Shown piece by piece: positions 1 to 64,000 of a stretch of DNA of 64,000 nt (the stretch's first letter is position 1; every line of letters begins with the position of its first letter). The position numbers and the translations under genes are program-made. Source of the DNA: Candidatus Izemoplasma sp. (GTDB lineage Bacteria > Bacillota_I > Bacilli_A > Izemoplasmatales > Izemoplasmataceae); contig SLOP01000013.1 of the NCBI GenBank assembly GCA_007132465.1, positions 1 to 64,000 on the forward strand, read 5' to 3'. A model generated the notes under the pieces. The model was given only the letters and a program-made list of their open reading frames with translations. It had not been told where the DNA came from and ran no database searches.

Positions 1-968
1 ATGCCGTGGGCGCCGGTATTGGTTTCTTCATCACCTTTATCGGGCTCAAGAACGCCGGCATCGTCGTGGCTGACGGTGCGACACTGGTTACGTTAGGAAA
101 CCTTGCGCACCCGGCGGTTCTTCTGGGAATCTTTGGCTTGTTCCTCGTCATATTCCTTTATGCCAAAGGCAATAAATTCGCGCTGATTATCGCCATTTTC
201 ACCACAGCGGTGGTTGGGTTGATTTTAAACGCCCTTGGTGTACCCAACATGCCCGCTTACGCGGAGGCAGCTGACATTAGCCTGTGGGAAGGCGTCGGAC
301 AAACCATCGGTCAAGCGTTTGTGGCGATTCCCGAACTGTTCCAAGAGCCACGCGCCTTGTTCATTATTTTCACGTTCTTGTTTGTTGACTTCTTTGACAC
401 CGCCGGAACCCTCATTGCGGTTGGGAACCGTGCCGGTCTTATTAATGAAGACGGCGAACTTGAAGGCGGAAACAAAGCTCTCATGGCCGACTCTATCTCT
501 ACCGTTGCCGGTGGTATCCTCGGCACAAGCACCGTGACCAGCTATATTGAATCGGCCACCGGAATCGAGCAAGGTGGACGCACCGGTATGACCGCCATTA
601 CGGTTGCTTTCTTGTTCCTTGTCTCGCTTCTGCTTTACCCATTCCTGAGCATCTTCACCGGTGTGTTTGATGCCGATACGGGCACCGTCTACTCACCGGT
701 TACCGCCATGGCACTCGTCATGGTCGGGGCCATCATGGTCACACAGCTCAAGAACATCGATTGGGAGGACAAAGCGATTTTGATTCCCTCCTTCTTGACC
801 ATTGTCTTCATGATTTTCTCATTCTCAATCGCCGAAGGCATCGCCGTTGGGTTCATCTTCTACCCGCTGGCAATGATCGCGACCAAACGCGCCAAAGAAG
901 TGCATCCGATTATGTACGCACTGCTGGTGTTCTTCATCGTCTATTTCGTGCTTCACGCGTTGCTGTAA
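1..968 (+). CDS. NCS2/AzgA-type purine permease, 5' end missing
   Basis: Proton-coupled uptake of hypoxanthine, guanine or adenine across the cytoplasmic membrane is the role known for the AzgA branch of the NCS2 family. The reading frame is already open at the left edge (the codon at 3-5 is in frame), so the N-terminal part lies outside the window; the visible GTG at 6 is not the real start. About 320 residues remain, mostly hydrophobic helices. Family signatures visible are GIGFFITFIGLKNAGIVV near the left edge, DFFDTAGTLIAVGNRAGL in the middle and GTSTVTSYIESATGIEQGGR just after it. A strong terminator follows, so it ends its transcription unit. Which base it carries cannot be read from the sequence; PbuG/PbuO-like guanine/hypoxanthine transport is the best guess. 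Confidence 0.9.
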   Translation, partial: AVGAGIGFFITFIGLKNAGIVVADGATLVTLGNLAHPAVLLGIFGLFLVIFLYAKGNKFALIIAIFTTAVVGLILNALGVPNMPAYAEAADISLWEGVGQTIGQAFVAIPELFQEPRALFIIFTFLFVDFFDTAGTLIAVGNRAGLINEDGELEGGNKALMADSISTVAGGILGTSTVTSYIESATGIEQGGRTGMTAITVAFLFLVSLLLYPFLSIFTGVFDADTGTVYSPVTAMALVMVGAIMVTQLKNIDWEDKAILIPSFLTIVFMIFSFSIAEGIAVGFIFYPLAMIATKRAKEVHPIMYALLVFFIVYFVLHALL

Positions 969-984
969 ACGTTTTCTGTATTCG

Positions 985-1016
985 AGCGGCCGGGCCAATG
1001 TCCGGCCGCTTTTTTA
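985..1016 (+). terminator. Rho-independent terminator after the purine permease
   Basis: A 9-bp stem (985-993 with 1002-1010, AGCGGCCGG arm) with an 8-nt loop is followed directly by a T tract. It closes the permease transcript before the pyrR promoter. Confidence 0.9.
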
Positions 1017-1031
1017 TTCGCATCCTCGTGG

Positions 1032-1060
1032 TTTACATTGCCGCAGCGATACTATACAAT
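1032..1060 (+). promoter_or_regulatory. Promoter of pyrR-glyA
   Basis: TTTACA (1032-1037), a 17-bp spacer and TACAAT (1055-1060). Transcription would start near 1067, leaving a leader of about 17 nt with the GAGGTGAT ribosome binding site. That is too short for a PyrR-binding attenuator. Confidence 0.75.
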
Positions 1061-1083
1061 AGAAGTAGACTTGAGGTGATGGT

Positions 1084-1584
1084 ATGCGACTATTATGGGA
1101 CGATCTAACCGTTGAACGCACGTTAAAACGCATCACGCACGAAATCATTGAACGGCTAGGGAACTTGGACGATTTGGTGCTTTTCGGCGTGGAGAAAAAA
1201 GGGGTTAGGCTGGCAGAACTCATCGGCGAGAACTTGCGTCGTTTTGAACGCATTGAGGTGCCGGTATATCCGCTTGACGTGTCCGCCTACCGCGACGACC
1301 ATAAAACCGACGAAAAACCGCACTTAGACGTTGACGTGACGGATAGACACGTCGTTGTCGTAGACGATGTCCTTTACACAGGACGCACGGTGCGTGCGGC
1401 GATGGACGCGATTGTTGATTTCGGACGCCCCTCGACGATTCAGCTTGCGGTCTTGATTGACCGCGGCCATCGCGAACTTCCGATTCGGGCTGATTACGTC
1501 GGCAAAAACGTACCGACACGGTTCAACGAAAGCATCGTTGTCAATGAAAAAGGCGTGTTCATCGCAACCAACGAGGAGGACTAG
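1084..1584 (+). CDS. pyrR: PyrR bifunctional pyr regulator / uracil phosphoribosyltransferase
   Basis: PyrR converts uracil plus PRPP to UMP and, in Bacillota, binds pyr leader RNAs when UMP is high. The 166-residue protein has the type I PRTase PRPP loop [20 protein letters not shown] at residues 90-109 and the PyrR-like basic segment around [10 protein letters not shown] (70-79). It is slightly shorter at the N terminus than the Bacillus protein (about 180). ATG 1084 follows a GAGGTGAT site. It is co-transcribed with glyA, one base separating stop from start, and no other pyr gene or pyr attenuator is visible nearby. The enzymatic role is secure; whether it still regulates RNA here is unknown. 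Confidence 0.93.
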
Positions 1585-1585
1585 C

Positions 1586-2836
1586 ATGAAATCGATTCAG
1601 CGTCAAGACCCTGAGCTTTTCAAAGCGATGGATAAAGAAAAACAACGGCAAGAAGTGCATCTAGAGTTGATTGCAAGTGAAAACTTTGTCAGCGATGCCG
1701 TCTTGGAAGCCCAAGGCAGCATGTTGACGAACAAGTACGCTGAAGGCTACCCGGGCAAGCGGTATTACGGTGGATGCGAGCACGTCGACATCGTTGAAAA
1801 TCTGGCGCGTGATCGGGCAAAAAAGCTTTTTAACGTCAAGTACGCCAACGTGCAAGCCCATTCGGGCTCCACGGCCAACATGGGGGCGTATCGTAGCATC
1901 GTTAAACCGGGTGATAAAATCCTCGGCATGAGTTTAGACCATGGCGGCCATTTAACGCATGGCCATCCGCTCAACTTCAGTGGGGTGGACTATGCGTTTC
2001 ACAGCTACGGCGTGGATAAGGAGAGCGAACGCATCGATTACGACGAGGTTGAAGCGCTCGCCTTGAAGATTAACCCACAACTCATCGTGGCCGGCGCGAG
2101 CGCTTATGCCCGGGAAATTGATTTTAAACGCTTTCGAGCCATCGCCGACAAGGTGGGTGCGAAACTGATGGTCGACATGGCCCACATTGCCGGGTTGGTG
2201 GCAGCTGGCCTTCACAACAACCCGTGCGAGGTCGCCGACGTCGTTACCTCAACCACCCATAAAACCCTAAGAGGACCACGTGGGGGCATCATCCTCACCA
2301 ACGACCCCGACATCTACAAAACCATCAACCGGGTGGTTTTCCCCGGCATTCAGGGGGGGCCGTTGATGCACGTGATTGCGGCGAAAGCCGTGGCTTTTGA
2401 AGAAGCCCTTCACACGGAGTTTCGCGCCTATCAAGAGCGCGTCATCAAGAACGCGAAAGCGCTCGCTGGCGAACTCAAACGGCTTGGCTTTCATGTCGTC
2501 AGCGGTGGCACAGACAACCATCTGATTTTGGTGGAAGTGAAAACCCTGACGGGGTTGACGGGCAAGCAGACCGAAGAGTTGCTTGAAAAAGCCAACATAA
2601 CCTGCAACAAAAACACGGTGCCCAATGATCCGGAAAAACCGTTTATCACGAGCGGCATTCGCCTTGGCACACCAGCCCTCACGACGCGCGGATTTACCGA
2701 AGAAGACATGATAGACGTTGGAAAACTGATGTACGACACATTGATGAATCCCGACAATGACGCCGTGCTCGATAACGTTCGCGAACGCGTCAAGGCACTA
2801 TCCGACAAACACCCATTGTACCGGAACAAAGCATAA
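1586..2836 (+). CDS. glyA: Serine hydroxymethyltransferase
   Basis: Cytosolic PLP enzyme that interconverts serine plus tetrahydrofolate with glycine plus 5,10-methylene-THF, the main one-carbon source for purines, thymidylate and formyl-Met. The 416-residue length fits the family. The PLP lysine lies in [12 protein letters not shown] (Lys226), and the N-terminal LIASENF and [13 protein letters not shown] motifs are intact. The frame is open upstream, but ATG 1586, two bases after the pyrR stop and preceded by GAGGAGG, is the start that matches the family. A hairpin terminator follows. The 5-formyl-THF ligase at 11050 belongs to the same folate network. Confidence 0.97.
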
Positions 2837-2842
2837 AAAAAT

Positions 2843-2866
2843 GCCACGACAACGTCGTGGCTTTCT
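2843..2866. terminator. Bidirectional terminator between glyA and tRNA-Pro
   Basis: Perfect 8-bp stem GCCACGAC/GTCGTGGC (2843-2850 with 2854-2861) with a 3-nt loop. It has a T-rich tail on the plus side and seven A residues before it, which form the T tract for the minus-strand tRNA transcript. Confidence 0.85.
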
Positions 2867-2875
2867 TATTGACAA

Positions 2876-2952
2876 TGGTCGGGACGACAGGATTCGAACC
2901 TGCGACCTCTTGGACCCCATCCAAGCGCGCTACCAAACTACGCTACGTCCCG
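2876..2952 (-). tRNA. tRNA-Pro (anticodon GGG)
   Basis: Read on the minus strand, a full cloverleaf forms: 7-bp acceptor (2946-2952 with 2880-2886), D arm with TTTGGTAGC, an anticodon arm with stem CTTGG/CCAAG and a 7-nt loop holding GGG, and a T arm with GGTTCGAATCC. The discriminator is A (2879) and the CCA end is encoded (2876-2878). GGG reads CCC and CCU; a TGG isoacceptor would be needed for CCG and CCA and is not in this window. Confidence 0.95.
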
Positions 2953-3022
2953 AAGTACCATGTATGATTATACATCAAATGGTGACAATCGTGAAGCGAA
3001 AACGCAAAAAATCCTGACTTGT

Positions 3023-3898
3023 CTACGCCTTGTCGGTTTCATCGATGAGTCGGTTGATGGCTGCTTTATCGAAGGGATACACGGTTGCGCAAAAATGACA
3101 AACGGTGTCGATTTTACCGTCTTCATCACGCAGAGATGTCAGTTCTTTTTTTCCCAGCGTCAACAACCCACGCTCAAACTTCTCGCGGCTGCAATCACAG
3201 GCGTACGCCAGATCCATGGAGGCAAGGACGCGATGATCATCGCCAGCCAACTGTTTGATGATAGTCTCGGGCGCGAGCCCGTCTTTAAGCATGTCACTCA
3301 CAGGAGGCAGGGCCTTGAGTGCGGCTTCGATGGTGTCGATGATGTCATCGGGGCAGCCCGGCATTCTTTGCAGGATAAAGCCGCCGGCCGTTGCGACGCG
3401 GTTGTCTGGGGTTACCACAACGCCGACACCTACCGCTGAGGGGATTTGCTCGCTGGCGGTGAAATAATAGGCAAAATCTTCACCAATTTCACCGCTTTGG
3501 ATGCGGGCGGTGCTGGTGAAAGTGTCACGAATCTTGACGTCTTTGGTCACGTGAATTTGGCCGTTGCCGACGGCTTGACCGACGTCTAATTTTCCCGAAG
3601 GGTACTGCAAGAAAACGTGGGGATTACCGACGTACCCGCGGACTTCCCCGTGGGCATTGGCGGTGGCGACCATGCCGCGAATCGGGCCGTCGCCATCGAC
3701 GCGCAAGGTGAGTTCTTGGTCTTTAGTGTACATCGCGCCCATCATCGCGCTGACGGTTAAAAACCGCCCGAGGGCGGCGGCGCTGGTGGGCCATAGATCA
3801 TGGATGGTTCGTGCGTGTTCAACGAGGTTGGTCGTCGTGGCCGCATACACGCGGACGTTGTCGCCAAAAGCGTAGGCCTTCACTAAATGGTCATTCAT
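3023..3898 (-). CDS. hslO: Hsp33 redox-regulated chaperonin
   Basis: Hsp33 is a cytosolic holdase switched on when oxidation releases zinc from its C-terminal cysteine cluster. The 291-residue protein starts MNDHLVKAYAFGDN and carries the C-terminal zinc motif CDCSREKF ... CHFC (CxC, then CxxC about 30 residues later). The longer open frame upstream is ignored: the ATG at 3898 sits behind GGTGAT and a near-perfect minus-strand promoter. It runs opposite to dusB; the two promoters lie back to back in about 100 bp. An oxidative-stress chaperone is expected even in anaerobes that meet oxygen transiently. Confidence 0.95.
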   Translation of the reverse strand: MNDHLVKAYAFGDNVRVYAATTTNLVEHARTIHDLWPTSAAALGRFLTVSAMMGAMYTKDQELTLRVDGDGPIRGMVATANAHGEVRGYVGNPHVFLQYPSGKLDVGQAVGNGQIHVTKDVKIRDTFTSTARIQSGEIGEDFAYYFTASEQIPSAVGVGVVVTPDNRVATAGGFILQRMPGCPDDIIDTIEAALKALPPVSDMLKDGLAPETIIKQLAGDDHRVLASMDLAYACDCSREKFERGLLTLGKKELTSLRDEDGKIDTVCHFCATVYPFDKAAINRLIDETDKA

Positions 3899-3913
3899 GG
3901 TATCACCGGAGCC

Positions 3914-3942
3914 ATTATAGCACAGCGCCACCTTTTTGACAA
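3914..3942 (-). promoter_or_regulatory. hslO promoter
   Basis: On the minus strand TTGTCA (3937-3942), a 17-bp spacer and TATAAT (3914-3919). The predicted start near 3907 leaves a leader of only about 9 nt, so the ribosome binding site lies almost at the 5' end. Confidence 0.8.
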
Positions 3943-3947
3943 AACGA

Positions 3948-3976
3948 TTGCAAAAGTCGTGTGACTGTGGCACAAT
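3948..3976 (+). promoter_or_regulatory. dusB promoter
   Basis: TTGCAA (3948-3953), a 17-bp spacer and CACAAT (3971-3976), each 4 of 6 to consensus. Overlaps the hslO promoter region on the other strand. Confidence 0.5.
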
Positions 3977-4001
3977 AATGACAATTCCGAGGTGATGCAA
4001 G

Positions 4002-4988
4002 GTGTTCAAAATCGGCAACGTCACAGTGAAAAATCGCGTGATGACCGCACCGCTTGCGGGGATCAGCGACAACGCGTTCCGCGCCATCATGCACGAGCAT
4101 GGCGCGGGGCTCACATACACCGAGATGATCAGCGACAAAGGGTTGATGCATGGCAATAAGAAAACCCGTTTGATGCTTCGTATTTTTCCCGATGAAGGGC
4201 CCGTAGCGCTTCAGCTTTTTGGTGGGAATCCCCTCACGCTGGCTGAGGCAGTGCGCATCGTCGAGCAAGAAAGCGCCGCGGACATCATCGATTTAAACCT
4301 CGGCTGTCCGGTGCCCAAAGTGGTCAAAGGAAACGGGGGCGCCTCGTTGATGAAGGATGAAAACCTCGCCGCGGACATCGTGCGGGCGATGGTCAACGCA
4401 ACCGATAAACCCATTACGGTGAAACTCCGATCGGGCTGGGATGCATCAAACATCAATGCCATCTCACTCGCGAAAAAATTGGAAGCGGCAGGCGCCTCAG
4501 CGATTGCCATTCACCCACGAACCCGCGTGCAGATGTACCGTGGAAAAGCCGACTGGTCGATGATCAAAGCCGTGGTCGACGCGGTCGATATTCCCATCAT
4601 TGGTAATGGTGATATTCGCTCCCCAGAAGACGCTAAACGAATGCTTGATGAGACCGGCTGTGCTGCCGTGATGATTGGTCGAGGTGCGATGGGGAATCCG
4701 TGGCTCATTCGTCAGACGGTTTCATTGCTTGAGACGGGAGCGTATGATCAACACGTGACCCTTCAAGAGCGCCTCACGACTATTAAATCGCATGCGAACC
4801 GTCTGATTGAAAACAAGGGAGAGAAGCTGGCCCTTCTGCAACTTCGCACGCATGTGCCATGGTACATAAAAAGCCTGCCACATGCTTCGAGCATCCGACG
4901 ATTGGTGACTAAAGTGACCAACAAAACATCGCTTGTTACGTTGCTTGATGACTACTTCGACCAATTAAAAAACGAAGAAAACCTATAA
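4002..4988 (+). CDS. dusB: tRNA-dihydrouridine synthase (Dus family)
   Basis: FMN enzyme that reduces uridines in the tRNA D loop to dihydrouridine using NADPH. The 328-residue TIM-barrel protein begins with APLAGISDNAFR (substrate/FMN end) and has the catalytic cysteine in LNLGCPVPKVVKGNGGASLM. IGNGDI and GRGAMGNPW near 200-235 form the phosphate-binding part of the FMN site. The start is GTG 4002, seven bases after GAGGTG; an ATG at 3995 is out of frame. It is a single-gene unit with its own promoter and a terminator shared with the convergent hflX. The DusB subtype is assigned from overall similarity to the Bacillota YacF/DusB group. Confidence 0.93.
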   Translation: MFKIGNVTVKNRVMTAPLAGISDNAFRAIMHEHGAGLTYTEMISDKGLMHGNKKTRLMLRIFPDEGPVALQLFGGNPLTLAEAVRIVEQESAADIIDLNLGCPVPKVVKGNGGASLMKDENLAADIVRAMVNATDKPITVKLRSGWDASNINAISLAKKLEAAGASAIAIHPRTRVQMYRGKADWSMIKAVVDAVDIPIIGNGDIRSPEDAKRMLDETGCAAVMIGRGAMGNPWLIRQTVSLLETGAYDQHVTLQERLTTIKSHANRLIENKGEKLALLQLRTHVPWYIKSLPHASSIRRLVTKVTNKTSLVTLLDDYFDQLKNEENL

Positions 4989-5015
4989 AAAAACGCTGGT
5001 ATATCCAGCGTTTTT
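4989..5015. terminator. Bidirectional terminator between dusB and hflX
   Basis: Stem CGCTGG/CCAGCG (4994-4999 with 5005-5010) extended by an A run before it and a T run after it, so it can stop transcripts from both converging genes. Confidence 0.85.
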
Positions 5016-5035
5016 GTATTTTATGGTGAGGTTTA

Positions 5036-6277
5036 TCATGTTTCATAATCTTGATAACGAGTGCGAATTGAGGCAGGCACGCGCGCGGTGAGGATGGTGC
5101 CTGTGTCGTCGTGTTTTTTTTCGATAATATGGGTGTTTTCGGTGAGAGCGCTGAGCACCTCACCGGCATGAAAGGGGATGCGGTACGTGACGATTTTATC
5201 GTCGTGGGCAAGCAGATCGGTTAGCTTCTCAATCAACGCGTCGATGTTGCGGTTGTTTTTGAGCGAGACTTTGACCGCGGGTGAAAAACCGTGTGGGACA
5301 GTGTCGTCGGTGAGGTCGATTTTATTGAACACATATAGCGTTTCAATGTGATCAGCGTCGAGTTCACCAAGCACCTGTCGGGTGGTGGCGATTTGTTCGA
5401 AATAGTAGGGGTTGGAAAAATCGATGACATGGAGCAACAAGTCGGCTTCCTTGATTTCTTCCAGGGTTGATTTAAACGAGTCAATTAGATCGTGAGGCAG
5501 GTTGGAGATAAAGCCGATGGTGTCGGTGAGCACAAACGGTTTATGGTTCGGCAGTTCAATTCGTCGACTCGTGGTTTCGAGGGTAGCGAAAAGTTGGTCT
5601 TTGACGTGGACAGCATCGCCGTTAGTGTTTTTAGAGTGGTTAAGCAAGGTGTTCATCAAGGTGCTTTTGCCGGCGTTTGTGTAACCGACGACGGCAACGG
5701 TTCTGATCGGTGATTTTTGACGGTAGCGGCGGTTGGTTTGTCGAACGGTGACAATGTTGCTGAGTTGCTTTTTCAACTGCGCGATGTCGGCTTCGATTTT
5801 ACGTCGGTTGAGCTCAATCTTCTTTTCACCGGGGCCGCGTGACCCGATGCCGCCTTGTTGACGTTCAAACGACGCGGTCAACGATTTTAGTCGCGGCAAC
5901 AAGTACTTGAGTTGAGCCACTTCAACTTGCAGTTGCGCTTCTTTGGTTTTCGCTCGCCGGGCAAATATATCCAGTATCAACAGCGTCCGGTCGACGACCG
6001 GGCGGTTGAACGCGTCTTCAAGATTACGAATTTGGGTGCTTGTCAACTCGTCGTTGAACAGCACGAGATCGGCGTTGTGTTCGGCGATGCTTGCGTTGAC
6101 TTCCTCGACTTTGCCCGTGCCGATGCGAAACGCAGCGGTGGCGTAGGCGGCGTCTTGCGATAACCTGGCGACGCAGTCGATGCCGAGCGTGCCTGCGAGG
6201 GCGGCTAGTTCGTCTAGATAGACGGTGATGCGGTTCCCTTTGTAACGGTCGATGCCGACCATGATGGCTTTGCGCAT
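5036..6277 (-). CDS. hflX: GTPase HflX (ribosome rescue/splitting)
   Basis: HflX binds the 50S subunit and splits stalled or stressed 70S ribosomes with ATP/GTP. The 413-residue protein has the N-terminal HflX domain, the linker GPGEKKIELNRRKIEAD, and a G domain with Walker A GYTNAGKSTLMN, the G3 motif DTIGFISNLPHDLIDSFKST and NKID. ATG 6277 follows AAGGATGA and begins MRKAIMVGIDRYKG; the open frame extends further upstream but has no ribosome site. The promoter is an extended -10 box placed right after the nrdJ terminator. Confidence 0.95.
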   Translation of the reverse strand: MRKAIMVGIDRYKGNRITVYLDELAALAGTLGIDCVARLSQDAAYATAAFRIGTGKVEEVNASIAEHNADLVLFNDELTSTQIRNLEDAFNRPVVDRTLLILDIFARRAKTKEAQLQVEVAQLKYLLPRLKSLTASFERQQGGIGSRGPGEKKIELNRRKIEADIAQLKKQLSNIVTVRQTNRRYRQKSPIRTVAVVGYTNAGKSTLMNTLLNHSKNTNGDAVHVKDQLFATLETTSRRIELPNHKPFVLTDTIGFISNLPHDLIDSFKSTLEEIKEADLLLHVIDFSNPYYFEQIATTRQVLGELDADHIETLYVFNKIDLTDDTVPHGFSPAVKVSLKNNRNIDALIEKLTDLLAHDDKIVTYRIPFHAGEVLSALTENTHIIEKKHDDTGTILTARVPASIRTRYQDYET

Positions 6278-6314
6278 GAAATCATCCTTTGTGGGTGTGT
6301 CTAGGGTCACCCTC

Positions 6315-6323
6315 ATTATAGCA
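6315..6323 (-). promoter_or_regulatory. hflX promoter (extended -10)
   Basis: TGCTATAAT on the minus strand, with no clear -35 box; the T-rich nrdJ terminator occupies that position. Confidence 0.55.
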
Positions 6324-6332
6324 TGCCAGCAC

Positions 6333-6361
6333 AAAAAAAGAGAAGCGCGATATGCGCTTCT
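6333..6361 (-). terminator. nrdJ terminator
   Basis: Minus-strand hairpin AGAAGCGC (6354-6361) with GCGCTTCT (6341-6348), loop of 5, followed by seven T (A run 6333-6339 on plus). The stem begins at the last base of the nrdJ stop codon. Confidence 0.85.
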
Positions 6362-8889
6362 CATAGGCCACATTTCAACTGGGCGTTGCAGTTGGTGCAG
6401 GTGTGACAGCCGCCGAGGTTTTCGACGGTGCCCTCTAAACAAATCGGGCAGATGTCGCCGGCTTCGACGCCGATGTTTCGATCTTGTCGATCGCTGCGAA
6501 GGCCTTTGGTTTTGGTTTCCTTTGGAGGCTTTTTCTTCTCCTCGACGTCGACGCCAAGGTCGCCGATGTCGACCTGTTTGGGTTTTCTCGGTTTGTCGGT
6601 GTCGTCGCGTGTCAAGGTGAGCACCTGTGAATCGCGTGACCCGTCGACATACACGGTGCCACCTTTAGCGCCACCGGCATAGAGGCGTTGGTAGACCTGT
6701 TCGACTTCTTCAACCGAATAGCCTTTGGGGGCGTTGACGGTTTTGGAGATGGAGGAATCGATCCATCGTTGGATGATGCATTGCACGGCGACGTGTTCTT
6801 CAGGCGCCAGTTCCATCGCGGTGATGAAGGGATCGGGCAAGGTGTCTTTGGTGTATCCGGGGTACGCCTCGAGGTATTTGTCCACAATGGGCGCGTTGAC
6901 TTCGATGAAGCGTCCGAGGCGGCCGCTTCTAAAGTAGCTGAAGGCGAAATACGGCTCGAGTCCGGTTGAGACACCAACCATCGTGCCAGTCGATCCGGTC
7001 GGGGCGATGGTGAGCAAATGTGAGTTGCGGATGCCGTGCTTGAGGATGCCCTTACGAATGTGTTCAGGCATTTGTTTGACATAGCCGCTCTCGATGAACT
7101 TTTCACGGTTTTGTTGTGTTTTTAGGAAGGGGAACGAGCCTTTTTCTTTGGCCAATTCGACGCTGGTTTCATAGGCTTTAATGGCGATGAAGCGGAACAA
7201 CTTGTCAATCAGTTCAAGGCCATCGCGACCGCCATAACGGCGGTTACACCAGATGAGCAAGTCATGCAGGCCCATCACACCGAGGCCGACGCGACGTTCT
7301 CCCAGGGCTTGGTTACGGTTTTCATCAAGGAAGTAGTGGGTTTTGTCAATGACGTTGTCTTGGAGTCTGACGGCAGTGGTGATGGTTTGGGCCAGCTTAT
7401 CCCAATCGACGTCTTTCTTATCGTGGTCAACCATGTTGGCTAAGTTGAGGGCTGCGAGGTTGCATACAGAGTACGGGGCTAGGGGTTGTTCGCCACACGG
7501 GTTGGTGCAGACGACTTTTTGGTCGTAGCTGATGGCGTTCGTTTGGTCGTTGGCGTTGTCGATAAAGAACAATCCCGGTTCGGCTGAGTAGGTGGCGCAA
7601 ATGTTGATCAGGTTCCACAGTTCTTTGGCGCGCATGGTGCGATACGTTTTCACGGGCAAGCCCATCGCTTCCCATTCACGCACGTCGCCGACATGATGCC
7701 AAGCATCGTCATAGCGGCGTTTTTGCTCAGGCGTGTAGTTGTCGATGTCAGGGAAGCGCAACGCGTGCTCCTCGTCGTTTTTGACGGCTTCCATGAACTC
7801 GTGGGTGATGGCGACGGAGATGTTGGCGCCGCTTAAGAACTCAGGGTTGTTGACCTCGTAATGGCCGCCTTTGTTCAACCGGTCGAAGGCGGTATCGACA
7901 ATGCGTTTGCTGAAGAGATCTGGGTTGGATTTCGATTGCTCAAGGATGTATTCGTTAATCTCCACTTCTTCGTCACTGAGCGACACAAATTTCAGCTTGT
8001 TTTTCGCGGCTTTAACAATGTGGGGGTCGTCAATGGTATCAATCAAAAAGCGGAGGATGTTGGCGTTTTGCATTTTCGAGACAATGAACTCGACGATGTC
8101 AGGATGCCAATCGGCAAGCATGATCATCTGTGCGCCGCGGCGAGAGCCGCCCTGTTCGACGAGGTGGGTGAGTTCGCTTAAATCGTGGAGCCAACTGACC
8201 GCGCCGCTTGATTTTCCGTTGACGCCTTTAGCGAGGGCGTTTTTCGGGCGCAGCGTCGAACCGTTGGTGCCGACGCCGCCGCCGCGGCTCATGATTTCCA
8301 TGACCTGTTTACGATGATCGGAAATGCCACCGCGTGAGTCGTGGATAAACGGCATGACAAAGCAGTTAAAATACGTGACTTCGGTATTGGAACCAGCGCC
8401 GAAGAGCACCCGACCAGCAGGGACGAGGTTCAGGCTGACGACTTCCTCGAAGAAGCGTTCTTTTATGGCGTCGGTTTCATCTTCGCCTAGGTGCTCGGCG
8501 AGACGCTTGGCGATTTGTTCAAAGTAGATTTCAAGCGGCTTATCTACCTGGCGTAACGTCCGCACAATGCGACCGTCTTTGTCGGCGTCTTCGGCGACGG
8601 CGAGGTATTCTTTCTCAAGCGTGATGGTGATGGTATCACCGTCGATGGCAGACACGTAACCAACGCCACGTGCGGGGAATTTGGGATCGTCTTTGACGAT
8701 GGTCAACACCAAATCGCCTTCACGAAGCGTGCGTAGCTCCAAATCTTTTTGCGTGTATCGATCAAGCATGACCAGACGCGACACCCCTGAAAGCGACATG
8801 GTCATGTCGTCGGTGATGGGGTGGAGATGGAGGAAATGCTTGGTAATGTCTTGGTTAAGGCGGTTCACAAAATCTTTATCATACTGCAT
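6361..8889 (-). CDS. nrdJ: Adenosylcobalamin-dependent (class II) ribonucleotide reductase
   Basis: Reduces ribonucleotides to deoxyribonucleotides with a B12-derived radical; it works with or without oxygen. The 842-residue protein shows the active-site cysteine segments: NCFVMPF near 190, NPCGEQPLAPYSVCNLAALN in the middle, and the phosphate-binding APTGSTGTMVGVSTGLEPYF later. A C-terminal cysteine-rich tail (CPICLEGT ... CHTCTNC ... CGL) probably serves as redox/zinc module. ATG 8889 follows GGAGGT; the open frame reaches 43 codons further but lacks a site. No nrdAB, nrdD or nrdR is in the window, and the about 45-nt leader leaves no room for a cobalamin riboswitch. Confidence 0.95.
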   Translation of the reverse strand: MQYDKDFVNRLNQDITKHFLHLHPITDDMTMSLSGVSRLVMLDRYTQKDLELRTLREGDLVLTIVKDDPKFPARGVGYVSAIDGDTITITLEKEYLAVAEDADKDGRIVRTLRQVDKPLEIYFEQIAKRLAEHLGEDETDAIKERFFEEVVSLNLVPAGRVLFGAGSNTEVTYFNCFVMPFIHDSRGGISDHRKQVMEIMSRGGGVGTNGSTLRPKNALAKGVNGKSSGAVSWLHDLSELTHLVEQGGSRRGAQMIMLADWHPDIVEFIVSKMQNANILRFLIDTIDDPHIVKAAKNKLKFVSLSDEEVEINEYILEQSKSNPDLFSKRIVDTAFDRLNKGGHYEVNNPEFLSGANISVAITHEFMEAVKNDEEHALRFPDIDNYTPEQKRRYDDAWHHVGDVREWEAMGLPVKTYRTMRAKELWNLINICATYSAEPGLFFIDNANDQTNAISYDQKVVCTNPCGEQPLAPYSVCNLAALNLANMVDHDKKDVDWDKLAQTITTAVRLQDNVIDKTHYFLDENRNQALGERRVGLGVMGLHDLLIWCNRRYGGRDGLELIDKLFRFIAIKAYETSVELAKEKGSFPFLKTQQNREKFIESGYVKQMPEHIRKGILKHGIRNSHLLTIAPTGSTGTMVGVSTGLEPYFAFSYFRSGRLGRFIEVNAPIVDKYLEAYPGYTKDTLPDPFITAMELAPEEHVAVQCIIQRWIDSSISKTVNAPKGYSVEEVEQVYQRLYAGGAKGGTVYVDGSRDSQVLTLTRDDTDKPRKPKQVDIGDLGVDVEEKKKPPKETKTKGLRSDRQDRNIGVEAGDICPICLEGTVENLGGCHTCTNCNAQLKCGL

Positions 8890-8940
8890 GGCTACGACCT
8901 CCGAATCGTTTGATTGTCGGTAATCACATTCGGTAAAAAC

Positions 8941-8946
8941 ATTATA
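8941..8946 (-). promoter_or_regulatory. Probable nrdJ -10 box
   Basis: TATAAT on the minus strand, about 52 bp before the ATG; no good -35 sequence at the right distance. The bases around it loosely resemble one NrdR box, but no second box was found. Confidence 0.4.
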
Positions 8947-9096
8947 GTGTATGTTAAGGAGTAAGTGTACCCTTGACATTTTGTTGGCGTTATGAAATCG
9001 CAAGGTGGTGGGGTTCATGCGGTGCGTGTTTTTTCACGGATTGTCCGTTGACAAAATGCGAAACGTATCTTGCGAGTGTGAAAACGATGCGCTCTA

Positions 9097-9105
9097 TGTT
9101 ATAAT
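9097..9105 (+). promoter_or_regulatory. cdaA promoter (extended -10)
   Basis: TGTTATAAT about 40 bp before the cdaA start, facing away from nrdJ. The 257-bp nrdJ-cdaA gap holds only these divergent promoters and no convincing small gene. Confidence 0.55.
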
Positions 9106-9146
9106 TTAGGGGAAGTTGGCCCCGTGATTCGACAAGGAGGACTGCG

Positions 9147-9881
9147 ATGGAAACCGTGGACGTCATCATCATTCACCTGTATTTGCTTGCGCTGTTTGCC
9201 ACGGCCGTCAAAGCAAAAGCATCGACCGCATTGTATCGGCTCTTGAAGCTGTTTGTGGTGGTCTTTTTTGCGTTGGTTCTCATCGAAGCATGGACGGGGC
9301 TTTGGTCCTTTCACCTGATGTCTTGGGTGAAAATCGCGCCGCTCATCGTGGTGCTTATCATCATGGTGCAGACAGAAATCCGCGATTTGCTTAAAGCCAT
9401 CGGTATCCGGGTTGGGCTGTTGCCTTCAAACACCATCGAAGAGAACGTTAAGGAAGAAGTGTTAAGAAGCGTGGCCTATTTGGCAACGCATAAGATTGGC
9501 GCGTTAATTACGTTTGAACGTGCGATGTCGCTTGATGAGTTCATTCAACCGGCGTTTCCGATTCATGCGCCGGTGCGCGCGGAGTTGTTGTCGACGATTT
9601 TTGTGCCCACCACGCCGCTGCATGATGGTGCCGTCATTATCAAAGGCAACGAGATTGTCTGCGCCGGGACCTACTTTCCCCCGACTGAGAAACACGACGT
9701 ACCCAAAAACCTTGGGTCTCGTCACCGTGCTGCCATTGGCATCAGTGAAGCGACTGATGCATTGACTGTGATTGTCAGTGAACAAACCGGGTTTGTGAGC
9801 GTGGCGGTTGACGGTTATCTCGACCAAGACATCAGCAAAGAGTCGCTGGTGCTTTATTTGGAAAAATACCTGCAAAACTAG
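9147..9881 (+). CDS. cdaA: Diadenylate cyclase CdaA (c-di-AMP synthase)
   Basis: Membrane-bound enzyme joining two ATP into c-di-AMP, the potassium/osmolyte and envelope second messenger of gram-positive bacteria. The 244-residue protein has about three N-terminal membrane helices (roughly 5-20, 32-48, 57-75) and a DAC domain with both catalytic motifs, DGA (160-162, in LHDGAVII) and RHR (192-194, in GSRHRAAIGISE). The N terminus is somewhat shorter than in Bacillus (about 273). ATG 9147 follows AAGGAGGA. Its usual partners cdaR and glmM do not follow; a PAS/degenerate-GGDEF membrane protein does, 21 bp downstream. Confidence 0.96.
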   Translation: METVDVIIIHLYLLALFATAVKAKASTALYRLLKLFVVVFFALVLIEAWTGLWSFHLMSWVKIAPLIVVLIIMVQTEIRDLLKAIGIRVGLLPSNTIEENVKEEVLRSVAYLATHKIGALITFERAMSLDEFIQPAFPIHAPVRAELLSTIFVPTTPLHDGAVIIKGNEIVCAGTYFPPTEKHDVPKNLGSRHRAAIGISEATDALTVIVSEQTGFVSVAVDGYLDQDISKESLVLYLEKYLQN

Positions 9882-9902
9882 TGTCGCCTTGGAGGGAGTT
9901 CC

Positions 9903-11045
9903 ATGGATTATGTGTTGCTCGCTGTGTTCATCACGTGGGCCATCCTGCTTATCATCAAACGGCTTAGAGCCCATGCTGGTGTGCTTGAAACCCTGCTAAT
10001 TTTGGCTGTTTTCGGCGTTTTTGCGGCCGATGAATACGCTGGGTATGTGATCATTGATAGTGGTATTTTATCATGGATTGCATATGCGGGACTTGCGATA
10101 AGCGTGTTTTTTTTCCGGGCCGAGTGGTTTGTACCAAAACGGATTGAAACCGATCGCGTGGCACGTTTAAAAAAAGACCATGCGCGTTTAGAAGGCTCGT
10201 ATGAGTCGCTTAGAAAACGTTTCATCGCCACCATTGAACTGATGCGTGATGGGATGATTTTCCGCACCGAAGACGGGGAGATGTTCATCACCGACCGGTT
10301 GTTGTCGGTGATTGGCGAAACGGAAAACGCCACGACCCAACAGGCCTACGAAAAACACATTCATGCCGATGACATCCACGGTGTGAAGGATGCGCTCAAT
10401 CGTTTGACCAAAAAGCATCCGCAATATGCCCTGAGTTACCGCTATCGTACCGCTAAGGGCGATGTGTGGATTAAAGAACACGGAAAAATGATCCTTTATG
10501 AAGGCAAAAAGATGATTATCGCCACGGCCGAAACCTTGGACGTAAAGCGGTACCCGCACAGCGAAGTTGATTTGTTAAACTCGATGCGCATCGACCACGA
10601 GTTGCTCGAGCGGCTGCAGAGTTTGAACCGGGTTAAAGAACCATATCACTTAATCTTTTTCGAACTATCGAACATCCCCGCCATCAATCGCCTTTACGGT
10701 CGGGACATCGGGGACTTGATGATGGGTGAGTTTTTAACCAAGCTGCGGTACCATTTTGTGCGTGATGAAAACAGCGTCTATCGCATCACGGGCATTCGTT
10801 TTGCGATGATTATTCGCGATGATAGAAAATACCAAATCCTTGAGCGCGCCTTGAAACACGGTGGGGAGTTGTTAAACTTTGAGATGAAATTTGGCGGCGT
10901 CGAAGAAAATATTTACCCCCATTTTGGCATCCAAAAAATCACCATGTTCGATGAACCCGTCGATGAGTTAGTCGCCCGGACAACCAAAGCACTCGACATC
11001 GCCATCAGCGACGACACCCATGAAAACTACTTTGTGATTGGATGA
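9903..11045 (+). CDS. Membrane protein with PAS and degenerate GGDEF domains
   Basis: A 380-residue signalling-type protein. There are two or three membrane helices (about 3-20, 28-50 and 54-72), a short charged coiled segment (80-107), a PAS-like sensor domain (about 108-212, ending in a WIKEHGKMI-type strand) and a GGDEF-fold region (about 247-380). The signature that should read GG(D/E)EF is TGIRF at 296-300, following VYRI, so diguanylate cyclase activity is very unlikely; the flanking LYGRDIGDLMMGEFLTKLR helix shows the fold is kept. The start ATG 9903 has GGAGGG before it. It directly follows cdaA and probably shares its transcript, which suggests a role in c-di-AMP control, comparable in layout to GdpP (PAS plus degenerate GGDEF) but without a DHH phosphodiesterase domain. 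Function is inference. Confidence 0.75.
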   Translation: MDYVLLAVFITWAILLIIKRLRAHAGVLETLLILAVFGVFAADEYAGYVIIDSGILSWIAYAGLAISVFFFRAEWFVPKRIETDRVARLKKDHARLEGSYESLRKRFIATIELMRDGMIFRTEDGEMFITDRLLSVIGETENATTQQAYEKHIHADDIHGVKDALNRLTKKHPQYALSYRYRTAKGDVWIKEHGKMILYEGKKMIIATAETLDVKRYPHSEVDLLNSMRIDHELLERLQSLNRVKEPYHLIFFELSNIPAINRLYGRDIGDLMMGEFLTKLRYHFVRDENSVYRITGIRFAMIIRDDRKYQILERALKHGGELLNFEMKFGGVEENIYPHFGIQKITMFDEPVDELVARTTKALDIAISDDTHENYFVIG

Positions 11046-11049
11046 TACG

Positions 11050-11580
11050 ATGAACGAGAAACCTACCTATCGCCGGCACGCACTCGCTGTGCGAAAGGCG
11101 ATGTCAGCCACGCAACGCGACGCCGCGTCGCGCACCATTACCGACGCGCTATCGCGGATGTTTAAGGCCCGGGGCATCACGACCATCGCCGCGTACTACC
11201 CCATGCGTGGTGAGTTGGACATGGTGGCTTTAAAGGCCGATTTCACGCTTTTTCTACCTAAAGTAATCGATGGCCGTATCGCTTTTTATCAAGACACCGG
11301 CGATTACACCGAGGGGAATTTTAACACCACGGTGCCGGCCCACGATGACCAAACCGACCTCGGTGAGATTGACGCGGTTATTGTGCCGGGATTGTGTTAC
11401 GATAAACAAGGGTATCGAGTCGGTTATGGGAAAGGATATTATGACGACTTACTCAGCCGTTATGAAGGCATGAGCGTCGGCGTGTGTTACGCCGATTTGG
11501 TGTTTGACTCTCTACCTATCCAACCGCACGACCGTGCGGTTGATGTCCTGTTAACCGAACGCGGAACGATGAAAGGATGA
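11050..11580 (+). CDS. 5-formyltetrahydrofolate cyclo-ligase
   Basis: Converts 5-formyl-THF to 5,10-methenyl-THF with ATP, recycling the by-product made by GlyA. The 176-residue protein has the basic N-terminal segment YRRHALAVRKAM, the folate-site region AYYPMRGELDM and the C-terminal signature GYRVGYGKGYYDDLL. ATG 11050 lies five bases after the preceding stop with only a weak ribosome site; TTG 11038, four codons upstream and overlapping the PAS/GGDEF gene, is an alternative. It probably sits in the cdaA operon and precedes ispD, with which it almost overlaps. Confidence 0.92.
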   Translation: MNEKPTYRRHALAVRKAMSATQRDAASRTITDALSRMFKARGITTIAAYYPMRGELDMVALKADFTLFLPKVIDGRIAFYQDTGDYTEGNFNTTVPAHDDQTDLGEIDAVIVPGLCYDKQGYRVGYGKGYYDDLLSRYEGMSVGVCYADLVFDSLPIQPHDRAVDVLLTERGTMKG

Positions 11581-11585
11581 TGCGT

Positions 11586-12230
11586 ATGTACACGGCCATT
11601 GTGGTGGCCGGGGGCGTGGGTAACCGCGCCGGCTTTCCCCACAACAAAGTCCTCCATGAGATTCATGGAAAACCGCTGGTTGCGTATGCACTCGAAGCGT
11701 TTAACGCGGATTCCGACTGCGCCGAAGTCGTGTTGGTGGCACACCGCGACGACCTCGGTGTGATGGCTTTGCGTTTTAGTGATTTGGTCGATGACGTGGT
11801 GCCCGGGGGTGTGACCCGACAAGACAGCGTAATGAGCGGTCTAGAGCGCGCTCGCAGCGACATGGTCATCGTGCACGATGGAGCGCGGCCGTTTGTGCCG
11901 GTGCTTGAGCCACTCAAACAGGCGGCGTTAACGCATGGGGCCGCCACGTTTGCCATTCCGGTCAACGAAACCGTTAAACGCGTGGTTGAGGACGTGGTGA
12001 TTGACGATGTCGATCGCACCAACCTCATGCTTGTGCAGACCCCACAAGCGTTCATGCGAACGCTGCTGGTGGAGGCTTACGAACGCGTGGCCGATCGTGT
12101 GTTTACGTGTGAAGCTGGCCTTGTCACAAGCGTTTTACACCATCCGGTTAAGGTGGTGCTCGGGGATCGACGCAACGTGAAATTGACAACGCCCGATGAT
12201 GTGGTGTTGTTGGCGTGTGTTTTGTCATGA
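11586..12230 (+). CDS. ispD: 2-C-methyl-D-erythritol 4-phosphate cytidylyltransferase
   Basis: Third step of the MEP isoprenoid pathway: MEP plus CTP gives CDP-ME. The 214-residue nucleotidyltransferase shows the CTP-binding start VVAGGVGNRAGFPHNK (the family usually has AAGxGxRMG), VHDGARPFV, and VNETVKRV ... LMLVQTPQAF. Three in-frame ATG codons (11577, 11580, 11586) are possible; AAAGGA at 11572 gives the best spacing for 11586. It overlaps ispF by ATGA, so the two enzymes are translationally coupled. Together they show that isoprenoids are made by the MEP route in this organism. Confidence 0.9.
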   Translation: MYTAIVVAGGVGNRAGFPHNKVLHEIHGKPLVAYALEAFNADSDCAEVVLVAHRDDLGVMALRFSDLVDDVVPGGVTRQDSVMSGLERARSDMVIVHDGARPFVPVLEPLKQAALTHGAATFAIPVNETVKRVVEDVVIDDVDRTNLMLVQTPQAFMRTLLVEAYERVADRVFTCEAGLVTSVLHHPVKVVLGDRRNVKLTTPDDVVLLACVLS

Positions 12231-12721
12231 TGCGCGTTGGTCAAAGCCGCGATACGCACCGGCTGAAACCTGGGAAGTGGCTACGTTTAGGCGGTGTAGA
12301 CATCGCTTCACCCGTTGAAGTGGTGGCGCATAGCGATGGCGATTGTTTGCTGCATGCGTTCGCCGAAGCCATGCTGGGGGCCTTGGCCCTTGGCGATTTG
12401 GGCACACACTTTCCCGATACTGACGCGGCGCACCGTAAGCTTGATTCAGGAAAAATCCTCAGCGCCGTCTGTGGCATGGTGAAAGACGCGGGCTACACGC
12501 TTGTCAACGCAGACAGCACCGTGCATCTTGAAGTCCCGACACTGGCACCGAAAATCGATGCGATGCAGCGACGTGTCGCCACGCTCCTTGATGTGCCAAT
12601 ATCGCGCGTCTCGATAAAAGCGACCACCGGGGAAGGCGTCGGACCGGTGGGTCGTGGCGAAGCCATCACGTGCGACGCGGTGGTGCTGCTTGAACGAAAG
12701 AAAGGTGATACACATGATTGA
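12227..12721 (+). CDS. ispF: 2-C-methyl-D-erythritol 2,4-cyclodiphosphate synthase
   Basis: Cyclises CDP-ME 2-phosphate to MEcPP with release of CMP, using a Zn2+ at a trimer interface. The 164-residue length is normal. Zinc and substrate residues are visible in SRDTHRL (D and H of the usual DxH), AHSDGDCLLHA and GDLGTHFPDTD; the C-terminal KATTGEGVGPVGRGE matches the CDP-binding loop. The start overlaps the ispD stop (ATGA at 12227); ATG 12230 is also possible. The end overlaps the yutD start by 8 bp. Confidence 0.94.
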   Translation: MMRVGQSRDTHRLKPGKWLRLGGVDIASPVEVVAHSDGDCLLHAFAEAMLGALALGDLGTHFPDTDAAHRKLDSGKILSAVCGMVKDAGYTLVNADSTVHLEVPTLAPKIDAMQRRVATLLDVPISRVSIKATTGEGVGPVGRGEAITCDAVVLLERKKGDTHD

Positions 12722-12959
12722 AACAGAACACGGCAATTTTGAGGTTATCAAGGATTATCGCGACGCGCTCGACATCCCCAAGTTTAACGAGCGATATGTT
12801 GATTACCTGGATCGGTACGTCTACATTGTCGGTGATGTGAGCGCGGAGATGCTGCGCTTAAAAGGGTTCACAGAGTCCACCAAGGACACGATTCCCGATT
12901 ACTTGATGGAGTCGTCGTCGCCCAACTCACCGTATTTTGTGTTGAAACGGATTAAATAG
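12714..12959 (+). CDS. yutD: YutD-family protein (DUF1027)
   Basis: An 81-residue cytosolic protein. The central string KFNERYVDYLDRYVYIVGD followed by a LRLKGF segment and the ending YFVLKRIK match the Bacillota YutD family, whose biochemical role is unknown. ATG 12714 overlaps ispF and is preceded by AAAGGTGAT. In Bacillus yutD lies near yutG and yutI; the same three families occur together here (yutD, NifU-like, lipid phosphatase), an example of conserved neighbourhood. A hairpin with an 8-bp stem (12969-12976 with 12990-12997) but no T tract follows. Confidence 0.82.
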   Translation: MIETEHGNFEVIKDYRDALDIPKFNERYVDYLDRYVYIVGDVSAEMLRLKGFTESTKDTIPDYLMESSSPNSPYFVLKRIK

Positions 12960-13042
12960 CGGTTTACACATGGCCGTTTTATCGGTTGCCGGCCATGATT
13001 AAAATGTTTAGTGTATCGCATCGCTTTTTCAAGCCGATATTG

Positions 13043-13048
13043 TATAAT
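13043..13048 (+). promoter_or_regulatory. -10 box of the NifU-like/yutG unit
   Basis: TATAAT 28 bp before the NifU-like start; no clear -35. Confidence 0.45.
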
Positions 13049-13075
13049 GTGGGTGCGAGAAAAGGTGGTGTGACC

Positions 13076-13309
13076 ATGAACCATGAAGCAATCGAAGCGC
13101 AGGCGCGTAAAGTGATTGAGAAACTGCGCCCCTACATCAACCGCGACGGCGGAGACATCAAGTTCGTGAAACTTGAAGATGGCATCGTGTATGTGCAGAT
13201 GCTCGGCGCGTGTGTTGGCTGTGCGGCCATTGATACGACGCTGAAAGACGGCGTTGAGACGATTTTGCTCGAGGAGGTACCGGGCATCATCGGCGTCGAA
13301 CAAATTTAA
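13076..13309 (+). CDS. NifU C-terminal-domain protein (Fe-S cluster carrier)
   Basis: A 77-residue single-domain NifU-like (Nfu/YutI) protein that holds and passes on Fe-S clusters. The signature GACVGCAAI contains the CxxC cluster ligands (about residues 46-49); RPYINRDGGDIKFV at the start is typical of the domain. ATG 13076 follows AAAGGTGGTG; upstream in-frame codons lack a site. Co-transcribed with the lipid phosphatase 12 bp downstream. It could supply clusters for the hydrogenase encoded further right, but that is inference. Confidence 0.92.
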   Translation: MNHEAIEAQARKVIEKLRPYINRDGGDIKFVKLEDGIVYVQMLGACVGCAAIDTTLKDGVETILLEEVPGIIGVEQI

Positions 13310-13321
13310 GGAGGACTCCCG

Positions 13322-13840
13322 ATGAATGAAGAAACGGTGCTGGAAGAAACCAGGTTAGACGACACAAAGAAATACGACATCGTCGTGCGCATGCTTAAAG
13401 AACGTGGCGTGACGCTTGAGGAGATTGCGGATTTAACCTTCGATCTGCAACGTGAATACGTTCCTGAACTGTCCGTGAAAACGTGTGTGGAACACGTCAA
13501 GCGTGTGGTCATGAAACGCGAAGTACAAAATGCCATTTTAACCGGCTTGGAACTCGATATTTTGGCAGAAAAAGGGTTGATCAGTGAACCCCTACGCAGC
13601 ATCTTGATGAACGATTGGGGGCTTTACGGCATCGATGAGGTGCTGGCGCTCGCCATCGTTAACGTGTACGGGTCAATCGGGTTCACCAACTTTGGCTACG
13701 TCGACAAACTGAAACCCGGTATCATCAAAACGATTGATGATGCGGGTAAAGCAAGCGATAAATGCAACACGTTTCTCGATGATTTAGTTGGAGCCATCGC
13801 GGCGGCGGCCGCCAGTTCCATCGCCCATCGATACGCGTAA
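13322..13840 (+). CDS. YutG/PgpA-type lipid phosphatase
   Basis: Related to phosphatidylglycerophosphatase A, which removes phosphate from PG-phosphate. The 172-residue protein has an N-terminal part shared with the YutG group and the catalytic core NDWGLYGIDEVLALA, FGYVDKLKPG, and NTFLDDLVGAIAAAAASS with its metal-binding aspartates. AAGGAGGA precedes ATG 13322. A terminator follows at once. With the CDP-alcohol phosphatidyltransferase at 52962 it could complete phosphatidylglycerol synthesis; that pairing is inferred. Confidence 0.88.
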   Translation: MNEETVLEETRLDDTKKYDIVVRMLKERGVTLEEIADLTFDLQREYVPELSVKTCVEHVKRVVMKREVQNAILTGLELDILAEKGLISEPLRSILMNDWGLYGIDEVLALAIVNVYGSIGFTNFGYVDKLKPGIIKTIDDAGKASDKCNTFLDDLVGAIAAAAASSIAHRYA

Positions 13841-13866
13841 AGCCACGGGGTGCCGTGGTTTTTTTT
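13841..13866 (+). terminator. Terminator after the lipid phosphatase
   Basis: Stem CCACGG/CCGTGG (13843-13848 with 13853-13858) and eight T residues. Confidence 0.9.
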
Positions 13867-13875
13867 ATGGTGGTT

Positions 13876-13884
13876 TGGTATAAT
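13876..13884 (+). promoter_or_regulatory. ABC-F gene promoter (extended -10)
   Basis: TGGTATAAT; transcription near 13891 gives an about 90-nt leader, long for this genome. Confidence 0.6.
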
Positions 13885-13897
13885 GGGGGTGAAATCA

Positions 13898-13980
13898 ATG
13901 ATAACGAGGTGTGACGATGGACACATAACCGCCGCCGAAGCAAGGATTCGGCACGCAAAAACGACCCTAAGGAGAACGTT
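13898..13980 (+). promoter_or_regulatory. Leader of the ABC-F gene with a possible 3-codon leader peptide
   Basis: GAGGTG (13906-13911) is spaced correctly for ATG GAC ACA TAA at 13917-13928, a Met-Asp-Thr leader peptide. It is followed by a GC-rich hairpin GCCGAA/TTCGGC (13934-13939 with 13947-13952) and the real ribosome site AAGGAG. A 28-codon frame from 13898 also spans the leader and overlaps the ABC-F start. Antibiotic-responsive ABC-F genes are often controlled by such leaders; control here is inferred. Confidence 0.4.
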
Positions 13981-15516
13981 ATGTTGACACTGAAACATTG
14001 CCGAATCGAAACCGTGCGCGACGGCTTTTTGCTTGTCGATGACGTGTCGTTGACACTAAACCCTGGCGATAAGGTCGCCGTCATCGGTCACGAAGGGACA
14101 GGAAAAAGCACGCTGTTAAAAGCGGTGGTGGACCCAGCGCTCATCCCCTATGCCACCCTCAGTGGTACAATCATCAAACACGGGCGTATTGGTTATTTGG
14201 AACAAGACATCGCCACGCGTTGGCGCGGCGTCGACGCCACCTCGTTTTTTGTCTGCGATCATCCCGGGAAAGCGCCCACAATCGACGCGTATGAACAACT
14301 AAAACACCTGCCCAAAGCGCTCGCGGATGTGGGGTTATCTGAGACGAGTTACGATGACAAAAAGACGATGGAAATGTTTTCCGGTGGCGAGATTGTCAAA
14401 CTTGGATTGGCGAAATTGCTGATGCGTGATGTGGACATGCTCGTGCTTGATGAGCCGACCAACGATCTGGATTTTGACACCATCATGTTTTTAGAGGCGT
14501 TCATGGAACAAGAGACACGACCGATGCTGTTTGTGTCACACGATGAACGCCTGCTCGAAAACGTGGCTAACGGCATTGTGCACATCCAGCGCATCAAAAA
14601 ACAAACCGATGCGATGACGTTTGTGGAGAAGATGGGCTATCGTGCGTACCGCGAGCACCGGTTGAAACAATTTGAACACCAACACCGCACGGCCTTGGAC
14701 CAGCGTAAGGAACACGCCAAACGCATTGCGCGTTGGCGACAGATCTACCAGCGCGTCGAGCACCAACAAAACCAAGCGGTTCGTGACCCTGAACGGGCGC
14801 GGTTGTTGAAGAAAAAAATCAAATCCTTGCGGGCGCAAAAAGGACGATTCGATAAGGATGAAGCGGCGTTTACGCCTGTCCCTGAAGCCGAAGAACGTAT
14901 TCAGCTCATGTTTGAAACCGGCGTTACGCTGCCGCAGGGAAAGCGGGTCATCGACATCCATATGCCAACCTTGTGTGTCGGTGAAAGGGTCCTTGCACGC
15001 GACCTTGAGTTGACCGTCATTGGACGAGAAAAAGTGGCCATCACCGGGAAAAACGGTTGTGGAAAAACCACGCTGCTTCGCCACCTCAACAGGGTCTTGG
15101 GTGCCCGCACCGACATGGTGCTCGGGTTCATGCCACAAGACCACGATGAGGCCCTTGCAGAGAAAACGCCACTCGGCTTTTTGGACGCTGATGATGACAG
15201 ACACGTTGAGGCTGATGTCCGCAAGCGGCTTGGCGCACTCGGTTTTGAACGCGAAGACATGGTGAGGCCAGCCAGCCGATTGAGCGGTGGACAAAAAATA
15301 AAGCTCTTTTTGCTGAAAATGGTCATGAGTCGTGCCAACGTGCTGTTGCTTGATGAACCGACACGCAACCTAAGCCCACTTTCAGCGCCCGAAGTGCATC
15401 GAATGATGCAGGCTTTCCAAGGTGCCATCGTGTGCGTGACGCATGATCGAGCATTTATTGAATCGGTCTTTGACACGCTGTATCGACTCGATGAGAACGG
15501 GTTAACAGCGCTTTAA
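13981..15516 (+). CDS. ABC-F family ATPase (ribosome-associated)
   Basis: Soluble protein of 511 residues with two ABC domains and no membrane part, the build of ABC-F factors that act in the ribosomal E site. Some protect against antibiotics, others assist translation. Domain 1 has Walker A GHEGTGKST, signature FSGGE and Walker B MLVLDEPTNDLD. The charged linker (about 215-305) is rich in Lys, Arg, Gln and His. Domain 2 has GKNGCGKTT, LSGGQKIKL and VLLLDEPTRNLSPLS, where the usual NHLD after DEPT is replaced by RNLSPLS, a variant seen in some Bacillota ABC-F proteins. Starts at ATG 13981 after AAGGAG. The specific role is not readable from sequence. Confidence 0.88.
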   Translation: MLTLKHCRIETVRDGFLLVDDVSLTLNPGDKVAVIGHEGTGKSTLLKAVVDPALIPYATLSGTIIKHGRIGYLEQDIATRWRGVDATSFFVCDHPGKAPTIDAYEQLKHLPKALADVGLSETSYDDKKTMEMFSGGEIVKLGLAKLLMRDVDMLVLDEPTNDLDFDTIMFLEAFMEQETRPMLFVSHDERLLENVANGIVHIQRIKKQTDAMTFVEKMGYRAYREHRLKQFEHQHRTALDQRKEHAKRIARWRQIYQRVEHQQNQAVRDPERARLLKKKIKSLRAQKGRFDKDEAAFTPVPEAEERIQLMFETGVTLPQGKRVIDIHMPTLCVGERVLARDLELTVIGREKVAITGKNGCGKTTLLRHLNRVLGARTDMVLGFMPQDHDEALAEKTPLGFLDADDDRHVEADVRKRLGALGFEREDMVRPASRLSGGQKIKLFLLKMVMSRANVLLLDEPTRNLSPLSAPEVHRMMQAFQGAIVCVTHDRAFIESVFDTLYRLDENGLTAL

Positions 15517-15528
15517 ATGTATTGGTCA

Positions 15529-15557
15529 TTGGATTTTTTAACGCAATCTGATATACT
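15529..15557 (+). promoter_or_regulatory. Promoter of the S1-domain gene
   Basis: TTGGAT (15529-15534), a 17-bp spacer and TATACT (15552-15557), with TGA extending the -10. Confidence 0.6.
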
Positions 15558-15586
15558 AAAGGTAACCAAGACCGAGGTGTTTAATC

Positions 15587-15916
15587 ATGAAAGAAGGCTC
15601 GATTGTTAAGGGCCGGATTACTGCGATTAAACCGTACGGTGCGTTTGTAAAAATCGATGAACAATACACGGGATTGATTCACATTTCCGAGTTTAGTGAC
15701 CGATACGTTCGCGACATTAACGATTACGTTGACGTTGGTGATCTCGTGGATTTGAAGGTCCTCACCATCGTGGATGACAACAAGGTTTCGCTAAGTTATA
15801 AGTCTTTACACAGGCGAAAAAAACGCTACCGGATTCGGTTAAAGCAGGGATTCAGGCCACTGAAAAAGCAACTGCCCCAATGGATACGACGCTACGAAAC
15901 AAAAGACGACGCGTAG
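15587..15916 (+). CDS. S1 RNA-binding domain protein (YugI/CvfD-like)
   Basis: A 109-residue protein with one N-terminal S1/OB domain: MKEGSIVKGRITAIKPYGAF, then IHISEFSDRYVRDI and a final KVSLSYK strand at about 66-72. A short basic tail (KSLHRRKKRYRIRLKQ) could add RNA contacts. This layout matches general stress protein 13 (YugI) and CvfD, ribosome-associated regulators in Bacillota. Single-gene unit; the terminator stem starts inside the last codons. Confidence 0.85.
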   Translation: MKEGSIVKGRITAIKPYGAFVKIDEQYTGLIHISEFSDRYVRDINDYVDVGDLVDLKVLTIVDDNKVSLSYKSLHRRKKRYRIRLKQGFRPLKKQLPQWIRRYETKDDA

Positions 15917-15938
15917 GATAGATGCGTCGTCTTTTTTT
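15902..15938 (+). terminator. Terminator overlapping the S1-gene stop codon
   Basis: Stem AGACGACGC/GCGTCGTCT (15904-15912 with 15924-15932) with the TAG stop in the loop, followed by T residues. Confidence 0.9.
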
Positions 15939-15957
15939 GTTGAAACCGCCCAATATG

Positions 15958-15966
15958 TGGTACAAT
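15958..15966 (+). promoter_or_regulatory. pgi promoter (extended -10)
   Basis: TGGTACAAT 23 bp before the pgi start; a weak TTGTTG lies 18 bp upstream. Confidence 0.5.
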
Positions 15967-15989
15967 TTTCGTGATAGGAGCGTGATGAT

Positions 15990-17327
15990 ATGGCAACAAT
16001 ACGCGTGCACACAACATACATCGAAGACGCGGTGAACGACCACGCGAAGACACTGTATCCCGAGGTTGAAAAAGCGCATAAGACGACCGTGGATAAAACC
16101 GGATTGGGTCATGAATTTCTCGGGTGGGTTGATTTGCCAGGGCGCATGGATGAAACACTGAGCGCCATTGAGACCACAGCCAAACGGCTTCGCAGCATCG
16201 CCGATGTGTTGGTGGTGATTGGCATTGGCGGCTCGTATTTGGGAGCCAAGGCCGTGCTGGAGACGCTTGATGGGTACTTTACGACCCCCGATGGGATGGA
16301 CGTTGTGTTTGTCGGACATCATTTGTCGGCGGCCTACATGGAAGAACTTCAAGCCACTTTAGTGGATAAATCTTTTGCGATTAACGTCATCAGTAAATCC
16401 GGAACGACGACGGAACCGGCGATAGCTTTTCGGTTTTTCCGGCGCTTGTTGGAGTCAAAACTCGGCAAAGCCGAGGCGGCCGAGCGCATCGTCGCGACGA
16501 CCGACGCGACCAAAGGCGCGCTTCGAACGTTGGCCGAACGTGAGGGCTACGACACGTTTGTGATCGACGATGATATCGGCGGACGCTACAGCGTCTTCAC
16601 GCCGGTTGGGCTCTTGCCGGTGGCGTGCCGAGGGCACGATGTGAACGCGTTGCTTGCGGGCGCAAAAGCGATGATGACATCGCTTCATCACGCCGGGGAC
16701 ACCGACGCGTTGTATCGTTACGTGGCGGCGCGTCAGGCGCTTTACCAAACGGGTAAGAAAGTGGAGTTGTTGGTGTATTACGAACCGAAGCTTGCTTACG
16801 TTGCCGAATGGTGGAAACAGCTCTTTGGTGAAAGCGAAGGGAAAGACGGCAAGGGCTTGTTCGTCGCCGGGGCGGCGTTTACCACCGATCTGCATTCGCT
16901 TGGGCAATACCTGCAAGCGGGCGAACGACACCTGTTTGAAACAGTGGTGTCAATCAACAAGCCGCTCTCAACCTTGACGATTCAAACGGATGAGGCCGAT
17001 CTCGACGGGTTGAATTATCTCGCTGGAAAATCTATCCATGATGTCAATCGCCATGCCATGGATGGCACTTTGTTGGCCCACGCCGAAGGCGGCACGCCGA
17101 GCATTGTGTTGGAACTCGAACGATTGGACGCACATCACGTGGGCGCGTTGCTTTATTTCTTTATGAGCGCCTGTGCACTGAGCGGCTATGTGCTTGGGGT
17201 CAACCCCTTTGACCAACCCGGCGTTGAAGCGTACAAAGTGAACATGTTTGCCCTGTTGGATAAACCGGGGTTTGAAGCGCGCGCCAAGACGCTACGTGAG
17301 CGACTCGGAAGCAACGAAGAAGACTGA
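15990..17327 (+). CDS. pgi: Glucose-6-phosphate isomerase
   Basis: Interconverts glucose 6-phosphate and fructose 6-phosphate in glycolysis. The 445-residue length is that of the short gram-positive type. Substrate-binding strings are VIGIGGSYLGAKA, VISKSGTTTEPAIAFRFF and IGGRYSVFTPVGLLP. The catalytic-region GESEGKDGKG and QYLQAGERHLFETVV follow. ATG 15990 follows AGGAG. It supports a fermentative sugar metabolism feeding reductant to the NADH-linked hydrogenase. The 57 bp to the convergent kinase contain no clear terminator. Confidence 0.96.
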   Translation: MATIRVHTTYIEDAVNDHAKTLYPEVEKAHKTTVDKTGLGHEFLGWVDLPGRMDETLSAIETTAKRLRSIADVLVVIGIGGSYLGAKAVLETLDGYFTTPDGMDVVFVGHHLSAAYMEELQATLVDKSFAINVISKSGTTTEPAIAFRFFRRLLESKLGKAEAAERIVATTDATKGALRTLAEREGYDTFVIDDDIGGRYSVFTPVGLLPVACRGHDVNALLAGAKAMMTSLHHAGDTDALYRYVAARQALYQTGKKVELLVYYEPKLAYVAEWWKQLFGESEGKDGKGLFVAGAAFTTDLHSLGQYLQAGERHLFETVVSINKPLSTLTIQTDEADLDGLNYLAGKSIHDVNRHAMDGTLLAHAEGGTPSIVLELERLDAHHVGALLYFFMSACALSGYVLGVNPFDQPGVEAYKVNMFALLDKPGFEARAKTLRERLGSNEED

Positions 17328-17384
17328 ATATAAGAAAAAGTCAAGCAGCCTATAGTTGAACGGCACCCTTGCTATTGGATTTGG

Positions 17385-18254
17385 TTATGGCCAATATTTG
17401 GGGTTCACTTCAAGCCGGCTGAACTTGGCTTTTTTATCGGTCTTTTTGATGTGGATGCGGCGCACCCCTTCAAACGTTTCACCGTCGCATTGGGCGGTTT
17501 GAGGAGAGTCGCTTTCGGCGATGACTTCGTTTGCTTTGGTGTAGGTGATGTAGCGTGTAAAGATGGTGTGAAAGCCGAGGTAGACGCTTAGGAAAATGAA
17601 CAGGAGCACGATTTTTGAAACGTGGTGAACGATAAGCACGTCAAGCTTGTTTTCATCGAGCCGTGCTTTGGGCGTCAGTTTCATCCCGCCACCGATGTAA
17701 GCGCCGTTGTTGATGTTGATGAGATAGGCTTTGTCAAACGTGGTAGGTTCACCATCGAGCGTGACCTTTAACGGGGAAGGTTTGTAGGAAAAGAAGGTGC
17801 GGACGGTGTGGTAAAGGTAGCGGAAACGGTTTTTGCGTTTCGATTGATTGACGCGGTGTGCAATCACGCCATCCATGCCAAAGCCGGAGCCGTTGACAAA
17901 ATAGCGGGAGTCATCATCGTGTTGCATTTCCATGATGTATTGACGTTTTGGGTGGTAACGACGGAGGCTGCGAAGGAAATCGTTGCCAGAGCCCGTGGGT
18001 TTGATGAAAATGTCGTGGGTTAAGGGAATGCGCATTGTGTTGTTAATGAATGTGTTGATGGTGCCATCGCCACCAAGCAAGATAAAGGTGATGTCCTCTG
18101 CGCTCTTTGAAATGTAGTTCTCCATGTCCTTAATTTTCAACAGGCTTTTGACGCGGAAAGGCACGTTTTGTTTTTTAAACCGATCGACCAGTCGTTTGGT
18201 GACCCGCTTTGATTTTCGGTTTTTCGACAACGGATTGTAAAGCAGCACAATCAT
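17385..18254 (-). CDS. Diacylglycerol/lipid kinase family protein
   Basis: The YegS/BmrU/DgkB family phosphorylates diacylglycerol or related lipids with ATP. The 289-residue protein has NPLSKN at the start, the nucleotide-binding LLGGDGTIN (about 60-68) and PTGSGNDFLRSL (about 86-97), and the C-terminal-domain string NINNGAYIGGGMKLTPKA. A hydrophobic stretch around 219-235 may touch the membrane. ATG 18254 follows GGGAGG, with an extended -10 upstream. True substrate (DAG recycling versus another lipid) is not determined. Confidence 0.9.
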   Translation of the reverse strand: MIVLLYNPLSKNRKSKRVTKRLVDRFKKQNVPFRVKSLLKIKDMENYISKSAEDITFILLGGDGTINTFINNTMRIPLTHDIFIKPTGSGNDFLRSLRRYHPKRQYIMEMQHDDDSRYFVNGSGFGMDGVIAHRVNQSKRKNRFRYLYHTVRTFFSYKPSPLKVTLDGEPTTFDKAYLININNGAYIGGGMKLTPKARLDENKLDVLIVHHVSKIVLLFIFLSVYLGFHTIFTRYITYTKANEVIAESDSPQTAQCDGETFEGVRRIHIKKTDKKAKFSRLEVNPKYWP

Positions 18255-18285
18255 GGGCGGCCTCCCTGGTGATAGACGTAATCAT

Positions 18286-18294
18286 ATTATAGCA
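18286..18294 (-). promoter_or_regulatory. Lipid kinase promoter (extended -10)
   Basis: TGCTATAAT on the minus strand, 32 bp before the start. Confidence 0.55.
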
Positions 18295-18329
18295 TATCGG
18301 TGGTTTTTTATGCATTCGGGTTTAAAATA

Positions 18330-18338
18330 TGGTATAAT
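18330..18338 (+). promoter_or_regulatory. tsaE operon promoter (extended -10)
   Basis: TGGTATAAT ahead of the tsaE-tsaB-rimI-tsaD genes, divergent from the lipid kinase promoter. Confidence 0.55.
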
Positions 18339-18375
18339 TTGACGTTGAAATAAGCTTACGTGAAACGGTGATGGC

Positions 18376-18825
18376 ATGCGAAAAACATTAACCTTGCAAG
18401 GACTTGATGCGACCGAACGGTTAGCCCAACACATTGCCCGATATGTGTTTCCTGGGTTTGTGCTCGGTCTAGAGGGCGATCTGGGAGCTGGGAAAACGAC
18501 GTTTACCCAGTTTTTTGGACGGGCTTTAGGCGTCGCTGATGCGATCAATTCACCGACGTTCACCATCATGAAACACTACGAAGGAAAGCATCAGTTGACG
18601 CATATCGACGCCTACCGCCTAGAGGGTGTTGGTGTCGATGAAAGCGTGGAAGAATACATTTTCAGCAAAGGCGTCAGTGTGGTTGAGTGGTGGACCACCA
18701 TTCGCCAAAGCATGCCGGAGACATTGTTAACCATGCAGATGACGTTTGTCGATGAGACGACACGTCACGTGGTCATTGAAGGGAGCGGTCGTTATGCGCG
18801 CATCATCGCCGATCTTGATGCTTGA
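18376..18825 (+). CDS. tsaE: tRNA threonylcarbamoyladenosine biosynthesis ATPase
   Basis: P-loop ATPase that drives the TsaB-TsaD complex during t6A37 formation on ANN-decoding tRNAs. The 149-residue protein has Walker A LEGDLGAGKTTFTQ (32-45), the switch string NSPTFTIMKHYEG and the conserved HIDAYRLEG. It is first in a compact run tsaE-tsaB-ywaF-like-rimI-tsaD in which each gene overlaps or touches the next. tsaC, the fourth t6A enzyme, is not in this window. Confidence 0.95.
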   Translation: MRKTLTLQGLDATERLAQHIARYVFPGFVLGLEGDLGAGKTTFTQFFGRALGVADAINSPTFTIMKHYEGKHQLTHIDAYRLEGVGVDESVEEYIFSKGVSVVEWWTTIRQSMPETLLTMQMTFVDETTRHVVIEGSGRYARIIADLDA

Positions 18826-19396
18826 TACGGCATCAGAATACGTGTACCTAGCCCTGCTTAACCGCCGCGGGGATGTGCTTGAGGACGTCTATCGCCAAGG
18901 CAAAAACGATCATTCGGTGACCCTGATGCCGGCGATGGCTGAGATGTTAGTGAAACACGGCGTAAAACCGACCGATCTCAGCCGCATCATCGTCGGCATT
19001 GGTCCAGGGAGTTACACCGGTGTTCGTGCCGGCGTCACGGTGGCGAAAATGCTGGCGTGGAGTTTGTCGATTCCGCTTTCCACCGTGAGCAGTTTGGCCT
19101 TGATTGCCAGTGGGGCGCCCGAAGGGGCGGTGCTTGTGTGGCATGATGCCCGAAATAACAACGGGTTTTACGGCCTGTTTAACGTTCGTAAAGGTCAGCT
19201 TATTCGCCTGTCTACCGATGCCTTTGGCTCGATGGATGAGGCGAGAAACACGATGCGTTATCAACGTGACACGACACATGGCAAACCGAATCCGGCGGTG
19301 CTCTTCGCCTCAGAAGAAATCAACGCCGTCGATAATGTGCATACGGTGGCACCGGCTTATCTACGGCAAACCGAAGCGGAACGAACCAAGGAGTAG
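18794..19396 (+). CDS. tsaB: tRNA threonylcarbamoyladenosine biosynthesis protein TsaB
   Basis: Inactive ASKHA-fold paralogue that dimerises with TsaD as platform of the t6A synthase. The 200-residue protein begins ILMLDTASEYVYLAL and contains IIVGIGPGSYTGVRAGVTVA, typical for the family. ATG 18794 has GGGAG eight bases upstream and lies inside the tsaE end (32-bp overlap); the open frame runs further upstream without a site. The shorter C-terminal half is normal for Bacillota. Confidence 0.93.
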   Translation: MRASSPILMLDTASEYVYLALLNRRGDVLEDVYRQGKNDHSVTLMPAMAEMLVKHGVKPTDLSRIIVGIGPGSYTGVRAGVTVAKMLAWSLSIPLSTVSSLALIASGAPEGAVLVWHDARNNNGFYGLFNVRKGQLIRLSTDAFGSMDEARNTMRYQRDTTHGKPNPAVLFASEEINAVDNVHTVAPAYLRQTEAERTKE

Positions 19397-19402
19397 ATGA
19401 CG

Positions 19403-20155
19403 ATGTGGCAAAATTTTTTCGGCTGGGTCATAAAAGAGCAAGACTCAGTACAACTGTTCAGTTTTCACCACTACCTGTACGTCGGCCTCGGTGTGTTGGC
19501 GGTGTTTGTGACGTTGCAATTTAGCGCGAAAATCTACGCAAGCCCACACGAAGAGGCGATACGTAACAGTGTGTTCATCTTTCTTTTGGGGTTGGAAGTC
19601 GTCTATCACCTCCACAACTGGATACACGGCGTCTTTTCACTTCCCTTGCACATCAGCAGCTTCGCGGTAATCATGTCGCTGGCGCTTTTAAAGACAAACT
19701 CACAAAAAGTCTTTGAATACGTGTTCTTCTTCGGGGTCCTCGGAGGCTCGGTGGCGTTACTCGTACCCTTTAGCTACGGCTTCCCTTACTACAACATACG
19801 CTACCATCTGTTCTTGTGGCTGCACATCCTGATTGTGGTTGTTCCACTCTATTATTACAAAGGCCATGGGTACCGAGTCAGCTTGCGTTCGACCTATAAA
19901 ACGTTCTTTATGGTGCTTTTGACGATTCCAATCATCTTTAACCTGAATCGGTTTTTCATCGCGATGGGCCTCTCCTCGCCCGAAAGCCCAATCAACTACT
20001 GGTTTGTGACCGAGATTCCCAAGAACGTGACGTTTGTCTTTGGCGACCGTCACCTCATCTACTTGGGTGTGTTCGTTTCAGTGATTTATGTGATGCAGAT
20101 GTTTTTGTATAAACTGACAAAACAATCGGATGCGGCGGGGTACGCCGATGAGTAA
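19403..20155 (+). CDS. YwaF-type (TIGR02206) integral membrane protein
   Basis: A 250-residue protein with six or seven hydrophobic helices. The stretch LPLHISSFAVIMSLALL, then YHLFLWLHILIVVVPLYYY, matches the TP0381/YwaF family of unknown function (LPLH at the end of a helix, a later helix with H and a PLYY end). Start: AAGGAG at 19388-19393 is best spaced for ATG 19403; ATG 19397 is only three bases away. It interrupts the usual tsaB-rimI adjacency, overlapping rimI by 8 bp, so it is translated with the t6A genes, but a link to tRNA modification is not implied by its sequence. Confidence 0.75.
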   Translation: MWQNFFGWVIKEQDSVQLFSFHHYLYVGLGVLAVFVTLQFSAKIYASPHEEAIRNSVFIFLLGLEVVYHLHNWIHGVFSLPLHISSFAVIMSLALLKTNSQKVFEYVFFFGVLGGSVALLVPFSYGFPYYNIRYHLFLWLHILIVVVPLYYYKGHGYRVSLRSTYKTFFMVLLTIPIIFNLNRFFIAMGLSSPESPINYWFVTEIPKNVTFVFGDRHLIYLGVFVSVIYVMQMFLYKLTKQSDAAGYADE

Positions 20156-20591
20156 TGTCACGGTGCGGCCGATGCACATTCGCGACGTGCGTTTTGCGGC
20201 GTCGCTCGAAGGTGCAGACATCAACGAAAAGATGTTGGCCGATGAGGTGCTTTATAATGCGATGTCTCACTACTTTATTGCTGAACGAAGCGAGGAAAGA
20301 CTTGGATACATCGGGGTATGGATTACCGACCCAAACGCCGAAATTACGCACCTCACCGTGCGCGAAGACCGACGCCGCCAAGGCGTTGGCGAAACCTTAA
20401 TCAACCGTGCGATTAGCTTTTGCAAGGCCCGCGATGTCCTTCATTTGACGCTCGAAGTCAGCGTGTCAAACGCCGGGGCGATCGCCTTGTATGAAAAACA
20501 GGGATTCGCACGGATTGCGATTCGAAAAAGCTATTACTCAAACGGCGAAGACGCCATCTTGATGCGTCTGAAAGTGAGGAATGCGACGTGA
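20148..20591 (+). CDS. rimI: RimI-like N-acetyltransferase
   Basis: GNAT enzyme; RimI acetylates the N-terminal alanine of ribosomal protein S18, and in Bacillota it often lies between tsaB and tsaD as here. The 147-residue protein has the acetyl-CoA loop LTVREDRRRQGVGETLI (motif A) and EVSVSNAGAIALYEKQGF (motif B). ATG 20148 overlaps the previous stop. The position between tsaB and tsaD supports the name more than the residues do; another N-acetyltransferase role is possible. Confidence 0.87.
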   Translation: MSNVTVRPMHIRDVRFAASLEGADINEKMLADEVLYNAMSHYFIAERSEERLGYIGVWITDPNAEITHLTVREDRRRQGVGETLINRAISFCKARDVLHLTLEVSVSNAGAIALYEKQGFARIAIRKSYYSNGEDAILMRLKVRNAT

Positions 20592-21592
20592 TAGTCATGG
20601 GTGTTGAAACCAGTTGCGACGAAACGAGCGTCGCCATCAGCAAAAACGGAAAGACGATGTTGAGCAACGTTGTGCTTTCACAGATGGAACTCCACGCGAG
20701 TTTCGGCGGTGTTGTGCCAGAGATCGCCTCGCGCGAACACGTCAAAGGCATCACGGCCGTGTTTGAAGAAGCACTTAAACAAGCTAAATTGACCGCACAA
20801 GACATCGATTTGGTCGCCGTCACCAAAGGTCCCGGCCTCATCGGCAGTTTGCTCGTTGGCATCAACGCCGCCAAAGCGTTTGCCTATGCCCACGACAAAC
20901 CCATCGTCGGCGTGCATCACATCGCCGGACACATTTACGCCAACCAAATTGAAGGAGAGATGCGTTTCCCGCTCGTTTGTTTGGTCGTGTCAGGTGGCCA
21001 CACCGAACTCATCTTAATGCGCGATCATTACCGTTTTGAAAAACTTGGAGAAACGTTAGATGATGCGGTAGGTGAGGCCTTTGATAAAGTTGCGAGGGTG
21101 CTTGGGCTCGGGTATCCGGGCGGTCCGAAAATCGACGCGCAAGCAATGAAAGGAAGCCCGCGCTATCCCATGCCGGACGTGCCGTTGAAAGACCGTTTTG
21201 ATTTCAGCTACAGCGGACTGAAAAGCCACGTGATTAACACGCTCAACACCTTAAAGATGAAAGGCCAGACCGTCGATGTGCCCGACATGTGCGCGTCCTT
21301 TCAAGAAGCGGCCGTTGAGCAACTCATTGTCAAAAGCAAGATGGCGATGGAATCGACGGGTGCCACCATGTTTATGATTGCCGGTGGTGTGGCAGCGAAC
21401 AAGCGCCTGCGGGAACGCGTTGCCGACGCGTTTGCCGATGTGGATGTGCTCGTGCCACCCTTTGCGTACTGCACAGACAACGCGGCGATGATGAGCATTG
21501 CCGGGTACTACCGTTACCGCGAGCAACCGAGTGATCAAGGGCTCTCCATTAACGGGTTCCCGCGCTTGGATTTAAGCCAGCATGAAAAGTGA
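20588..21592 (+). CDS. tsaD: tRNA N6-adenosine threonylcarbamoyltransferase
   Basis: Catalytic subunit that transfers threonylcarbamoyl from the AMP intermediate to A37 of tRNA. The 334-residue ASKHA protein opens MIVMGVETSCDETSVA, has the iron-binding HHIAGHIYAN (the HxxxH motif) and KGPGLIGSLLVGINAAK. GTG 20588, overlapping the rimI stop as GTGA and eight bases after GAGGA, is the preferred start; ATG 20597 would remove conserved residues. A clear terminator ends the t6A unit. Confidence 0.96.
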   Translation: MIVMGVETSCDETSVAISKNGKTMLSNVVLSQMELHASFGGVVPEIASREHVKGITAVFEEALKQAKLTAQDIDLVAVTKGPGLIGSLLVGINAAKAFAYAHDKPIVGVHHIAGHIYANQIEGEMRFPLVCLVVSGGHTELILMRDHYRFEKLGETLDDAVGEAFDKVARVLGLGYPGGPKIDAQAMKGSPRYPMPDVPLKDRFDFSYSGLKSHVINTLNTLKMKGQTVDVPDMCASFQEAAVEQLIVKSKMAMESTGATMFMIAGGVAANKRLRERVADAFADVDVLVPPFAYCTDNAAMMSIAGYYRYREQPSDQGLSINGFPRLDLSQHEK

Positions 21593-21598
21593 TGTTGC

Positions 21599-21621
21599 GG
21601 CGTCCATCCGGACGCCTTTTG
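21599..21621 (+). terminator. tsaD terminator
   Basis: Stem GGCGTCC/GGACGCC (21599-21605 with 21610-21616), 4-nt loop, short T tract. Confidence 0.8.
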
Positions 21622-21671
21622 TTTACATGCATGTTGGTTCAAGGGCATGCAACGTGGGTTTCTAAACGCAA

Positions 21672-21708
21672 TTTATTATGGCTTTTACGCCTGAGGGCGT
21701 ATAATAAA
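21672..21708 (+). promoter_or_regulatory. Promoter within a nested inverted repeat
   Basis: TATAAT at 21700-21705 is part of nested inverted repeats: TACGCC/GGCGTA (21686-21691 with 21696-21701) and TTTATTA/TAATAAA (21672-21678 with 21702-21708). The symmetry over the -10 box suggests a possible operator for the large unknown gene downstream. Confidence 0.4.
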
Positions 21709-21749
21709 GCTACCATTGATGATTTGATATGCTATTTGGAGGGACGTTT

Positions 21750-23588
21750 ATGAAATTTCTCATTAAAACCATTGTTGTTTTGCTCGTCGTTGTTGTCGGC
21801 ATACCGGTGGCGTTAATCGCCATCGCATCCGATGGAAAAGCGATGGACGAGATTCCTGTCGAGGCATATGCGGTCGACGACGATGCCAACGATCACTTGT
21901 ATCGGACACTGAGTGAAGAACTTGACGCCGTGCGTGATGATGTGGACGCTGACATGGTGATGCGTGTCGAACAAGACCTCATTAACCTATCTATATTTAA
22001 CACCATTCGCGGCAACGACGATTCACCGGGCATCAACCCCGATTACAACCCCGGAAGCAATTGCGAATCAAACGATTGTGCTTACATCATGGAAGAAACC
22101 GTGACCGTGGGCGGCACGAACGTCACCGTTCGCTTGGCCGGCATCTGGGTCACGTTTGAAGAAGGACTTGTGGAAGCTCACATCGCCTTTGAAACCGAAA
22201 TTGGCACGTTTTACACCTTTCAAAGCCGTGTGCGCACTAGCGTGCTGGTCTACGATGAGGACGACGGTGCCCGTTATGTGCTTGAACTCGATCGCATCCG
22301 GTTGGGCTCATTGCCCATTCCGAAAGGGATCTTAGGCGCGCTTTTAGGTGTCTTTGCGGATGAAGGTGTCGAGACGATGCTTGACGGCGTGATGCCGTTT
22401 GGACGTTTTGAGTCTGACGATTGGCGCTTTGTGATTGACCGTGATGAAGCTGTGCGGTTCGCGCGCGGTGAGGAAGCGGACGGATTGCGTCAACTCGTCG
22501 GTGAAACCTTCGGCACGATTTTGGAAGAACGGTTGCTGACGTTTGAGGTGCTGGAAGGCGAGATGCGCATGACGCTCGTCATGTCGTGGCTTCGCAACGA
22601 TCCTGACACCGACATTCCCACGTACTTGCACACCATGCGTTCAGCTGAAACGCTCGATGAAAGCGTGTTTGATTACCAAGGACATTTGACGACCCGTTTC
22701 GAGCAGTTCGTGATGACCAGAGCGTTGACTGGACAATCGTATTTCACCATCACCGAACGCACCTTTAACCGCATTATCTACTACGAGTTCGACCGCTTTG
22801 AGTCGGCCCGTTACGAGTTTGAATACAGCGACGGACAAGGCAATCCCGAGCTGTTGGTGATGGGGCTTGAGGCCATGTGGTTTGTGTTTTTAGAAGACAC
22901 CGAAGGACCGTATGCCGAGATTAGGGCGCTCTTTGACCTCGGTGGAGTCAAATCCATGATGATTATCCGTGCCGATGTCAATGAAGCAAGCGACACCGAG
23001 GATGCGTTAATCTTAGATTTGGTGTCGATGACCATCGGTAAGGAACCCGGAAAAACTGATTATTTAGCCATCGACGATGTGTCTGCCCTGGCGGCGGCGT
23101 TGCGCGATTTGGGTGATTTCGAGTTTGGCTATGTGAATGACCAGGACCAACTCGTCATCGACACCGGCTCACTCAGTGACATGATTACCCAAGGCACCGT
23201 GAGCGATCGCGTGACCGTCACCGAGGTTGAGATGGTCAAAGGGGGTCTCCGCGTTCATGTGGAAACCACCGATGCACAACTGGACGACATCCTCACGGCG
23301 TTTGGCGAAGGCCTGGAATCGGCGCTTTCAGACCCAGCGGTGCTTGATGGCCTTGCGCTGGTGTTGGATACCGACAACGAGGGGCCAGAACAAGACGTCT
23401 ACAACGCCTTAAACGACATCCACAACACGCTTGATGCCGGCGGTGAGGTCAGCGAAGAGGACATTCAAACCTTGTATGAAAGCATGGATGAACTCGATGA
23501 AGCCACACAAGACGCGGTCATGGCGGCCATCGAAGGCTTGATTGACCCGAATCAAAAAGACGATTTTGATGACGAATTTCGCGATTAA
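21750..23588 (+). CDS. Large acidic membrane-anchored extracytoplasmic protein, unknown
   Basis: A 612-residue protein with one N-terminal hydrophobic segment (about 4-28) after a Lys-containing start and then a long, very acidic outer part, so it is probably anchored in the membrane and faces outward. Two cysteines (SNCESNDCAY, near 100) could form a disulfide. A strand-rich part around 120-205, ending VLELDRIRLGSLPIPKGIL, resembles YpmS (DUF2140) proteins, which are also membrane-anchored; this is a weak likeness. The C-terminal 120 residues are almost all Asp, Glu, Ala and Leu helices. ATG 21750 follows GGAGGGA. It is alone between two terminators. I do not recognise a function. Confidence 0.75.
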   Translation: MKFLIKTIVVLLVVVVGIPVALIAIASDGKAMDEIPVEAYAVDDDANDHLYRTLSEELDAVRDDVDADMVMRVEQDLINLSIFNTIRGNDDSPGINPDYNPGSNCESNDCAYIMEETVTVGGTNVTVRLAGIWVTFEEGLVEAHIAFETEIGTFYTFQSRVRTSVLVYDEDDGARYVLELDRIRLGSLPIPKGILGALLGVFADEGVETMLDGVMPFGRFESDDWRFVIDRDEAVRFARGEEADGLRQLVGETFGTILEERLLTFEVLEGEMRMTLVMSWLRNDPDTDIPTYLHTMRSAETLDESVFDYQGHLTTRFEQFVMTRALTGQSYFTITERTFNRIIYYEFDRFESARYEFEYSDGQGNPELLVMGLEAMWFVFLEDTEGPYAEIRALFDLGGVKSMMIIRADVNEASDTEDALILDLVSMTIGKEPGKTDYLAIDDVSALAAALRDLGDFEFGYVNDQDQLVIDTGSLSDMITQGTVSDRVTVTEVEMVKGGLRVHVETTDAQLDDILTAFGEGLESALSDPAVLDGLALVLDTDNEGPEQDVYNALNDIHNTLDAGGEVSEEDIQTLYESMDELDEATQDAVMAAIEGLIDPNQKDDFDDEFRD

Positions 23589-23590
23589 GA

Positions 23591-23616
23591 AGAAGGGGCC
23601 AACCCCTTCTTTTTTT
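23591..23616 (+). terminator. Terminator after the large acidic protein
   Basis: Stem AGAAGGGG/CCCCTTCT (23591-23598 with 23603-23610) and a T tract. Confidence 0.9.
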
Positions 23617-23629
23617 GCTTGCTTTGGCT

Positions 23630-23657
23630 TTGCATTTCAGGCAAAGTCATTTATAAT
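23630..23657 (+). promoter_or_regulatory. glnS promoter
   Basis: TTGCAT (23630-23635), 16 bp, TATAAT (23652-23657). Confidence 0.55.
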
Positions 23658-23682
23658 GAGGTGTGAAAGTTAGGTGAGAACG

Positions 23683-25332
23683 ATGGAAAATCGGCATTTT
23701 ATCCGAACCATCATCGAAGAAGACTTAAGAAACAAAAAACACGACGTTCCCGTGACGCGCTTTCCACCAGAGCCCAACGGCTTTTTACACTTGGGACACG
23801 CACGGGCCATCGTGATGAACCATTCGCTCGCCAAAGAGTACGGCGGGCGCTTTCATTTGCGGTTTGACGACACCAACCCGGTCACGGAAGATGCGCTCTT
23901 TGTCGAAGGCATGAAAGCAGACATCGCGTGGTTAGGATGTCACTGGGATGCGCTCTATTTTGCCAGCGATTATTTTGAAACCATGTATCAACGGGCCATG
24001 GTGCTTGTGAAAAAAGGCAAGGCCTACGTGTGTGATTTGACCCCTGAAGCCATCAAAGAAACCCGGGGAGACCTTAAAAACCCTGGAGAAAACAGCCCCT
24101 ATCGCGAGCGTTCCATCGCTGAAAACGTGCGGTTGTTTGAAGGCATGCGCCGTGGTGAGTACGCCGATGGCGCGCGAGTGCTTCGCGCCAAAATCGACAT
24201 GGCAAGCCCGAACATGAACATGCGCGACCCCATCATATATCGCATCCAACGAGGCCATCACCATAACACCGGCGATGCGTGGTGTATTTACCCGATGTAT
24301 GACTTTGCGCATCCGCTTGAAGACGCCATCGAAGGCATAACCCACTCGCTTTGCAGTTTAGAGTTTGAAGATCACCGCCCGCTTTATGATTGGTTTGTCA
24401 AGCATTGCGAAATGGAAAACATACCACGTCAAATCGAATTTGGCAAACTGCTCATCGCCAACCAAATCACCGGCAAACGTCATATACGCCGCCTCGTCGA
24501 GGCCGGCCACGTCGATGGGTGGGACGATCCACGCCTAATCACACTGTCGGGTTTACGACGACGCGGCGTGCCACCTCAAGCCATCCACCAGTTCATCAAA
24601 GCGCTGGGATTGCCTAAATCCCAAGGAGAAACCGACATCACCATGTTTTACGAGACGGTTCGCGACTACCTCGGCTTACACGCCCGGCGTGTGCACGCCA
24701 TCATCAACCCCGTAAAAGTTGTCATCACTAACTATCCCGAAGGGCAAACAGAAACCTTAGACGCGCCGTTTCACCGTGATGACGAAACCCTCGGCAGCCG
24801 CCCCGTTCCCTTTGGACGAGAGCTTTACATTGAACGCGACGATTTCATCGAACACAAGCCCAACAAAAAATGGAAACGGCTTGCCCTCGGTGAAGAGGTG
24901 CGCCTGATGCACGCCTATTTCATCAAGGCACACGACGTCATCAAAGACGACCAGGGGATCATTCAAGCCATTCACTGTACTTACGACAAAGCCACGCGTA
25001 GCGGCTCAGGCTTCAACGATCGCAAACCCAACGGCACCATCCATTTCGTCGAAGCTTCGCACGCAACACCAATTGAGATTCGCCTGTTCGATGAACTGCT
25101 TAAACGCGACGTGGACCCAGACGCCCCTATCGAAACGCGTATTGACCCACAATCTAAGCGCGTGGTGCACGGTTACCTCGAAGCGCACGCCACGCCGCAT
25201 CAAGGCGAAGCGTTTCAGTTCACGCGCCTCGGGTATTTCGCGGTCGACAAAGACAGCGATGACCAAAACATCATCGTTAATCGCGTCGTGGAGCTTAAAT
25301 CGTCATACAAACCCAAGCCCGGACAAAAATAA
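23683..25332 (+). CDS. glnS: Glutaminyl-tRNA synthetase
   Basis: Charges tRNA-Gln directly with glutamine. The 549-residue length and strings such as RFPPEPNGFLHLGHARAI (HIGH region), LRFDDTNPVTED, IDMASPNMNMRDPIIYRI, CIYPMYDFAHPLEDAIEG and WDDPRLITLSGLRRRGVP are those of true GlnRS, not GluRS. The C-terminal anticodon-binding beta barrels are present (KVVITNYPEG onward). The KMSKS-like loop reads ITGKRH where Escherichia GlnRS has VMSKRK; the lysine and arginine are kept. Most Bacillota use GatCAB instead of GlnRS, so this gene is a notable acquisition or lineage trait. ATG 23683 follows AGGTGA. Confidence 0.95.
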   Translation: MENRHFIRTIIEEDLRNKKHDVPVTRFPPEPNGFLHLGHARAIVMNHSLAKEYGGRFHLRFDDTNPVTEDALFVEGMKADIAWLGCHWDALYFASDYFETMYQRAMVLVKKGKAYVCDLTPEAIKETRGDLKNPGENSPYRERSIAENVRLFEGMRRGEYADGARVLRAKIDMASPNMNMRDPIIYRIQRGHHHNTGDAWCIYPMYDFAHPLEDAIEGITHSLCSLEFEDHRPLYDWFVKHCEMENIPRQIEFGKLLIANQITGKRHIRRLVEAGHVDGWDDPRLITLSGLRRRGVPPQAIHQFIKALGLPKSQGETDITMFYETVRDYLGLHARRVHAIINPVKVVITNYPEGQTETLDAPFHRDDETLGSRPVPFGRELYIERDDFIEHKPNKKWKRLALGEEVRLMHAYFIKAHDVIKDDQGIIQAIHCTYDKATRSGSGFNDRKPNGTIHFVEASHATPIEIRLFDELLKRDVDPDAPIETRIDPQSKRVVHGYLEAHATPHQGEAFQFTRLGYFAVDKDSDDQNIIVNRVVELKSSYKPKPGQK

Positions 25333-25345
25333 TAGTCGATAACGG

Positions 25346-25373
25346 TTGCATTATTTTCAATATCGTGTATGAT
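25346..25373 (+). promoter_or_regulatory. cspA promoter
   Basis: TTGCAT (25346-25351), 16 bp, TATGAT (25368-25373); a start near 25380 gives a 110-nt leader. Confidence 0.6.
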
Positions 25374-25379
25374 AGGAGA

Positions 25380-25490
25380 GGAACTTAAACGTACCACCTG
25401 TATCGTAAGAACCGAAAAACAACGCGTTTTCGCCATTCTTATGAACCGTGCACCGTTTAAGAAATACCCTAAAGAATGGAGGAAACACAC
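25380..25490 (+). promoter_or_regulatory. Long 5' leader of cspA
   Basis: Unusually long leader for this genome. CTTAAACG (25384-25391) is perfectly complementary to CGTTTAAG (25454-25461), so the ends of the leader can pair. Long structured leaders that refold in the cold are known for csp mRNAs; function here is inferred. Confidence 0.45.
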
Positions 25491-25691
25491 ATGACTCAAG
25501 GAACAGTCAAATGGTTTAATGCTGAAAAAGGCTTCGGCTTCATCACCACTGATGAAGGCGTCGACGTATTCGCACATTACTCACACATCAACCAAGAAGG
25601 CTTCAAAACCCTCGAAGAAGGCGCTAAAGTATCTTTCGACATCGTCGAAGGCGCTAAAGGCCCCCAAGCGGAAAACATCGAAGTCGTTTAA
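25491..25691 (+). CDS. cspA: Cold-shock protein (CspA family)
   Basis: A 66-residue single-strand RNA/DNA-binding OB-fold protein acting as RNA chaperone. It has [14 protein letters not shown] (RNP1 KGFGFI) and DVFAHYS (RNP2; FAHYS instead of the more common FVHFS). GGAGG precedes ATG 25491; the frame is open five codons further up but the family starts here. Codon use is highly biased, as for abundant proteins. It has its own promoter, a 110-nt leader and a strong terminator. Confidence 0.97.
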
Positions 25692-25712
25692 GGACTGACA
25701 AAAACCGCAACC

Positions 25713-25740
25713 AAAGACCAGCTGAGGCTGGTCTTTTTTT
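25713..25740 (+). terminator. cspA terminator
   Basis: Stem AGACCAGC/GCTGGTCT (25715-25722 with 25727-25734), loop TGAG, then T residues. Confidence 0.92.
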
Positions 25741-25793
25741 GTGCCCGATGCGGGATGAAATATCTCAAATCGCTATAAAAACAGGCTGCTTTT

Positions 25794-25802
25794 TGGTATA
25801 AT
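25794..25802 (+). promoter_or_regulatory. pcrA-ligA-uvrA promoter (extended -10)
   Basis: TGGTATAAT, 20 bp before the pcrA start; the leader would be about 13 nt. Confidence 0.55.
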
Positions 25803-25821
25803 CAAACCAGGTGATTGTGAC

Positions 25822-29936
<4,115 letters not shown>

Positions 29937-29951
29937 CTTGGAAGTGATTAC

Positions 29952-32774
29952 ATGAAACACATTGTCATCAAAGGCGCCAAAGAAAACAACCTAAAAAACC
30001 TCGACGTCACCATCCCCAAAGATGCTTTCGTCGTGATGACCGGTCTTTCCGGAAGCGGAAAGACTTCTTTGGCGTTTGACACGATATACAAAGAAGGGCA
30101 ACGCCGCTACGTTGAAAGTTTGAGCGCGTATGCCCGCCAGTTTCTTGGCAACCTCGAAAAACCGAACGTTGAATCCATTGAAGGGTTGAGTCCGGCAATC
30201 TCGATTGATCAAAAAACCACAAGTAAAAACCCCCGAAGCACCGTCGGCACGGTCACCGAAATTTACGATTACTTCCGACTGCTTTACGCGCGCATCGGCA
30301 CGCCGTTTTGCCCGACACACGGCGTTGAAATCACCTCGCAAAGCATCGAGGAAATGACCGATAAAGTGCTTGACTGCCCTGAGGGAAGCCGCATCGAGGT
30401 CCTCGCACCGGTGGTCAGCGGAAAAAAGGGCACGCATAAATCAACGATTGACCAATTGCGCAAAGAAGGGTTCGTCCGGTTGATGGTTAACGAAACGATG
30501 CGCGATGTCGATGAGACCATTGAACTCGACAAAAATAAACAACACACCATCGAAGCGGTGGTCGACCGTCTGAAACGCCGTGAAGGCATCCGTTCGCGGC
30601 TGTACGATTCATTGGAAACCGCGGCTAAACTCGGTGAGGGTAAAGCGGTCGTGCTCATCAACGGCAAACGCCATACGTTCAGCGAACAGTTCGCGTGCCC
30701 ATACTGCGACTTTTCCATCGGCGCCCTCGAACCGCGGCTTTTTTCATTTAACGCCCCGTTTGGTGCTTGTGACCGTTGTGGCGGGTTAGGTTTTACCAAA
30801 AAAGTTGACCAGGATTTATTGATCAACGACGAGGAAAAATCCGCCTACGAAGGGGCCATCAAAGGATGGACCAACACCGACACTTACCACTTCAAACAAC
30901 TTGAAACAACGGCCCAACATTACGGCATTGACCTTCACAAGCCCATTAACGCGCTAAGCGACGAAGAACTCAACGTGCTGTATTACGGGTCCGATGTGCC
31001 CATTCAGTTCAAGTTCCAAGGAAAAAACAAAAACATCCGTCATGACAAAACGGCCCATTATGAAGGCATCATCAATAACCTCGAACGCCGTTACATCGAA
31101 ACCACCTCGCGCTTCATGCGCGAGTGGATTGAGACCATGATGACCGAAAAAACGTGCCCTAAATGTGACGGTAAACGCCTTAATAAAGACGCGTTGAGTG
31201 TCAAAGTGGGCGGTGAAGACATCATCAGTCTGACCGACCGAAGTGTCAACGACATGATTCATTTCTTTCACGGTCTCTCGCTGTCTGAGACGGACAAAAA
31301 GATTAGTGACATGGTGTTAAAAGAAATCCATGAACGGCTGATGTTTTTGAAAAACGTCGGGTTAGATTACTTGACGCTTTCCCGACAAGCCGCGACGCTT
31401 TCGGGCGGCGAGTCCCAGCGCATCCGGTTGGCCACACAAATTGGCTCGCGGTTGACCGGGGTGTTATATGTGTTGGATGAACCGTCCATTGGCCTTCACC
31501 AGCGCGATAACAAACGCCTCATCGACACGCTGAAGTCGATGCGCGACCTTGGCAACACGCTGATTGTCGTCGAACATGACGAAGAGACGATGCGCGAAGC
31601 CGACCAAATCATCGACATCGGTCCCGGTGCCGGTGAGTTTGGCGGCACGCTCGTGTTTCAGGGGACCTACGATGAAATCCTGACCCACCCAAAAAGCATT
31701 ACCGGCAAATACTTATCAGGCGCGATGCGCGTGCCGGTGCCAGCCACCCGAAGGCAAGCGACACATGGCACCATCGACATCATCGGCGCCCATGAAAACA
31801 ACTTAAAGCACATCAACGTCAGCATCCCGCGCGGCCTGTTCACCGTCGTCACCGGCGTCAGTGGATCGGGCAAAAGTTCGCTGATCAACATGTGTTTGTA
31901 TCGCGCCCTTTACAATAAAGTCTACAAAAAGAAATACGCAAGCGTGAACGTCGATCGCGTTCAGGTGGAAGAAGCCATCGGCAAACTCGTCAACATCGAT
32001 CAAAGCCCCATTGGGCGCACCCCGCGGTCCAACCCGGGAACCTACACGAGCCTGTTTGACGAAATCCGCGACATTTTTGCGATGACCAACGAAGCGAAAA
32101 TGCGCGGATATGCCAAAGGGCGTTTCAGTTTCAACGTGAAAGGCGGCCGGTGTGAGACGTGTAAAGGCGATGGCGTCATTAAGATCGAGATGCATTTCCT
32201 TCCCGATGTTTATGTGCCATGCGAAGCGTGCCACGGCAAGCGCTACAACCAAGAAACCTTGCAAGTGAAATACAAAGGCAAAACGATTGCCGACGTGCTC
32301 GACATGACAATCGAGGAAGCGCATGGTTTCTTCGCCAACATCCCCAAAGCCGTCAACAAACTCGACACGTTGATGGCGGTGGGGCTTGGGTACTTAAAAA
32401 TCGGTCAACCTGCGCCGTCGCTTTCAGGCGGCGAAGCGCAACGTGTCAAACTCGCCAAAGAACTGCACAAGCGCATCACGGCCGACACCGTCTACATCCT
32501 GGATGAACCGACCACCGGCCTTCACGCCGACGATGTCAAGCGCCTCCTTGAGGTGTTGCAGCACATCGTGGATGAAGGCGCAACGGTGATTGTCATTGAA
32601 CATAACTTGGATGTTATCAAGGTCGCCGATCACCTCGTCGACCTCGGCCCAGAAGGCGGGGATGAGGGTGGTCGCGTCGTCGCAACAGGCACCCCTGAAG
32701 CGGTAGCTAACAACCCAGAAAGCCACACAGGGCGTTACGTGAAAACCGTGCTCGGGGGTGGACAACATGGATGA
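29952..32774 (+). CDS. uvrA: UvrABC excinuclease subunit A
   Basis: Damage-recognition ATPase of nucleotide excision repair; dimer that loads UvrB. The 940-residue protein has two ABC ATPase modules with Walker A GLSGSGKTSLAFDT (about 32-45) and GVSGSGKSSLIN, signature LSGGE in both, and Walker B VLDEPSIGLH and ILDEPTTGLH. Zinc modules CPYCDF ... CDRCGGLG and CETCKGDG ... CEACHGKRY are intact. ATG 29952 follows GGAAGTGA, 15 bp after ligA. uvrB is not in this window. The last 8 bp overlap the next gene. Confidence 0.97.
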   Translation: MKHIVIKGAKENNLKNLDVTIPKDAFVVMTGLSGSGKTSLAFDTIYKEGQRRYVESLSAYARQFLGNLEKPNVESIEGLSPAISIDQKTTSKNPRSTVGTVTEIYDYFRLLYARIGTPFCPTHGVEITSQSIEEMTDKVLDCPEGSRIEVLAPVVSGKKGTHKSTIDQLRKEGFVRLMVNETMRDVDETIELDKNKQHTIEAVVDRLKRREGIRSRLYDSLETAAKLGEGKAVVLINGKRHTFSEQFACPYCDFSIGALEPRLFSFNAPFGACDRCGGLGFTKKVDQDLLINDEEKSAYEGAIKGWTNTDTYHFKQLETTAQHYGIDLHKPINALSDEELNVLYYGSDVPIQFKFQGKNKNIRHDKTAHYEGIINNLERRYIETTSRFMREWIETMMTEKTCPKCDGKRLNKDALSVKVGGEDIISLTDRSVNDMIHFFHGLSLSETDKKISDMVLKEIHERLMFLKNVGLDYLTLSRQAATLSGGESQRIRLATQIGSRLTGVLYVLDEPSIGLHQRDNKRLIDTLKSMRDLGNTLIVVEHDEETMREADQIIDIGPGAGEFGGTLVFQGTYDEILTHPKSITGKYLSGAMRVPVPATRRQATHGTIDIIGAHENNLKHINVSIPRGLFTVVTGVSGSGKSSLINMCLYRALYNKVYKKKYASVNVDRVQVEEAIGKLVNIDQSPIGRTPRSNPGTYTSLFDEIRDIFAMTNEAKMRGYAKGRFSFNVKGGRCETCKGDGVIKIEMHFLPDVYVPCEACHGKRYNQETLQVKYKGKTIADVLDMTIEEAHGFFANIPKAVNKLDTLMAVGLGYLKIGQPAPSLSGGEAQRVKLAKELHKRITADTVYILDEPTTGLHADDVKRLLEVLQHIVDEGATVIVIEHNLDVIKVADHLVDLGPEGGDEGGRVVATGTPEAVANNPESHTGRYVKTVLGGGQHG

Positions 32775-33363
32775 CGATAAGCAAAACACGACCTCGACCG
32801 AGTCGGAAAACGACGCAAAGCGACATCGTGATCAGTCTGAACGGTCAAGTGAGGATTTGGAAAAAGATCGTCAACAACTCGAAGCGCTGTTGGAAACGAT
32901 TAAGCGACTGGAAGAAGAAAAGCGCAAACGCAGAAAGAAGCCGAAGCGTCCGAAGGGCATGATTGCCATCGAGTTCGGCACGGTGTTTCATCCGAACATG
33001 GTGCTTAACTTTCTCGGCTATTACATGCTTAATCTCACCATTATTTACACGGTTGTTGAGCTGTTTGCGTTTGGCGCGTTTCGCGATTTACAGACGGTGT
33101 TGCTCTATGTGCTTGCCTACACCGCCATCGAAACCGTGTTTCGCATGTACATGCTCATGAACCATTTTCAATTTGTCGTCCGGTCGCTCGGGTTTATCTT
33201 TTATCTCGGGTATTTGACCATTTTCTACGTGCTGAACGTCTATGTGTTTCCCGGCAGTGTCATCATCTTTGAAGATGTCTTCTTCGTGACTTTTGTGGCA
33301 CTGTTCATCTTCTTTCGTTACGTGTTGAGCAAAGTGTTCCGCGATACCGTGTTTCGCGGATAA
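32767..33363 (+). CDS. Four-helix membrane protein with charged N-terminal region, unknown
   Basis: A 198-residue protein. The first 65 residues are highly charged and polar, with a coiled-coil-like run (ERSSEDLEKDRQQLEALLET) and a basic stretch (EEKRKRRKKPKRPKG). They are followed by four hydrophobic helices (about 76-98, 105-130, 138-160 and 168-190). No family is recognised. ATG 32767 lies inside the uvrA end behind GGGGGTGG, so translation is coupled to uvrA; a role in repair does not follow from that. The positive stretch just before the first helix places the N terminus in the cytoplasm. Confidence 0.75.
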   Translation: MDDDKQNTTSTESENDAKRHRDQSERSSEDLEKDRQQLEALLETIKRLEEEKRKRRKKPKRPKGMIAIEFGTVFHPNMVLNFLGYYMLNLTIIYTVVELFAFGAFRDLQTVLLYVLAYTAIETVFRMYMLMNHFQFVVRSLGFIFYLGYLTIFYVLNVYVFPGSVIIFEDVFFVTFVALFIFFRYVLSKVFRDTVFRG

Positions 33364-33392
33364 TTAAAATTATATAGAAACCAGGTGATTTT

Positions 33393-34310
33393 ATGTTTAT
33401 GGTCCTACAACACCACGTACTAACCCTTTGGTTGAGCGTTGAGCACGGGTCATGGCAACCGCTGCCAAACAGCATTGGTCCCGTTGGGCTTTACGGCTTC
33501 TTCATCATGCTTGGGGTCATCATGGCCCTTGGGCTCGGGTTGCTTGAAGGTCCGAAAATCGGCATTAAACGCAATGACATCATTGACGGTCTGTTAATCA
33601 TTTTACCGCTTGCAATTATAGGCACACGGCTTTATTATGTGCTGTTTCATGATTTTCAGACCGTGCTTAATAACCCGCTTCGCTTTTTCACCACGAGCGA
33701 CGGCGGTTTTGGATTCGAAGGCTTGGCTATTCACGGCGGATTCATCGTCGCGGTCGTCGGCACGTGGATTTACACGAAAAAACGGAACATCGATGTGATT
33801 CGGGCACTCGATTTGCTGGCACCAGGGTTCATCATCGCCCAAGCTTCAGGGCGGTGGGGTAATTTCTTTAACCGTGAGGCCTATGGAGAAGTCATCGGTG
33901 GTGGCGCGCTTAACTTAGATGAACAGCGCGCCTTCTTGAGCGAGACCTTGAGGCTTCCCGACTTCATCACAAACAACATGTTCATCAACAACAACTATCA
34001 CCATCCGACGTTCCTTTATGAGTCAGTGTGGAACGTGGTCGGGTTTGCTATCATGATGGTGCTTAGACGCACGAAACTGGTCCGAAGCGGCGATCTCTTT
34101 GCATTTTACTTAATATGGTATTCTGTCGGGCGGTTCTTCATTGAGTCCTTGCGCACCGACTCGCTCTACCTTTGGGGCACCGACATTCGCATTGCCCAAG
34201 TGATCTCCATCATCATGATTCTCATTGGTATTATTTTTATTATTTTTAATCACATAAAAATTAATCGGGTGCATTATCATCAACTTCTTGAGGAAAATCA
34301 GGTACAATAA
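33393..34310 (+). CDS. lgt: Prolipoprotein diacylglyceryl transferase
   Basis: Membrane enzyme that attaches diacylglycerol from phosphatidylglycerol to the lipobox cysteine. The 305-residue protein has seven hydrophobic helices, the catalytic string GFEGLAIHGGFI, the signature GRWGNFFNREAYG (family: GRxGNFxNxE) and HPTFLYES. Two lipobox proteins, at 45371 and 60384, are likely substrates. ATG 33393 follows AGGTGAT. lspA is not in this window. Confidence 0.94.
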   Translation: MFMVLQHHVLTLWLSVEHGSWQPLPNSIGPVGLYGFFIMLGVIMALGLGLLEGPKIGIKRNDIIDGLLIILPLAIIGTRLYYVLFHDFQTVLNNPLRFFTTSDGGFGFEGLAIHGGFIVAVVGTWIYTKKRNIDVIRALDLLAPGFIIAQASGRWGNFFNREAYGEVIGGGALNLDEQRAFLSETLRLPDFITNNMFINNNYHHPTFLYESVWNVVGFAIMMVLRRTKLVRSGDLFAFYLIWYSVGRFFIESLRTDSLYLWGTDIRIAQVISIIMILIGIIFIIFNHIKINRVHYHQLLEENQVQ

Positions 34311-34327
34311 GAGACGAGGTGAAAGCG

Positions 34328-35251
34328 ATGCATGACGTTATTATCATCGGCGCGGGACCCGGTGGCATGACTGCCGCCATCTATGCACACCGTGCCAATT
34401 TAAAAACCATGATGTTGGAAAAAGCCGCCCCTGGCGGGAAAATGATCAGCACATGGGAAGTCGAAAACTACACCGGACTTGGCAAGGTTTCTGGCTTTGA
34501 AATCAGCGAAAAAATGTTTAATCACACGCAGGAACTCGGCATTGAATACCAGTACGGTGATGTCGTGGAAGTCATCGACGAAGGCAAGACGAAAAAAGTC
34601 ATTACCGCCGATGGGGTCACCTACGACACGCGCGTGGTCATCATCGGCAGCGGCACCGAACCGAGAAAACTCGGTGTTCCCGGCGAAGATCGCCTTAGCA
34701 GCAAAGGCATTAGCTGGTGTGCGATTTGTGACGGCGCGTTTTTCAAAGGTAAACACGTGCTGGTGGTCGGCGGTGGAAACAGCGCCATTGAAGAAGCGGT
34801 CTTTTTGACGACGATGGACGTGACCGTCACAGTGCTTAACATTCTCGACACCCTACAAGCCGACAAAAAAGCCATCGCGCAAGCCGATGCCACCGGTAAA
34901 ATCGATTACCTGCTCGGCTATGAAGTGCTCAGTTTCAACGGTGAATCTAAACTAAAAAACGTGACCATTCGCAACCTAAAAACCAAGGAAGAACAAGTGC
35001 TCGACGTGCCTGGCGCGTTCATCTTTATTGGCGCGGTGCCAGAAACATCGTTTGTGGAAAAACTCGGCATCACCAACAACCAAGGTTTCATCGAAGCGAA
35101 CGCGCGCATGGAAACGCGCGTGAAAGGCATCTTCGGCATTGGCGACGTGATTGACAAAGAGCTCAGGCAAATTGTCACCGCCACCAGCGACGGGGCCATC
35201 GCCGCGCAAAACGCCTCGAAATACATCGAAGCGTTGAAAAGCCAACCCTAA
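34328..35251 (+). CDS. trxB: Thioredoxin reductase
   Basis: FAD enzyme passing electrons from NADPH to thioredoxin. The 307-residue protein has the FAD-binding GAGPGGMTAAIYAHRANL, the redox pair CAICDGAFF, the second Rossmann motif VVGGGNSAIEEAVFLT and GIFGIGDV near the C terminus. The NADPH-motif region VTVLNILDTLQADK lacks the usual HRRxxxRA arginines, so ferredoxin-type or NADH use is conceivable. ATG 34328 follows GAGGTGAAAG; GTG 34319 would overlap the site. It could supply electrons to the thioredoxin-linked arsC nearby. Confidence 0.92.
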   Translation: MHDVIIIGAGPGGMTAAIYAHRANLKTMMLEKAAPGGKMISTWEVENYTGLGKVSGFEISEKMFNHTQELGIEYQYGDVVEVIDEGKTKKVITADGVTYDTRVVIIGSGTEPRKLGVPGEDRLSSKGISWCAICDGAFFKGKHVLVVGGGNSAIEEAVFLTTMDVTVTVLNILDTLQADKKAIAQADATGKIDYLLGYEVLSFNGESKLKNVTIRNLKTKEEQVLDVPGAFIFIGAVPETSFVEKLGITNNQGFIEANARMETRVKGIFGIGDVIDKELRQIVTATSDGAIAAQNASKYIEALKSQP

Positions 35252-35252
35252 A

Positions 35253-35284
35253 CAAGAAAAAAACGATGCGCGCATCGTTTTTTC
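35253..35284. terminator. trxB terminator (palindromic, both directions)
   Basis: AAAAAACGATGCG directly followed by its complement CGCATCGTTTTTT (about 35258-35283), so the A and T runs flank the stem symmetrically. Confidence 0.88.
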
Positions 35285-35297
35285 TTTGCGCATCGGT

Positions 35298-35303
35298 TAT
35301 AAT
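35298..35303 (+). promoter_or_regulatory. -10 box of the CmpB-like/whiA/acpS unit
   Basis: TATAAT 16 bp before the next start; no clear -35. Confidence 0.4.
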
Positions 35304-35319
35304 GGTATCGGGTGAAGCC

Positions 35320-35829
35320 ATGATGAAGACGATGTTTTATCTGGTGGTGTACGGTTTTTTGGGATACCTGCTGGAACGAATAATCAACCTCGCAGTGTTG
35401 GGCATATGGTATGACAACCGCGTGCTCTTTGGTCCAGTTCAGCCGATGTATGGCCTGGGGGTTGTCATGACCATCGGGCTCTGGTCGTGGCTAAAGAAAC
35501 GCCCGTGGCCACCCAGCGTTAACGTGGTTTTTTTATGCCTCGGTGCCATCGTCGCCACGATGATTGTCGAGCATGTGTCAGGCACCCTGCATGAGCATTT
35601 TTACCACCATGTGCTCTGGGATTATCGTCACACGTTTCCCGCGTGTCGCCAGCCGTATACATGCTGGGTACCAAGTGGCATGTTCGGACTCTTGGCGGCG
35701 TTCACGGCCGTTGCAGTTCACCCCCACATCGTCACCTTCAGTCGCCTGATTCCTCGCCCTATTCGCCATGGGGTGGTTGTGTTGTTTGCGATTGATTTTA
35801 TGGTGACCTATCATGAGGTGTTGTTATGA
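35320..35829 (+). CDS. Putative ABC-transporter type IV (CmpB) family membrane protein
   Basis: A 169-residue protein with about four helices. The pattern GYLLERIINLAVLGIWYDNR then LFGPVQPMYGLGVV matches the PF06541-type family (G-x-x-x-E ... N-R-x-x-x-GP-x-x-P-x-YG), widespread in Bacillota, with no proven function. ATG 35320 follows GGTGAAG; ATG 35323 is also possible. It overlaps the next gene by ATGA and so belongs to one unit with it and whiA-acpS. Confidence 0.75.
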   Translation: MMKTMFYLVVYGFLGYLLERIINLAVLGIWYDNRVLFGPVQPMYGLGVVMTIGLWSWLKKRPWPPSVNVVFLCLGAIVATMIVEHVSGTLHEHFYHHVLWDYRHTFPACRQPYTCWVPSGMFGLLAAFTAVAVHPHIVTFSRLIPRPIRHGVVVLFAIDFMVTYHEVLL

Positions 35830-36476
35830 GAAAACAAGATATTTCCATGGTATGTGTAACATTAGTGATATTATTTTTGCTGCTTTTTCCGGTTACGTCA
35901 AACGCGTTTTTCGGTTTCACCGACCGGCATGTGATCGTCGGTGGGTTTATTAAGTTTTTCCTTTTTGCGAGCTTCGGCGACGTCGTGAGTCACCGCATAC
36001 GCTTTCAAAACTACCGCGTGCCAGGCTTGGTTTATAAAGCGTTAGTGTGGGGTTTGATTGGCATCGTCATCGTGTTTATTTTCGGTATTTTCTCACAGGG
36101 TGTCACGGCCTTACAAGCCGAGGGGATTTTACCGTTTTACACCAGCGCCCTTGCGTTTGCGTTGTTCACCAGCCTCTTCATGAACGCGGTGTTTGCTCCG
36201 ACGATGATGCTGTTTCACCGGATGACGGATCATTACATCGAAGCGAAAATAAAGGATCGTTCTCACACCGTTAACCAGACCGTGCACGGCGTTGATTATC
36301 ACGGGTTTGTGACCTTTGTGGTGTGTAAAACCATTCCGCTGTTTTGGGTGCCGGCACACACCATCACGTTTCTTTTGCCAGGGACCTACCGTGTGTTCTT
36401 TGCCTCGCTGCTCGGCGTGGCACTCGGCTTTATCCTCGGCATCGCCAAAACGATGCCGCGCAAGGAGGGTGTGTGA
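35826..36476 (+). CDS. Membrane protein, possibly Mpv17/PMP22-like
   Basis: A 216-residue protein with four or five hydrophobic helices (about 9-25, 35-52, 70-92, 103-125 and 160-205). FFLFASFGDVVSHRI and a C-terminal helix after WVPAHTITFLLPGTYRVFFASLL recall bacterial members of the Mpv17/PMP22 group, but the similarity is by eye and moderate. ATG 35826 overlaps the preceding stop with GAGGTG in place. Its stop TGA shares one base with the whiA ATG. Function unknown. Confidence 0.6.
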   Translation: MRKQDISMVCVTLVILFLLLFPVTSNAFFGFTDRHVIVGGFIKFFLFASFGDVVSHRIRFQNYRVPGLVYKALVWGLIGIVIVFIFGIFSQGVTALQAEGILPFYTSALAFALFTSLFMNAVFAPTMMLFHRMTDHYIEAKIKDRSHTVNQTVHGVDYHGFVTFVVCKTIPLFWVPAHTITFLLPGTYRVFFASLLGVALGFILGIAKTMPRKEGV

Positions 36477-37426
36477 TGTCGTTCACATCAGATGCCAAAC
36501 GCGAACTGATTCACCTCGAAAGTCCACGATGTTGCCAGTTGGCTGAAATGGCCGCGCTTTTCGCCGTGAACGGGCATCTTTCGATTGCTCAACAAGGCGT
36601 CTCTGTGACGTTTCAGACGATGAGTTTGCCGTTGGTGCGCAAAGTGATTGCGTCCGTGAAGTCCCTCTACGGCGTCGAAGTGGAAATCCTCCGAAAACAA
36701 CAACAAAAACTGCACAAGAAAAACCTCTACAGCCTCACCATCAGAGATAAGGCGCATGCGATCATCAACGAACTCGGGCTCATGGATGAAACCAAGGGAT
36801 TCGCGCAAGACATCGACACGACGCTGCTTGTAAAAGAATGCGACCAACGGGCTTTCTTGCGCGGTGTGTTTCTGGCGAGCGGTTCCATTAATCATCCGCG
36901 GAGTTCCAGCTATCATGCAGAGATGACCGTGCCTTCTCACGGCTTTGCTAGGGCGCTTATCGAACTGCTGAGCGATTTTGAGATTCCGGCGCGGGTTCAT
37001 GAGAAAAAACGCAGCGTCATGGTCTATATCAAAGAATCGGAGAAAATCGCCGACTTCTTACGCGTCGTTGGCGCCACCCAAGCGTTACTAACGTTTGAGG
37101 ATGAACGCATTAAACGCGATTTCGTCAACTCCATCACGCGCGTGATGAACATGGAACTCGCCAACCAAAACAAAACCCTTGAAGCCGCCGATCGGCAACT
37201 TAAAGACATCGCGGTGCTGGAAAACCTCATCGATGTGGCAACCCTTTCCGATACGCTTCATGAGGCCATCTTTTTGCGAAAAAAATACCCCGAGTCCTCA
37301 TTGGTGGAGTTAAGCGACATGAGCGCTAAGCATTTCCGCAAGCGCATATCCAAATCAGGATTAAACCACCGATTCCGCAAGCTGCATGCGCTGGCGATGG
37401 AGGTGCTCGATGAGTACAATGATTAG
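36476..37426 (+). CDS. whiA: WhiA DNA-binding protein
   Basis: WhiA has a degenerate LAGLIDADG endonuclease-like fold plus a helix-turn-helix and in Bacillota affects cell division and chromosome segregation. The 316-residue protein starts SFTSDAKRELIHLE, has RAFLRGVFLASGSINHP (the LAGLIDADG-like helix) and the C-terminal HTH SSLVELSDMSAKHFRKRISK. AGGAGG precedes ATG 36476. The usual upstream neighbours rapZ and yvcK are missing; it is instead coupled to two membrane-protein genes and acpS. Confidence 0.94.
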   Translation: MSFTSDAKRELIHLESPRCCQLAEMAALFAVNGHLSIAQQGVSVTFQTMSLPLVRKVIASVKSLYGVEVEILRKQQQKLHKKNLYSLTIRDKAHAIINELGLMDETKGFAQDIDTTLLVKECDQRAFLRGVFLASGSINHPRSSSYHAEMTVPSHGFARALIELLSDFEIPARVHEKKRSVMVYIKESEKIADFLRVVGATQALLTFEDERIKRDFVNSITRVMNMELANQNKTLEAADRQLKDIAVLENLIDVATLSDTLHEAIFLRKKYPESSLVELSDMSAKHFRKRISKSGLNHRFRKLHALAMEVLDEYND

Positions 37427-37775
37427 GGGCATTGGCGTCGATGTGGTTGACCTCGACCGCATCCGAGGTAAAGACGCCCGGTTTGTGAACAGAGTGCTTT
37501 CAGAGGAAGAACGCAAGCTTTACGATGCCATTCAAAACCCCGCACGACGCGTCAGCTTTTTGGCCGGACGCTTTGCGGCGAAAGAGGCTTACACCAAAGC
37601 GTGGGGCACCTTTGAAACCCCACTCAATTTCTGTGACGTCTCGATTATGCCGGATGCATCGGGAAAACCCGTGCTTCAATCCCCCGATGATCACGGCGTG
37701 ATTGTGCACCTAAGCATTACGCACTCGGACACGGTGGCGATAGGCTTTGTGATTATTGAAAAAGACGTCGATTAG
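37410..37775 (+). CDS. acpS: Holo-[acyl-carrier-protein] synthase
   Basis: Transfers 4'-phosphopantetheine from CoA to apo-ACP for lipid synthesis. The 121-residue protein has the Mg2+/CoA motifs GIGVDVVDLDRI and GRFAAKEAYTKAWG. ATG 37410, right after GGAGGTG, lies within whiA (17-bp overlap); ATG 37419 is less well spaced. Its stop codon overlaps the convergent arsC stop and is part of a terminator loop. Confidence 0.94.
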   Translation: MSTMIRGIGVDVVDLDRIRGKDARFVNRVLSEEERKLYDAIQNPARRVSFLAGRFAAKEAYTKAWGTFETPLNFCDVSIMPDASGKPVLQSPDDHGVIVHLSITHSDTVAIGFVIIEKDVD

Positions 37776-37786
37776 ACGTCTTTTTT
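37757..37786. terminator. Bidirectional terminator built into the acpS/arsC overlap
   Basis: Stem GACGTC/GACGTC extended by A and T runs (37759-37769 with 37775-37786), 5-nt loop containing both stop codons. It can stop transcription from either side while encoding the last residues of both proteins. Confidence 0.85.
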
Positions 37787-38164
37787 GTGGGCTTCAATCA
37801 GGTCCATGACCTTGGCTTTAATCGTGTTGCGGGCGTTGATGAATGCGTCCATTGGTTGACCGCTCGGGTCATCAATGCCCCAGTCCTCACGGTGCTTAGC
37901 GGGGACATAGGGACACTCGACACCGCACCCCATGGTGATGAGCACGTCGAGGTCTTTGGGCAACACCTCAAGTGTTTTGGGGTATTGTTTGGTGATGTCG
38001 ATGCCATCAAGCTTCATAGCATCCACGGCGCCATCCTTAACTTTTGGGTACGATTCGGTGCCGGCCGAGTACACCTCGAAACGTCCTTCACCAAGGGCTC
38101 GCAAGTACCCTTCGGCCATCTGGCTACGGCAGCTGTTGTGAACACAGACAAACGCGACTTTCAT
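37772..38164 (-). CDS. arsC: Arsenate reductase-like low-molecular-weight phosphatase (ArsC, thioredoxin type)
   Basis: Reduces arsenate to arsenite through a cysteine relay, with thioredoxin as electron donor. The 130-residue protein has the P-loop CVHNSCR (Cys7 to Arg13, CX5R) in CVHNSCRSQMAEG, two relay cysteines Cys80 and Cys84 in MGCGVECPYVP, and WGIDDPSG with the acid aspartate. Cysteine spacing differs from the Bacillus enzyme (82/89) but is seen in related reductases. No arsR or arsenite pump is adjacent. ATG 38164 follows AAGGGGGCGA; a TACAAT box lies at 38187-38192. Confidence 0.88.
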   Translation of the reverse strand: MKVAFVCVHNSCRSQMAEGYLRALGEGRFEVYSAGTESYPKVKDGAVDAMKLDGIDITKQYPKTLEVLPKDLDVLITMGCGVECPYVPAKHREDWGIDDPSGQPMDAFINARNTIKAKVMDLIEAHKKDV

Positions 38165-38248
38165 GGTATCGCCCCCTTACCCTTTTATTGTACGCCATAG
38201 GAAGGCAACTTAACAAACACTTTACCTTTTTTATCACCGCCTCTTTGC

Positions 38249-38277
38249 TTGTCAAACCGACGATAATTGAGTATAAT
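38249..38277 (+). promoter_or_regulatory. tex promoter
   Basis: TTGTCA (38249-38254), 17-bp spacer, TATAAT (38272-38277); one of the best promoters in the window. Confidence 0.8.
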
Positions 38278-38283
38278 AACGTC

Positions 38284-38445
38284 GATCGGGATTGACCCCG
38301 TGCGCGGATTCGCTAACGATGTCAACGCGCACACATCATGTGCCTGCACGATGAAACCGCCGCCACCCTCAAGGGCATTTTATGGCTTTGGACCATGCCA
38401 GTCTCGGCGGCGCCGCAGGGCTTTTTTTATACAGGAGGTAAGGCC
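38284..38445 (+). promoter_or_regulatory. Structured 160-nt leader upstream of tex
   Basis: Four hairpins can form in series: CGGG/CCCG (38287-38300), GTGCGCG/CGCGCAC (38300-38306 with 38326-38332), CATC/GATG (38334-38353), and CGCCGCC/GGCGGCG (38358-38364 with 38406-38412). A seven-T tract (38422-38428) follows just before the ribosome site AGGAGGT. This looks like an attenuator or riboswitch-type leader. I could not match it to a known class. Confidence 0.5.
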
Positions 38446-40620
38446 ATGGAAACGCATATTATCAATGACTTAGCACGCTTGTTAAACGTGTCCGCCCGTC
38501 AAGTGACGGCGGTGCTTACGTTGCTCGAAGACAACACCGTACCGTTCATCGCGCGTTACCGCAAAGAGATGACCGGTGGGCTCGATGAAGAGGCGATTCG
38601 AGAGATCGAGAAAGTCTACGAGTATAAGAAACAGCTCGCCGAGCGGAAAGCAGACGTCATTCGGCTCATCGAAGAAAAAGAGATGATGACCGATGACCTC
38701 CGTGATGCCATCATGCAAGCGGAGAAACTGGTCGAGGTGGAAGACCTCTATCGACCCTACAAAGAGAAGAAAAAAACCAAAGCCACCGAAGCGATTCGCA
38801 AAGGGTTGGAGCCGCTTGCGTTTTTTTTGTTGTCGTTTCCACAAGACGCCGATGTTGAGGCCATCGCTCAAAATTATCTCAACGATGATGTCCTAGACGT
38901 GGACGCCGCGATTGAGGGGGCTAAACACATCGTCGCCGAACACGTGAGCGATGCCCCCGAACACCGCAAACGCATCCGCATGGACACTGAAAAAACCGGG
39001 ATGATGGTGACGAAAAAACGCAAGTCCGCAGACGACCCGAAACGCGTCTATGAAACCTATTACGAGTACAGAGAACCGGTGCAATCAATCAAGCTCTTTC
39101 GTGTGCTCGCCATCAACCGTGCCGAAAAAGAGAAAGTCATCAGCGTTAAGGTCGACCTAGACGAAGCGCGCGTGGTGCATTACCTCACCCAACAAACCGT
39201 GACGCATCACGCCTCGCCCACGGCGCCCATCGTGATTGACGCCATCGAAGACGCCTACAAGCGTCTCATTCGCCCTTCAATCGAACGAGAAATTCGTTCG
39301 ATGCTCAGCGAGAAAGCCGAGGAACGAGCGATTCACGTGTTTAGTGAAAACCTCCGGAAGTTGCTGCTGCAGCCGCCGATCAAGGGAAAAAATGTGCTCG
39401 GTATCGACCCCGCGTTTCGCACTGGGTGCAAGCTCGCCGCAGTCGACGCGATGGGTACCCTCGGTGAGGTTGGTGTCATCTACCCCCATCCCCAACGGCC
39501 TGGAGGCAAAGTCTCGGAGGAGGCCTTAGAAAAAGAAACAACGAAGCTGCTCGCAATCATTGAGAACCATGCTATCGACATCATCGCCATCGGCAACGGC
39601 ACGGCGTCTCGGGAAACCGAAGCCTTTGTGGTCGACGTGCTCAAACGCGTGAAACGCAACGTGTATTATGTGATTGTGAACGAATCAGGTGCTTCAGTAT
39701 ACAGCGCCAGCGAACTGGCCAAGCGGGAGTTCCCGTCGCTCGATGTCGAATCGCGCAGCGCCGTGTCCATCGCTCGACGCCTACAAGACCCACTCAGCGA
39801 ACTTGTGAAAATTGACCCCAAAGCGATTGGCGTTGGCCAATACCAACACGACGTCACGCAATCCAAACTGGCCAATCAGCTCGATTTTGTCGTCGAAACG
39901 GTGGTCAATCAGGTCGGCGTTAACGTGAATACAGCTAGCGTGCCACTCCTCGCTTACGTGGCCGGTGTTTCAACCAACGTCGCCGAGCATATGGTAAAAC
40001 ACCGTGAAACCCAAGGTGCCATCACCAACCGCAAGGCGCTGCTTAACGTCACGGGACTCGGCCCTAAGACGTTTAAACAAGCCGCTGGATTCCTGCGTGT
40101 TTTAGACGGTGATAATCCGTTGGATAAAACCGCCATTCACCCGGAGAGTTACGACGTTGCTAAGGCGATTCTGCGCGACATGCAACTGGATGCTACCGCC
40201 ATCGGCAGCGACGCAATCCGCACGCGGATTCGCGATGTAAAAGCCGCCGAGACGGCGCAAAAGCTCGGGGCTGGCGAACCCACCGTGCAAGATATTCTCG
40301 ATGCGTTAGCGGCGCCGCTCAGGGACCCACGTGACGACATCGAAGCACCCATTTTGAAGAGCGATTTGATGATGCTATCGGATCTTAAACCTGGCATGGA
40401 ACTGCAAGGCACGGTCCGCAACGTGGTCGATTTTGGTGTTTTCGTCGATTGTGGCGTCAAAGAGGACGGCTTGGTGCATATTTCCGAACTGTCAGACCGT
40501 TACGTGAAACATCCGCTCGATGTCGTTGGCGTCGGCGATATCGTCAACGTTCGCATCAAAGCGGTCGACCTCGAACGAGGCCGGTTACAGCTTTCCATGC
40601 GCAAGCCAAAACGCGCATAA
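38446..40620 (+). CDS. tex: Tex-family transcription/RNA-binding protein
   Basis: Tex is a nucleic-acid-binding protein related to Spt6, thought to act on transcription complexes. The 724-residue protein has the N-terminal Tex domain (TVPFIARYRKEMTGGLDE), the YqgF/RNase H-like region beginning NVLGIDPAFRTGCK, helix-hairpin-helix repeats (ITNRKALLNVTGLGPKTFKQ) and a C-terminal S1 domain (LQGTVRNVVDFGVFVDCG ... IHSEL-type HISELSDRYV). ATG 38446 follows AGGAGGT. The frame is open 36 codons upstream to 38338, but that part is the structured leader and has no ribosome site. Confidence 0.95.
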   Translation: METHIINDLARLLNVSARQVTAVLTLLEDNTVPFIARYRKEMTGGLDEEAIREIEKVYEYKKQLAERKADVIRLIEEKEMMTDDLRDAIMQAEKLVEVEDLYRPYKEKKKTKATEAIRKGLEPLAFFLLSFPQDADVEAIAQNYLNDDVLDVDAAIEGAKHIVAEHVSDAPEHRKRIRMDTEKTGMMVTKKRKSADDPKRVYETYYEYREPVQSIKLFRVLAINRAEKEKVISVKVDLDEARVVHYLTQQTVTHHASPTAPIVIDAIEDAYKRLIRPSIEREIRSMLSEKAEERAIHVFSENLRKLLLQPPIKGKNVLGIDPAFRTGCKLAAVDAMGTLGEVGVIYPHPQRPGGKVSEEALEKETTKLLAIIENHAIDIIAIGNGTASRETEAFVVDVLKRVKRNVYYVIVNESGASVYSASELAKREFPSLDVESRSAVSIARRLQDPLSELVKIDPKAIGVGQYQHDVTQSKLANQLDFVVETVVNQVGVNVNTASVPLLAYVAGVSTNVAEHMVKHRETQGAITNRKALLNVTGLGPKTFKQAAGFLRVLDGDNPLDKTAIHPESYDVAKAILRDMQLDATAIGSDAIRTRIRDVKAAETAQKLGAGEPTVQDILDALAAPLRDPRDDIEAPILKSDLMMLSDLKPGMELQGTVRNVVDFGVFVDCGVKEDGLVHISELSDRYVKHPLDVVGVGDIVNVRIKAVDLERGRLQLSMRKPKRA

Positions 40621-40695
40621 AAACCCCGCTGTTTTTAGCGTGGTCTTTGGTTGACAGTAAGCCATAAATGGTTTATCATAGAATGGCTTACCGAC

Positions 40696-40787
40696 GGAGT
40701 AGTACTCAAGAGGCTGAAGAGGTGCCCCTGCTAAGGGCATAGGTCGGTAATCCCGGCGCGAGGGTTCAAATCCCTCCTACTCCGCCA
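40696..40787 (+). tRNA. tRNA-Ser (anticodon GCT)
   Basis: A 92-nt class II tRNA: acceptor GGAGTAG/CTACTCC (40696-40702 with 40777-40783), anticodon stem-loop with CTGCTAA giving GCU, a long variable arm (CATAGGTCGGTAATCCCGGCG), T arm with GGTTCAAATCC and encoded GCCA end (CCA 40785-40787). It reads AGC and AGU. A terminator follows at once. Confidence 0.96.
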
Positions 40788-40796
40788 TGTGCATTC

Positions 40797-40820
40797 AAAA
40801 CGCCAGTGATGGCGTTTTTT
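40797..40820 (+). terminator. tRNA-Ser terminator
   Basis: Stem AAAACGCCA/TGGCGTTTT around a GTGA loop, followed by T residues. Confidence 0.9.
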
Positions 40821-40846
40821 CTTTGCGCCTTACATCCCCCATCGCG

Positions 40847-40855
40847 TGGTATAAT
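40847..40855 (+). promoter_or_regulatory. Promoter (extended -10) of the PfkB-family kinase
   Basis: TGGTATAAT, 35 bp before the start. Confidence 0.55.
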
Positions 40856-40890
40856 AAAGGCATACCACGCCATTGAAAGGGAGCGATCGC

Positions 40891-41799
40891 ATGGCTAAAA
40901 AACACCCCGTCATCGTCATTGGTGGGACCAACATCGACATCATCGCCACCGCCACCACCGCGGTGAAGATGTACGATTCCACGCTGGGCAACGTTCGTCA
41001 AAGCCACGGTGGTGTGGGACGAAATGTCGTTGAAAACTTAGCCAGACTGGGCGTGCCTGTGACGTTCATTACCGTCATTGGTGAGGACGCGGCCGGTCGA
41101 GCGACCCGTGATACGCTTAGCTCACTTGGCGTTCAGGTAATGGGCCCTACCTCGCCGCTCAGTTCATCGTATGTCGCCCTTCATCAGGACAATGGCGACA
41201 TGATGCTTGCCATCAATGATATGCATGCCATGAATAGACTCACGCCCGAGGCGCTCGCTAAACACACTGAAGCCATCCAACGCGCCTTGGTGGTGGTGTT
41301 GGACGCCAACGTGCCTGTCGAGGGTGTAAAACACATCACAAAGCTGACCAAGCGAACCATCATCGACGCGGTATCAACCGCGAAAGTGACACGCCTTAAG
41401 GCCTTATTAAACCGCATCGACACAATCAAACTGAACCATCACGAAGCCGCGGCGCTTGTCGGGCATGATGTCGACGATGTGGATGCAGCCTTACACGCGG
41501 CGATGACGCTCATCAAACAGGGTCTCTCGCGTGTTTACCTTACCATGGGGGCATCCGGCGTGGTGATTGCAACCCCTGATGGTGCCCACCATCATCTTGC
41601 GCCGCCCGTCACCCAGGCCAAAGCCAACGGCGCCGGCGATGCGTTCACCGCCGGCATCGCCTACGGACGTTACCACGACATGGATGAACTACCCATCGCC
41701 CTTGAAATGGCACGGTTAACACTGCGGGTGGATGAGGCCGTTTACACACAGATTAAGGACGATGTCGATGCATGGGTGAAGAAAAAACGTGCCGTTTAA
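40891..41799 (+). CDS. PfkB-family kinase, pseudouridine-kinase-like
   Basis: Ribokinase-fold sugar kinase of 302 residues. IGGTNIDIIA at the start, HGGVGRNVVENLARLG (substrate site), DAVSTAKVTRLKALLNRI and the ATP/anion-hole motif NGAGDAFTAGIAYG with its catalytic aspartate are clear. The DxVSxAK string and the GGVGRNVAEN-like loop are those of PsuK, which phosphorylates pseudouridine; the usual partner glycosidase psuG is not here, so another nucleoside or sugar remains possible. AAAGGGAG precedes ATG 40891. It lies between two tRNA genes; a terminator separates it from tRNA-Glu. Confidence 0.85.
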   Translation: MAKKHPVIVIGGTNIDIIATATTAVKMYDSTLGNVRQSHGGVGRNVVENLARLGVPVTFITVIGEDAAGRATRDTLSSLGVQVMGPTSPLSSSYVALHQDNGDMMLAINDMHAMNRLTPEALAKHTEAIQRALVVVLDANVPVEGVKHITKLTKRTIIDAVSTAKVTRLKALLNRIDTIKLNHHEAAALVGHDVDDVDAALHAAMTLIKQGLSRVYLTMGASGVVIATPDGAHHHLAPPVTQAKANGAGDAFTAGIAYGRYHDMDELPIALEMARLTLRVDEAVYTQIKDDVDAWVKKKRAV

Positions 41800-41833
41800 T
41801 CACGGAAAGCGCAGAAAAATCACAAAAAATCAT

Positions 41834-41862
41834 AAAGTGGGGTGCAAAATCCCACTTTTTTT
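41834..41862 (+). terminator. Terminator after the PfkB-family kinase
   Basis: Stem AAAGTGGG/CCCACTTT (41834-41841 with 41851-41858), then T residues. Confidence 0.9.
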
Positions 41863-41870
41863 GGTACAAT
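41862..41870 (+). promoter_or_regulatory. tRNA-Glu promoter (extended -10)
   Basis: TGGTACAAT, 29 bp before the tRNA, directly after the kinase terminator. Confidence 0.5.
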
Positions 41871-41899
41871 ATTTTTCGGTGTCACGCTTCCTCGCCGAT

Positions 41900-41976
41900 G
41901 GCCCGTTGGAGAAGCGGCTTAACTCACCAGCCTTTCACGCTGGCATTCACGGGTTCGAATCCCGTACGGGTCACCA
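41900..41976 (+). tRNA. tRNA-Glu (anticodon TTC)
   Basis: A 77-nt tRNA: acceptor GGCCCGT paired with ACGGGTC (one G-U pair), D arm GAGAAGCGGCTTAA, anticodon arm CCAGC-CTTTCAC-GCTGG giving UUC, T arm GGTTCGAATCC and encoded CCA (41974-41976). Confidence 0.96.
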
Positions 41977-41987
41977 ACACCATCAAT

Positions 41988-42019
41988 GTCCCTATTTCGT
42001 GAAGAAATGGGGACTTTTT
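41988..42019 (+). terminator. tRNA-Glu terminator
   Basis: Stem GTCCCTATTTC/GAAATGGGGAC (41988-41998 with 42004-42014) with a GTGAA loop and five T residues. Confidence 0.88.
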
Positions 42020-42182
42020 CTGTGTTAGGTCAGGGGGCGTTGGATGCGAACATCCCCCTACCATTCAGGGTGACACGCAGGCATCGTACGGATGGTGTAT
42101 GCCGAGCATTCAGATAAGCCAACACGCCGTGATTCTGTCTATCGGTTGGGAAGAAAACAGTCTATAATGGATTGACAATGAC

Positions 42183-42485
42183 GTGGTCTTCATGGTGATG
42201 GGGTCTATCGATGACACGGAAGATGCGTATGATGAAAACGATGCCATGCTTGGTTTTTATTTAAGCCATAAAATCATCGGCATGGTGGTGCTTCAAGGCG
42301 TCACCTAGTTCATCACCCAGCAACACACGAAAGGGTTTATTGGTTGAGGAGGTGCAGGGTCCACCGAGATGGGCTTTTTTGTGCACCATGACCCTAGCGA
42401 AGGCACACATAGCCACACGTTTTGTGAGGAACCTCTCGGCACGGGGTTGATAAGGCACACAGGACCGTTCATCACCGCACACTAA
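42183..42485 (+). pseudogene. Possible gene remnant with two in-frame stops
   Basis: One frame gives protein-like sequence: DDTEDAYDENDAMLGFYL, then HKIIGMVVLQGVT, a stop at 42306-42308, FITQQHTKGFIG, a second stop, and MGFFVHHDPSEG to a final stop at 42483-42485. A TATAAT box lies just upstream. The first part faintly resembles an acetyltransferase beta strand. It is too short and broken for an identification. Confidence 0.3.
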
Positions 42486-42581
42486 ACAGCGGCGCACCTG
42501 CGGTGTTAGAAGGGTATTCTTCCAAAGTACTCAACACAAATATCGCTAATTTAAGGGAATACTAGGAATAATTACTATATG

Positions 42582-42590
42582 TGTTATAAT
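42582..42590 (+). promoter_or_regulatory. Promoter (extended -10) of the NPD oxidoreductase
   Basis: TGTTATAAT in an AT-rich stretch, 50 bp before the start. Confidence 0.55.
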
Positions 42591-42639
42591 ACTTTATACA
42601 ACCCTGATGGAACCATCAGGATGAACACGGAGGCACAAC

Positions 42640-43725
42640 ATGAAAAAACTGGTTTTTGGGGACTTAACGGTGCCCATACCCATTGTCCAGGGCGGCATGG
42701 GGGTTGGCATATCGATGGCGAACTTGGCGTCCGCGGTGGCCAACGAAGGCGGTGTTGGGGTCGTTTCTGCCGCCGGCACAGGCATGTTTCAAAAAGGTCG
42801 AAAAAAGAACTTTTTGGAAGCCAACATATCGTCCCTCATCGATGAAATAAAGACAGCGAAGACCCTTACACAAGGTGTTTTAGGTGTGAATATCATGGTG
42901 GCGATGACCGGGTTTGTCGACACGGTCAAGGCGGTCATCAAAGAAGGCATCGACATCATTTTCGCTGGGGCTGGCTTGCCGCTTGATTTACCGAAACACC
43001 GTGATGCGAACACATCAACCAAACTCATTCCTATCATTTCCTCAGCACGGGCCGCGAAAATCATCACGCAACGATGGGTGGAACGGTACGATTATCTGCC
43101 GGACGGGTTTGTGATTGAGGGACCAAAAGCCGGCGGGCATTTAGGGTTCAAGTTGAATCAAATCGACGACCCGTCTTACCAACTCGAGGCGGTGTTGCCC
43201 GACGTGATTACGGTCTTGAAACCGTTTGAAGAAGCACATCAAAAAGCCATTCCGCTCATTGTGGCCGGAGGGATTTATGATGGCGCCGACATTCACCGTT
43301 TCCTACAGCTTGGTGCCGATGGTGTGCAGATGGCGACGCGGTTCGTTGCGACGCATGAGTGTGATGCTTCTGAGGCCTTTAAACAAACGTACCTCGATGC
43401 CAAAGTCGAGGATATTCGGCTGATCACAAGTCCCGTTGGATTGCCGGGAAGAGCGATTCATAACGCCTATTTGCATGCGGTTGATTTAGGACAAAAACAC
43501 CCGTTCGCTTGCCCGTTTGAGTGCATCATCACATGCAAGAAAGAAGAAGCACCTTATTGCATTTCTTTAGCGCTTTACAACGCAAAGCTCGGCAAGATGA
43601 CGCACGGGTTTGCGTTTGCTGGGGAGAACGCGTATCGCGTATCAACCATGGTGAGTGTGAAACAGCTTATGAATGAGCTGGTGGATGGATACACGCTTGA
43701 GGCGCAGCGGATGAGCCACACCTAA
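42640..43725 (+). CDS. NPD-family FMN oxidoreductase (nitronate monooxygenase/FabK superfamily)
   Basis: TIM-barrel FMN protein of 361 residues. PIVQGGMGVGISMANLA at the start, IEGPKAGGHLGF, IVAGGIYDGADI and GADGVQMATRFVATHEC are the FMN/phosphate-binding strings of the family, which includes nitronate monooxygenases and the enoyl-ACP reductase FabK. A C-terminal cysteine cluster, CPFECIITCKKEEAPYC (CX3CX3CX8C), is typical of a clostridial-type subgroup and could bind metal or an Fe-S cluster. GGAGG precedes ATG 42640. No fab genes are adjacent, so I do not call it FabK. Confidence 0.82.
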   Translation: MKKLVFGDLTVPIPIVQGGMGVGISMANLASAVANEGGVGVVSAAGTGMFQKGRKKNFLEANISSLIDEIKTAKTLTQGVLGVNIMVAMTGFVDTVKAVIKEGIDIIFAGAGLPLDLPKHRDANTSTKLIPIISSARAAKIITQRWVERYDYLPDGFVIEGPKAGGHLGFKLNQIDDPSYQLEAVLPDVITVLKPFEEAHQKAIPLIVAGGIYDGADIHRFLQLGADGVQMATRFVATHECDASEAFKQTYLDAKVEDIRLITSPVGLPGRAIHNAYLHAVDLGQKHPFACPFECIITCKKEEAPYCISLALYNAKLGKMTHGFAFAGENAYRVSTMVSVKQLMNELVDGYTLEAQRMSHT

Positions 43726-43789
43726 CACGCTGTGTGGTCACTGGCGATGACGCACGGGTTGTTTGCGAAAACAGACTCGCATCATAAGG

Positions 43790-43867
43790 TTGCCATGCGC
43801 AGTAGCTATGGTAAGCATCGCTTGAGCCCCTCAAAGGGACTTACGGATTAGGCCACCAGCGATTTTC
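43790..43867 (+). other. Compact folded element ending in a T tract, after the NPD gene
   Basis: TTGCCAT pairs with ATGGTAA (43790-43796 with 43808-43814). ATCGCT (43817-43822) pairs with AGCGAT (43858-43863), enclosing CCCT-caa-AGGG (43828-43838), and TTTT follows. It may be an elaborate terminator for the NPD transcript, a small RNA or a riboregulator. A TAAAAT box for the next gene lies downstream (about 43892). Confidence 0.4.
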
Positions 43868-43932
43868 CTTATACCCATCCGATCCCTGTGGTAAAATAGA
43901 CATAAGACCAATCGGACTCGGGAGATGATTGC

Positions 43933-44625
43933 ATGCGTGACACTTTCTACGCGAACATGGGCGTCCTCACTGAGGAGGCGTTTAACACGATTCGTCAAAC
44001 TTCGGCGTTGGTGGTCGGGTTAGGCGGGCTTGGGGGGCATCTTGCCAACGCGCTCGTTCGCATGGGCGTCCGCCGATTGACCCTTGTCGATCCAGACCGC
44101 TACGTTCAATCGAACTTGAACCGTCAGCTTTTTTCTGCCCTCAGTCACATCGGAAAGCCTAAAGTCGACGTGGTTAAGGATGCCCTCAACGAGGTGTTCG
44201 ACGACCTAGAGATTCGGACGCACACCGCACGTATTGAAGCGCTCGACGATGCGGTGTTTAGGGATGTGGATGTGGTGTTTGACGGCGTTGACGATGCGGG
44301 TGTGAAGTGCGACCTTGAACGTCGCGCCGGAGAGGCGAACGTGTTGCTGGTGCACGGCGCCATTGGTGGTTGGTATGGACAAACCGCCGTCCTGACGCCA
44401 CCATCAGTGATGCTCAAAACTTTGTACGATGGGAATCAGGACGGATTAGAAAAAACCTTGCGATGCCCCACGTTCACGCTTGGGGTTGTGGCGCATTGGA
44501 TGGTGGCTCAATGGACCAAATACCTGTTAGGCCATCCAAGCGCTAAGGTGAATCGGTTGTTGATGATTGATTTGCTTGACGATGCGTGTGAAGTCATGGT
44601 CGAACGGCGTGATGCTCATGGTTAA
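43933..44625 (+). CDS. E1-like adenylyltransferase (ThiF/MoeB/HesA family)
   Basis: Adenylates the C-terminal Gly-Gly of a small sulfur-carrier protein. The 230-residue protein has the ATP-binding VVGLGGLGGHLANALVRMG, the LVDPDRYVQSNLNRQLF string (catalytic D, R and N-x-N-R-Q) and VFDGVDDAGVK. It is shorter than MoeB and lacks the paired CxxC zinc motifs, having only single cysteines such as RCPT. This fits HesA-like versions paired with a MoaD-like protein in molybdenum or tungsten cofactor gene sets. The MoaD-like gene follows with an 8-bp overlap. No other cofactor genes are in view, so the pathway remains open. Confidence 0.85.
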   Translation: MRDTFYANMGVLTEEAFNTIRQTSALVVGLGGLGGHLANALVRMGVRRLTLVDPDRYVQSNLNRQLFSALSHIGKPKVDVVKDALNEVFDDLEIRTHTARIEALDDAVFRDVDVVFDGVDDAGVKCDLERRAGEANVLLVHGAIGGWYGQTAVLTPPSVMLKTLYDGNQDGLEKTLRCPTFTLGVVAHWMVAQWTKYLLGHPSAKVNRLLMIDLLDDACEVMVERRDAHG

Positions 44626-44866
44626 GGTAACCTTCTTTGCGTTGCTAAGAAGCAAACATGGCATTAAAGAGATGCGTGTACGGCCTGGTCCCATTAAAGA
44701 GATCATCAACCAGATTTTAGCAGCGTATCCTCACATTCCACGTCAAGAACTCGAACAAGCGGTGATGTTCGTCAACGGCAAAAAGACGATGCACCTCACC
44801 CGAGATGACGACATCGTTGAAGACGGCGACATGGTTGTGCTAACCCACTTTGTCGGCGGTGGATAA
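44618..44866 (+). CDS. MoaD/ThiS-family sulfur carrier
   Basis: Ubiquitin-fold protein of 82 residues that ends in Gly-Gly (here HFVGGG), the tail that is adenylated by the E1-like protein encoded just upstream and then thiocarboxylated. VKVTFFALLRSKHGIKEM and VNGKKTMHLTRDDDIVEDGD are MoaD-like. ATG 44618 is preferred (GGCGTG six bases upstream); ATG 44612 is possible. The pair likely supplies sulfur to molybdopterin-type cofactor, or less likely thiamine. Confidence 0.85.
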   Translation: MVKVTFFALLRSKHGIKEMRVRPGPIKEIINQILAAYPHIPRQELEQAVMFVNGKKTMHLTRDDDIVEDGDMVVLTHFVGGG

Positions 44867-44867
44867 G

Positions 44868-44898
44868 AAAAGAACCGGAAAAACCTCCGGTTCTTTTT
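44868..44898. terminator. Terminator after the MoaD-like gene
   Basis: Stem AAAGAACCGGA/TCCGGTTCTTT, then T residues; A run on the left gives it partial activity toward the convergent gene. Confidence 0.88.
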
Positions 44899-44929
44899 CT
44901 AAAAGCCTTTAAATAGCCATTTCCCGTCT

Positions 44930-45235
44930 CTATATGCCGTAAAAGAAGGCGGCGGCGACGGCGGGTACATTGAGGAACAACATGTACACCGAACCGATGA
45001 GGATGCAGGCAAACGCCAGCCACTGCACTCGGCGATGCCATCGCTTGAGGGCGGTGTTTTTTGTTTGTAACATGTAATAAGCGAGTCCGGCTGGAATGAA
45101 CGTCACCCACGCGGTGTGTAGCCATGATAAGGCGTGGTGACGGGCATCAAAGAAGCGTATTCCCGCAGCCAGCATGACAAGCAACGTGGCGAAAAACAGA
45201 CTAAACACAAACACAATGACCAACCATTCAAACAC
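44930..45235 (-). CDS. Small membrane protein, unknown
   Basis: A 101-residue protein with three hydrophobic helices (about 3-26, 38-56 and 68-98) and a short basic loop (KRWHRRVQ). The start is GTG 45235, seven bases after GGGGGA. It is the last gene of a minus-strand trio and overlaps the end of the 48-residue protein gene by 8 bp. No family recognised. Confidence 0.65.
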   Translation of the reverse strand: MFEWLVIVFVFSLFFATLLVMLAAGIRFFDARHHALSWLHTAWVTFIPAGLAYYMLQTKNTALKRWHRRVQWLAFACILIGSVYMLFLNVPAVAAAFFYGI

Positions 45236-45374
45236 GGCGTCGTCCCCCTATCCAAAGCACAGGGATGCTGATGAGGGGAAGTGCGACAGTCCATACCACG
45301 GCGAAATAGAAAAACATGAGCACGGCAAACACCCACAATCCGGCCACCGTGGCGCGCTTGTCGCGGGCGGTCAT
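45228..45374 (-). CDS. 48-residue single-helix-pair membrane protein
   Basis: MTARDKRATVAG, then a hydrophobic core (about 13-42: LWVFAVLMFFYFAVVW and ALPLISIPVLWIGG) and the basic end RRRV. ATG 45374 overlaps the metallophosphoesterase stop as ATGA and has GAGGTG at the right distance, so it is very likely translated. Its end overlaps the next membrane gene. Too short for homology-based naming. Confidence 0.6.
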   Translation of the reverse strand: MTARDKRATVAGLWVFAVLMFFYFAVVWTVALPLISIPVLWIGGRRRV

Positions 45375-46327
45375 GGGGACACCTCACGCAACAACACGAT
45401 GTGTGTGCTCATCACAGCGTTCGCATCAATGGTGATGACACGGCCACCGATGTTCTTTGGGCCGTAAGCATTGTATCCCGAGACGCGTCCGTAAGCCAAC
45501 AGCAAGCCGTCTAGAATAAACTGGAAGTCGTTTTCATGATCATGCCCGACAAACACACCGACGCTTTTACCGTGAGACACCATGGCGTCAAAGAATCCGG
45601 TGTCTTTGCCTTGGGGATGGACAGGTTCGTTGAAGTTGCCCTCATAGGGGTGCTCAGAGACCAACAGGTACTGACGCAATGGTGTATGCATGAACACGAT
45701 AGATGGGACCGTGTCGTTTTCCACGTGCGCTGCGTACCACGCGACTTGAGCGGGGCTAAGGTAATCGTATTTCCCTTCCGCTTCGGTGTGCTCATCGCGT
45801 TCCGATTTCGTGTCGAGGAAGTACAGGTGGTAAAACGGAGTGTTTTCGTGGGTGAAGGTGATTTTAAAATTTCCTACGCCTCCCTCCTCGAGCAAGGGAC
45901 CGGGGAGAAACATTAAGTACTCGGTCGATTCAGTTTGTGCAATGAGCGTGGCCAGGCTGTGATAATCTCCGTCGTGGTTACCGAAAATAAATGTCCAAGG
46001 GGTTTTTAATCGTTCCATCACCATCACGAGTCGCGCGAACAACCATGGGGCGAGCGGGCTCATCACCATGTCTCCGGTGAACACCACCAAATCGTAATCA
46101 TCCGCCATGACCAACGTCTCGATGGCTTGGTATGTGGACCGGTCGTTATGATCGATGCCAAACGTCAGATGCATGTCTGTAAGTTGTAAGATGGTTAGCG
46201 TCTCACCGGTCATCGCCATGACCACCGTGTCCGCGTCATCGAAGGTCACACCATCACGGCGTGATTGACAACCTGTGGTGATAAAAACCACTACCACCAA
46301 GCAGGCAATCGCTAAGGTCTTTTTCAT
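45371..46327 (-). CDS. Lipoprotein metallophosphoesterase
   Basis: Calcineurin-like phosphoesterase of 318 residues exported and anchored by a lipobox: MKKTLAIACLVVVVFITTGC with Cys20. Metal-binding motifs run in order: LTDMHLTFG (DxH), FTGDMV (GD), FGNHDG (GNHD), FMHTP and GHDH (about 272-275). This makes it a two-metal hydrolase acting outside the membrane on a phosphoester, nucleotide or lipid headgroup; the substrate is not readable. ATG 46327 follows GGTGAGGG, with TATAAT on the minus strand at 46359-46364. Two small membrane proteins are coupled downstream and may work with it. Confidence 0.88.
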   Translation of the reverse strand: MKKTLAIACLVVVVFITTGCQSRRDGVTFDDADTVVMAMTGETLTILQLTDMHLTFGIDHNDRSTYQAIETLVMADDYDLVVFTGDMVMSPLAPWLFARLVMVMERLKTPWTFIFGNHDGDYHSLATLIAQTESTEYLMFLPGPLLEEGGVGNFKITFTHENTPFYHLYFLDTKSERDEHTEAEGKYDYLSPAQVAWYAAHVENDTVPSIVFMHTPLRQYLLVSEHPYEGNFNEPVHPQGKDTGFFDAMVSHGKSVGVFVGHDHENDFQFILDGLLLAYGRVSGYNAYGPKNIGGRVITIDANAVMSTHIVLLREVSP

Positions 46328-46408
46328 GCCCTCACCCTTTCATGTAGCCTTTGTGTTTATTATACCGTATGCTGCGGAAGATGAAACGGTTTTTCGCTTA
46401 GCTTGCCA

Positions 46409-46437
46409 GTGACATTTCACCGGGATGGTGCTATGAT
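46409..46437 (+). promoter_or_regulatory. Promoter of the serine hydrolase gene
   Basis: GTGACA (46409-46414), 17 bp, TATGAT (46432-46437), extended by TGC. Confidence 0.65.
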
Positions 46438-46475
46438 AAAAGCGATGAGACCAAGGTTTAAAAGGAGGGCACCGC

Positions 46476-48179
46476 ATGCCATCGTTTATTGAAGCGTCAC
46501 ATCGTCACCGCATGGACAAACTCATTAAGAAGCAATGCAAGAAACACAACATTCGTGGGGCGAGTGTTATCGTGGTGGATGCATCGCGGGTGCTCTATGA
46601 AAAGTATCATGGTGTGGTGGATGAGGCGGGGACCCCCAACGAGCCCCACCGTCGGATGATGATTGGCTCAAACACAAAAATGTTGACGGCGCTGGCGATT
46701 TTGACGCTTGTCGATCACGGGAAACTCTCGCTTGAAGATGACGTTCGAACGCTGCTGCCGGCCTTTTCGATTCAATCGCGCTTTGGCGATGTGCCGATTC
46801 GCCTCAAGGATTTGTTAATGCATCGCGCCGGGTTGCCGGGTGATGATTTCAGCCTAATCCTAAGAAAAGGCCAACCGCTCACGCGCGTGCTGGACGTATT
46901 GAAAGCCAACCACACGACAGTGAAACCAGGACTGATGTTTGCTTACTCAAACCTGGGATATGGCTTGTTAGGGCTGATTATTGAACAAGTTAGCGGCCTT
47001 GATTATGCCGATTACATGAAGCAAGCGGTGCTGGGTCCCTTAGGCATGCATGACGTCGAGTTTCTCGACACCGATGAAGCGCGACGCCTCGTTGTAGACA
47101 CGATTTCTCAAGCGTTCGACAAGAAGGGCAAGCAAGTCGACGACGAACTCGGTAGCGTCGTTCCCGCTGGAAGCAGCACCTATGCCAGCGCGCGTTCACT
47201 GGCGAAGCTGATGTGGTTGTTTCTCAACCCCGACAACCCTCGCATCCTCAACAAAGAAACGCTAGCACGCATGTTGAAAGCACCGCAAGGGCCGCACATG
47301 CTGGACAGTGAACAGCGAATCGGGTTGGGTTTGATTCACCATGAGAAACGCTTCTATAACCCAAAGGTTGGACCGTTGCTAGGACACGGGGGGGCAACCA
47401 TCTGTCACCATAGCACGTTCCATTTTCTGCCTCGTCAAGGCATTGGTGTGGTGGTGCTTGTGAATTCCCGTGGTGGGTTGCATGCGGCGCGCAAGATCGC
47501 CGATCAGATTATCATTGAGACACTGAAGGCAAAAGGCGTCACGATGCCAAAAAGACGCAAGAACACCCAGAAACTCGCCGCATCCACCAGCACCGTGTTT
47601 GTCAAAGATTATGTCATGCCGGGCATGAAACTGAACCTAAGCAAAGATAAAAAAGGGCGTGTCGTGGCGAAAATACCGCCGTTTAAAGCGACGTTTGTTG
47701 CGTGTAAAGACGGCTATTTAAAGGGATATCCCAGAGGTCTAACTCGGTTACCGGTGCTAGCGGGTCATGTCAAACGCCTGCGCCTTAAACACGCTAGTCG
47801 CGAGGGCATGGATGTGCTTTACCTCGAGCAGAAAAAACCATACCATGAAATGACCGTGCCGCTTATGGGGGCGCTTGAAACGGTGCCGATTCCCGAGGCT
47901 TGGCGTCAAGCCATCGGGGACTATGACGTCACCGAACTGCATGCGCATGTGCGTGCCCATCTCAAGAAAGTCAAGCTGGTGGAAAAAGCGGGGCACTTGA
48001 TGTTATCTCTGGCACTGCTTGACAACAACATGACGATTTACTTACAACCGCTCAATAACGATGAAGCGCTCATTCAAGGCATCGGTCGGAGCGCACAAGA
48101 AACCGTCTTGTTGCGCCGCGAGGAGGGAATAACGCGCTTACGACATCAAGGGGTTTGGCTACAGAAACACGATCAGTAA
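46476..48179 (+). CDS. Beta-lactamase-family serine hydrolase
   Basis: Class C beta-lactamase/penicillin-binding-protein fold, 567 residues. Motifs: SNTK (SxxK, nucleophile, about 67-70), YSNLGYGLLG (YxN) and GHGGAT (HxG, about 305-310). The last 200 residues form an added C-terminal domain of unknown role, as in many bacterial esterase or peptidase members. There is no signal peptide or membrane helix, so it appears cytosolic; family members act as esterases, D-peptidases or amidases rather than as antibiotic resistance enzymes. AAAGGAGG precedes ATG 46476. Confidence 0.88.
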   Translation: MPSFIEASHRHRMDKLIKKQCKKHNIRGASVIVVDASRVLYEKYHGVVDEAGTPNEPHRRMMIGSNTKMLTALAILTLVDHGKLSLEDDVRTLLPAFSIQSRFGDVPIRLKDLLMHRAGLPGDDFSLILRKGQPLTRVLDVLKANHTTVKPGLMFAYSNLGYGLLGLIIEQVSGLDYADYMKQAVLGPLGMHDVEFLDTDEARRLVVDTISQAFDKKGKQVDDELGSVVPAGSSTYASARSLAKLMWLFLNPDNPRILNKETLARMLKAPQGPHMLDSEQRIGLGLIHHEKRFYNPKVGPLLGHGGATICHHSTFHFLPRQGIGVVVLVNSRGGLHAARKIADQIIIETLKAKGVTMPKRRKNTQKLAASTSTVFVKDYVMPGMKLNLSKDKKGRVVAKIPPFKATFVACKDGYLKGYPRGLTRLPVLAGHVKRLRLKHASREGMDVLYLEQKKPYHEMTVPLMGALETVPIPEAWRQAIGDYDVTELHAHVRAHLKKVKLVEKAGHLMLSLALLDNNMTIYLQPLNNDEALIQGIGRSAQETVLLRREEGITRLRHQGVWLQKHDQ

Positions 48180-48189
48180 AAACCCAAGA

Positions 48190-48212
48190 AGCCGGCGCTT
48201 GCCGGCTTTTTT
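48190..48212 (+). terminator. Terminator after the serine hydrolase
   Basis: Stem AGCCGGC/GCCGGCT with loop GCTT and a T tract. Confidence 0.9.
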
Positions 48213-48231
48213 ACGTTTTCTGTTTTCCCTA

Positions 48232-48240
48232 TGATACAAT
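48232..48240 (+). promoter_or_regulatory. Promoter (extended -10) of the AEC permease
   Basis: TGATACAAT, 32 bp before the start. Confidence 0.5.
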
Positions 48241-48271
48241 GATATCGAGTGAGCGTGCCGGGAGTGATGAC

Positions 48272-49249
48272 ATGGAGAGTTTGCTGTTTGCGTTCAATGC
48301 GCTCGCGCCGCTTATGGCGCTGGCGATGCTCGGGTATTTCTTGTGGCGATTAGGCTTGTTTAGCGACGATGTGGTGGATGTGCTGCATCGCTTTGTGTTT
48401 TACGTGGCTTTACCGGTCTTAATTTTTCGAGCGATTTCGACCATCGATTCGACAGCGGTGCTCCGGTGGGATGTCATTGGATTCACCATTGCGATGGTGC
48501 TTATCGTTACGTTGATGGGCTTTGTTGTGGCCTATGTGGTCGGGATGCCCGATGATCATCGCCCGGTGTTAGCACAGATCTTTTACCGTGGCAATTTCAT
48601 GTTAATTGGCATACCGCTGACCCTGCGTCTGGGCGGGGATGAGGCGTTGACGACGTTGATTGTGCTGAACGCGTTTATCATTACTTTAACCAACGTGCTT
48701 TCCATTGTCACCTTCAGGGTGTTTGAGGCCGAGGGACGGTTGACGCCGGCAGGGTTGTACGAGATGACGAAAACAAGCATGAAAAATCCATTGATGATTG
48801 CGATGTTCATCGGCGTGGTGGCGCTGGTGTTCCGAGCGCCGTGGGAATTGCTGATGACGGCCGTGACGGCTGTGCCAGATACCATCGACCTCATCGCGCA
48901 TACGGCGACACCGATGGCGTTGATTGCCATTGGGGCTCAGTTTCGTTTCGGCCGGGTAAGGCTGTATGCGCGCGTGGTCATCATCGGCACGGTATCGCGG
49001 ATGCTGGTGGTGCCGCTATTAGTGTTTGGTGTGGCGTGGTCGTTGCGCGGTGTGATTGATTTTTCTGGCGCGTGGCCTGCCCTTATTGCGCTCTTTGCCT
49101 CACCGGTGGCAGTGTCGAGTGTGGCCGTGACCAGGGGGCTTATGGGTAACGATGAACTGGCCTCGCAAATGGTGCTTTCGACCACAGCCGTCGCGGTTGT
49201 GAGTTTGTTTGTGTTCATTTCGGTAATGCGTTTTATGGCGCTTTTGTGA
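48272..49249 (+). CDS. AEC (auxin efflux carrier) family permease
   Basis: A 325-residue protein with about ten hydrophobic helices in two similar halves. LAMLGYFLWRLGLFSDDVVDVLHRFVFYVALP at the start, the central break and ATPMALIAIGAQF before helix six to seven are characteristic of the AEC family, which exports or imports organic acids such as malate. ATG 48272 follows GGGAGTGA; the long open frame upstream overlaps the serine hydrolase and is not used. Substrate unknown. Confidence 0.88.
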   Translation: MESLLFAFNALAPLMALAMLGYFLWRLGLFSDDVVDVLHRFVFYVALPVLIFRAISTIDSTAVLRWDVIGFTIAMVLIVTLMGFVVAYVVGMPDDHRPVLAQIFYRGNFMLIGIPLTLRLGGDEALTTLIVLNAFIITLTNVLSIVTFRVFEAEGRLTPAGLYEMTKTSMKNPLMIAMFIGVVALVFRAPWELLMTAVTAVPDTIDLIAHTATPMALIAIGAQFRFGRVRLYARVVIIGTVSRMLVVPLLVFGVAWSLRGVIDFSGAWPALIALFASPVAVSSVAVTRGLMGNDELASQMVLSTTAVAVVSLFVFISVMRFMALL

Positions 49250-49299
49250 TTCTTGCAGGGCCTGAGTAAAATCGTGTGTTTGCAGCCGTGTTTGTGTAG

Positions 49300-49305
49300 T
49301 ATAAT
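49300..49305 (+). promoter_or_regulatory. -10 box before the seven-helix membrane protein
   Basis: TATAAT 59 bp upstream of the start; no clear -35. Confidence 0.4.
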
Positions 49306-49364
49306 CGAAGTATATCACAGGCGACTGAACAAGGCGCTTGGGTTGTGATAAGGAGGACGAGAGG

Positions 49365-50132
49365 ATGCCTTTGTTGGCAATTTGGACCATCGTATTGGAT
49401 TGGTATGCATGGTTTCATCAAGCGTTTGAACCGCTTGGTGATTATCAAAGTGCATCGCTTATGGTGTTGGGTGCGTTGTGGATTGTCATGGCCTTCACAC
49501 GCAATGCCCCGTATTATCTTCGGTGGGTTATTTTGATCGTTATTGGCATGGCACAGTTAAGCTATTTCCTTGCCTTTCAGACCGAAGCGTTTTGGATGTT
49601 TCACCTCGAGGAAGCCGGCTTTTGGTTATGGGCACTGAGTTACCTTGTCTTGTTTTACTTTGGCTTAAAGCAAGTCATTTATTATACGGATTTGCTCGAC
49701 GATGGAAAATACCGTGCACGCACCCGGTATGCTTTTTCACGAGGCTTGTACGGGTGGGCTTTTTTAGTTTTTATCGGCGCTTTTTCGCTTTGGGTATGGG
49801 AATGGCTCTTGAACGTCGTGGTGGTGGTGTTTGTGTTGTCGCAGCTTTGGCAGTGGACCGATGTGGTGAGAAAACACGAAGGCTTTTTGCGCCCAACCAT
49901 CAACTTCTGGTTTTACTTTTTTGGAGCCATGTCGATTGCGGTGGTCGGTGCCTATCTCATGGTGAGTCTGGTGATCGCCATTTTCTGGATTTTGGTGACG
50001 CTGTTGGCGCTGCTTGTGGTTTTCTTGGTTGGATACGGGGCGTACACGCTGGTGCGACGGCGTCGATTGAGCGCGACCATGTCCGATGAGGCGGCAACGA
50101 TTGAGCACGACGATGAAACGTTGAACGGATAG
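49365..50132 (+). CDS. Multi-helix membrane protein, unknown
   Basis: A 255-residue protein with about seven helices, rich in Trp and aromatic residues (WVWEWLLN, WLWALSYLVLFYF), and an acidic C-terminal tail (DEAATIEHDDETLNG) after a basic RRRR cluster. ATG 49365 follows AAGGAGG. No family recognised. It sits about 100 bp before the DUF2207 gene, with a possible imperfect terminator (GCCAGGC/GCCTTGGC near 50133-50147, T run 50158-50163) between them. Confidence 0.65.
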   Translation: MPLLAIWTIVLDWYAWFHQAFEPLGDYQSASLMVLGALWIVMAFTRNAPYYLRWVILIVIGMAQLSYFLAFQTEAFWMFHLEEAGFWLWALSYLVLFYFGLKQVIYYTDLLDDGKYRARTRYAFSRGLYGWAFLVFIGAFSLWVWEWLLNVVVVVFVLSQLWQWTDVVRKHEGFLRPTINFWFYFFGAMSIAVVGAYLMVSLVIAIFWILVTLLALLVVFLVGYGAYTLVRRRRLSATMSDEAATIEHDDETLNG

Positions 50133-50232
50133 CCAGGCGGTGCCTTGGCTGGCATCGTTTTTTCGTGAATGCGCGGTGACGTCCAATGACAATGGTCAAC
50201 GAACCGATTTGGTGTTCGAGGAGGGTATGAGG

Positions 50233-52239
50233 ATGCACAAAAATCAAGGGCTTCAAAATCAACATGGGCATGTGCGTAAAGAAATCATCGGCATTGCCTT
50301 GGTGCTTGTCATTATTGGTGTGGTGGTGTATGTGTTGGTGACGCTTTCGTCACGACCTGAGGTTGTGATGCGGCGTTACGAAGCGGACATCACTTTTAAC
50401 GATGCCGGGGACATGACGATTGTCGAAACGGTGGAAATGGATTACTTGCGTCCATTTCGTTTCGAGTATCGCGACATCGACTACAACAAGTACCCGGAAG
50501 GCGATTACCCCTTCCCCACGAGCGATGACAATCGAGCGCATTTTGACACCGACGCCGTGAACGTGTCTGTGTTTAAAGACGGCGTCGACATTACTTCCAC
50601 CGTCAGTGTCGGGTACTCGTGGCGAAATGACCGTGACCACAACAACGACGTGGTCGATTGTTATCCTGTGCGCAGCGAGTGCGAAGCGATTTACCTGAAC
50701 GCTGGCAACGATGCCGACGGCTTAGGGCGTCTGCGTGGCGAGGTGACGATCATCTATGAGTTCACCATCCGCGGGGTCGTCACCGAGTATAGCGACATCT
50801 CAGAAATCAACTGGGTGTTGTTTGAGTACCTTGGTGCAACGATGGAAACCGGCCTCATCACCGTGAACCTGCCGGAAAACACCTACGACACCGACGATAT
50901 TTACGTCTGGGGGCATGGCATCGCCTCGGGCGACATTGAGATTGTCGCCAACGATACCATCGTCATGAACGTACGCGATGTCGATGACGACCAATTTCTG
51001 GAGTTTCGTATCTTAACACCAACATCGCTCTTTCCCAATCGAGCGCCGGAAAATCTGTTTATCAACGATGACATCAACAAACAGGCCATCATCGATTATC
51101 AAGCGCGACTCGCGTTTATGAACAACCTCCGCATCACGGTTGCGCAGGTGCTGTTCGGGTTGGCGATTGCGACCGTGCCGTTGATGGTTTATCTCGGCTA
51201 CCGAGCGAAAAAAAAGTATTTCACGCCATACGACACGATGTTTGACGGCGATTATCTCCGTGAACTCCCCACCAAAGATACACCGGCAGAGGTGTCGTAT
51301 TTGTACCATTATCAGAAAACGAACAACGAGGATGTGACGGCGACGTTGCTTGATTTGGTTCGTCGCAAGCACGTGACCATCACGTATGAAGGACAGGATT
51401 TAACCAATCCTAACGCCGATTATGTGTTGACGCTGGACACATCGAAGCCACAAGATGACTTATTGCCGCATGAGAAAAAACTGCTGACGTGGTTTTTCGA
51501 CACCGTCGGGGATGGTAAAAAGGTCACCACCAAGCGGTTAGAACTCTACGGCAAAGCGAATTTGAAAAACGCCAAGCAAGTTGAGATGGAAGCGAAGGGC
51601 TTCATCCGCGCAGTCAAAGAAACGTGCATCAAAAAAGACTTCTTTGACCCCGATGTACCGGCGCACCGAACCAAAGCGATGGCGTACAATGCGATTCCGA
51701 TCGTGCTTGCGATTATCGCCGGCGTTACGATGTTTTTGTTGAACGTTCAAAACTTACCGACCATCATCATTTTGGTGGCCACGGCCGTGCTCTATGGTGC
51801 CTGGTTTGCCAGCAGCGGCCGGCGCAGCAAAAACGGACAAGAAGCGTATGTCCGCTGGCGGGCTTTCCGTCATTTCTTGACCGAATTTGGCACATTCGAA
51901 GATTATTCGATGCCCGGCGTGATTGTGTGGGAACACTACTTGGTTTATGCCACGTCGTTTAAAATTGCCGATCAGGTCATGAAGCAACTAGAAGTGAAAC
52001 TGCCGATGAGCGAGGAACAAGCACGTCAATCGACATACCTTGGTCTAGGTTATGGCTATGGTCCAAGACGGATGGCGTTTGCCTATACTGTGAGTCGCCT
52101 CAACTCGTCTGTATCACGTTCACGTGCGAATGCACGCCGCACCATCAGCTCGGCGAGAGCTTCCTCTGCTGGACGCGGTGGCGGTTTTGGTGGTGGCAGT
52201 TCACGTGGCGGCGGCGGTGGTGGGTTCAGACGCGGTTAA
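50233..52239 (+). CDS. DUF2207-family membrane protein
   Basis: A 668-residue protein: short cytosolic start, one helix (about 20-38), an outer beta-rich domain of 250 residues (RYEADITFNDAGDMTIVETV ...), a helix (about 298-318), an inner domain with PAEVSYLYHYQKTNNEDVTATLLDL (the hallmark of the family), a helical hairpin (about 475-515) and a Gly/Ser/Arg tail (GRGGGFGGGSSRGGGGGG). This is the YciQ-like DUF2207 layout, function unknown, commonly encoded beside lemA as here. GGAGGG gives the best spacing for ATG 50233; ATG 50227 is six bases upstream. Confidence 0.88.
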   Translation: MHKNQGLQNQHGHVRKEIIGIALVLVIIGVVVYVLVTLSSRPEVVMRRYEADITFNDAGDMTIVETVEMDYLRPFRFEYRDIDYNKYPEGDYPFPTSDDNRAHFDTDAVNVSVFKDGVDITSTVSVGYSWRNDRDHNNDVVDCYPVRSECEAIYLNAGNDADGLGRLRGEVTIIYEFTIRGVVTEYSDISEINWVLFEYLGATMETGLITVNLPENTYDTDDIYVWGHGIASGDIEIVANDTIVMNVRDVDDDQFLEFRILTPTSLFPNRAPENLFINDDINKQAIIDYQARLAFMNNLRITVAQVLFGLAIATVPLMVYLGYRAKKKYFTPYDTMFDGDYLRELPTKDTPAEVSYLYHYQKTNNEDVTATLLDLVRRKHVTITYEGQDLTNPNADYVLTLDTSKPQDDLLPHEKKLLTWFFDTVGDGKKVTTKRLELYGKANLKNAKQVEMEAKGFIRAVKETCIKKDFFDPDVPAHRTKAMAYNAIPIVLAIIAGVTMFLLNVQNLPTIIILVATAVLYGAWFASSGRRSKNGQEAYVRWRAFRHFLTEFGTFEDYSMPGVIVWEHYLVYATSFKIADQVMKQLEVKLPMSEEQARQSTYLGLGYGYGPRRMAFAYTVSRLNSSVSRSRANARRTISSARASSAGRGGGFGGGSSRGGGGGGFRRG

Positions 52240-52270
52240 ATCTGTTATCGACCAACGCATGTCCATGGTG

Positions 52271-52276
52271 TATAAT
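52271..52276 (+). promoter_or_regulatory. lemA -10 box
   Basis: TATAAT, 48 bp before the lemA start. Confidence 0.45.
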
Positions 52277-52323
52277 GTGTGTAAAGATACTTGGCGCATG
52301 AAGCGCAAGGAAGGAGCAACGCA

Positions 52324-52908
52324 ATGTTATTAATTGGAACTGGCACCATCATCGGTATTGTCGTAGCCATCGTCGCACTGTTGCTTATGGTTGGAATTGT
52401 CCGTGTGTACAACGTGCTTGTGCAGCTGCGAAACCGCGTACGAAACAGCTGGAGTCAAATTGATGTGCAGCTAAAACGACGGTTTGACATGATTCCCAAC
52501 CTTGTGGAAACCGTTAAAGGCTACGCCAAGCATGAGAAAGCCATCTTTGAACAGTTTGCCGAAGCGCGTAAAATGCACGCGCAATCGGCACAAACCAACG
52601 ATGTTGCGCAAGCAGCAAAAGCAGAACAAGGTCTTAGTGGCGCGCTTTCCCGGTTAATGGTCGTGGCCGAGCAATACCCGGAACTCAAAGCCAACGATTC
52701 GTTCAACAAGCTCATGGGAGACTTAAAAGAAACGGAAGACAAGATTGCGTACAGCCGCCAGTTTTACAACGACAACGCGATGAAACTCAACAACAAAATA
52801 GAAATGTTCCCCAGCAACCTCGTGGCGGGCATGTTCAAGTTTAAAGCGGCGACGTTCTTTGAAGTGGCCGACGAGTCTGAGCGTCAGGCTGTCAAGGTCG
52901 CGTTTTAG
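52324..52908 (+). CDS. lemA: LemA family protein
   Basis: A 194-residue protein with an N-terminal membrane helix (about 5-27) and a long helical bundle inside the cell. VRNSWSQIDVQLKRRFDMIPNLVETVKGYAKHEK, split over residues 40-75, and YPELKANDSFNKLMGDLKETEDKIAYSRQFYND are the family signatures. LemA has no proven enzymatic role; in several bacteria it accompanies DUF2207 or a membrane protease. AAGGAG precedes ATG 52324. Confidence 0.94.
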   Translation: MLLIGTGTIIGIVVAIVALLLMVGIVRVYNVLVQLRNRVRNSWSQIDVQLKRRFDMIPNLVETVKGYAKHEKAIFEQFAEARKMHAQSAQTNDVAQAAKAEQGLSGALSRLMVVAEQYPELKANDSFNKLMGDLKETEDKIAYSRQFYNDNAMKLNNKIEMFPSNLVAGMFKFKAATFFEVADESERQAVKVAF

Positions 52909-52961
52909 TTATTGGTTTTAAGCGTGTGGGCACCTAATTCTCAACCCCCGGAGGCATTCCT

Positions 52962-53534
52962 ATGTTCAAACGAGACATCCTGACCATCCCCAATGCATTG
53001 AGTTTTTCACGCATCGTCTTCTTACCACTTCTGATTGCGCTTGCGTTGATGCGCAAGGACACGGCCTTTTTAATCATTTTCATCGTGATCGGGTCGACCG
53101 ATGCCTTCGACGGCCTGGTGGCTCGCAAGTTCAACATGACCTCAGATTTTGGTAAAACCATCGATTCGCTTGCCGATTTGTTCTTCTATTTGGCCTGCGC
53201 GTGGTTCATGTATCAGCTCTTCCCACGGGTTCTAGAACCAAACCTGATGCTGCTGTATGTGTTTTTAAGCGTGTTGGCAATCTCATTTGTGGTGTCGTTT
53301 GTCCGCATCGGCAAACCGGTGATGATGCATACGTACTGGCTAAAACTCAATGCTGTGTTGGTTTACATGCTGATTATTCTGTCATTTTTTACCGACACGA
53401 CATGGTTTTTGGCCGCGATACTCGTGTCATTCCTAGGGGCGTTTGCCGAGGAAATCGCCATTTTCATCTTGTTTGGCGACGTCGATCCCGACACGCCGAG
53501 CATTCTATCGTTAATGCGCCGTAAAATCGTTTAA
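52962..53534 (+). CDS. CDP-alcohol phosphatidyltransferase family enzyme
   Basis: A membrane enzyme of 190 residues that swaps CMP of CDP-diacylglycerol for an alcohol. The complete signature DX2DGX2ARX8GX3DX3D is present in STDAFDGLVARKFNMTSDFG followed by KTIDSLAD. Six helices fit the family. Glycerol 3-phosphate (PgsA) is the commonest acceptor and would match the PgpA-type phosphatase at 13322; serine is the alternative. CCCCGGAGG precedes ATG 52962. Confidence 0.88.
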   Translation: MFKRDILTIPNALSFSRIVFLPLLIALALMRKDTAFLIIFIVIGSTDAFDGLVARKFNMTSDFGKTIDSLADLFFYLACAWFMYQLFPRVLEPNLMLLYVFLSVLAISFVVSFVRIGKPVMMHTYWLKLNAVLVYMLIILSFFTDTTWFLAAILVSFLGAFAEEIAIFILFGDVDPDTPSILSLMRRKIV

Positions 53535-53536
53535 AC

Positions 53537-53561
53537 AAGGGACGCACCCGCGTCCCTTTTT
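53537..53561 (+). terminator. Terminator after the CDP-alcohol phosphatidyltransferase
   Basis: Stem AAGGGACGC/GCGTCCCTT, ACCC loop, T tract. Confidence 0.9.
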
Positions 53562-53611
53562 CCACGCTTTTGCGCGGATGATCAAACCCTCATGTGGGTT
53601 TGTCGAAAGCG

Positions 53612-53641
53612 TTGCCATTTAGGTCCGTGTTTTGCTATAAT
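53612..53641 (+). promoter_or_regulatory. Promoter of the EF-G-like gene
   Basis: TTGCCA (53612-53617), 18 bp, TATAAT (53636-53641), extended by TGC. Confidence 0.75.
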
Positions 53642-53680
53642 GTAGTTAGCGCGAATTTTACTAATGGAAGGATGAGTCCC

Positions 53681-55762
53681 TTGAAAAAGTACGATATCGA
53701 TCGCATTCGTACGATTGCGATCACCGGCCATCTTGGTTCCGGCAAGACATCATTCACGGAATCGGCGTTGTTTTTGGCTGGGGCGAAAGAAAAAAAGGGC
53801 CGTGTCGAAGATAAAAACACGGCATCGGATTACCTCGTCGAGGAACAGAACAAGCAATCGTCTTTGTCGATGAGTCTGATTCCCATCGAGCACGAAGGAT
53901 ACAAGTTTAACCTACTGGACACCCCGGGCAGCGAAGAGTTTGTTGCTGAATTAAACCAGGCGCTTCACGTGTCTAAAGGGGCGGTGCTCGTGCTCGATGG
54001 CACTAAAGGCATTGACATCGGCAGCGAACGCATCTTGGACGAACTGACCGAACGGCATGTTCCAACGGTGGTGTTCATCAACAAGATGGACAAGCAAAAC
54101 ATCAAGTTTGATGAACTGATCACGAAAATCCGCGACAAAATCGGCTATCAAGCCGTGCCGTTTTTGTGGCCGATTGGTCAAGCCGACGATTTCAAAGGAT
54201 ACGTCGACCTCGTGGATATGAAAACCCGCTTGTTCGACGGTGAAAAAGTCGTTGAAGGGGACGTGCCCGAGGAACTGGTGGCGGAAGTTGAGGGTCACCG
54301 CGAACAAATTGTTGAATCGGTTGCGGAAACGTCAGAAGAGCTGCTTGAGAAGCATTTTGGGGGCGAAGCGTTGACGCAAGAGGAAATCTACGACGGCTTA
54401 CGTCAGGGCGTGCTGTCTGGTGAACTAAAACCGATCATCATCGGCAGCGCCGAGAAAAACATCGGCATCATTGCGGTGCTTGAGATGATTGCGAAGTTCA
54501 TGCCGGCGCCCAACGATTTAAAAGCGATGAAAGCTAAGAACCCCGAAACCGATGAAGAACTCACGCTTGATACCAAAGAAGACGCCCCTTTTGCAGGGTA
54601 CGTCTTTAAGACGACCGTCGACCCCTTCATCGGCAGCGTTAACCTCGTTAAGGTGTTCTCAGGAACCCTTAAGAGCGGCGACGAAATCATGATTACCAAC
54701 ACCAAGAAAACAGCCAAAGTGGGCACCATTTTCACCGTCCGCGGCAAAGAACAGATTGATGTCGACAGCATCGGCGCCGGCGACATCGGTGCCGTCACGA
54801 AAATCGATAGCATCTTCACCGGCTGCAGCATTGCCGACCCGAAAAAACCCGTGGTCTTCAAAGCAGCGGAGATGCCTAAACCGACACTTTACCTCGGCAT
54901 CAACCCGAAACAAAAACAAGACGAAGACAAACTCTCAAGCTCGCTCAGACGCCTGAACGTTGAGGACCCATCCTTTGAAGTTCGCCGAAACAGCGAAACC
55001 GCCCAGCTCCTCATCGGTGGTCAAGGCATGACCCACATCGGCTTCGTGTTGGATAAGATGCGCAACATGTTTAAAGTCGAGGTCGAAACGTCGGATCAGA
55101 AAATCGTCTACCGTGAAACCATTAAGAAAAAAGTTGAGGCCGAAGGCCGTCATAAAAAGCAATCCGGCGGCGCCGGACAGTTTGGTGTGGTTCAAATGCG
55201 TTTTGAACCGCTCAATCCCAACGAAACCGAATTTGAGTTTGAAGAAGTCATTCATGGTGGCACGGTGCCAAAAAACTTCCATCCGGCGGTGGAAAAAGGC
55301 CTGATCGACGTGCTGCAAAAAGGGCCCTTAGCCGGATTCCCGGTCATCGGTGTGAAAGCGACGCTATACGACGGCAGCTACCATCCGGTTGATTCCAACG
55401 AAATCTCGTTTAAACTCGCGGCAGCCCTGGCGTTTAGAAACGCCTGTAAAATTGCCAAGCCGACCATTCTCGAACCTATCATGAAAGTCGAAATCGTCGT
55501 CAAAGACGATTACGTCGGTGACGTCATGGGCGATGTCAACAAACGCCGTGGGCGTGTGTTGAGCATGGATCCGATTTCTGGAAGCCGTCAGAAGATCACC
55601 GCAGAAATTCCAGAAGCGGAGATCACTAAATACACCATCGACCTCAAAGGCATGACCCAAGGCAGCGGCTTTTATCAACGGGAGTTTGCCCGCTTTGATG
55701 AAGTGCCGGAGAACCTCGTCGCCAAAATCGTAGAAGCTCATCAAGACGAAGACAAAAAGTAA
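53681..55762 (+). CDS. EF-G-like translation factor GTPase (EF-G2 type)
   Basis: A 693-residue five-domain EF-G paralogue. The G domain has ITGHLGSGKTSFTE where canonical EF-G has AHIDAGKTT, LLDTPGSEEF (G3) and FINKMD (G4). Domains II to V follow, with GGAGQFGVVQMRFEP and the domain V KVEIVVKDDYVGDVMGD region. The altered P loop and the missing EF-G-type switch I mark it as the second-paralogue group, not the main translocase. Best start is TTG 53681, eight bases after AAGGA and beginning MKKYDIDRIRTIA; ATG 53672 is too close to the site. Function of this paralogue is poorly known. Confidence 0.88.
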   Translation: MKKYDIDRIRTIAITGHLGSGKTSFTESALFLAGAKEKKGRVEDKNTASDYLVEEQNKQSSLSMSLIPIEHEGYKFNLLDTPGSEEFVAELNQALHVSKGAVLVLDGTKGIDIGSERILDELTERHVPTVVFINKMDKQNIKFDELITKIRDKIGYQAVPFLWPIGQADDFKGYVDLVDMKTRLFDGEKVVEGDVPEELVAEVEGHREQIVESVAETSEELLEKHFGGEALTQEEIYDGLRQGVLSGELKPIIIGSAEKNIGIIAVLEMIAKFMPAPNDLKAMKAKNPETDEELTLDTKEDAPFAGYVFKTTVDPFIGSVNLVKVFSGTLKSGDEIMITNTKKTAKVGTIFTVRGKEQIDVDSIGAGDIGAVTKIDSIFTGCSIADPKKPVVFKAAEMPKPTLYLGINPKQKQDEDKLSSSLRRLNVEDPSFEVRRNSETAQLLIGGQGMTHIGFVLDKMRNMFKVEVETSDQKIVYRETIKKKVEAEGRHKKQSGGAGQFGVVQMRFEPLNPNETEFEFEEVIHGGTVPKNFHPAVEKGLIDVLQKGPLAGFPVIGVKATLYDGSYHPVDSNEISFKLAAALAFRNACKIAKPTILEPIMKVEIVVKDDYVGDVMGDVNKRRGRVLSMDPISGSRQKITAEIPEAEITKYTIDLKGMTQGSGFYQREFARFDEVPENLVAKIVEAHQDEDKK

Positions 55763-55782
55763 TCCCCGCCTAGTAAGCATAT

Positions 55783-55834
55783 AAAACGCACCCCTGAACG
55801 CGGACATTCAGACCGTAAAGGGGTGCGTTTTTTA
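55783..55834. terminator. Terminator between the EF-G-like and SRAP genes
   Basis: Stem AACGCACCCCT/AGGGGTGCGTT (55785-55795 with 55819-55829) with a 23-nt loop and six T on the plus side; fewer A on the other side. Confidence 0.75.
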
Positions 55835-56503
55835 GTGTGGCTTCTGCCGCGGGGTAAGGCACATGGGATCGTCGATGTCACCGCGATTCACGCAATCATC
55901 CACCGCCAACGACATCAAGGCCTCGTCGGGAAAAGGCACGAGGTGTTGATGTGCCTCAGACGGGGAGCTTTGTAACCACCCGGACGCTGCTTCAGGGGTG
56001 AACATCACGGGCATGCGATGGTGGATGGGTGAGACGACGCCGTTGGCTGTCGTGGTCAACACGACGGCAGCGAACCCCGATGACGTCTCAGCGGTTTTTT
56101 GGTAGATTCCCGCCAATAAGAAAGGGCGACGCTCAGGAAGATAAAAGTGATAAGGGACGCGCTTGCCTTCGCTTTTGTGCCATTCATAAAACCCATCGGC
56201 GACGAACACACATCGACGTGAAATGAACGCCTCAGCAAAGGTCGGTTTGTTCATCACTGTTTCTCCTCGCGCATTAATCAAGTTTTGTGAGGCGGACGTT
56301 GCCCATTTAGGCTTGTATCCCCAGCGAATCGCACCGGCGCGAAAGCATATGCCATCATGGACAATGGCGAGCACATCTTGTCCCGGGGCGATGTTGTAGC
56401 GTGGATGCGCCAAGGCAATCGGGGCAGTGTCAATGGTAAAGTGATCGGCAAGGAAAGCATTCATTTGCGCACCATCCAGTGTCAACGTGAAACGACCGCA
56501 CAT
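55832..56503 (-). CDS. yedK: SRAP-family abasic-site DNA-protein crosslinker (YedK/HMCES)
   Basis: Protects single-stranded DNA abasic sites by forming a thiazolidine link through its N-terminal cysteine. The 223-residue protein begins MCGRFTLT (Cys2 exposed after Met removal), has NARGET (conserved Asn and Glu), CVFVADGFYEWHKS and HHRMPV with the catalytic histidine. ATG 56503 follows GGGTGAGTGA, and an extended -10 (TGCTATAAT, 56541-56549 minus) drives it. Together with pcrA, ligA and uvrA it adds to repair capacity. Confidence 0.93.
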   Translation of the reverse strand: MCGRFTLTLDGAQMNAFLADHFTIDTAPIALAHPRYNIAPGQDVLAIVHDGICFRAGAIRWGYKPKWATSASQNLINARGETVMNKPTFAEAFISRRCVFVADGFYEWHKSEGKRVPYHFYLPERRPFLLAGIYQKTAETSSGFAAVVLTTTANGVVSPIHHRMPVMFTPEAASGWLQSSPSEAHQHLVPFPDEALMSLAVDDCVNRGDIDDPMCLTPRQKPH

Positions 56504-56540
56504 GTCACTCACCCTTTCGGTTGGAGATGATTGGGCCTTC

Positions 56541-56549
56541 ATTATAGCA
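56541..56549 (-). promoter_or_regulatory. yedK promoter (extended -10)
   Basis: TGCTATAAT on the minus strand, 38 bp before the start. Confidence 0.6.
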
Positions 56550-56571
56550 TACCGTGGTGATTGACCTCGCG

Positions 56572-56644
56572 GTATAAAAAACTAAAAGTAAAATAAAATC
56601 CTTTTACAAAGGGGTATATAGTATATAATATGTAATACTAAAAC
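56572..56644 (+). promoter_or_regulatory. AT-rich region upstream of the hydrogenase promoter
   Basis: More than 80% A+T, sharply different from its surroundings, with overlapping TATA and GTATATA strings near 56625. It may be an UP element or bind a regulator; no Rex- or Fnr-type palindrome was found. Confidence 0.4.
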
Positions 56645-56673
56645 TTGATATATAATACAGAAAAATGTATACT
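56645..56673 (+). promoter_or_regulatory. hydCBA promoter
   Basis: TTGATA (56645-56650), exactly 17 bp, TATACT (56668-56673). Start near 56680 gives a 115-nt leader. Confidence 0.75.
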
Positions 56674-56679
56674 GTAGGC

Positions 56680-56794
56680 GGGTGAAACCAACGAACTAAC
56701 CGAGGCAATCCATGCCACGTCCAAGACATAAACCGATTCACCCTACGCGATGATGTGGTTTTTTCAGGATAAATCTTTAATCAAAGGAGCGATT
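56680..56794 (+). promoter_or_regulatory. Structured leader of hydCBA
   Basis: GGGTGAA (56680-56686) pairs with TTCACCC (56737-56743), enclosing the hairpin GGCA-ATCCA-TGCC (56704-56716). A six-T run lies at 56759-56764, and the ribosome site AAAGGAG follows. Possible riboregulator; class unknown. Confidence 0.4.
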
Positions 56795-57259
56795 ATGGAA
56801 CTAAAGCGAATACTGGAAAAATACCCGAAACGTCAAGATTGTTTAATCGATGTGTTGCTCGATGTTCAAAACACGAAATCGACGCGCCACCTGACCGAGG
56901 TGGAACTCGCGCGCGTATCGGAACACCTAGGGCTACCTGAAAGCCATGTTTTCAGCGTGGTCTCTTTTTATTCATTCTTCTCGATGACACCACGCGGCAA
57001 GCACATTTTGCAGGTGTGCCGAGACGTGCCGTGTTACCTCAATGACACGTTTAACGTGCACGAAACATTGGAATCCATGCTGGGGATTAAGACGGGCGAC
57101 ACCACTGAGGACGGGTTGTTTACCTTGGAGTACTCGAGCTGCTTAGGGTGCTGTGATCAAGCGCCGGTGATGCGTGTGAATGATACGGTGTATGGTAACT
57201 TGACGCCCGATAAGCTACGAGCCATTATCTCAGAATGCAGGAGTGATGATGATGCGTGA
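56795..57259 (+). CDS. hydC: [FeFe]-hydrogenase subunit, NuoE-like
   Basis: Thioredoxin-like [2Fe-2S] protein of 154 residues that passes electrons between the NADH module and HydA. Ligands are Cys75 and Cys80 (CRDVPC) and Cys116 and Cys120 (CLGCC), the CX4C and CX3C spacing of NuoE/HydC. AAAGGAG precedes ATG 56795; earlier in-frame ATG codons at 56750 lack a site. It overlaps hydB by 8 bp and the three subunits form one operon. Confidence 0.94.
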   Translation: MELKRILEKYPKRQDCLIDVLLDVQNTKSTRHLTEVELARVSEHLGLPESHVFSVVSFYSFFSMTPRGKHILQVCRDVPCYLNDTFNVHETLESMLGIKTGDTTEDGLFTLEYSSCLGCCDQAPVMRVNDTVYGNLTPDKLRAIISECRSDDDA

Positions 57260-58520
57260 ACACAAACTTATCACCGCTCGCATCGGCAAGATTAACCCTG
57301 AATCCATCGACGACTACCTGAAACACGACGGATACACGATGCTTGAAAAAGCCTTGTCGATGCGTCGTATCGAAATTCATGACCACTTTGAAGCGTCGCG
57401 ATTACGCGGTCGCGGCGGTGCCGGTTTTCCTGTGGCAGTGAAACTGATGGCGCTGGCTAAGGAGAGTCGAACGCCCAAATACGTTGTGTGCAATGCCGAC
57501 GAAGGTGAACCCGGCAACTTCAAGGATCGGTATTTGATGGAAAACAATCCACATCAAATTATCGAAGGCATGCTCATCGCTGCCTACGCCACGGTGGCGA
57601 CGGAAGGCTATATCTACATTCGCGGCGAGTACGCCAACGCCATGCGCATTATGCAAAAGGCGCTTGACGACGCAAGAGAACGTGGGTTTCTAGGGAAAAA
57701 CATTCTAAACAAGCGCTTCTCATTCGACATAGAAATTCGCTCGGGCGCTGGGTCGTATGTGTGCGGCGAAGAATTCGCGTTGTTGGAATCGATTGAAGGC
57801 AAAGCCGGGCGCACGCGTGTGAAACCTCCATTTCCCACATCCGTGGGCTTGTTTGGGCAACCAACCCTCATCAATAACGTCGAAACCCTCGCCACCTTCC
57901 CGTCGATTATCGACATGGGAGGAAAAGCGTATGCAGAGATTGGCACCGAGACATCGACCGGCACCAAACTCATTAGTTTGTCCGGAAACATCAAGCACAA
58001 AGGCGTATTCGAAGTGCCGTTCGGCATGTCGATGCGCGACATTATCGAAAAACTCGGAGGCGGTGTCCCCGGGGGCCATAAAATCAAGATGATTCAACTC
58101 GGCGGTGCCTGTGGCCCGATTATTCCTGAGTACATGCTCGACATGGTCATTGATTTTGAACGGTTTGAAGAGTTCGAATCTAAGACAGGTGCCGGGGCCA
58201 TCATCGTCATTGATGATCGCTTTGATGTTTTCGACATTTTACGACGGATATCGGCGTTTTTTGAACATGAATCGTGCGGCAAGTGCACGCCGTGTCGAGA
58301 AGGCAACTTGCACATGTTGAAGACGGTTGAGAAGTTCGTTAATTACAACGCAACTGACAAAGATTTGAACGCGCTTGAATCGCTTGCGCGCGTGATGCAT
58401 CAAACGTCGCTATGCGGCCTAGGACAAACCGCGCCGACGGCTGTCATATCCACGTTGCACTACTTCCGTTTCGCCTACTTGAACCGAATCGAAGAAAGCA
58501 ACATCGAGGAGGCTGTGTAA
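57252..58520 (+). CDS. hydB: [FeFe]-hydrogenase subunit, NuoF-like NADH dehydrogenase module
   Basis: Carries FMN, the NAD(H) site and one [4Fe-4S] cluster. The 422-residue protein has GRGGAGFPVAVKL and CNADEGEPGNFKDR (NADH/FMN binding) and ESCGKCTPCREG plus a later LCGLGQTAP cysteine (cluster). It has no extra N-terminal [2Fe-2S] domain and no C-terminal ferredoxin domain, which the long HydB of the Thermotoga bifurcating enzyme has; the short form is like NuoF and like NADH-dependent, probably non-bifurcating trimeric hydrogenases. Start among three tandem ATGs; 57252 has the best spacing after AGGAG. Confidence 0.94.
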   Translation: MREHKLITARIGKINPESIDDYLKHDGYTMLEKALSMRRIEIHDHFEASRLRGRGGAGFPVAVKLMALAKESRTPKYVVCNADEGEPGNFKDRYLMENNPHQIIEGMLIAAYATVATEGYIYIRGEYANAMRIMQKALDDARERGFLGKNILNKRFSFDIEIRSGAGSYVCGEEFALLESIEGKAGRTRVKPPFPTSVGLFGQPTLINNVETLATFPSIIDMGGKAYAEIGTETSTGTKLISLSGNIKHKGVFEVPFGMSMRDIIEKLGGGVPGGHKIKMIQLGGACGPIIPEYMLDMVIDFERFEEFESKTGAGAIIVIDDRFDVFDILRRISAFFEHESCGKCTPCREGNLHMLKTVEKFVNYNATDKDLNALESLARVMHQTSLCGLGQTAPTAVISTLHYFRFAYLNRIEESNIEEAV

Positions 58521-58521
58521 C

Positions 58522-60243
58522 ATGGCAAAAATTAAAATAAACAACATGCCGTTGAACGTGCCTGATGGCATAACCATTCTTGAAGCAGCCAAGGAAAACA
58601 ATTTTAACATTCCAACGCTGTGTTATTACCCAGATTTGGACATCAAATCAGATTGCCGGGTATGTGTCGTCGAAGTCAAAGGGCACAAAGGGTTGAGCAC
58701 CTCGTGTTCGACACCGATTTACGACGGCATGGAAATCAAAATCAATTCACCGCGGGCCCAAAACGCCCGCAAGGCGATTGTTGAGATGATGTTGGCTAAT
58801 CACGATGCCAACTGCACCGCGTGTGTACGCAACATGAACTGTGAACTGCAGCGTTTGGCAGAATCACTCGGCATTCATGAGAACCGCTTTGACACCGTGC
58901 TTCAAGAGAAAGCCATAGAACAATCCAACCCATCGATCGTTCGAAACGCTAACCGCTGCATTAAATGTGGACGGTGCGTCGACGTCTGCAAAACCGTGCA
59001 AGGCATGTCGGTCCTCGAGACGGCGGGGCGTTCTCATGATGCACAGGTTAGCCCGGCTTATGGCAAGGAACTGAAAGATGTGTTCTGTACGTATTGTGGT
59101 CAGTGTTCGGCGGTGTGCCCCGTCGGCGCCATCATGGAAAAAGACCACACGCACAACGTGTGGGACGCGCTTGATAACGGAGACAAACACGTTATCGTTC
59201 AAGTGGCGCCAGCCATCCGTGTGTCGCTAGGCGAAGAACTCAACCTTCCCCTAGGCAGCATCGTCACCGGTAAGATGGTGGCGGCGCTTAAAATGCTTGG
59301 CTTCGATCGTGTCTTTGACACCAACTTCACCGCCGACTTAACCATCATCGAAGAAGGCCACGAGTTGATTGGCCGCCTAAAAGAACGCGGTAAATTACCG
59401 TTAATCACCTCGTGTTGTCCGGGATGGATAAACTATTGCGAACAGGAGTTCCCCGACCTCATCGATCATTTATCGTCATGCAAATCTCCGCAGCAAATGT
59501 TTGGGTCCTTGGCCAAAACGTATTACGCCCAACGCGAAGGCATCAATCCTGATGATATATACGTGGTCTCCGTGATGCCATGCACGGCCAAGAAGTTTGA
59601 AGCGGAGCGACCGGAGATGCGCGTGAACGGAAAGGATCCGGATGTGGATGCGGTGTTGACAACGCGTGAACTTGCGAAGATGATCAAGCAGATGGGCATT
59701 GACTTCGATAACCTCCGAGAACAGAAGTTTGATAAGCCCGATGAAGTAACCAGCGGGGCCGCGGCCATCTTCGGCGCCACCGGTGGTGTCATGGAAGCCG
59801 CGTTGCGAAGCGTGAAAGAAATCCTTGAAGAACGGCCACTTGAGAAGCTGGACTTCGACACCGTGCGGGGCACCGACGGTATCCGTGAAGCGGAAGTGGA
59901 AATTAGCGGTCAGACCCATCACGTGGCCGTGGCACACACACTTGCCAACGCGCGCACGCTGGCTCAAAAAGTGCGCGAGGGTGGCACACCGTATTCATTC
60001 ATCGAAATCATGGCGTGCCCTGGCGGATGCGTCGGCGGTGGCGGACAGCCATACGGCACAACCTCAGAGCGGAGTCGCGAGCGTATTTATTCGATTTACC
60101 AGGTCGATCGCCTAACGAAAATCCGTAAATCCCACGATAACGCCGCGGTCATGAACCTCTACAGCAACTATCTCGGCGATCCCTCGGGTGAAAAAGCCCA
60201 TGAATTATTGCATACGCATTATGTGAACCGCCGCAAAAAATAA
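58522..60243 (+). CDS. hydA: [FeFe]-hydrogenase catalytic subunit
   Basis: Reduces protons to H2 with electrons from HydB/HydC. The 573-residue protein has, in order, a [2Fe-2S] domain (Cys34, 45, 48, 62), the His-ligated [4Fe-4S] site (His94, Cys98, 101, 107), two [4Fe-4S] clusters (Cys146, 149, 152, 156 and Cys189, 192, 195, 199) and the H-cluster domain with L1 TSCCPGW (296-302), L2 MPCTAKKFE (352-360) and L3 MACPGGCVGGGGQP (Cys499, Cys503). All H-cluster ligands are present. GAGGAGG precedes ATG 58522. The maturases hydE, hydF and hydG are not in this window. Confidence 0.97.
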   Translation: MAKIKINNMPLNVPDGITILEAAKENNFNIPTLCYYPDLDIKSDCRVCVVEVKGHKGLSTSCSTPIYDGMEIKINSPRAQNARKAIVEMMLANHDANCTACVRNMNCELQRLAESLGIHENRFDTVLQEKAIEQSNPSIVRNANRCIKCGRCVDVCKTVQGMSVLETAGRSHDAQVSPAYGKELKDVFCTYCGQCSAVCPVGAIMEKDHTHNVWDALDNGDKHVIVQVAPAIRVSLGEELNLPLGSIVTGKMVAALKMLGFDRVFDTNFTADLTIIEEGHELIGRLKERGKLPLITSCCPGWINYCEQEFPDLIDHLSSCKSPQQMFGSLAKTYYAQREGINPDDIYVVSVMPCTAKKFEAERPEMRVNGKDPDVDAVLTTRELAKMIKQMGIDFDNLREQKFDKPDEVTSGAAAIFGATGGVMEAALRSVKEILEERPLEKLDFDTVRGTDGIREAEVEISGQTHHVAVAHTLANARTLAQKVREGGTPYSFIEIMACPGGCVGGGGQPYGTTSERSRERIYSIYQVDRLTKIRKSHDNAAVMNLYSNYLGDPSGEKAHELLHTHYVNRRKK

Positions 60244-60248
60244 GGATG

Positions 60249-60278
60249 AAGCGCTCGGGCGTACCCGAGCGCTTTTTA
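60249..60278 (+). terminator. hydA terminator
   Basis: Stem AGCGCTCGGG/CCCGAGCGCT (60250-60259 with 60264-60273), CGTA loop, T tract. Confidence 0.93.
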
Positions 60279-60383
60279 ACGGTAAGATGGTCATCCATTA
60301 TGGTAGGATAACGGGGAATGCTTGAGCGGATGAGGCGTGGTTTGCTATGGTTTAGATGAACACAACAAGAGAGGAGGAAAACC

Positions 60384-61343
60384 ATGAAACGTTTTGCCGT
60401 GGTTTTGTTGGTTAGCGTGTTCGCGTTTGGGCTTGGCGCGTGTGATCAAGCATCAATATCGATCGTGGACGGCGTGCGTGCGACACGCATTGACACGCCG
60501 CGTGTGGATGGCGAACATGAACTGAATGATTACGAGGTTGTGGTCATTGAGAGCCGTGAAGCGCTTGTGGCCACCATCGAGTCGACCACCGACCACGATT
60601 TAGGGTATAAGGCGCATGGCGATTCAGTGGCTTTCGTCGACTTCACCGATGCGTTTGATGAGGCGTACTTTGCATCCAACATCATCATCCTGATTATCAT
60701 CGATGAGTTTAGCCAATCAGTGCGCCACCGTGTAGCCGATGTGCACAGCGACCAAGGGCAATTGGGGTTACACGTGGAACGTTTGATTCCGCCGGTGCAT
60801 GTCGATGCGCTTGGTTCGTGGCATCTCGTGGTTGAACTCGACCGCGAAAGGTTCGACGCCGATACGGTTGATGTGCGTATGACGACGTACCAGGAAATGC
60901 CTTATGAAGGCGGTTTCAACGCCGCGCGGACCTGGGCGCCGTATGATGAGGTGTCCGAAGGGTTGTACATCATCGAGACACACGAGGCGTTGCTCGCTTA
61001 CCTTGAGGCGAATGAAGCGACCTTCAATTTTGATAGCACGTTCGGTGGGCATGCTTCGTTCCGCGACGTGGTCGGGCAGTACGACGAGGCGTATTTTGCA
61101 ACCAGGAAACTCGCCTTTGTCGTCGTCGTCGAAGCGAGTGGCTCAAACTACCACCGTTTCATCGGGCCGCGCTTCCTCGAGGACGGCACATTGGAATTGC
61201 GCTTTGAACGTGTCACACCGATCGTCGGTACCACTGACATCGCGATATGGCATCTCATCGTCGAACTCGATAAAGGAGAGCACGCAGCCGATAATGTCGT
61301 GACGCGATTTACGGACACGTACCTTGATGACAGCGCGTCGTAG
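60384..61343 (+). CDS. Lipoprotein with two tandem repeats, unknown
   Basis: Exported, lipid-anchored protein of 319 residues: MKRFAVVLLVSVFAFGLGAC with lipobox Cys20. The mature part consists of two similar units, about 52-166 and 194-306. Both share ES(or ET)xEALxA.., (F/Y)DEAYFA and WHL(V/I)VELD(R/K) at matching places (DEAYFA at 92-97 and 234-239; WHL at 146-148 and 289-291). Very acidic. GGAGG precedes ATG 60384. I recognise no family; a binding or sensory role on the outer face is a guess. Confidence 0.75.
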   Translation: MKRFAVVLLVSVFAFGLGACDQASISIVDGVRATRIDTPRVDGEHELNDYEVVVIESREALVATIESTTDHDLGYKAHGDSVAFVDFTDAFDEAYFASNIIILIIIDEFSQSVRHRVADVHSDQGQLGLHVERLIPPVHVDALGSWHLVVELDRERFDADTVDVRMTTYQEMPYEGGFNAARTWAPYDEVSEGLYIIETHEALLAYLEANEATFNFDSTFGGHASFRDVVGQYDEAYFATRKLAFVVVVEASGSNYHRFIGPRFLEDGTLELRFERVTPIVGTTDIAIWHLIVELDKGEHAADNVVTRFTDTYLDDSAS

Positions 61344-61346
61344 CAT

Positions 61347-61372
61347 AAAGAACCTTGCCGGAGGTTCTTTTC
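61347..61372 (+). terminator. Terminator after the two-repeat lipoprotein
   Basis: Stem AAAGAACCT/AGGTTCTTT, loop TGCCGG, short T tract. Confidence 0.85.
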
Positions 61373-61427
61373 TTCGAGTGAGACGCAAACAAAAGCAGGA
61401 AACAAGGGATACGTTTTCGACCTGTTT

Positions 61428-61436
61428 TGATATAAT
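61428..61436 (+). promoter_or_regulatory. Promoter (extended -10) of the CDGSH gene
   Basis: TGATATAAT, 19 bp before the start, so the leader is about 10 nt. Confidence 0.55.
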
Positions 61437-61454
61437 GGGTGTAGGAGGGATATC

Positions 61455-61694
61455 ATGGATGAAGCAAAAATAGCACAGAAGCAACCGTATTCCCTCACCT
61501 TGGAAGCAGGTAAGACCTACGCATGGTGTGCGTGTGGTCGAAGCGACAATCAGCCGTTTTGCGACGGTTCGCACAAGGTGACCGACATTAAACCCAAACT
61601 TTTCCGAGCCAATGAAACGAAACAGGTGTATTTATGTGGCTGTAAGCAAACGTCAAATCCACCGTATTGTGATGGAACGCACAAGAAGCTATAA
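61455..61694 (+). CDS. Double CDGSH iron-sulfur protein
   Basis: A 79-residue cytosolic protein with two complete CDGSH motifs, CACGRSDNQPFCDGSH and CGCKQTSNPPYCDGTH, each able to hold a [2Fe-2S] cluster by three cysteines and one histidine. The spacing CxCx2(S/T)x3PxCDG(S/T)H is exact in both. Bacterial two-motif forms are common; they are taken to act in redox or Fe-S handling. GGAGGG precedes ATG 61455. Confidence 0.94.
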   Translation: MDEAKIAQKQPYSLTLEAGKTYAWCACGRSDNQPFCDGSHKVTDIKPKLFRANETKQVYLCGCKQTSNPPYCDGTHKKL

Positions 61695-61741
61695 TCCGAT
61701 GATGTCACACGTGCTTGACACGCATGAAGAGGAGTGATTCG

Positions 61742-62197
61742 ATGCATCAAATGGAAGGAACACCCAAACTGCTCACTACGGTAGGCCTAGTGGTTGAAGG
61801 CCTAGCGCTGATTGTCTTCGTGGTCATGACCGTGGTGGCCAACATCGTGGCGGCAATTCCGAAAGCCGATTTGGTCAGCAGCGGCTGGACGGAGCAAGAC
61901 GCCGATATTTTCTTGCAGTCGGCCAGCGTTTTCAGCAATGTCTTTTTGTCGATAGCGATTTTACTTGCGGTGATGCTCCTGGTGAACTTGTATTTATTTA
62001 TCGGTTTGATGAAAGGGAAGTTCGCCAACGATAAAGTGAAAGCCATTTACGTTTATCAAGCGATTTGGGGTGGGCTGAGCTTAACGTTCAATACCATCAC
62101 CGGTGTGCTTTACTTGATTAGCGCGGTGCAGACACACACGAAATATTTCCCGCCGACAAGTCAAAACCACAAGGAGAATCGTCATGACCTGGACTGA
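61742..62197 (+). CDS. Four-helix membrane protein, unknown
   Basis: A 151-residue protein with helices at about 9-38, 60-92 and 98-125 (the middle one is long enough for two). GWTEQDADIFLQSASVFSN is an outer loop and a hydrophilic tail ends KENRHDLD. AGAGGAGTG precedes ATG 61742. It overlaps the next gene by 14 bp and is the first gene of a coupled run into an ABC transporter, so it may be an accessory subunit; no family recognised. Confidence 0.7.
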   Translation: MHQMEGTPKLLTTVGLVVEGLALIVFVVMTVVANIVAAIPKADLVSSGWTEQDADIFLQSASVFSNVFLSIAILLAVMLLVNLYLFIGLMKGKFANDKVKAIYVYQAIWGGLSLTFNTITGVLYLISAVQTHTKYFPPTSQNHKENRHDLD

Positions 62198-62378
62198 GCT
62201 GCTGCCTGTTTTAATTCCGTTGTTGCTCATCAACGTGGCATTTCAGGTGTTTGCGATTATCGATGTACACAAACATGACCGTGAGGTCGTCTTTTTTTCA
62301 AAGACCGCTTGGACGGTCATCCTGGTGATTGTCAATGTCGCATGGGTCGTGTATTTACTCGGAGGACGAAAAGAATGA
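62184..62378 (+). CDS. PLDc_N-type small membrane protein
   Basis: A 64-residue protein with two helices and the pattern FAIIDVHKHDREVVFFSKTAW then a hydrophobic stretch ending VYLLGGRKE. This matches the phospholipase-D/cardiolipin-synthase N-terminal (PLDc_N) domain occurring alone, often beside ABC-2 transporters in Bacillota. AAGGAG precedes ATG 62184, and its stop overlaps the ABC gene start (ATGA). Confidence 0.78.
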   Translation: MTWTELLPVLIPLLLINVAFQVFAIIDVHKHDREVVFFSKTAWTVILVIVNVAWVVYLLGGRKE

Positions 62379-63295
62379 GTTTGTTGTCGATCAACGGACT
62401 GACGAAGGACTTCAAGGCTGTACGCGCACTGGATGGGTTAACACTTGAGGTGAAAAAGAATGAGGTCTACGGATTTATCGGACGGAACGGAGCCGGTAAA
62501 ACCACCACCATCAACATCATCATGGGGCTGTTGCATGCCGATGGCGGTGAGGTGCGCTTCGATGGCGAACCGGTGGACATGCATGACATCAACCATCGCC
62601 GACGCATTGGGTATGTGCCCGACGTGCCGGCGTTTCCTCGTTATTTGAAGGCGCACGAGTTTCTGCGTTTCGCCTGCGAGGCGCACGGCATTGATCCCGC
62701 ACAACACGACACGCGCATCGCGACGGTGCTTCGTGACGTTGGATTAGCGACCAATGAGCGAAAAATCGGCTCCTTTTCGCGGGGCATGAAACAGCGGCTT
62801 GCGATTGCGCAGGCGTTGGTGCATGAACCGGAGTTATTAATCATGGACGAACCGACCAGCGCGCTTGATCCACTCGGTCGAAAAGACGTCCTCGACATCA
62901 TCACCCGGTTGAAAGACACCATGACCGTGTTTTACTCCACGCATATTTTGGATGACGCCCAAAAGGTGTGCGATCGCATCGGTTTGATTGAGCATGGGCG
63001 CGTGCTGCTTGAAGCGAGCGTCGCGTCGGTTATGCATCGTGATGACACGTGGCGCTACTACGTGGAGGCAGAAACAGACGTCGATGCAGTGCTGAAGAAG
63101 ATTAAAGCCCTTGATGTGGTCAAAGAAGCATACATTGAGGCGCATGGTATCACGTTTCACATCGACTCTCAACAAGCGCTTAAGGACGTTATTCGTGCGC
63201 TTGTGGACGCGGATGTGGCCTTAACGACGCTCACCCGCAAAGCGAAAACCCTAGAAGACGTATTTATTGAGGTGCTCGATGAAAACGCTGCTTAA
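62375..63295 (+). CDS. ABC transporter ATP-binding protein (ABC-2 type partner)
   Basis: ATPase of 306 residues with Walker A GRNGAGKTTTIN (about 37-48), Q-loop before DVPAFPRY, signature FSRGMKQRL (R in place of the usual G-G), Walker B LLIMDEPTSALDP and H-loop YSTHILDD. The C-terminal 80 residues form the domain common in ABC-2 exporters of the CcmA/YxlF type. GGAGGA precedes ATG 62375. It overlaps the permease gene by 17 bp. Substrate unknown; drug, lipid or polymer export are options. Confidence 0.93.
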   Translation: MSLLSINGLTKDFKAVRALDGLTLEVKKNEVYGFIGRNGAGKTTTINIIMGLLHADGGEVRFDGEPVDMHDINHRRRIGYVPDVPAFPRYLKAHEFLRFACEAHGIDPAQHDTRIATVLRDVGLATNERKIGSFSRGMKQRLAIAQALVHEPELLIMDEPTSALDPLGRKDVLDIITRLKDTMTVFYSTHILDDAQKVCDRIGLIEHGRVLLEASVASVMHRDDTWRYYVEAETDVDAVLKKIKALDVVKEAYIEAHGITFHIDSQQALKDVIRALVDADVALTTLTRKAKTLEDVFIEVLDENAA

Positions 63296-64000
63296 ATACG
63301 ATTTCTCGTATCTATGGAAAACATCGAAAGTCATCGTCTTGGTTGGCTTAGGGCTTTTTTTGGCCGGCCTTGGCGTGGTGACGGCACGCTTTCTTCCCGA
63401 CATTTATCGGTTTGCCTTTGGCGACAGCGACATCATCATCACGCTTCCGGACCCAACAATCATGGATGCTTATGAGCAGTTTTTCTCGAACTTCACCGAG
63501 ATGTTCGTGATTGTGCTGATCTTTTTGATGGTTGCCTTTTTCACCCGCGATGAAACCGGGGGTCATGCCCCTCTTATCTTCAGCAAACCCTTGCGTCGTC
63601 GGCATTATGTTTTATCCAAAAGCCTTTGGATGAGCGTGTCAGTCGTAGGGACGTTGGTGGTGAGCGCGTTGTTTTTCATGTATTACACGGCGTTGCTTTT
63701 TGATGGGTTAGACGTGCTTCGTTTTGTGTTTTCTGTGTTCACCTTGGCGGTGTTCATTATAATGCTGATGCATATGGCGCTGTTTTTCACCGTGTGGACC
63801 AAGACGTACCTTGCGCCAGTGGGCATGACGTTTCTTGTGTTTGTGCTGGTCTTTTCGTTGTTGAACATGCTGCAAGTCGGCGTGTTTCGCTTTTTCCCCA
63901 ATCACCTGATGCGTTACCCACTCCTCTTTTTACAAGGTGAGGTGTCAAGCGGTACGGTGTGGATTACCATCGCCATCAGCGTACTCATCAGCGCCGCGCT
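63279..64000 (+). CDS. ABC-2 type permease, 3' end missing
   Basis: Open from ATG 63279 (MKTLLKYDFSYLWKTSK) to the right edge, about 240 residues with no stop. The start lies inside the ATPase gene after GAGGTG. Helices at about 18-38, 82-102, 128-150, 162-182 and 200-220, an outer loop after the first, and the inner string FTRDETGGHAPLIFSKPLRR, which is the coupling-helix region of ABC-2 permeases (typical form: DE..GTLELLLS.P..R). The ATPase and this permease form one exporter; the rest of the gene is outside the window. Confidence 0.85.
   Translation, partial: MKTLLKYDFSYLWKTSKVIVLVGLGLFLAGLGVVTARFLPDIYRFAFGDSDIIITLPDPTIMDAYEQFFSNFTEMFVIVLIFLMVAFFTRDETGGHAPLIFSKPLRRRHYVLSKSLWMSVSVVGTLVVSALFFMYYTALLFDGLDVLRFVFSVFTLAVFIIMLMHMALFFTVWTKTYLAPVGMTFLVFVLVFSLLNMLQVGVFRFFPNHLMRYPLLFLQGEVSSGTVWITIAISVLISAA

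Follow-up and report, generated by a model that had tools for sequence, protein, structure and literature searches.

A membrane PAS and degenerate GGDEF protein encoded beside cdaA in Izemoplasmatales and related Bacilli, and its possible role as a regulator of CdaA

The gene cdaA encodes an essential synthase of c-di-AMP, and its usual neighbour is the regulator gene cdaR. The level of c-di-AMP is harmful if too high or too low, and CdaR and GlmM, the best-known direct regulators of CdaA, tie this nucleotide to the cell wall. Which protein occupies the position of CdaR where no CdaR is encoded, and could it act on CdaA? The question is raised by a stretch of 64,000 nucleotides (the window; contig SLOP01000013.1, positions 1 to 64,000) from a genome of Candidatus Izemoplasma sp., in which cdaA is followed by a gene for a membrane protein with PAS and degenerate GGDEF domains, referred to here as the partner. 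The genome comprises 1.43 Mb in 45 contigs, is 99% complete and is closest, among named genomes, to MAGs that carry the label Candidatus Izimaplasma.

The cdaA locus and the anatomy of the partner protein

The cdaA gene (9147..9881, forward strand) encodes a protein of 244 residues with three N-terminal hydrophobic helices followed by a DAC domain (PF02457, E-value 2.8e-38, 130.6 bits versus 27). Its score with the CdaA family TIGR00159 (183.9 bits) is slightly below the cut-off of 188.8; the protein carries the DGA and RHR motifs after the three transmembrane helices, as expected of CdaA, and both motifs are invariant or almost so in the CdaA proteins of 12 relatives. It is the sole DAC gene of the host genome. 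The intergenic region (9019..9146, forward strand) that separates cdaA from a divergent ribonucleotide reductase gene contains the ribosome-binding site AAGGAGG and a promoter-like sequence, GTGAAA-16-TATAAT (9078-9105), of a kind no commoner than in shuffled sequences.

The partner gene (9903..11045) lies on the same strand with its ATG 21 bases after the stop codon of cdaA, and strong ribosome-binding sites precede both open reading frames. Its end is overlapped by a 5-formyltetrahydrofolate cyclo-ligase gene (11038..11580, forward strand), followed on the same strand by ispD and ispF (11577..12721), two overlapping reading frames at 11577-12230 and 12215-12721 that were named by eye from conserved sequence and whose homologs were found among relatives with an iterated profile.

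The partner comprises 380 residues and matches PAS_3 (1.1e-7) and GGDEF (1.7e-9), each with a score exceeding the Pfam gathering threshold. An AlphaFold2 model built on an alignment of 70 rows (mean pLDDT 89, pTM 0.51) has three predicted transmembrane helices, at residues 3-23, 27-46 and 53-69 (residues 3-69, 9909..10109), which coincide with hydrophobic sequence. They are followed by a long helix with a conserved ESLRKRFI stretch (residues 79-113, 10137..10241) that links the membrane to a PAS-like domain (residues 117-212, 10251..10538), and by a GGDEF-like domain that extends to the C-terminus (residues 223-380, 10569..11042). Searches of the model with Foldseek return PAS-GGDEF proteins and lone GGDEF domains, and the GGDEF part superposes on the solved GGDEF domain 3mtk with a TM-score of 0.78 and an rmsd of 2.4 A. 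The order of domains that had been proposed from the sequence alone is thus borne out by Pfam, AlphaFold2 and Foldseek, and the predicted GGDEF fold, the absence of which would have spoken against that proposal, is present. The anatomy is conserved in relatives and is therefore not a product of chance. The N-terminus of the partner is probably outside the cell and the C-terminus of CdaA inside; homology between the two transmembrane bundles was searched for and none was found.

The GGDEF fold has lost the residues of catalysis. The signature is replaced by TGIRF (residues 296-300, 10788..10802), and the metal-binding DxD loop of diguanylate cyclases by ELS (residues 254-256, 10662..10670); in an alignment with eight GGDEF proteins of the host genome, the stretch FFELSNIP corresponds to LIDIDDFK in one of them. 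Among 71 members of the partner family none has the GG[DE]EF signature, the third position of which is isoleucine or leucine in 68, and the metal-binding aspartate of the LDIDDFK loop is retained in one. That an active diguanylate cyclase merely adjoins cdaA would agree with the fold of the protein, and with these losses throughout the family we reject it as extremely improbable. The sequence-only reading had already judged that the protein could not be a normal diguanylate cyclase, and the same holds for its family.

The transmembrane helices, PAS domain and degenerate GGDEF domain follow one another in the partner as in GdpP, the parts and their order being alike, which raises the possibility of a GdpP remnant that lacks the hydrolase part. 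The open reading frame 9903-11045 indeed encodes no DHH/DHHA1 domain, as had been noted. However, an intact GdpP gene has been identified beside rplI-dnaB elsewhere in the host genome (L050, contig C7), and GdpP is also found in four congeners. In profile comparisons the partner matches ordinary GGDEF domains at 97% probability (4e-11), whereas the comparison with GdpP gives a probability of 0.6% and no alignment of the GGDEF domain, and the partner homologs hold a synteny of their own over several families. Descent from GdpP is therefore rejected as most improbable, and the kinship with its sensory half that had been suggested earlier is not supported. The host genome also encodes two tandem DHH-DHHA1 proteins (NrnA/DhhP-like; L046 and L054, contig C30) beside a gene similar to Na/phosphate cotransporters.

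Conservation of the pairing and distribution of CdaR

The order Izemoplasmatales was represented by 90 genomes from 29 genera. With a loose cut-off, matches to the partner have been identified in 87 of these genomes, a few being weak hits to other PAS/GGDEF proteins, and in all 29 genera; CdaA is present in 78 of the 90. Both genes could be placed in 76 genomes, and in 69 of them the partner is found downstream of cdaA, with the two genes on one contig and one strand. The remaining seven have the two genes on separate contigs, and no Izemoplasmatales genome has them on one contig in any other arrangement. The two genes are directly adjacent in 16 of the 69 genomes and are separated by a gap of 2.1-3.3 kb in the other 53. 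The earlier suggestion of a pairing with cdaA is thus upheld well beyond the genus, and the direct adjacency seen in the window is, within this order, a local feature. The gap is occupied, in the loci that were read, by one gene for a protein of about 700-790 residues with C-terminal hydrophobic helices (for example L027:2670-4979, L115:2713-5046 and L118:3418-5760, among others). This protein is barely matched by Pfam, its model resembles carotenoid desaturase/phytoene desaturase and amine oxidases (FAD fold), and it is missing from between cdaA and the partner in the genus of the window.

The partner family extends to other families of the class, designated here by our own numbers, in a sample of 395 genomes. 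Two hits in family f10 are GGDEF-EAL-like proteins and were removed from the count; in the cdaA loci of f10 (L195, L196) glmM follows cdaA directly with no cdaR between, and the genomes have no match to YbbR, the domain of CdaR. Outside the Izemoplasmatales, 56 genomes from five families carry the partner family, mostly as a form of 480-540 residues with an extra PAS domain (transmembrane helices, PAS, PAS, degenerate GGDEF). A DAC gene is found upstream on the same strand and within 3.5 kb of the partner in 51 of the 56, comprising all 21 genomes of f12, all six of f16, 17 of 18 in f22, both of f5 and five of nine in f18. The two genes are apart in three genomes of f18. The neighbourhood of cdaA is therefore kept across the order and in five further families, so that the lack of conservation which would have counted against the pairing is not what the relatives show. 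Most carriers encode the partner beside cdaA, the exceptions being family f3 of the Izemoplasmatales and part of f18.

In f5 and f18 a gene beginning like that of methylglyoxal synthase (mgsA; MKIALIAHDxKK, recognised by eye) is sometimes located between cdaA and the partner or close to them. Also by eye, a protein of about 190-200 residues, possibly ankyrin-like, is encoded directly 5' of cdaA in these families and is preceded by the gene of a very large protein (loci L172, L173, L177, L179, L197 and L198).

No match to YbbR has been detected anywhere in the host genome, in agreement with the sequence-only reading, nor in any of the 108 partner-carrying genomes. YbbR is present in 117 of the 395 genomes of the class, the partner being absent from all of these at the cut-off applied, and in the four YbbR loci of the class that were read the gene order is cdaA-cdaR-glmM. 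About 170 sampled genomes have neither the partner nor YbbR at the cut-offs used. In a tree of 71 CdaA proteins all those linked to CdaR form one clade (96/85), and the mutual exclusion of partner and CdaR is accordingly a single historical split and not a repeated replacement; a Fisher test of the exclusion was for this reason set aside as independent evidence. The paired lineages occupy deep branches of the same tree, which argues for a long-lasting pairing. The CdaR genes found in two genomes of f18 and f7 (G362 and G344, respectively) cluster within the clade of f13 and are probably contamination, and have not been accepted as genuine; the contigs with contaminant-like cdaA of the CdaR-linked type are L217 and L218 (G344) and L219 (G362).

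FtsW/RodA is encoded in 115 of the 117 CdaR genomes and in 17 of the 108 partner genomes. The swap of neighbours is thus associated with the loss of the wall machinery without being identical to it, and the 17 genomes exclude wall loss as its sole cause. Many small Bacilli that are wall-less, or related to such bacteria, encode next to cdaA a membrane sensor with PAS and dead GGDEF domains in place of CdaR.

Proposed action on CdaA and tasks beyond it

From the features computed above, we infer that the two genes are most likely co-transcribed and that the partner most likely contacts and regulates CdaA. Stated in full, the proposal that the partner, a membrane-bound PAS/dead-GGDEF protein, regulates CdaA and takes the position that CdaR has elsewhere has, in our estimate, about an even chance of being correct. 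It is favoured by the linkage to cdaA inside and outside the order, by the absence of CdaR from every partner genome, by the tight spacing and the ribosome-binding sites in the window, and by the parts of the protein, since a transmembrane bundle, signalling helix, PAS domain and dead GGDEF domain are those of a membrane regulator. Precedents exist in CdaR, GlmM and GdpP. CdaR acts through the transmembrane region of CdaA, and inhibition by GlmM results from a block in the assembly of active CdaA oligomers (PMC8573169, PMC10243994); the PAS and/or dead GGDEF domain of GdpP influence the GdpP enzyme (PMC10243994).

By the proposed mechanism, the partner would be made together with CdaA and would sit next to it in the membrane by means of its three transmembrane helices. 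The PAS domain would sense a small ligand or a redox state, and/or the dead GGDEF domain would bind a nucleotide, and the sensed state would alter the pairing of the cytoplasmic DAC domains of CdaA and hence the amount of c-di-AMP. The parts of the partner and its position suggest that such an action could take place through contact within the membrane or at the DAC domains. Sensing of heme or redox by the PAS domain, which had been raised earlier, is a guess.

A special form of this explanation, unlikely in our judgement, is that the dead GGDEF domain serves as a receptor for GTP, c-di-GMP, (p)ppGpp or c-di-AMP and relays their state to CdaA, by which c-di-GMP or nucleotide pools would be linked to c-di-AMP. 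Despite the lost catalysis, N262, which aligns with the base-contacting asparagine of diguanylate cyclases, is retained in 66 of the 71 family members and R267 in 65, and these residues suggest that a nucleotide-binding face may persist. A weak ATPase activity of the dead GGDEF domain of GdpP (PMC10243994) is consistent with such a role. The host genome encodes 13 further GGDEF proteins, a rich c-di-GMP repertoire for its size, and all eight that were read have intact GGDEF/GGEEF motifs. On the other hand, the RxxD pattern of the I-site has no conservation in the partner sequences read, and in 34 of the 71 family members a second nucleotide contact, D271, is replaced by N, S, T or E.

The gene order also admits an explanation that does not involve CdaA. 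The block cdaA-partner-ispD-ispF-yutD is conserved as a whole, and the constancy of ispD-ispF equals that of cdaA, so that cdaA is not the only constant neighbour. The partner could have a separate function within the operon, such as sensing or scaffolding in connection with the downstream isoprenoid (ispD-ispF) or folate genes or with the membrane, and its linkage to cdaA would then simply reflect the conserved block. ispD-ispF lie 3' of the partner in 48 of the 53 loci read, including all seven loci of f3 (L121, L122, L123, L124, L125, L131 and L132), a family in which no DAC gene has been found in any of the seven genomes and where the partner is kept between maf and ispD-ispF. The f3 partner is under purifying selection similar to that on its neighbours, with dN/dS values of 0.07-0.17 versus 0.04-0.10 for ispD and 0.09-0.18 for maf, and therefore has at least one task independent of CdaA. 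Against a role without any action on CdaA stand three loci of f12 (L164, L165 and L181) and one of f1 (L128), which lack ispD-ispF at this place and keep cdaA with the partner, and the CdaR genomes of the same class, which have no such protein. We consider this explanation possible, though on the whole improbable.

If the partner does regulate CdaA, it would reveal what the synthesis of c-di-AMP responds to in the absence of a wall, would provide a family of pairs for the study of a dead GGDEF domain as a regulator, and may connect both cyclic dinucleotide systems. The f3 genomes, with the sensor present and the synthase absent, offer a natural control. A broader proposal, which we put forward tentatively, is that a large share of the Mollicutes-like Bacilli possess a second, non-homologous operon for the regulation of CdaA, in which a dead diguanylate cyclase serves as a membrane sensor and makes the synthesis of c-di-AMP respond to c-di-GMP, GTP or a PAS signal, at the place where the CdaR-GlmM system with its coupling to the cell wall sits elsewhere.

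Comparison with known systems

No description of a pairing of cdaA with a PAS/dead-GGDEF partner has been found in the open-access literature, and what is new about the locus is that another membrane protein is paired with CdaA, a sensor carried together with the synthase by bacteria without FtsW/RodA and by some that have it.

The partner resembles CdaR in being encoded after cdaA on the same strand, in its membrane anchor, in its presence in most genomes of its own clade and in the expected action on CdaA. It differs in having neither YbbR domains nor a match to them, in its three transmembrane helices as compared to one in CdaR, in the predicted cytoplasmic location of its PAS and GGDEF domains, those of CdaR being outside, and in the absence of glmM beside it. 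With GlmM the partner may share the setting of CdaA activity through the assembly of DAC domains; GlmM is, however, a soluble enzyme of cell-wall precursor synthesis, whereas the partner is a membrane sensor, and most genomes that encode it lack FtsW/RodA.

GdpP/YybT shares with the partner the order of transmembrane helices, PAS and degenerate GGDEF domain as well as the connection to c-di-AMP. It possesses the DHH/DHHA1 part that the partner lacks, and a heme-binding PAS domain of which the partner has the fold; the partner is linked to a synthase and not to a hydrolase, has a GGDEF domain that resembles ordinary diguanylate cyclases, and occurs in the same genome as a true GdpP. Degenerate GGDEF effectors of c-di-GMP systems, as exemplified by the GGDEF half of LapD, likewise combine a membrane or PAS sensor with a non-catalytic GGDEF fold. 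The partner differs from the LapD type in having no EAL domain and no conserved I-site, and in having a c-di-AMP synthase as its neighbour.
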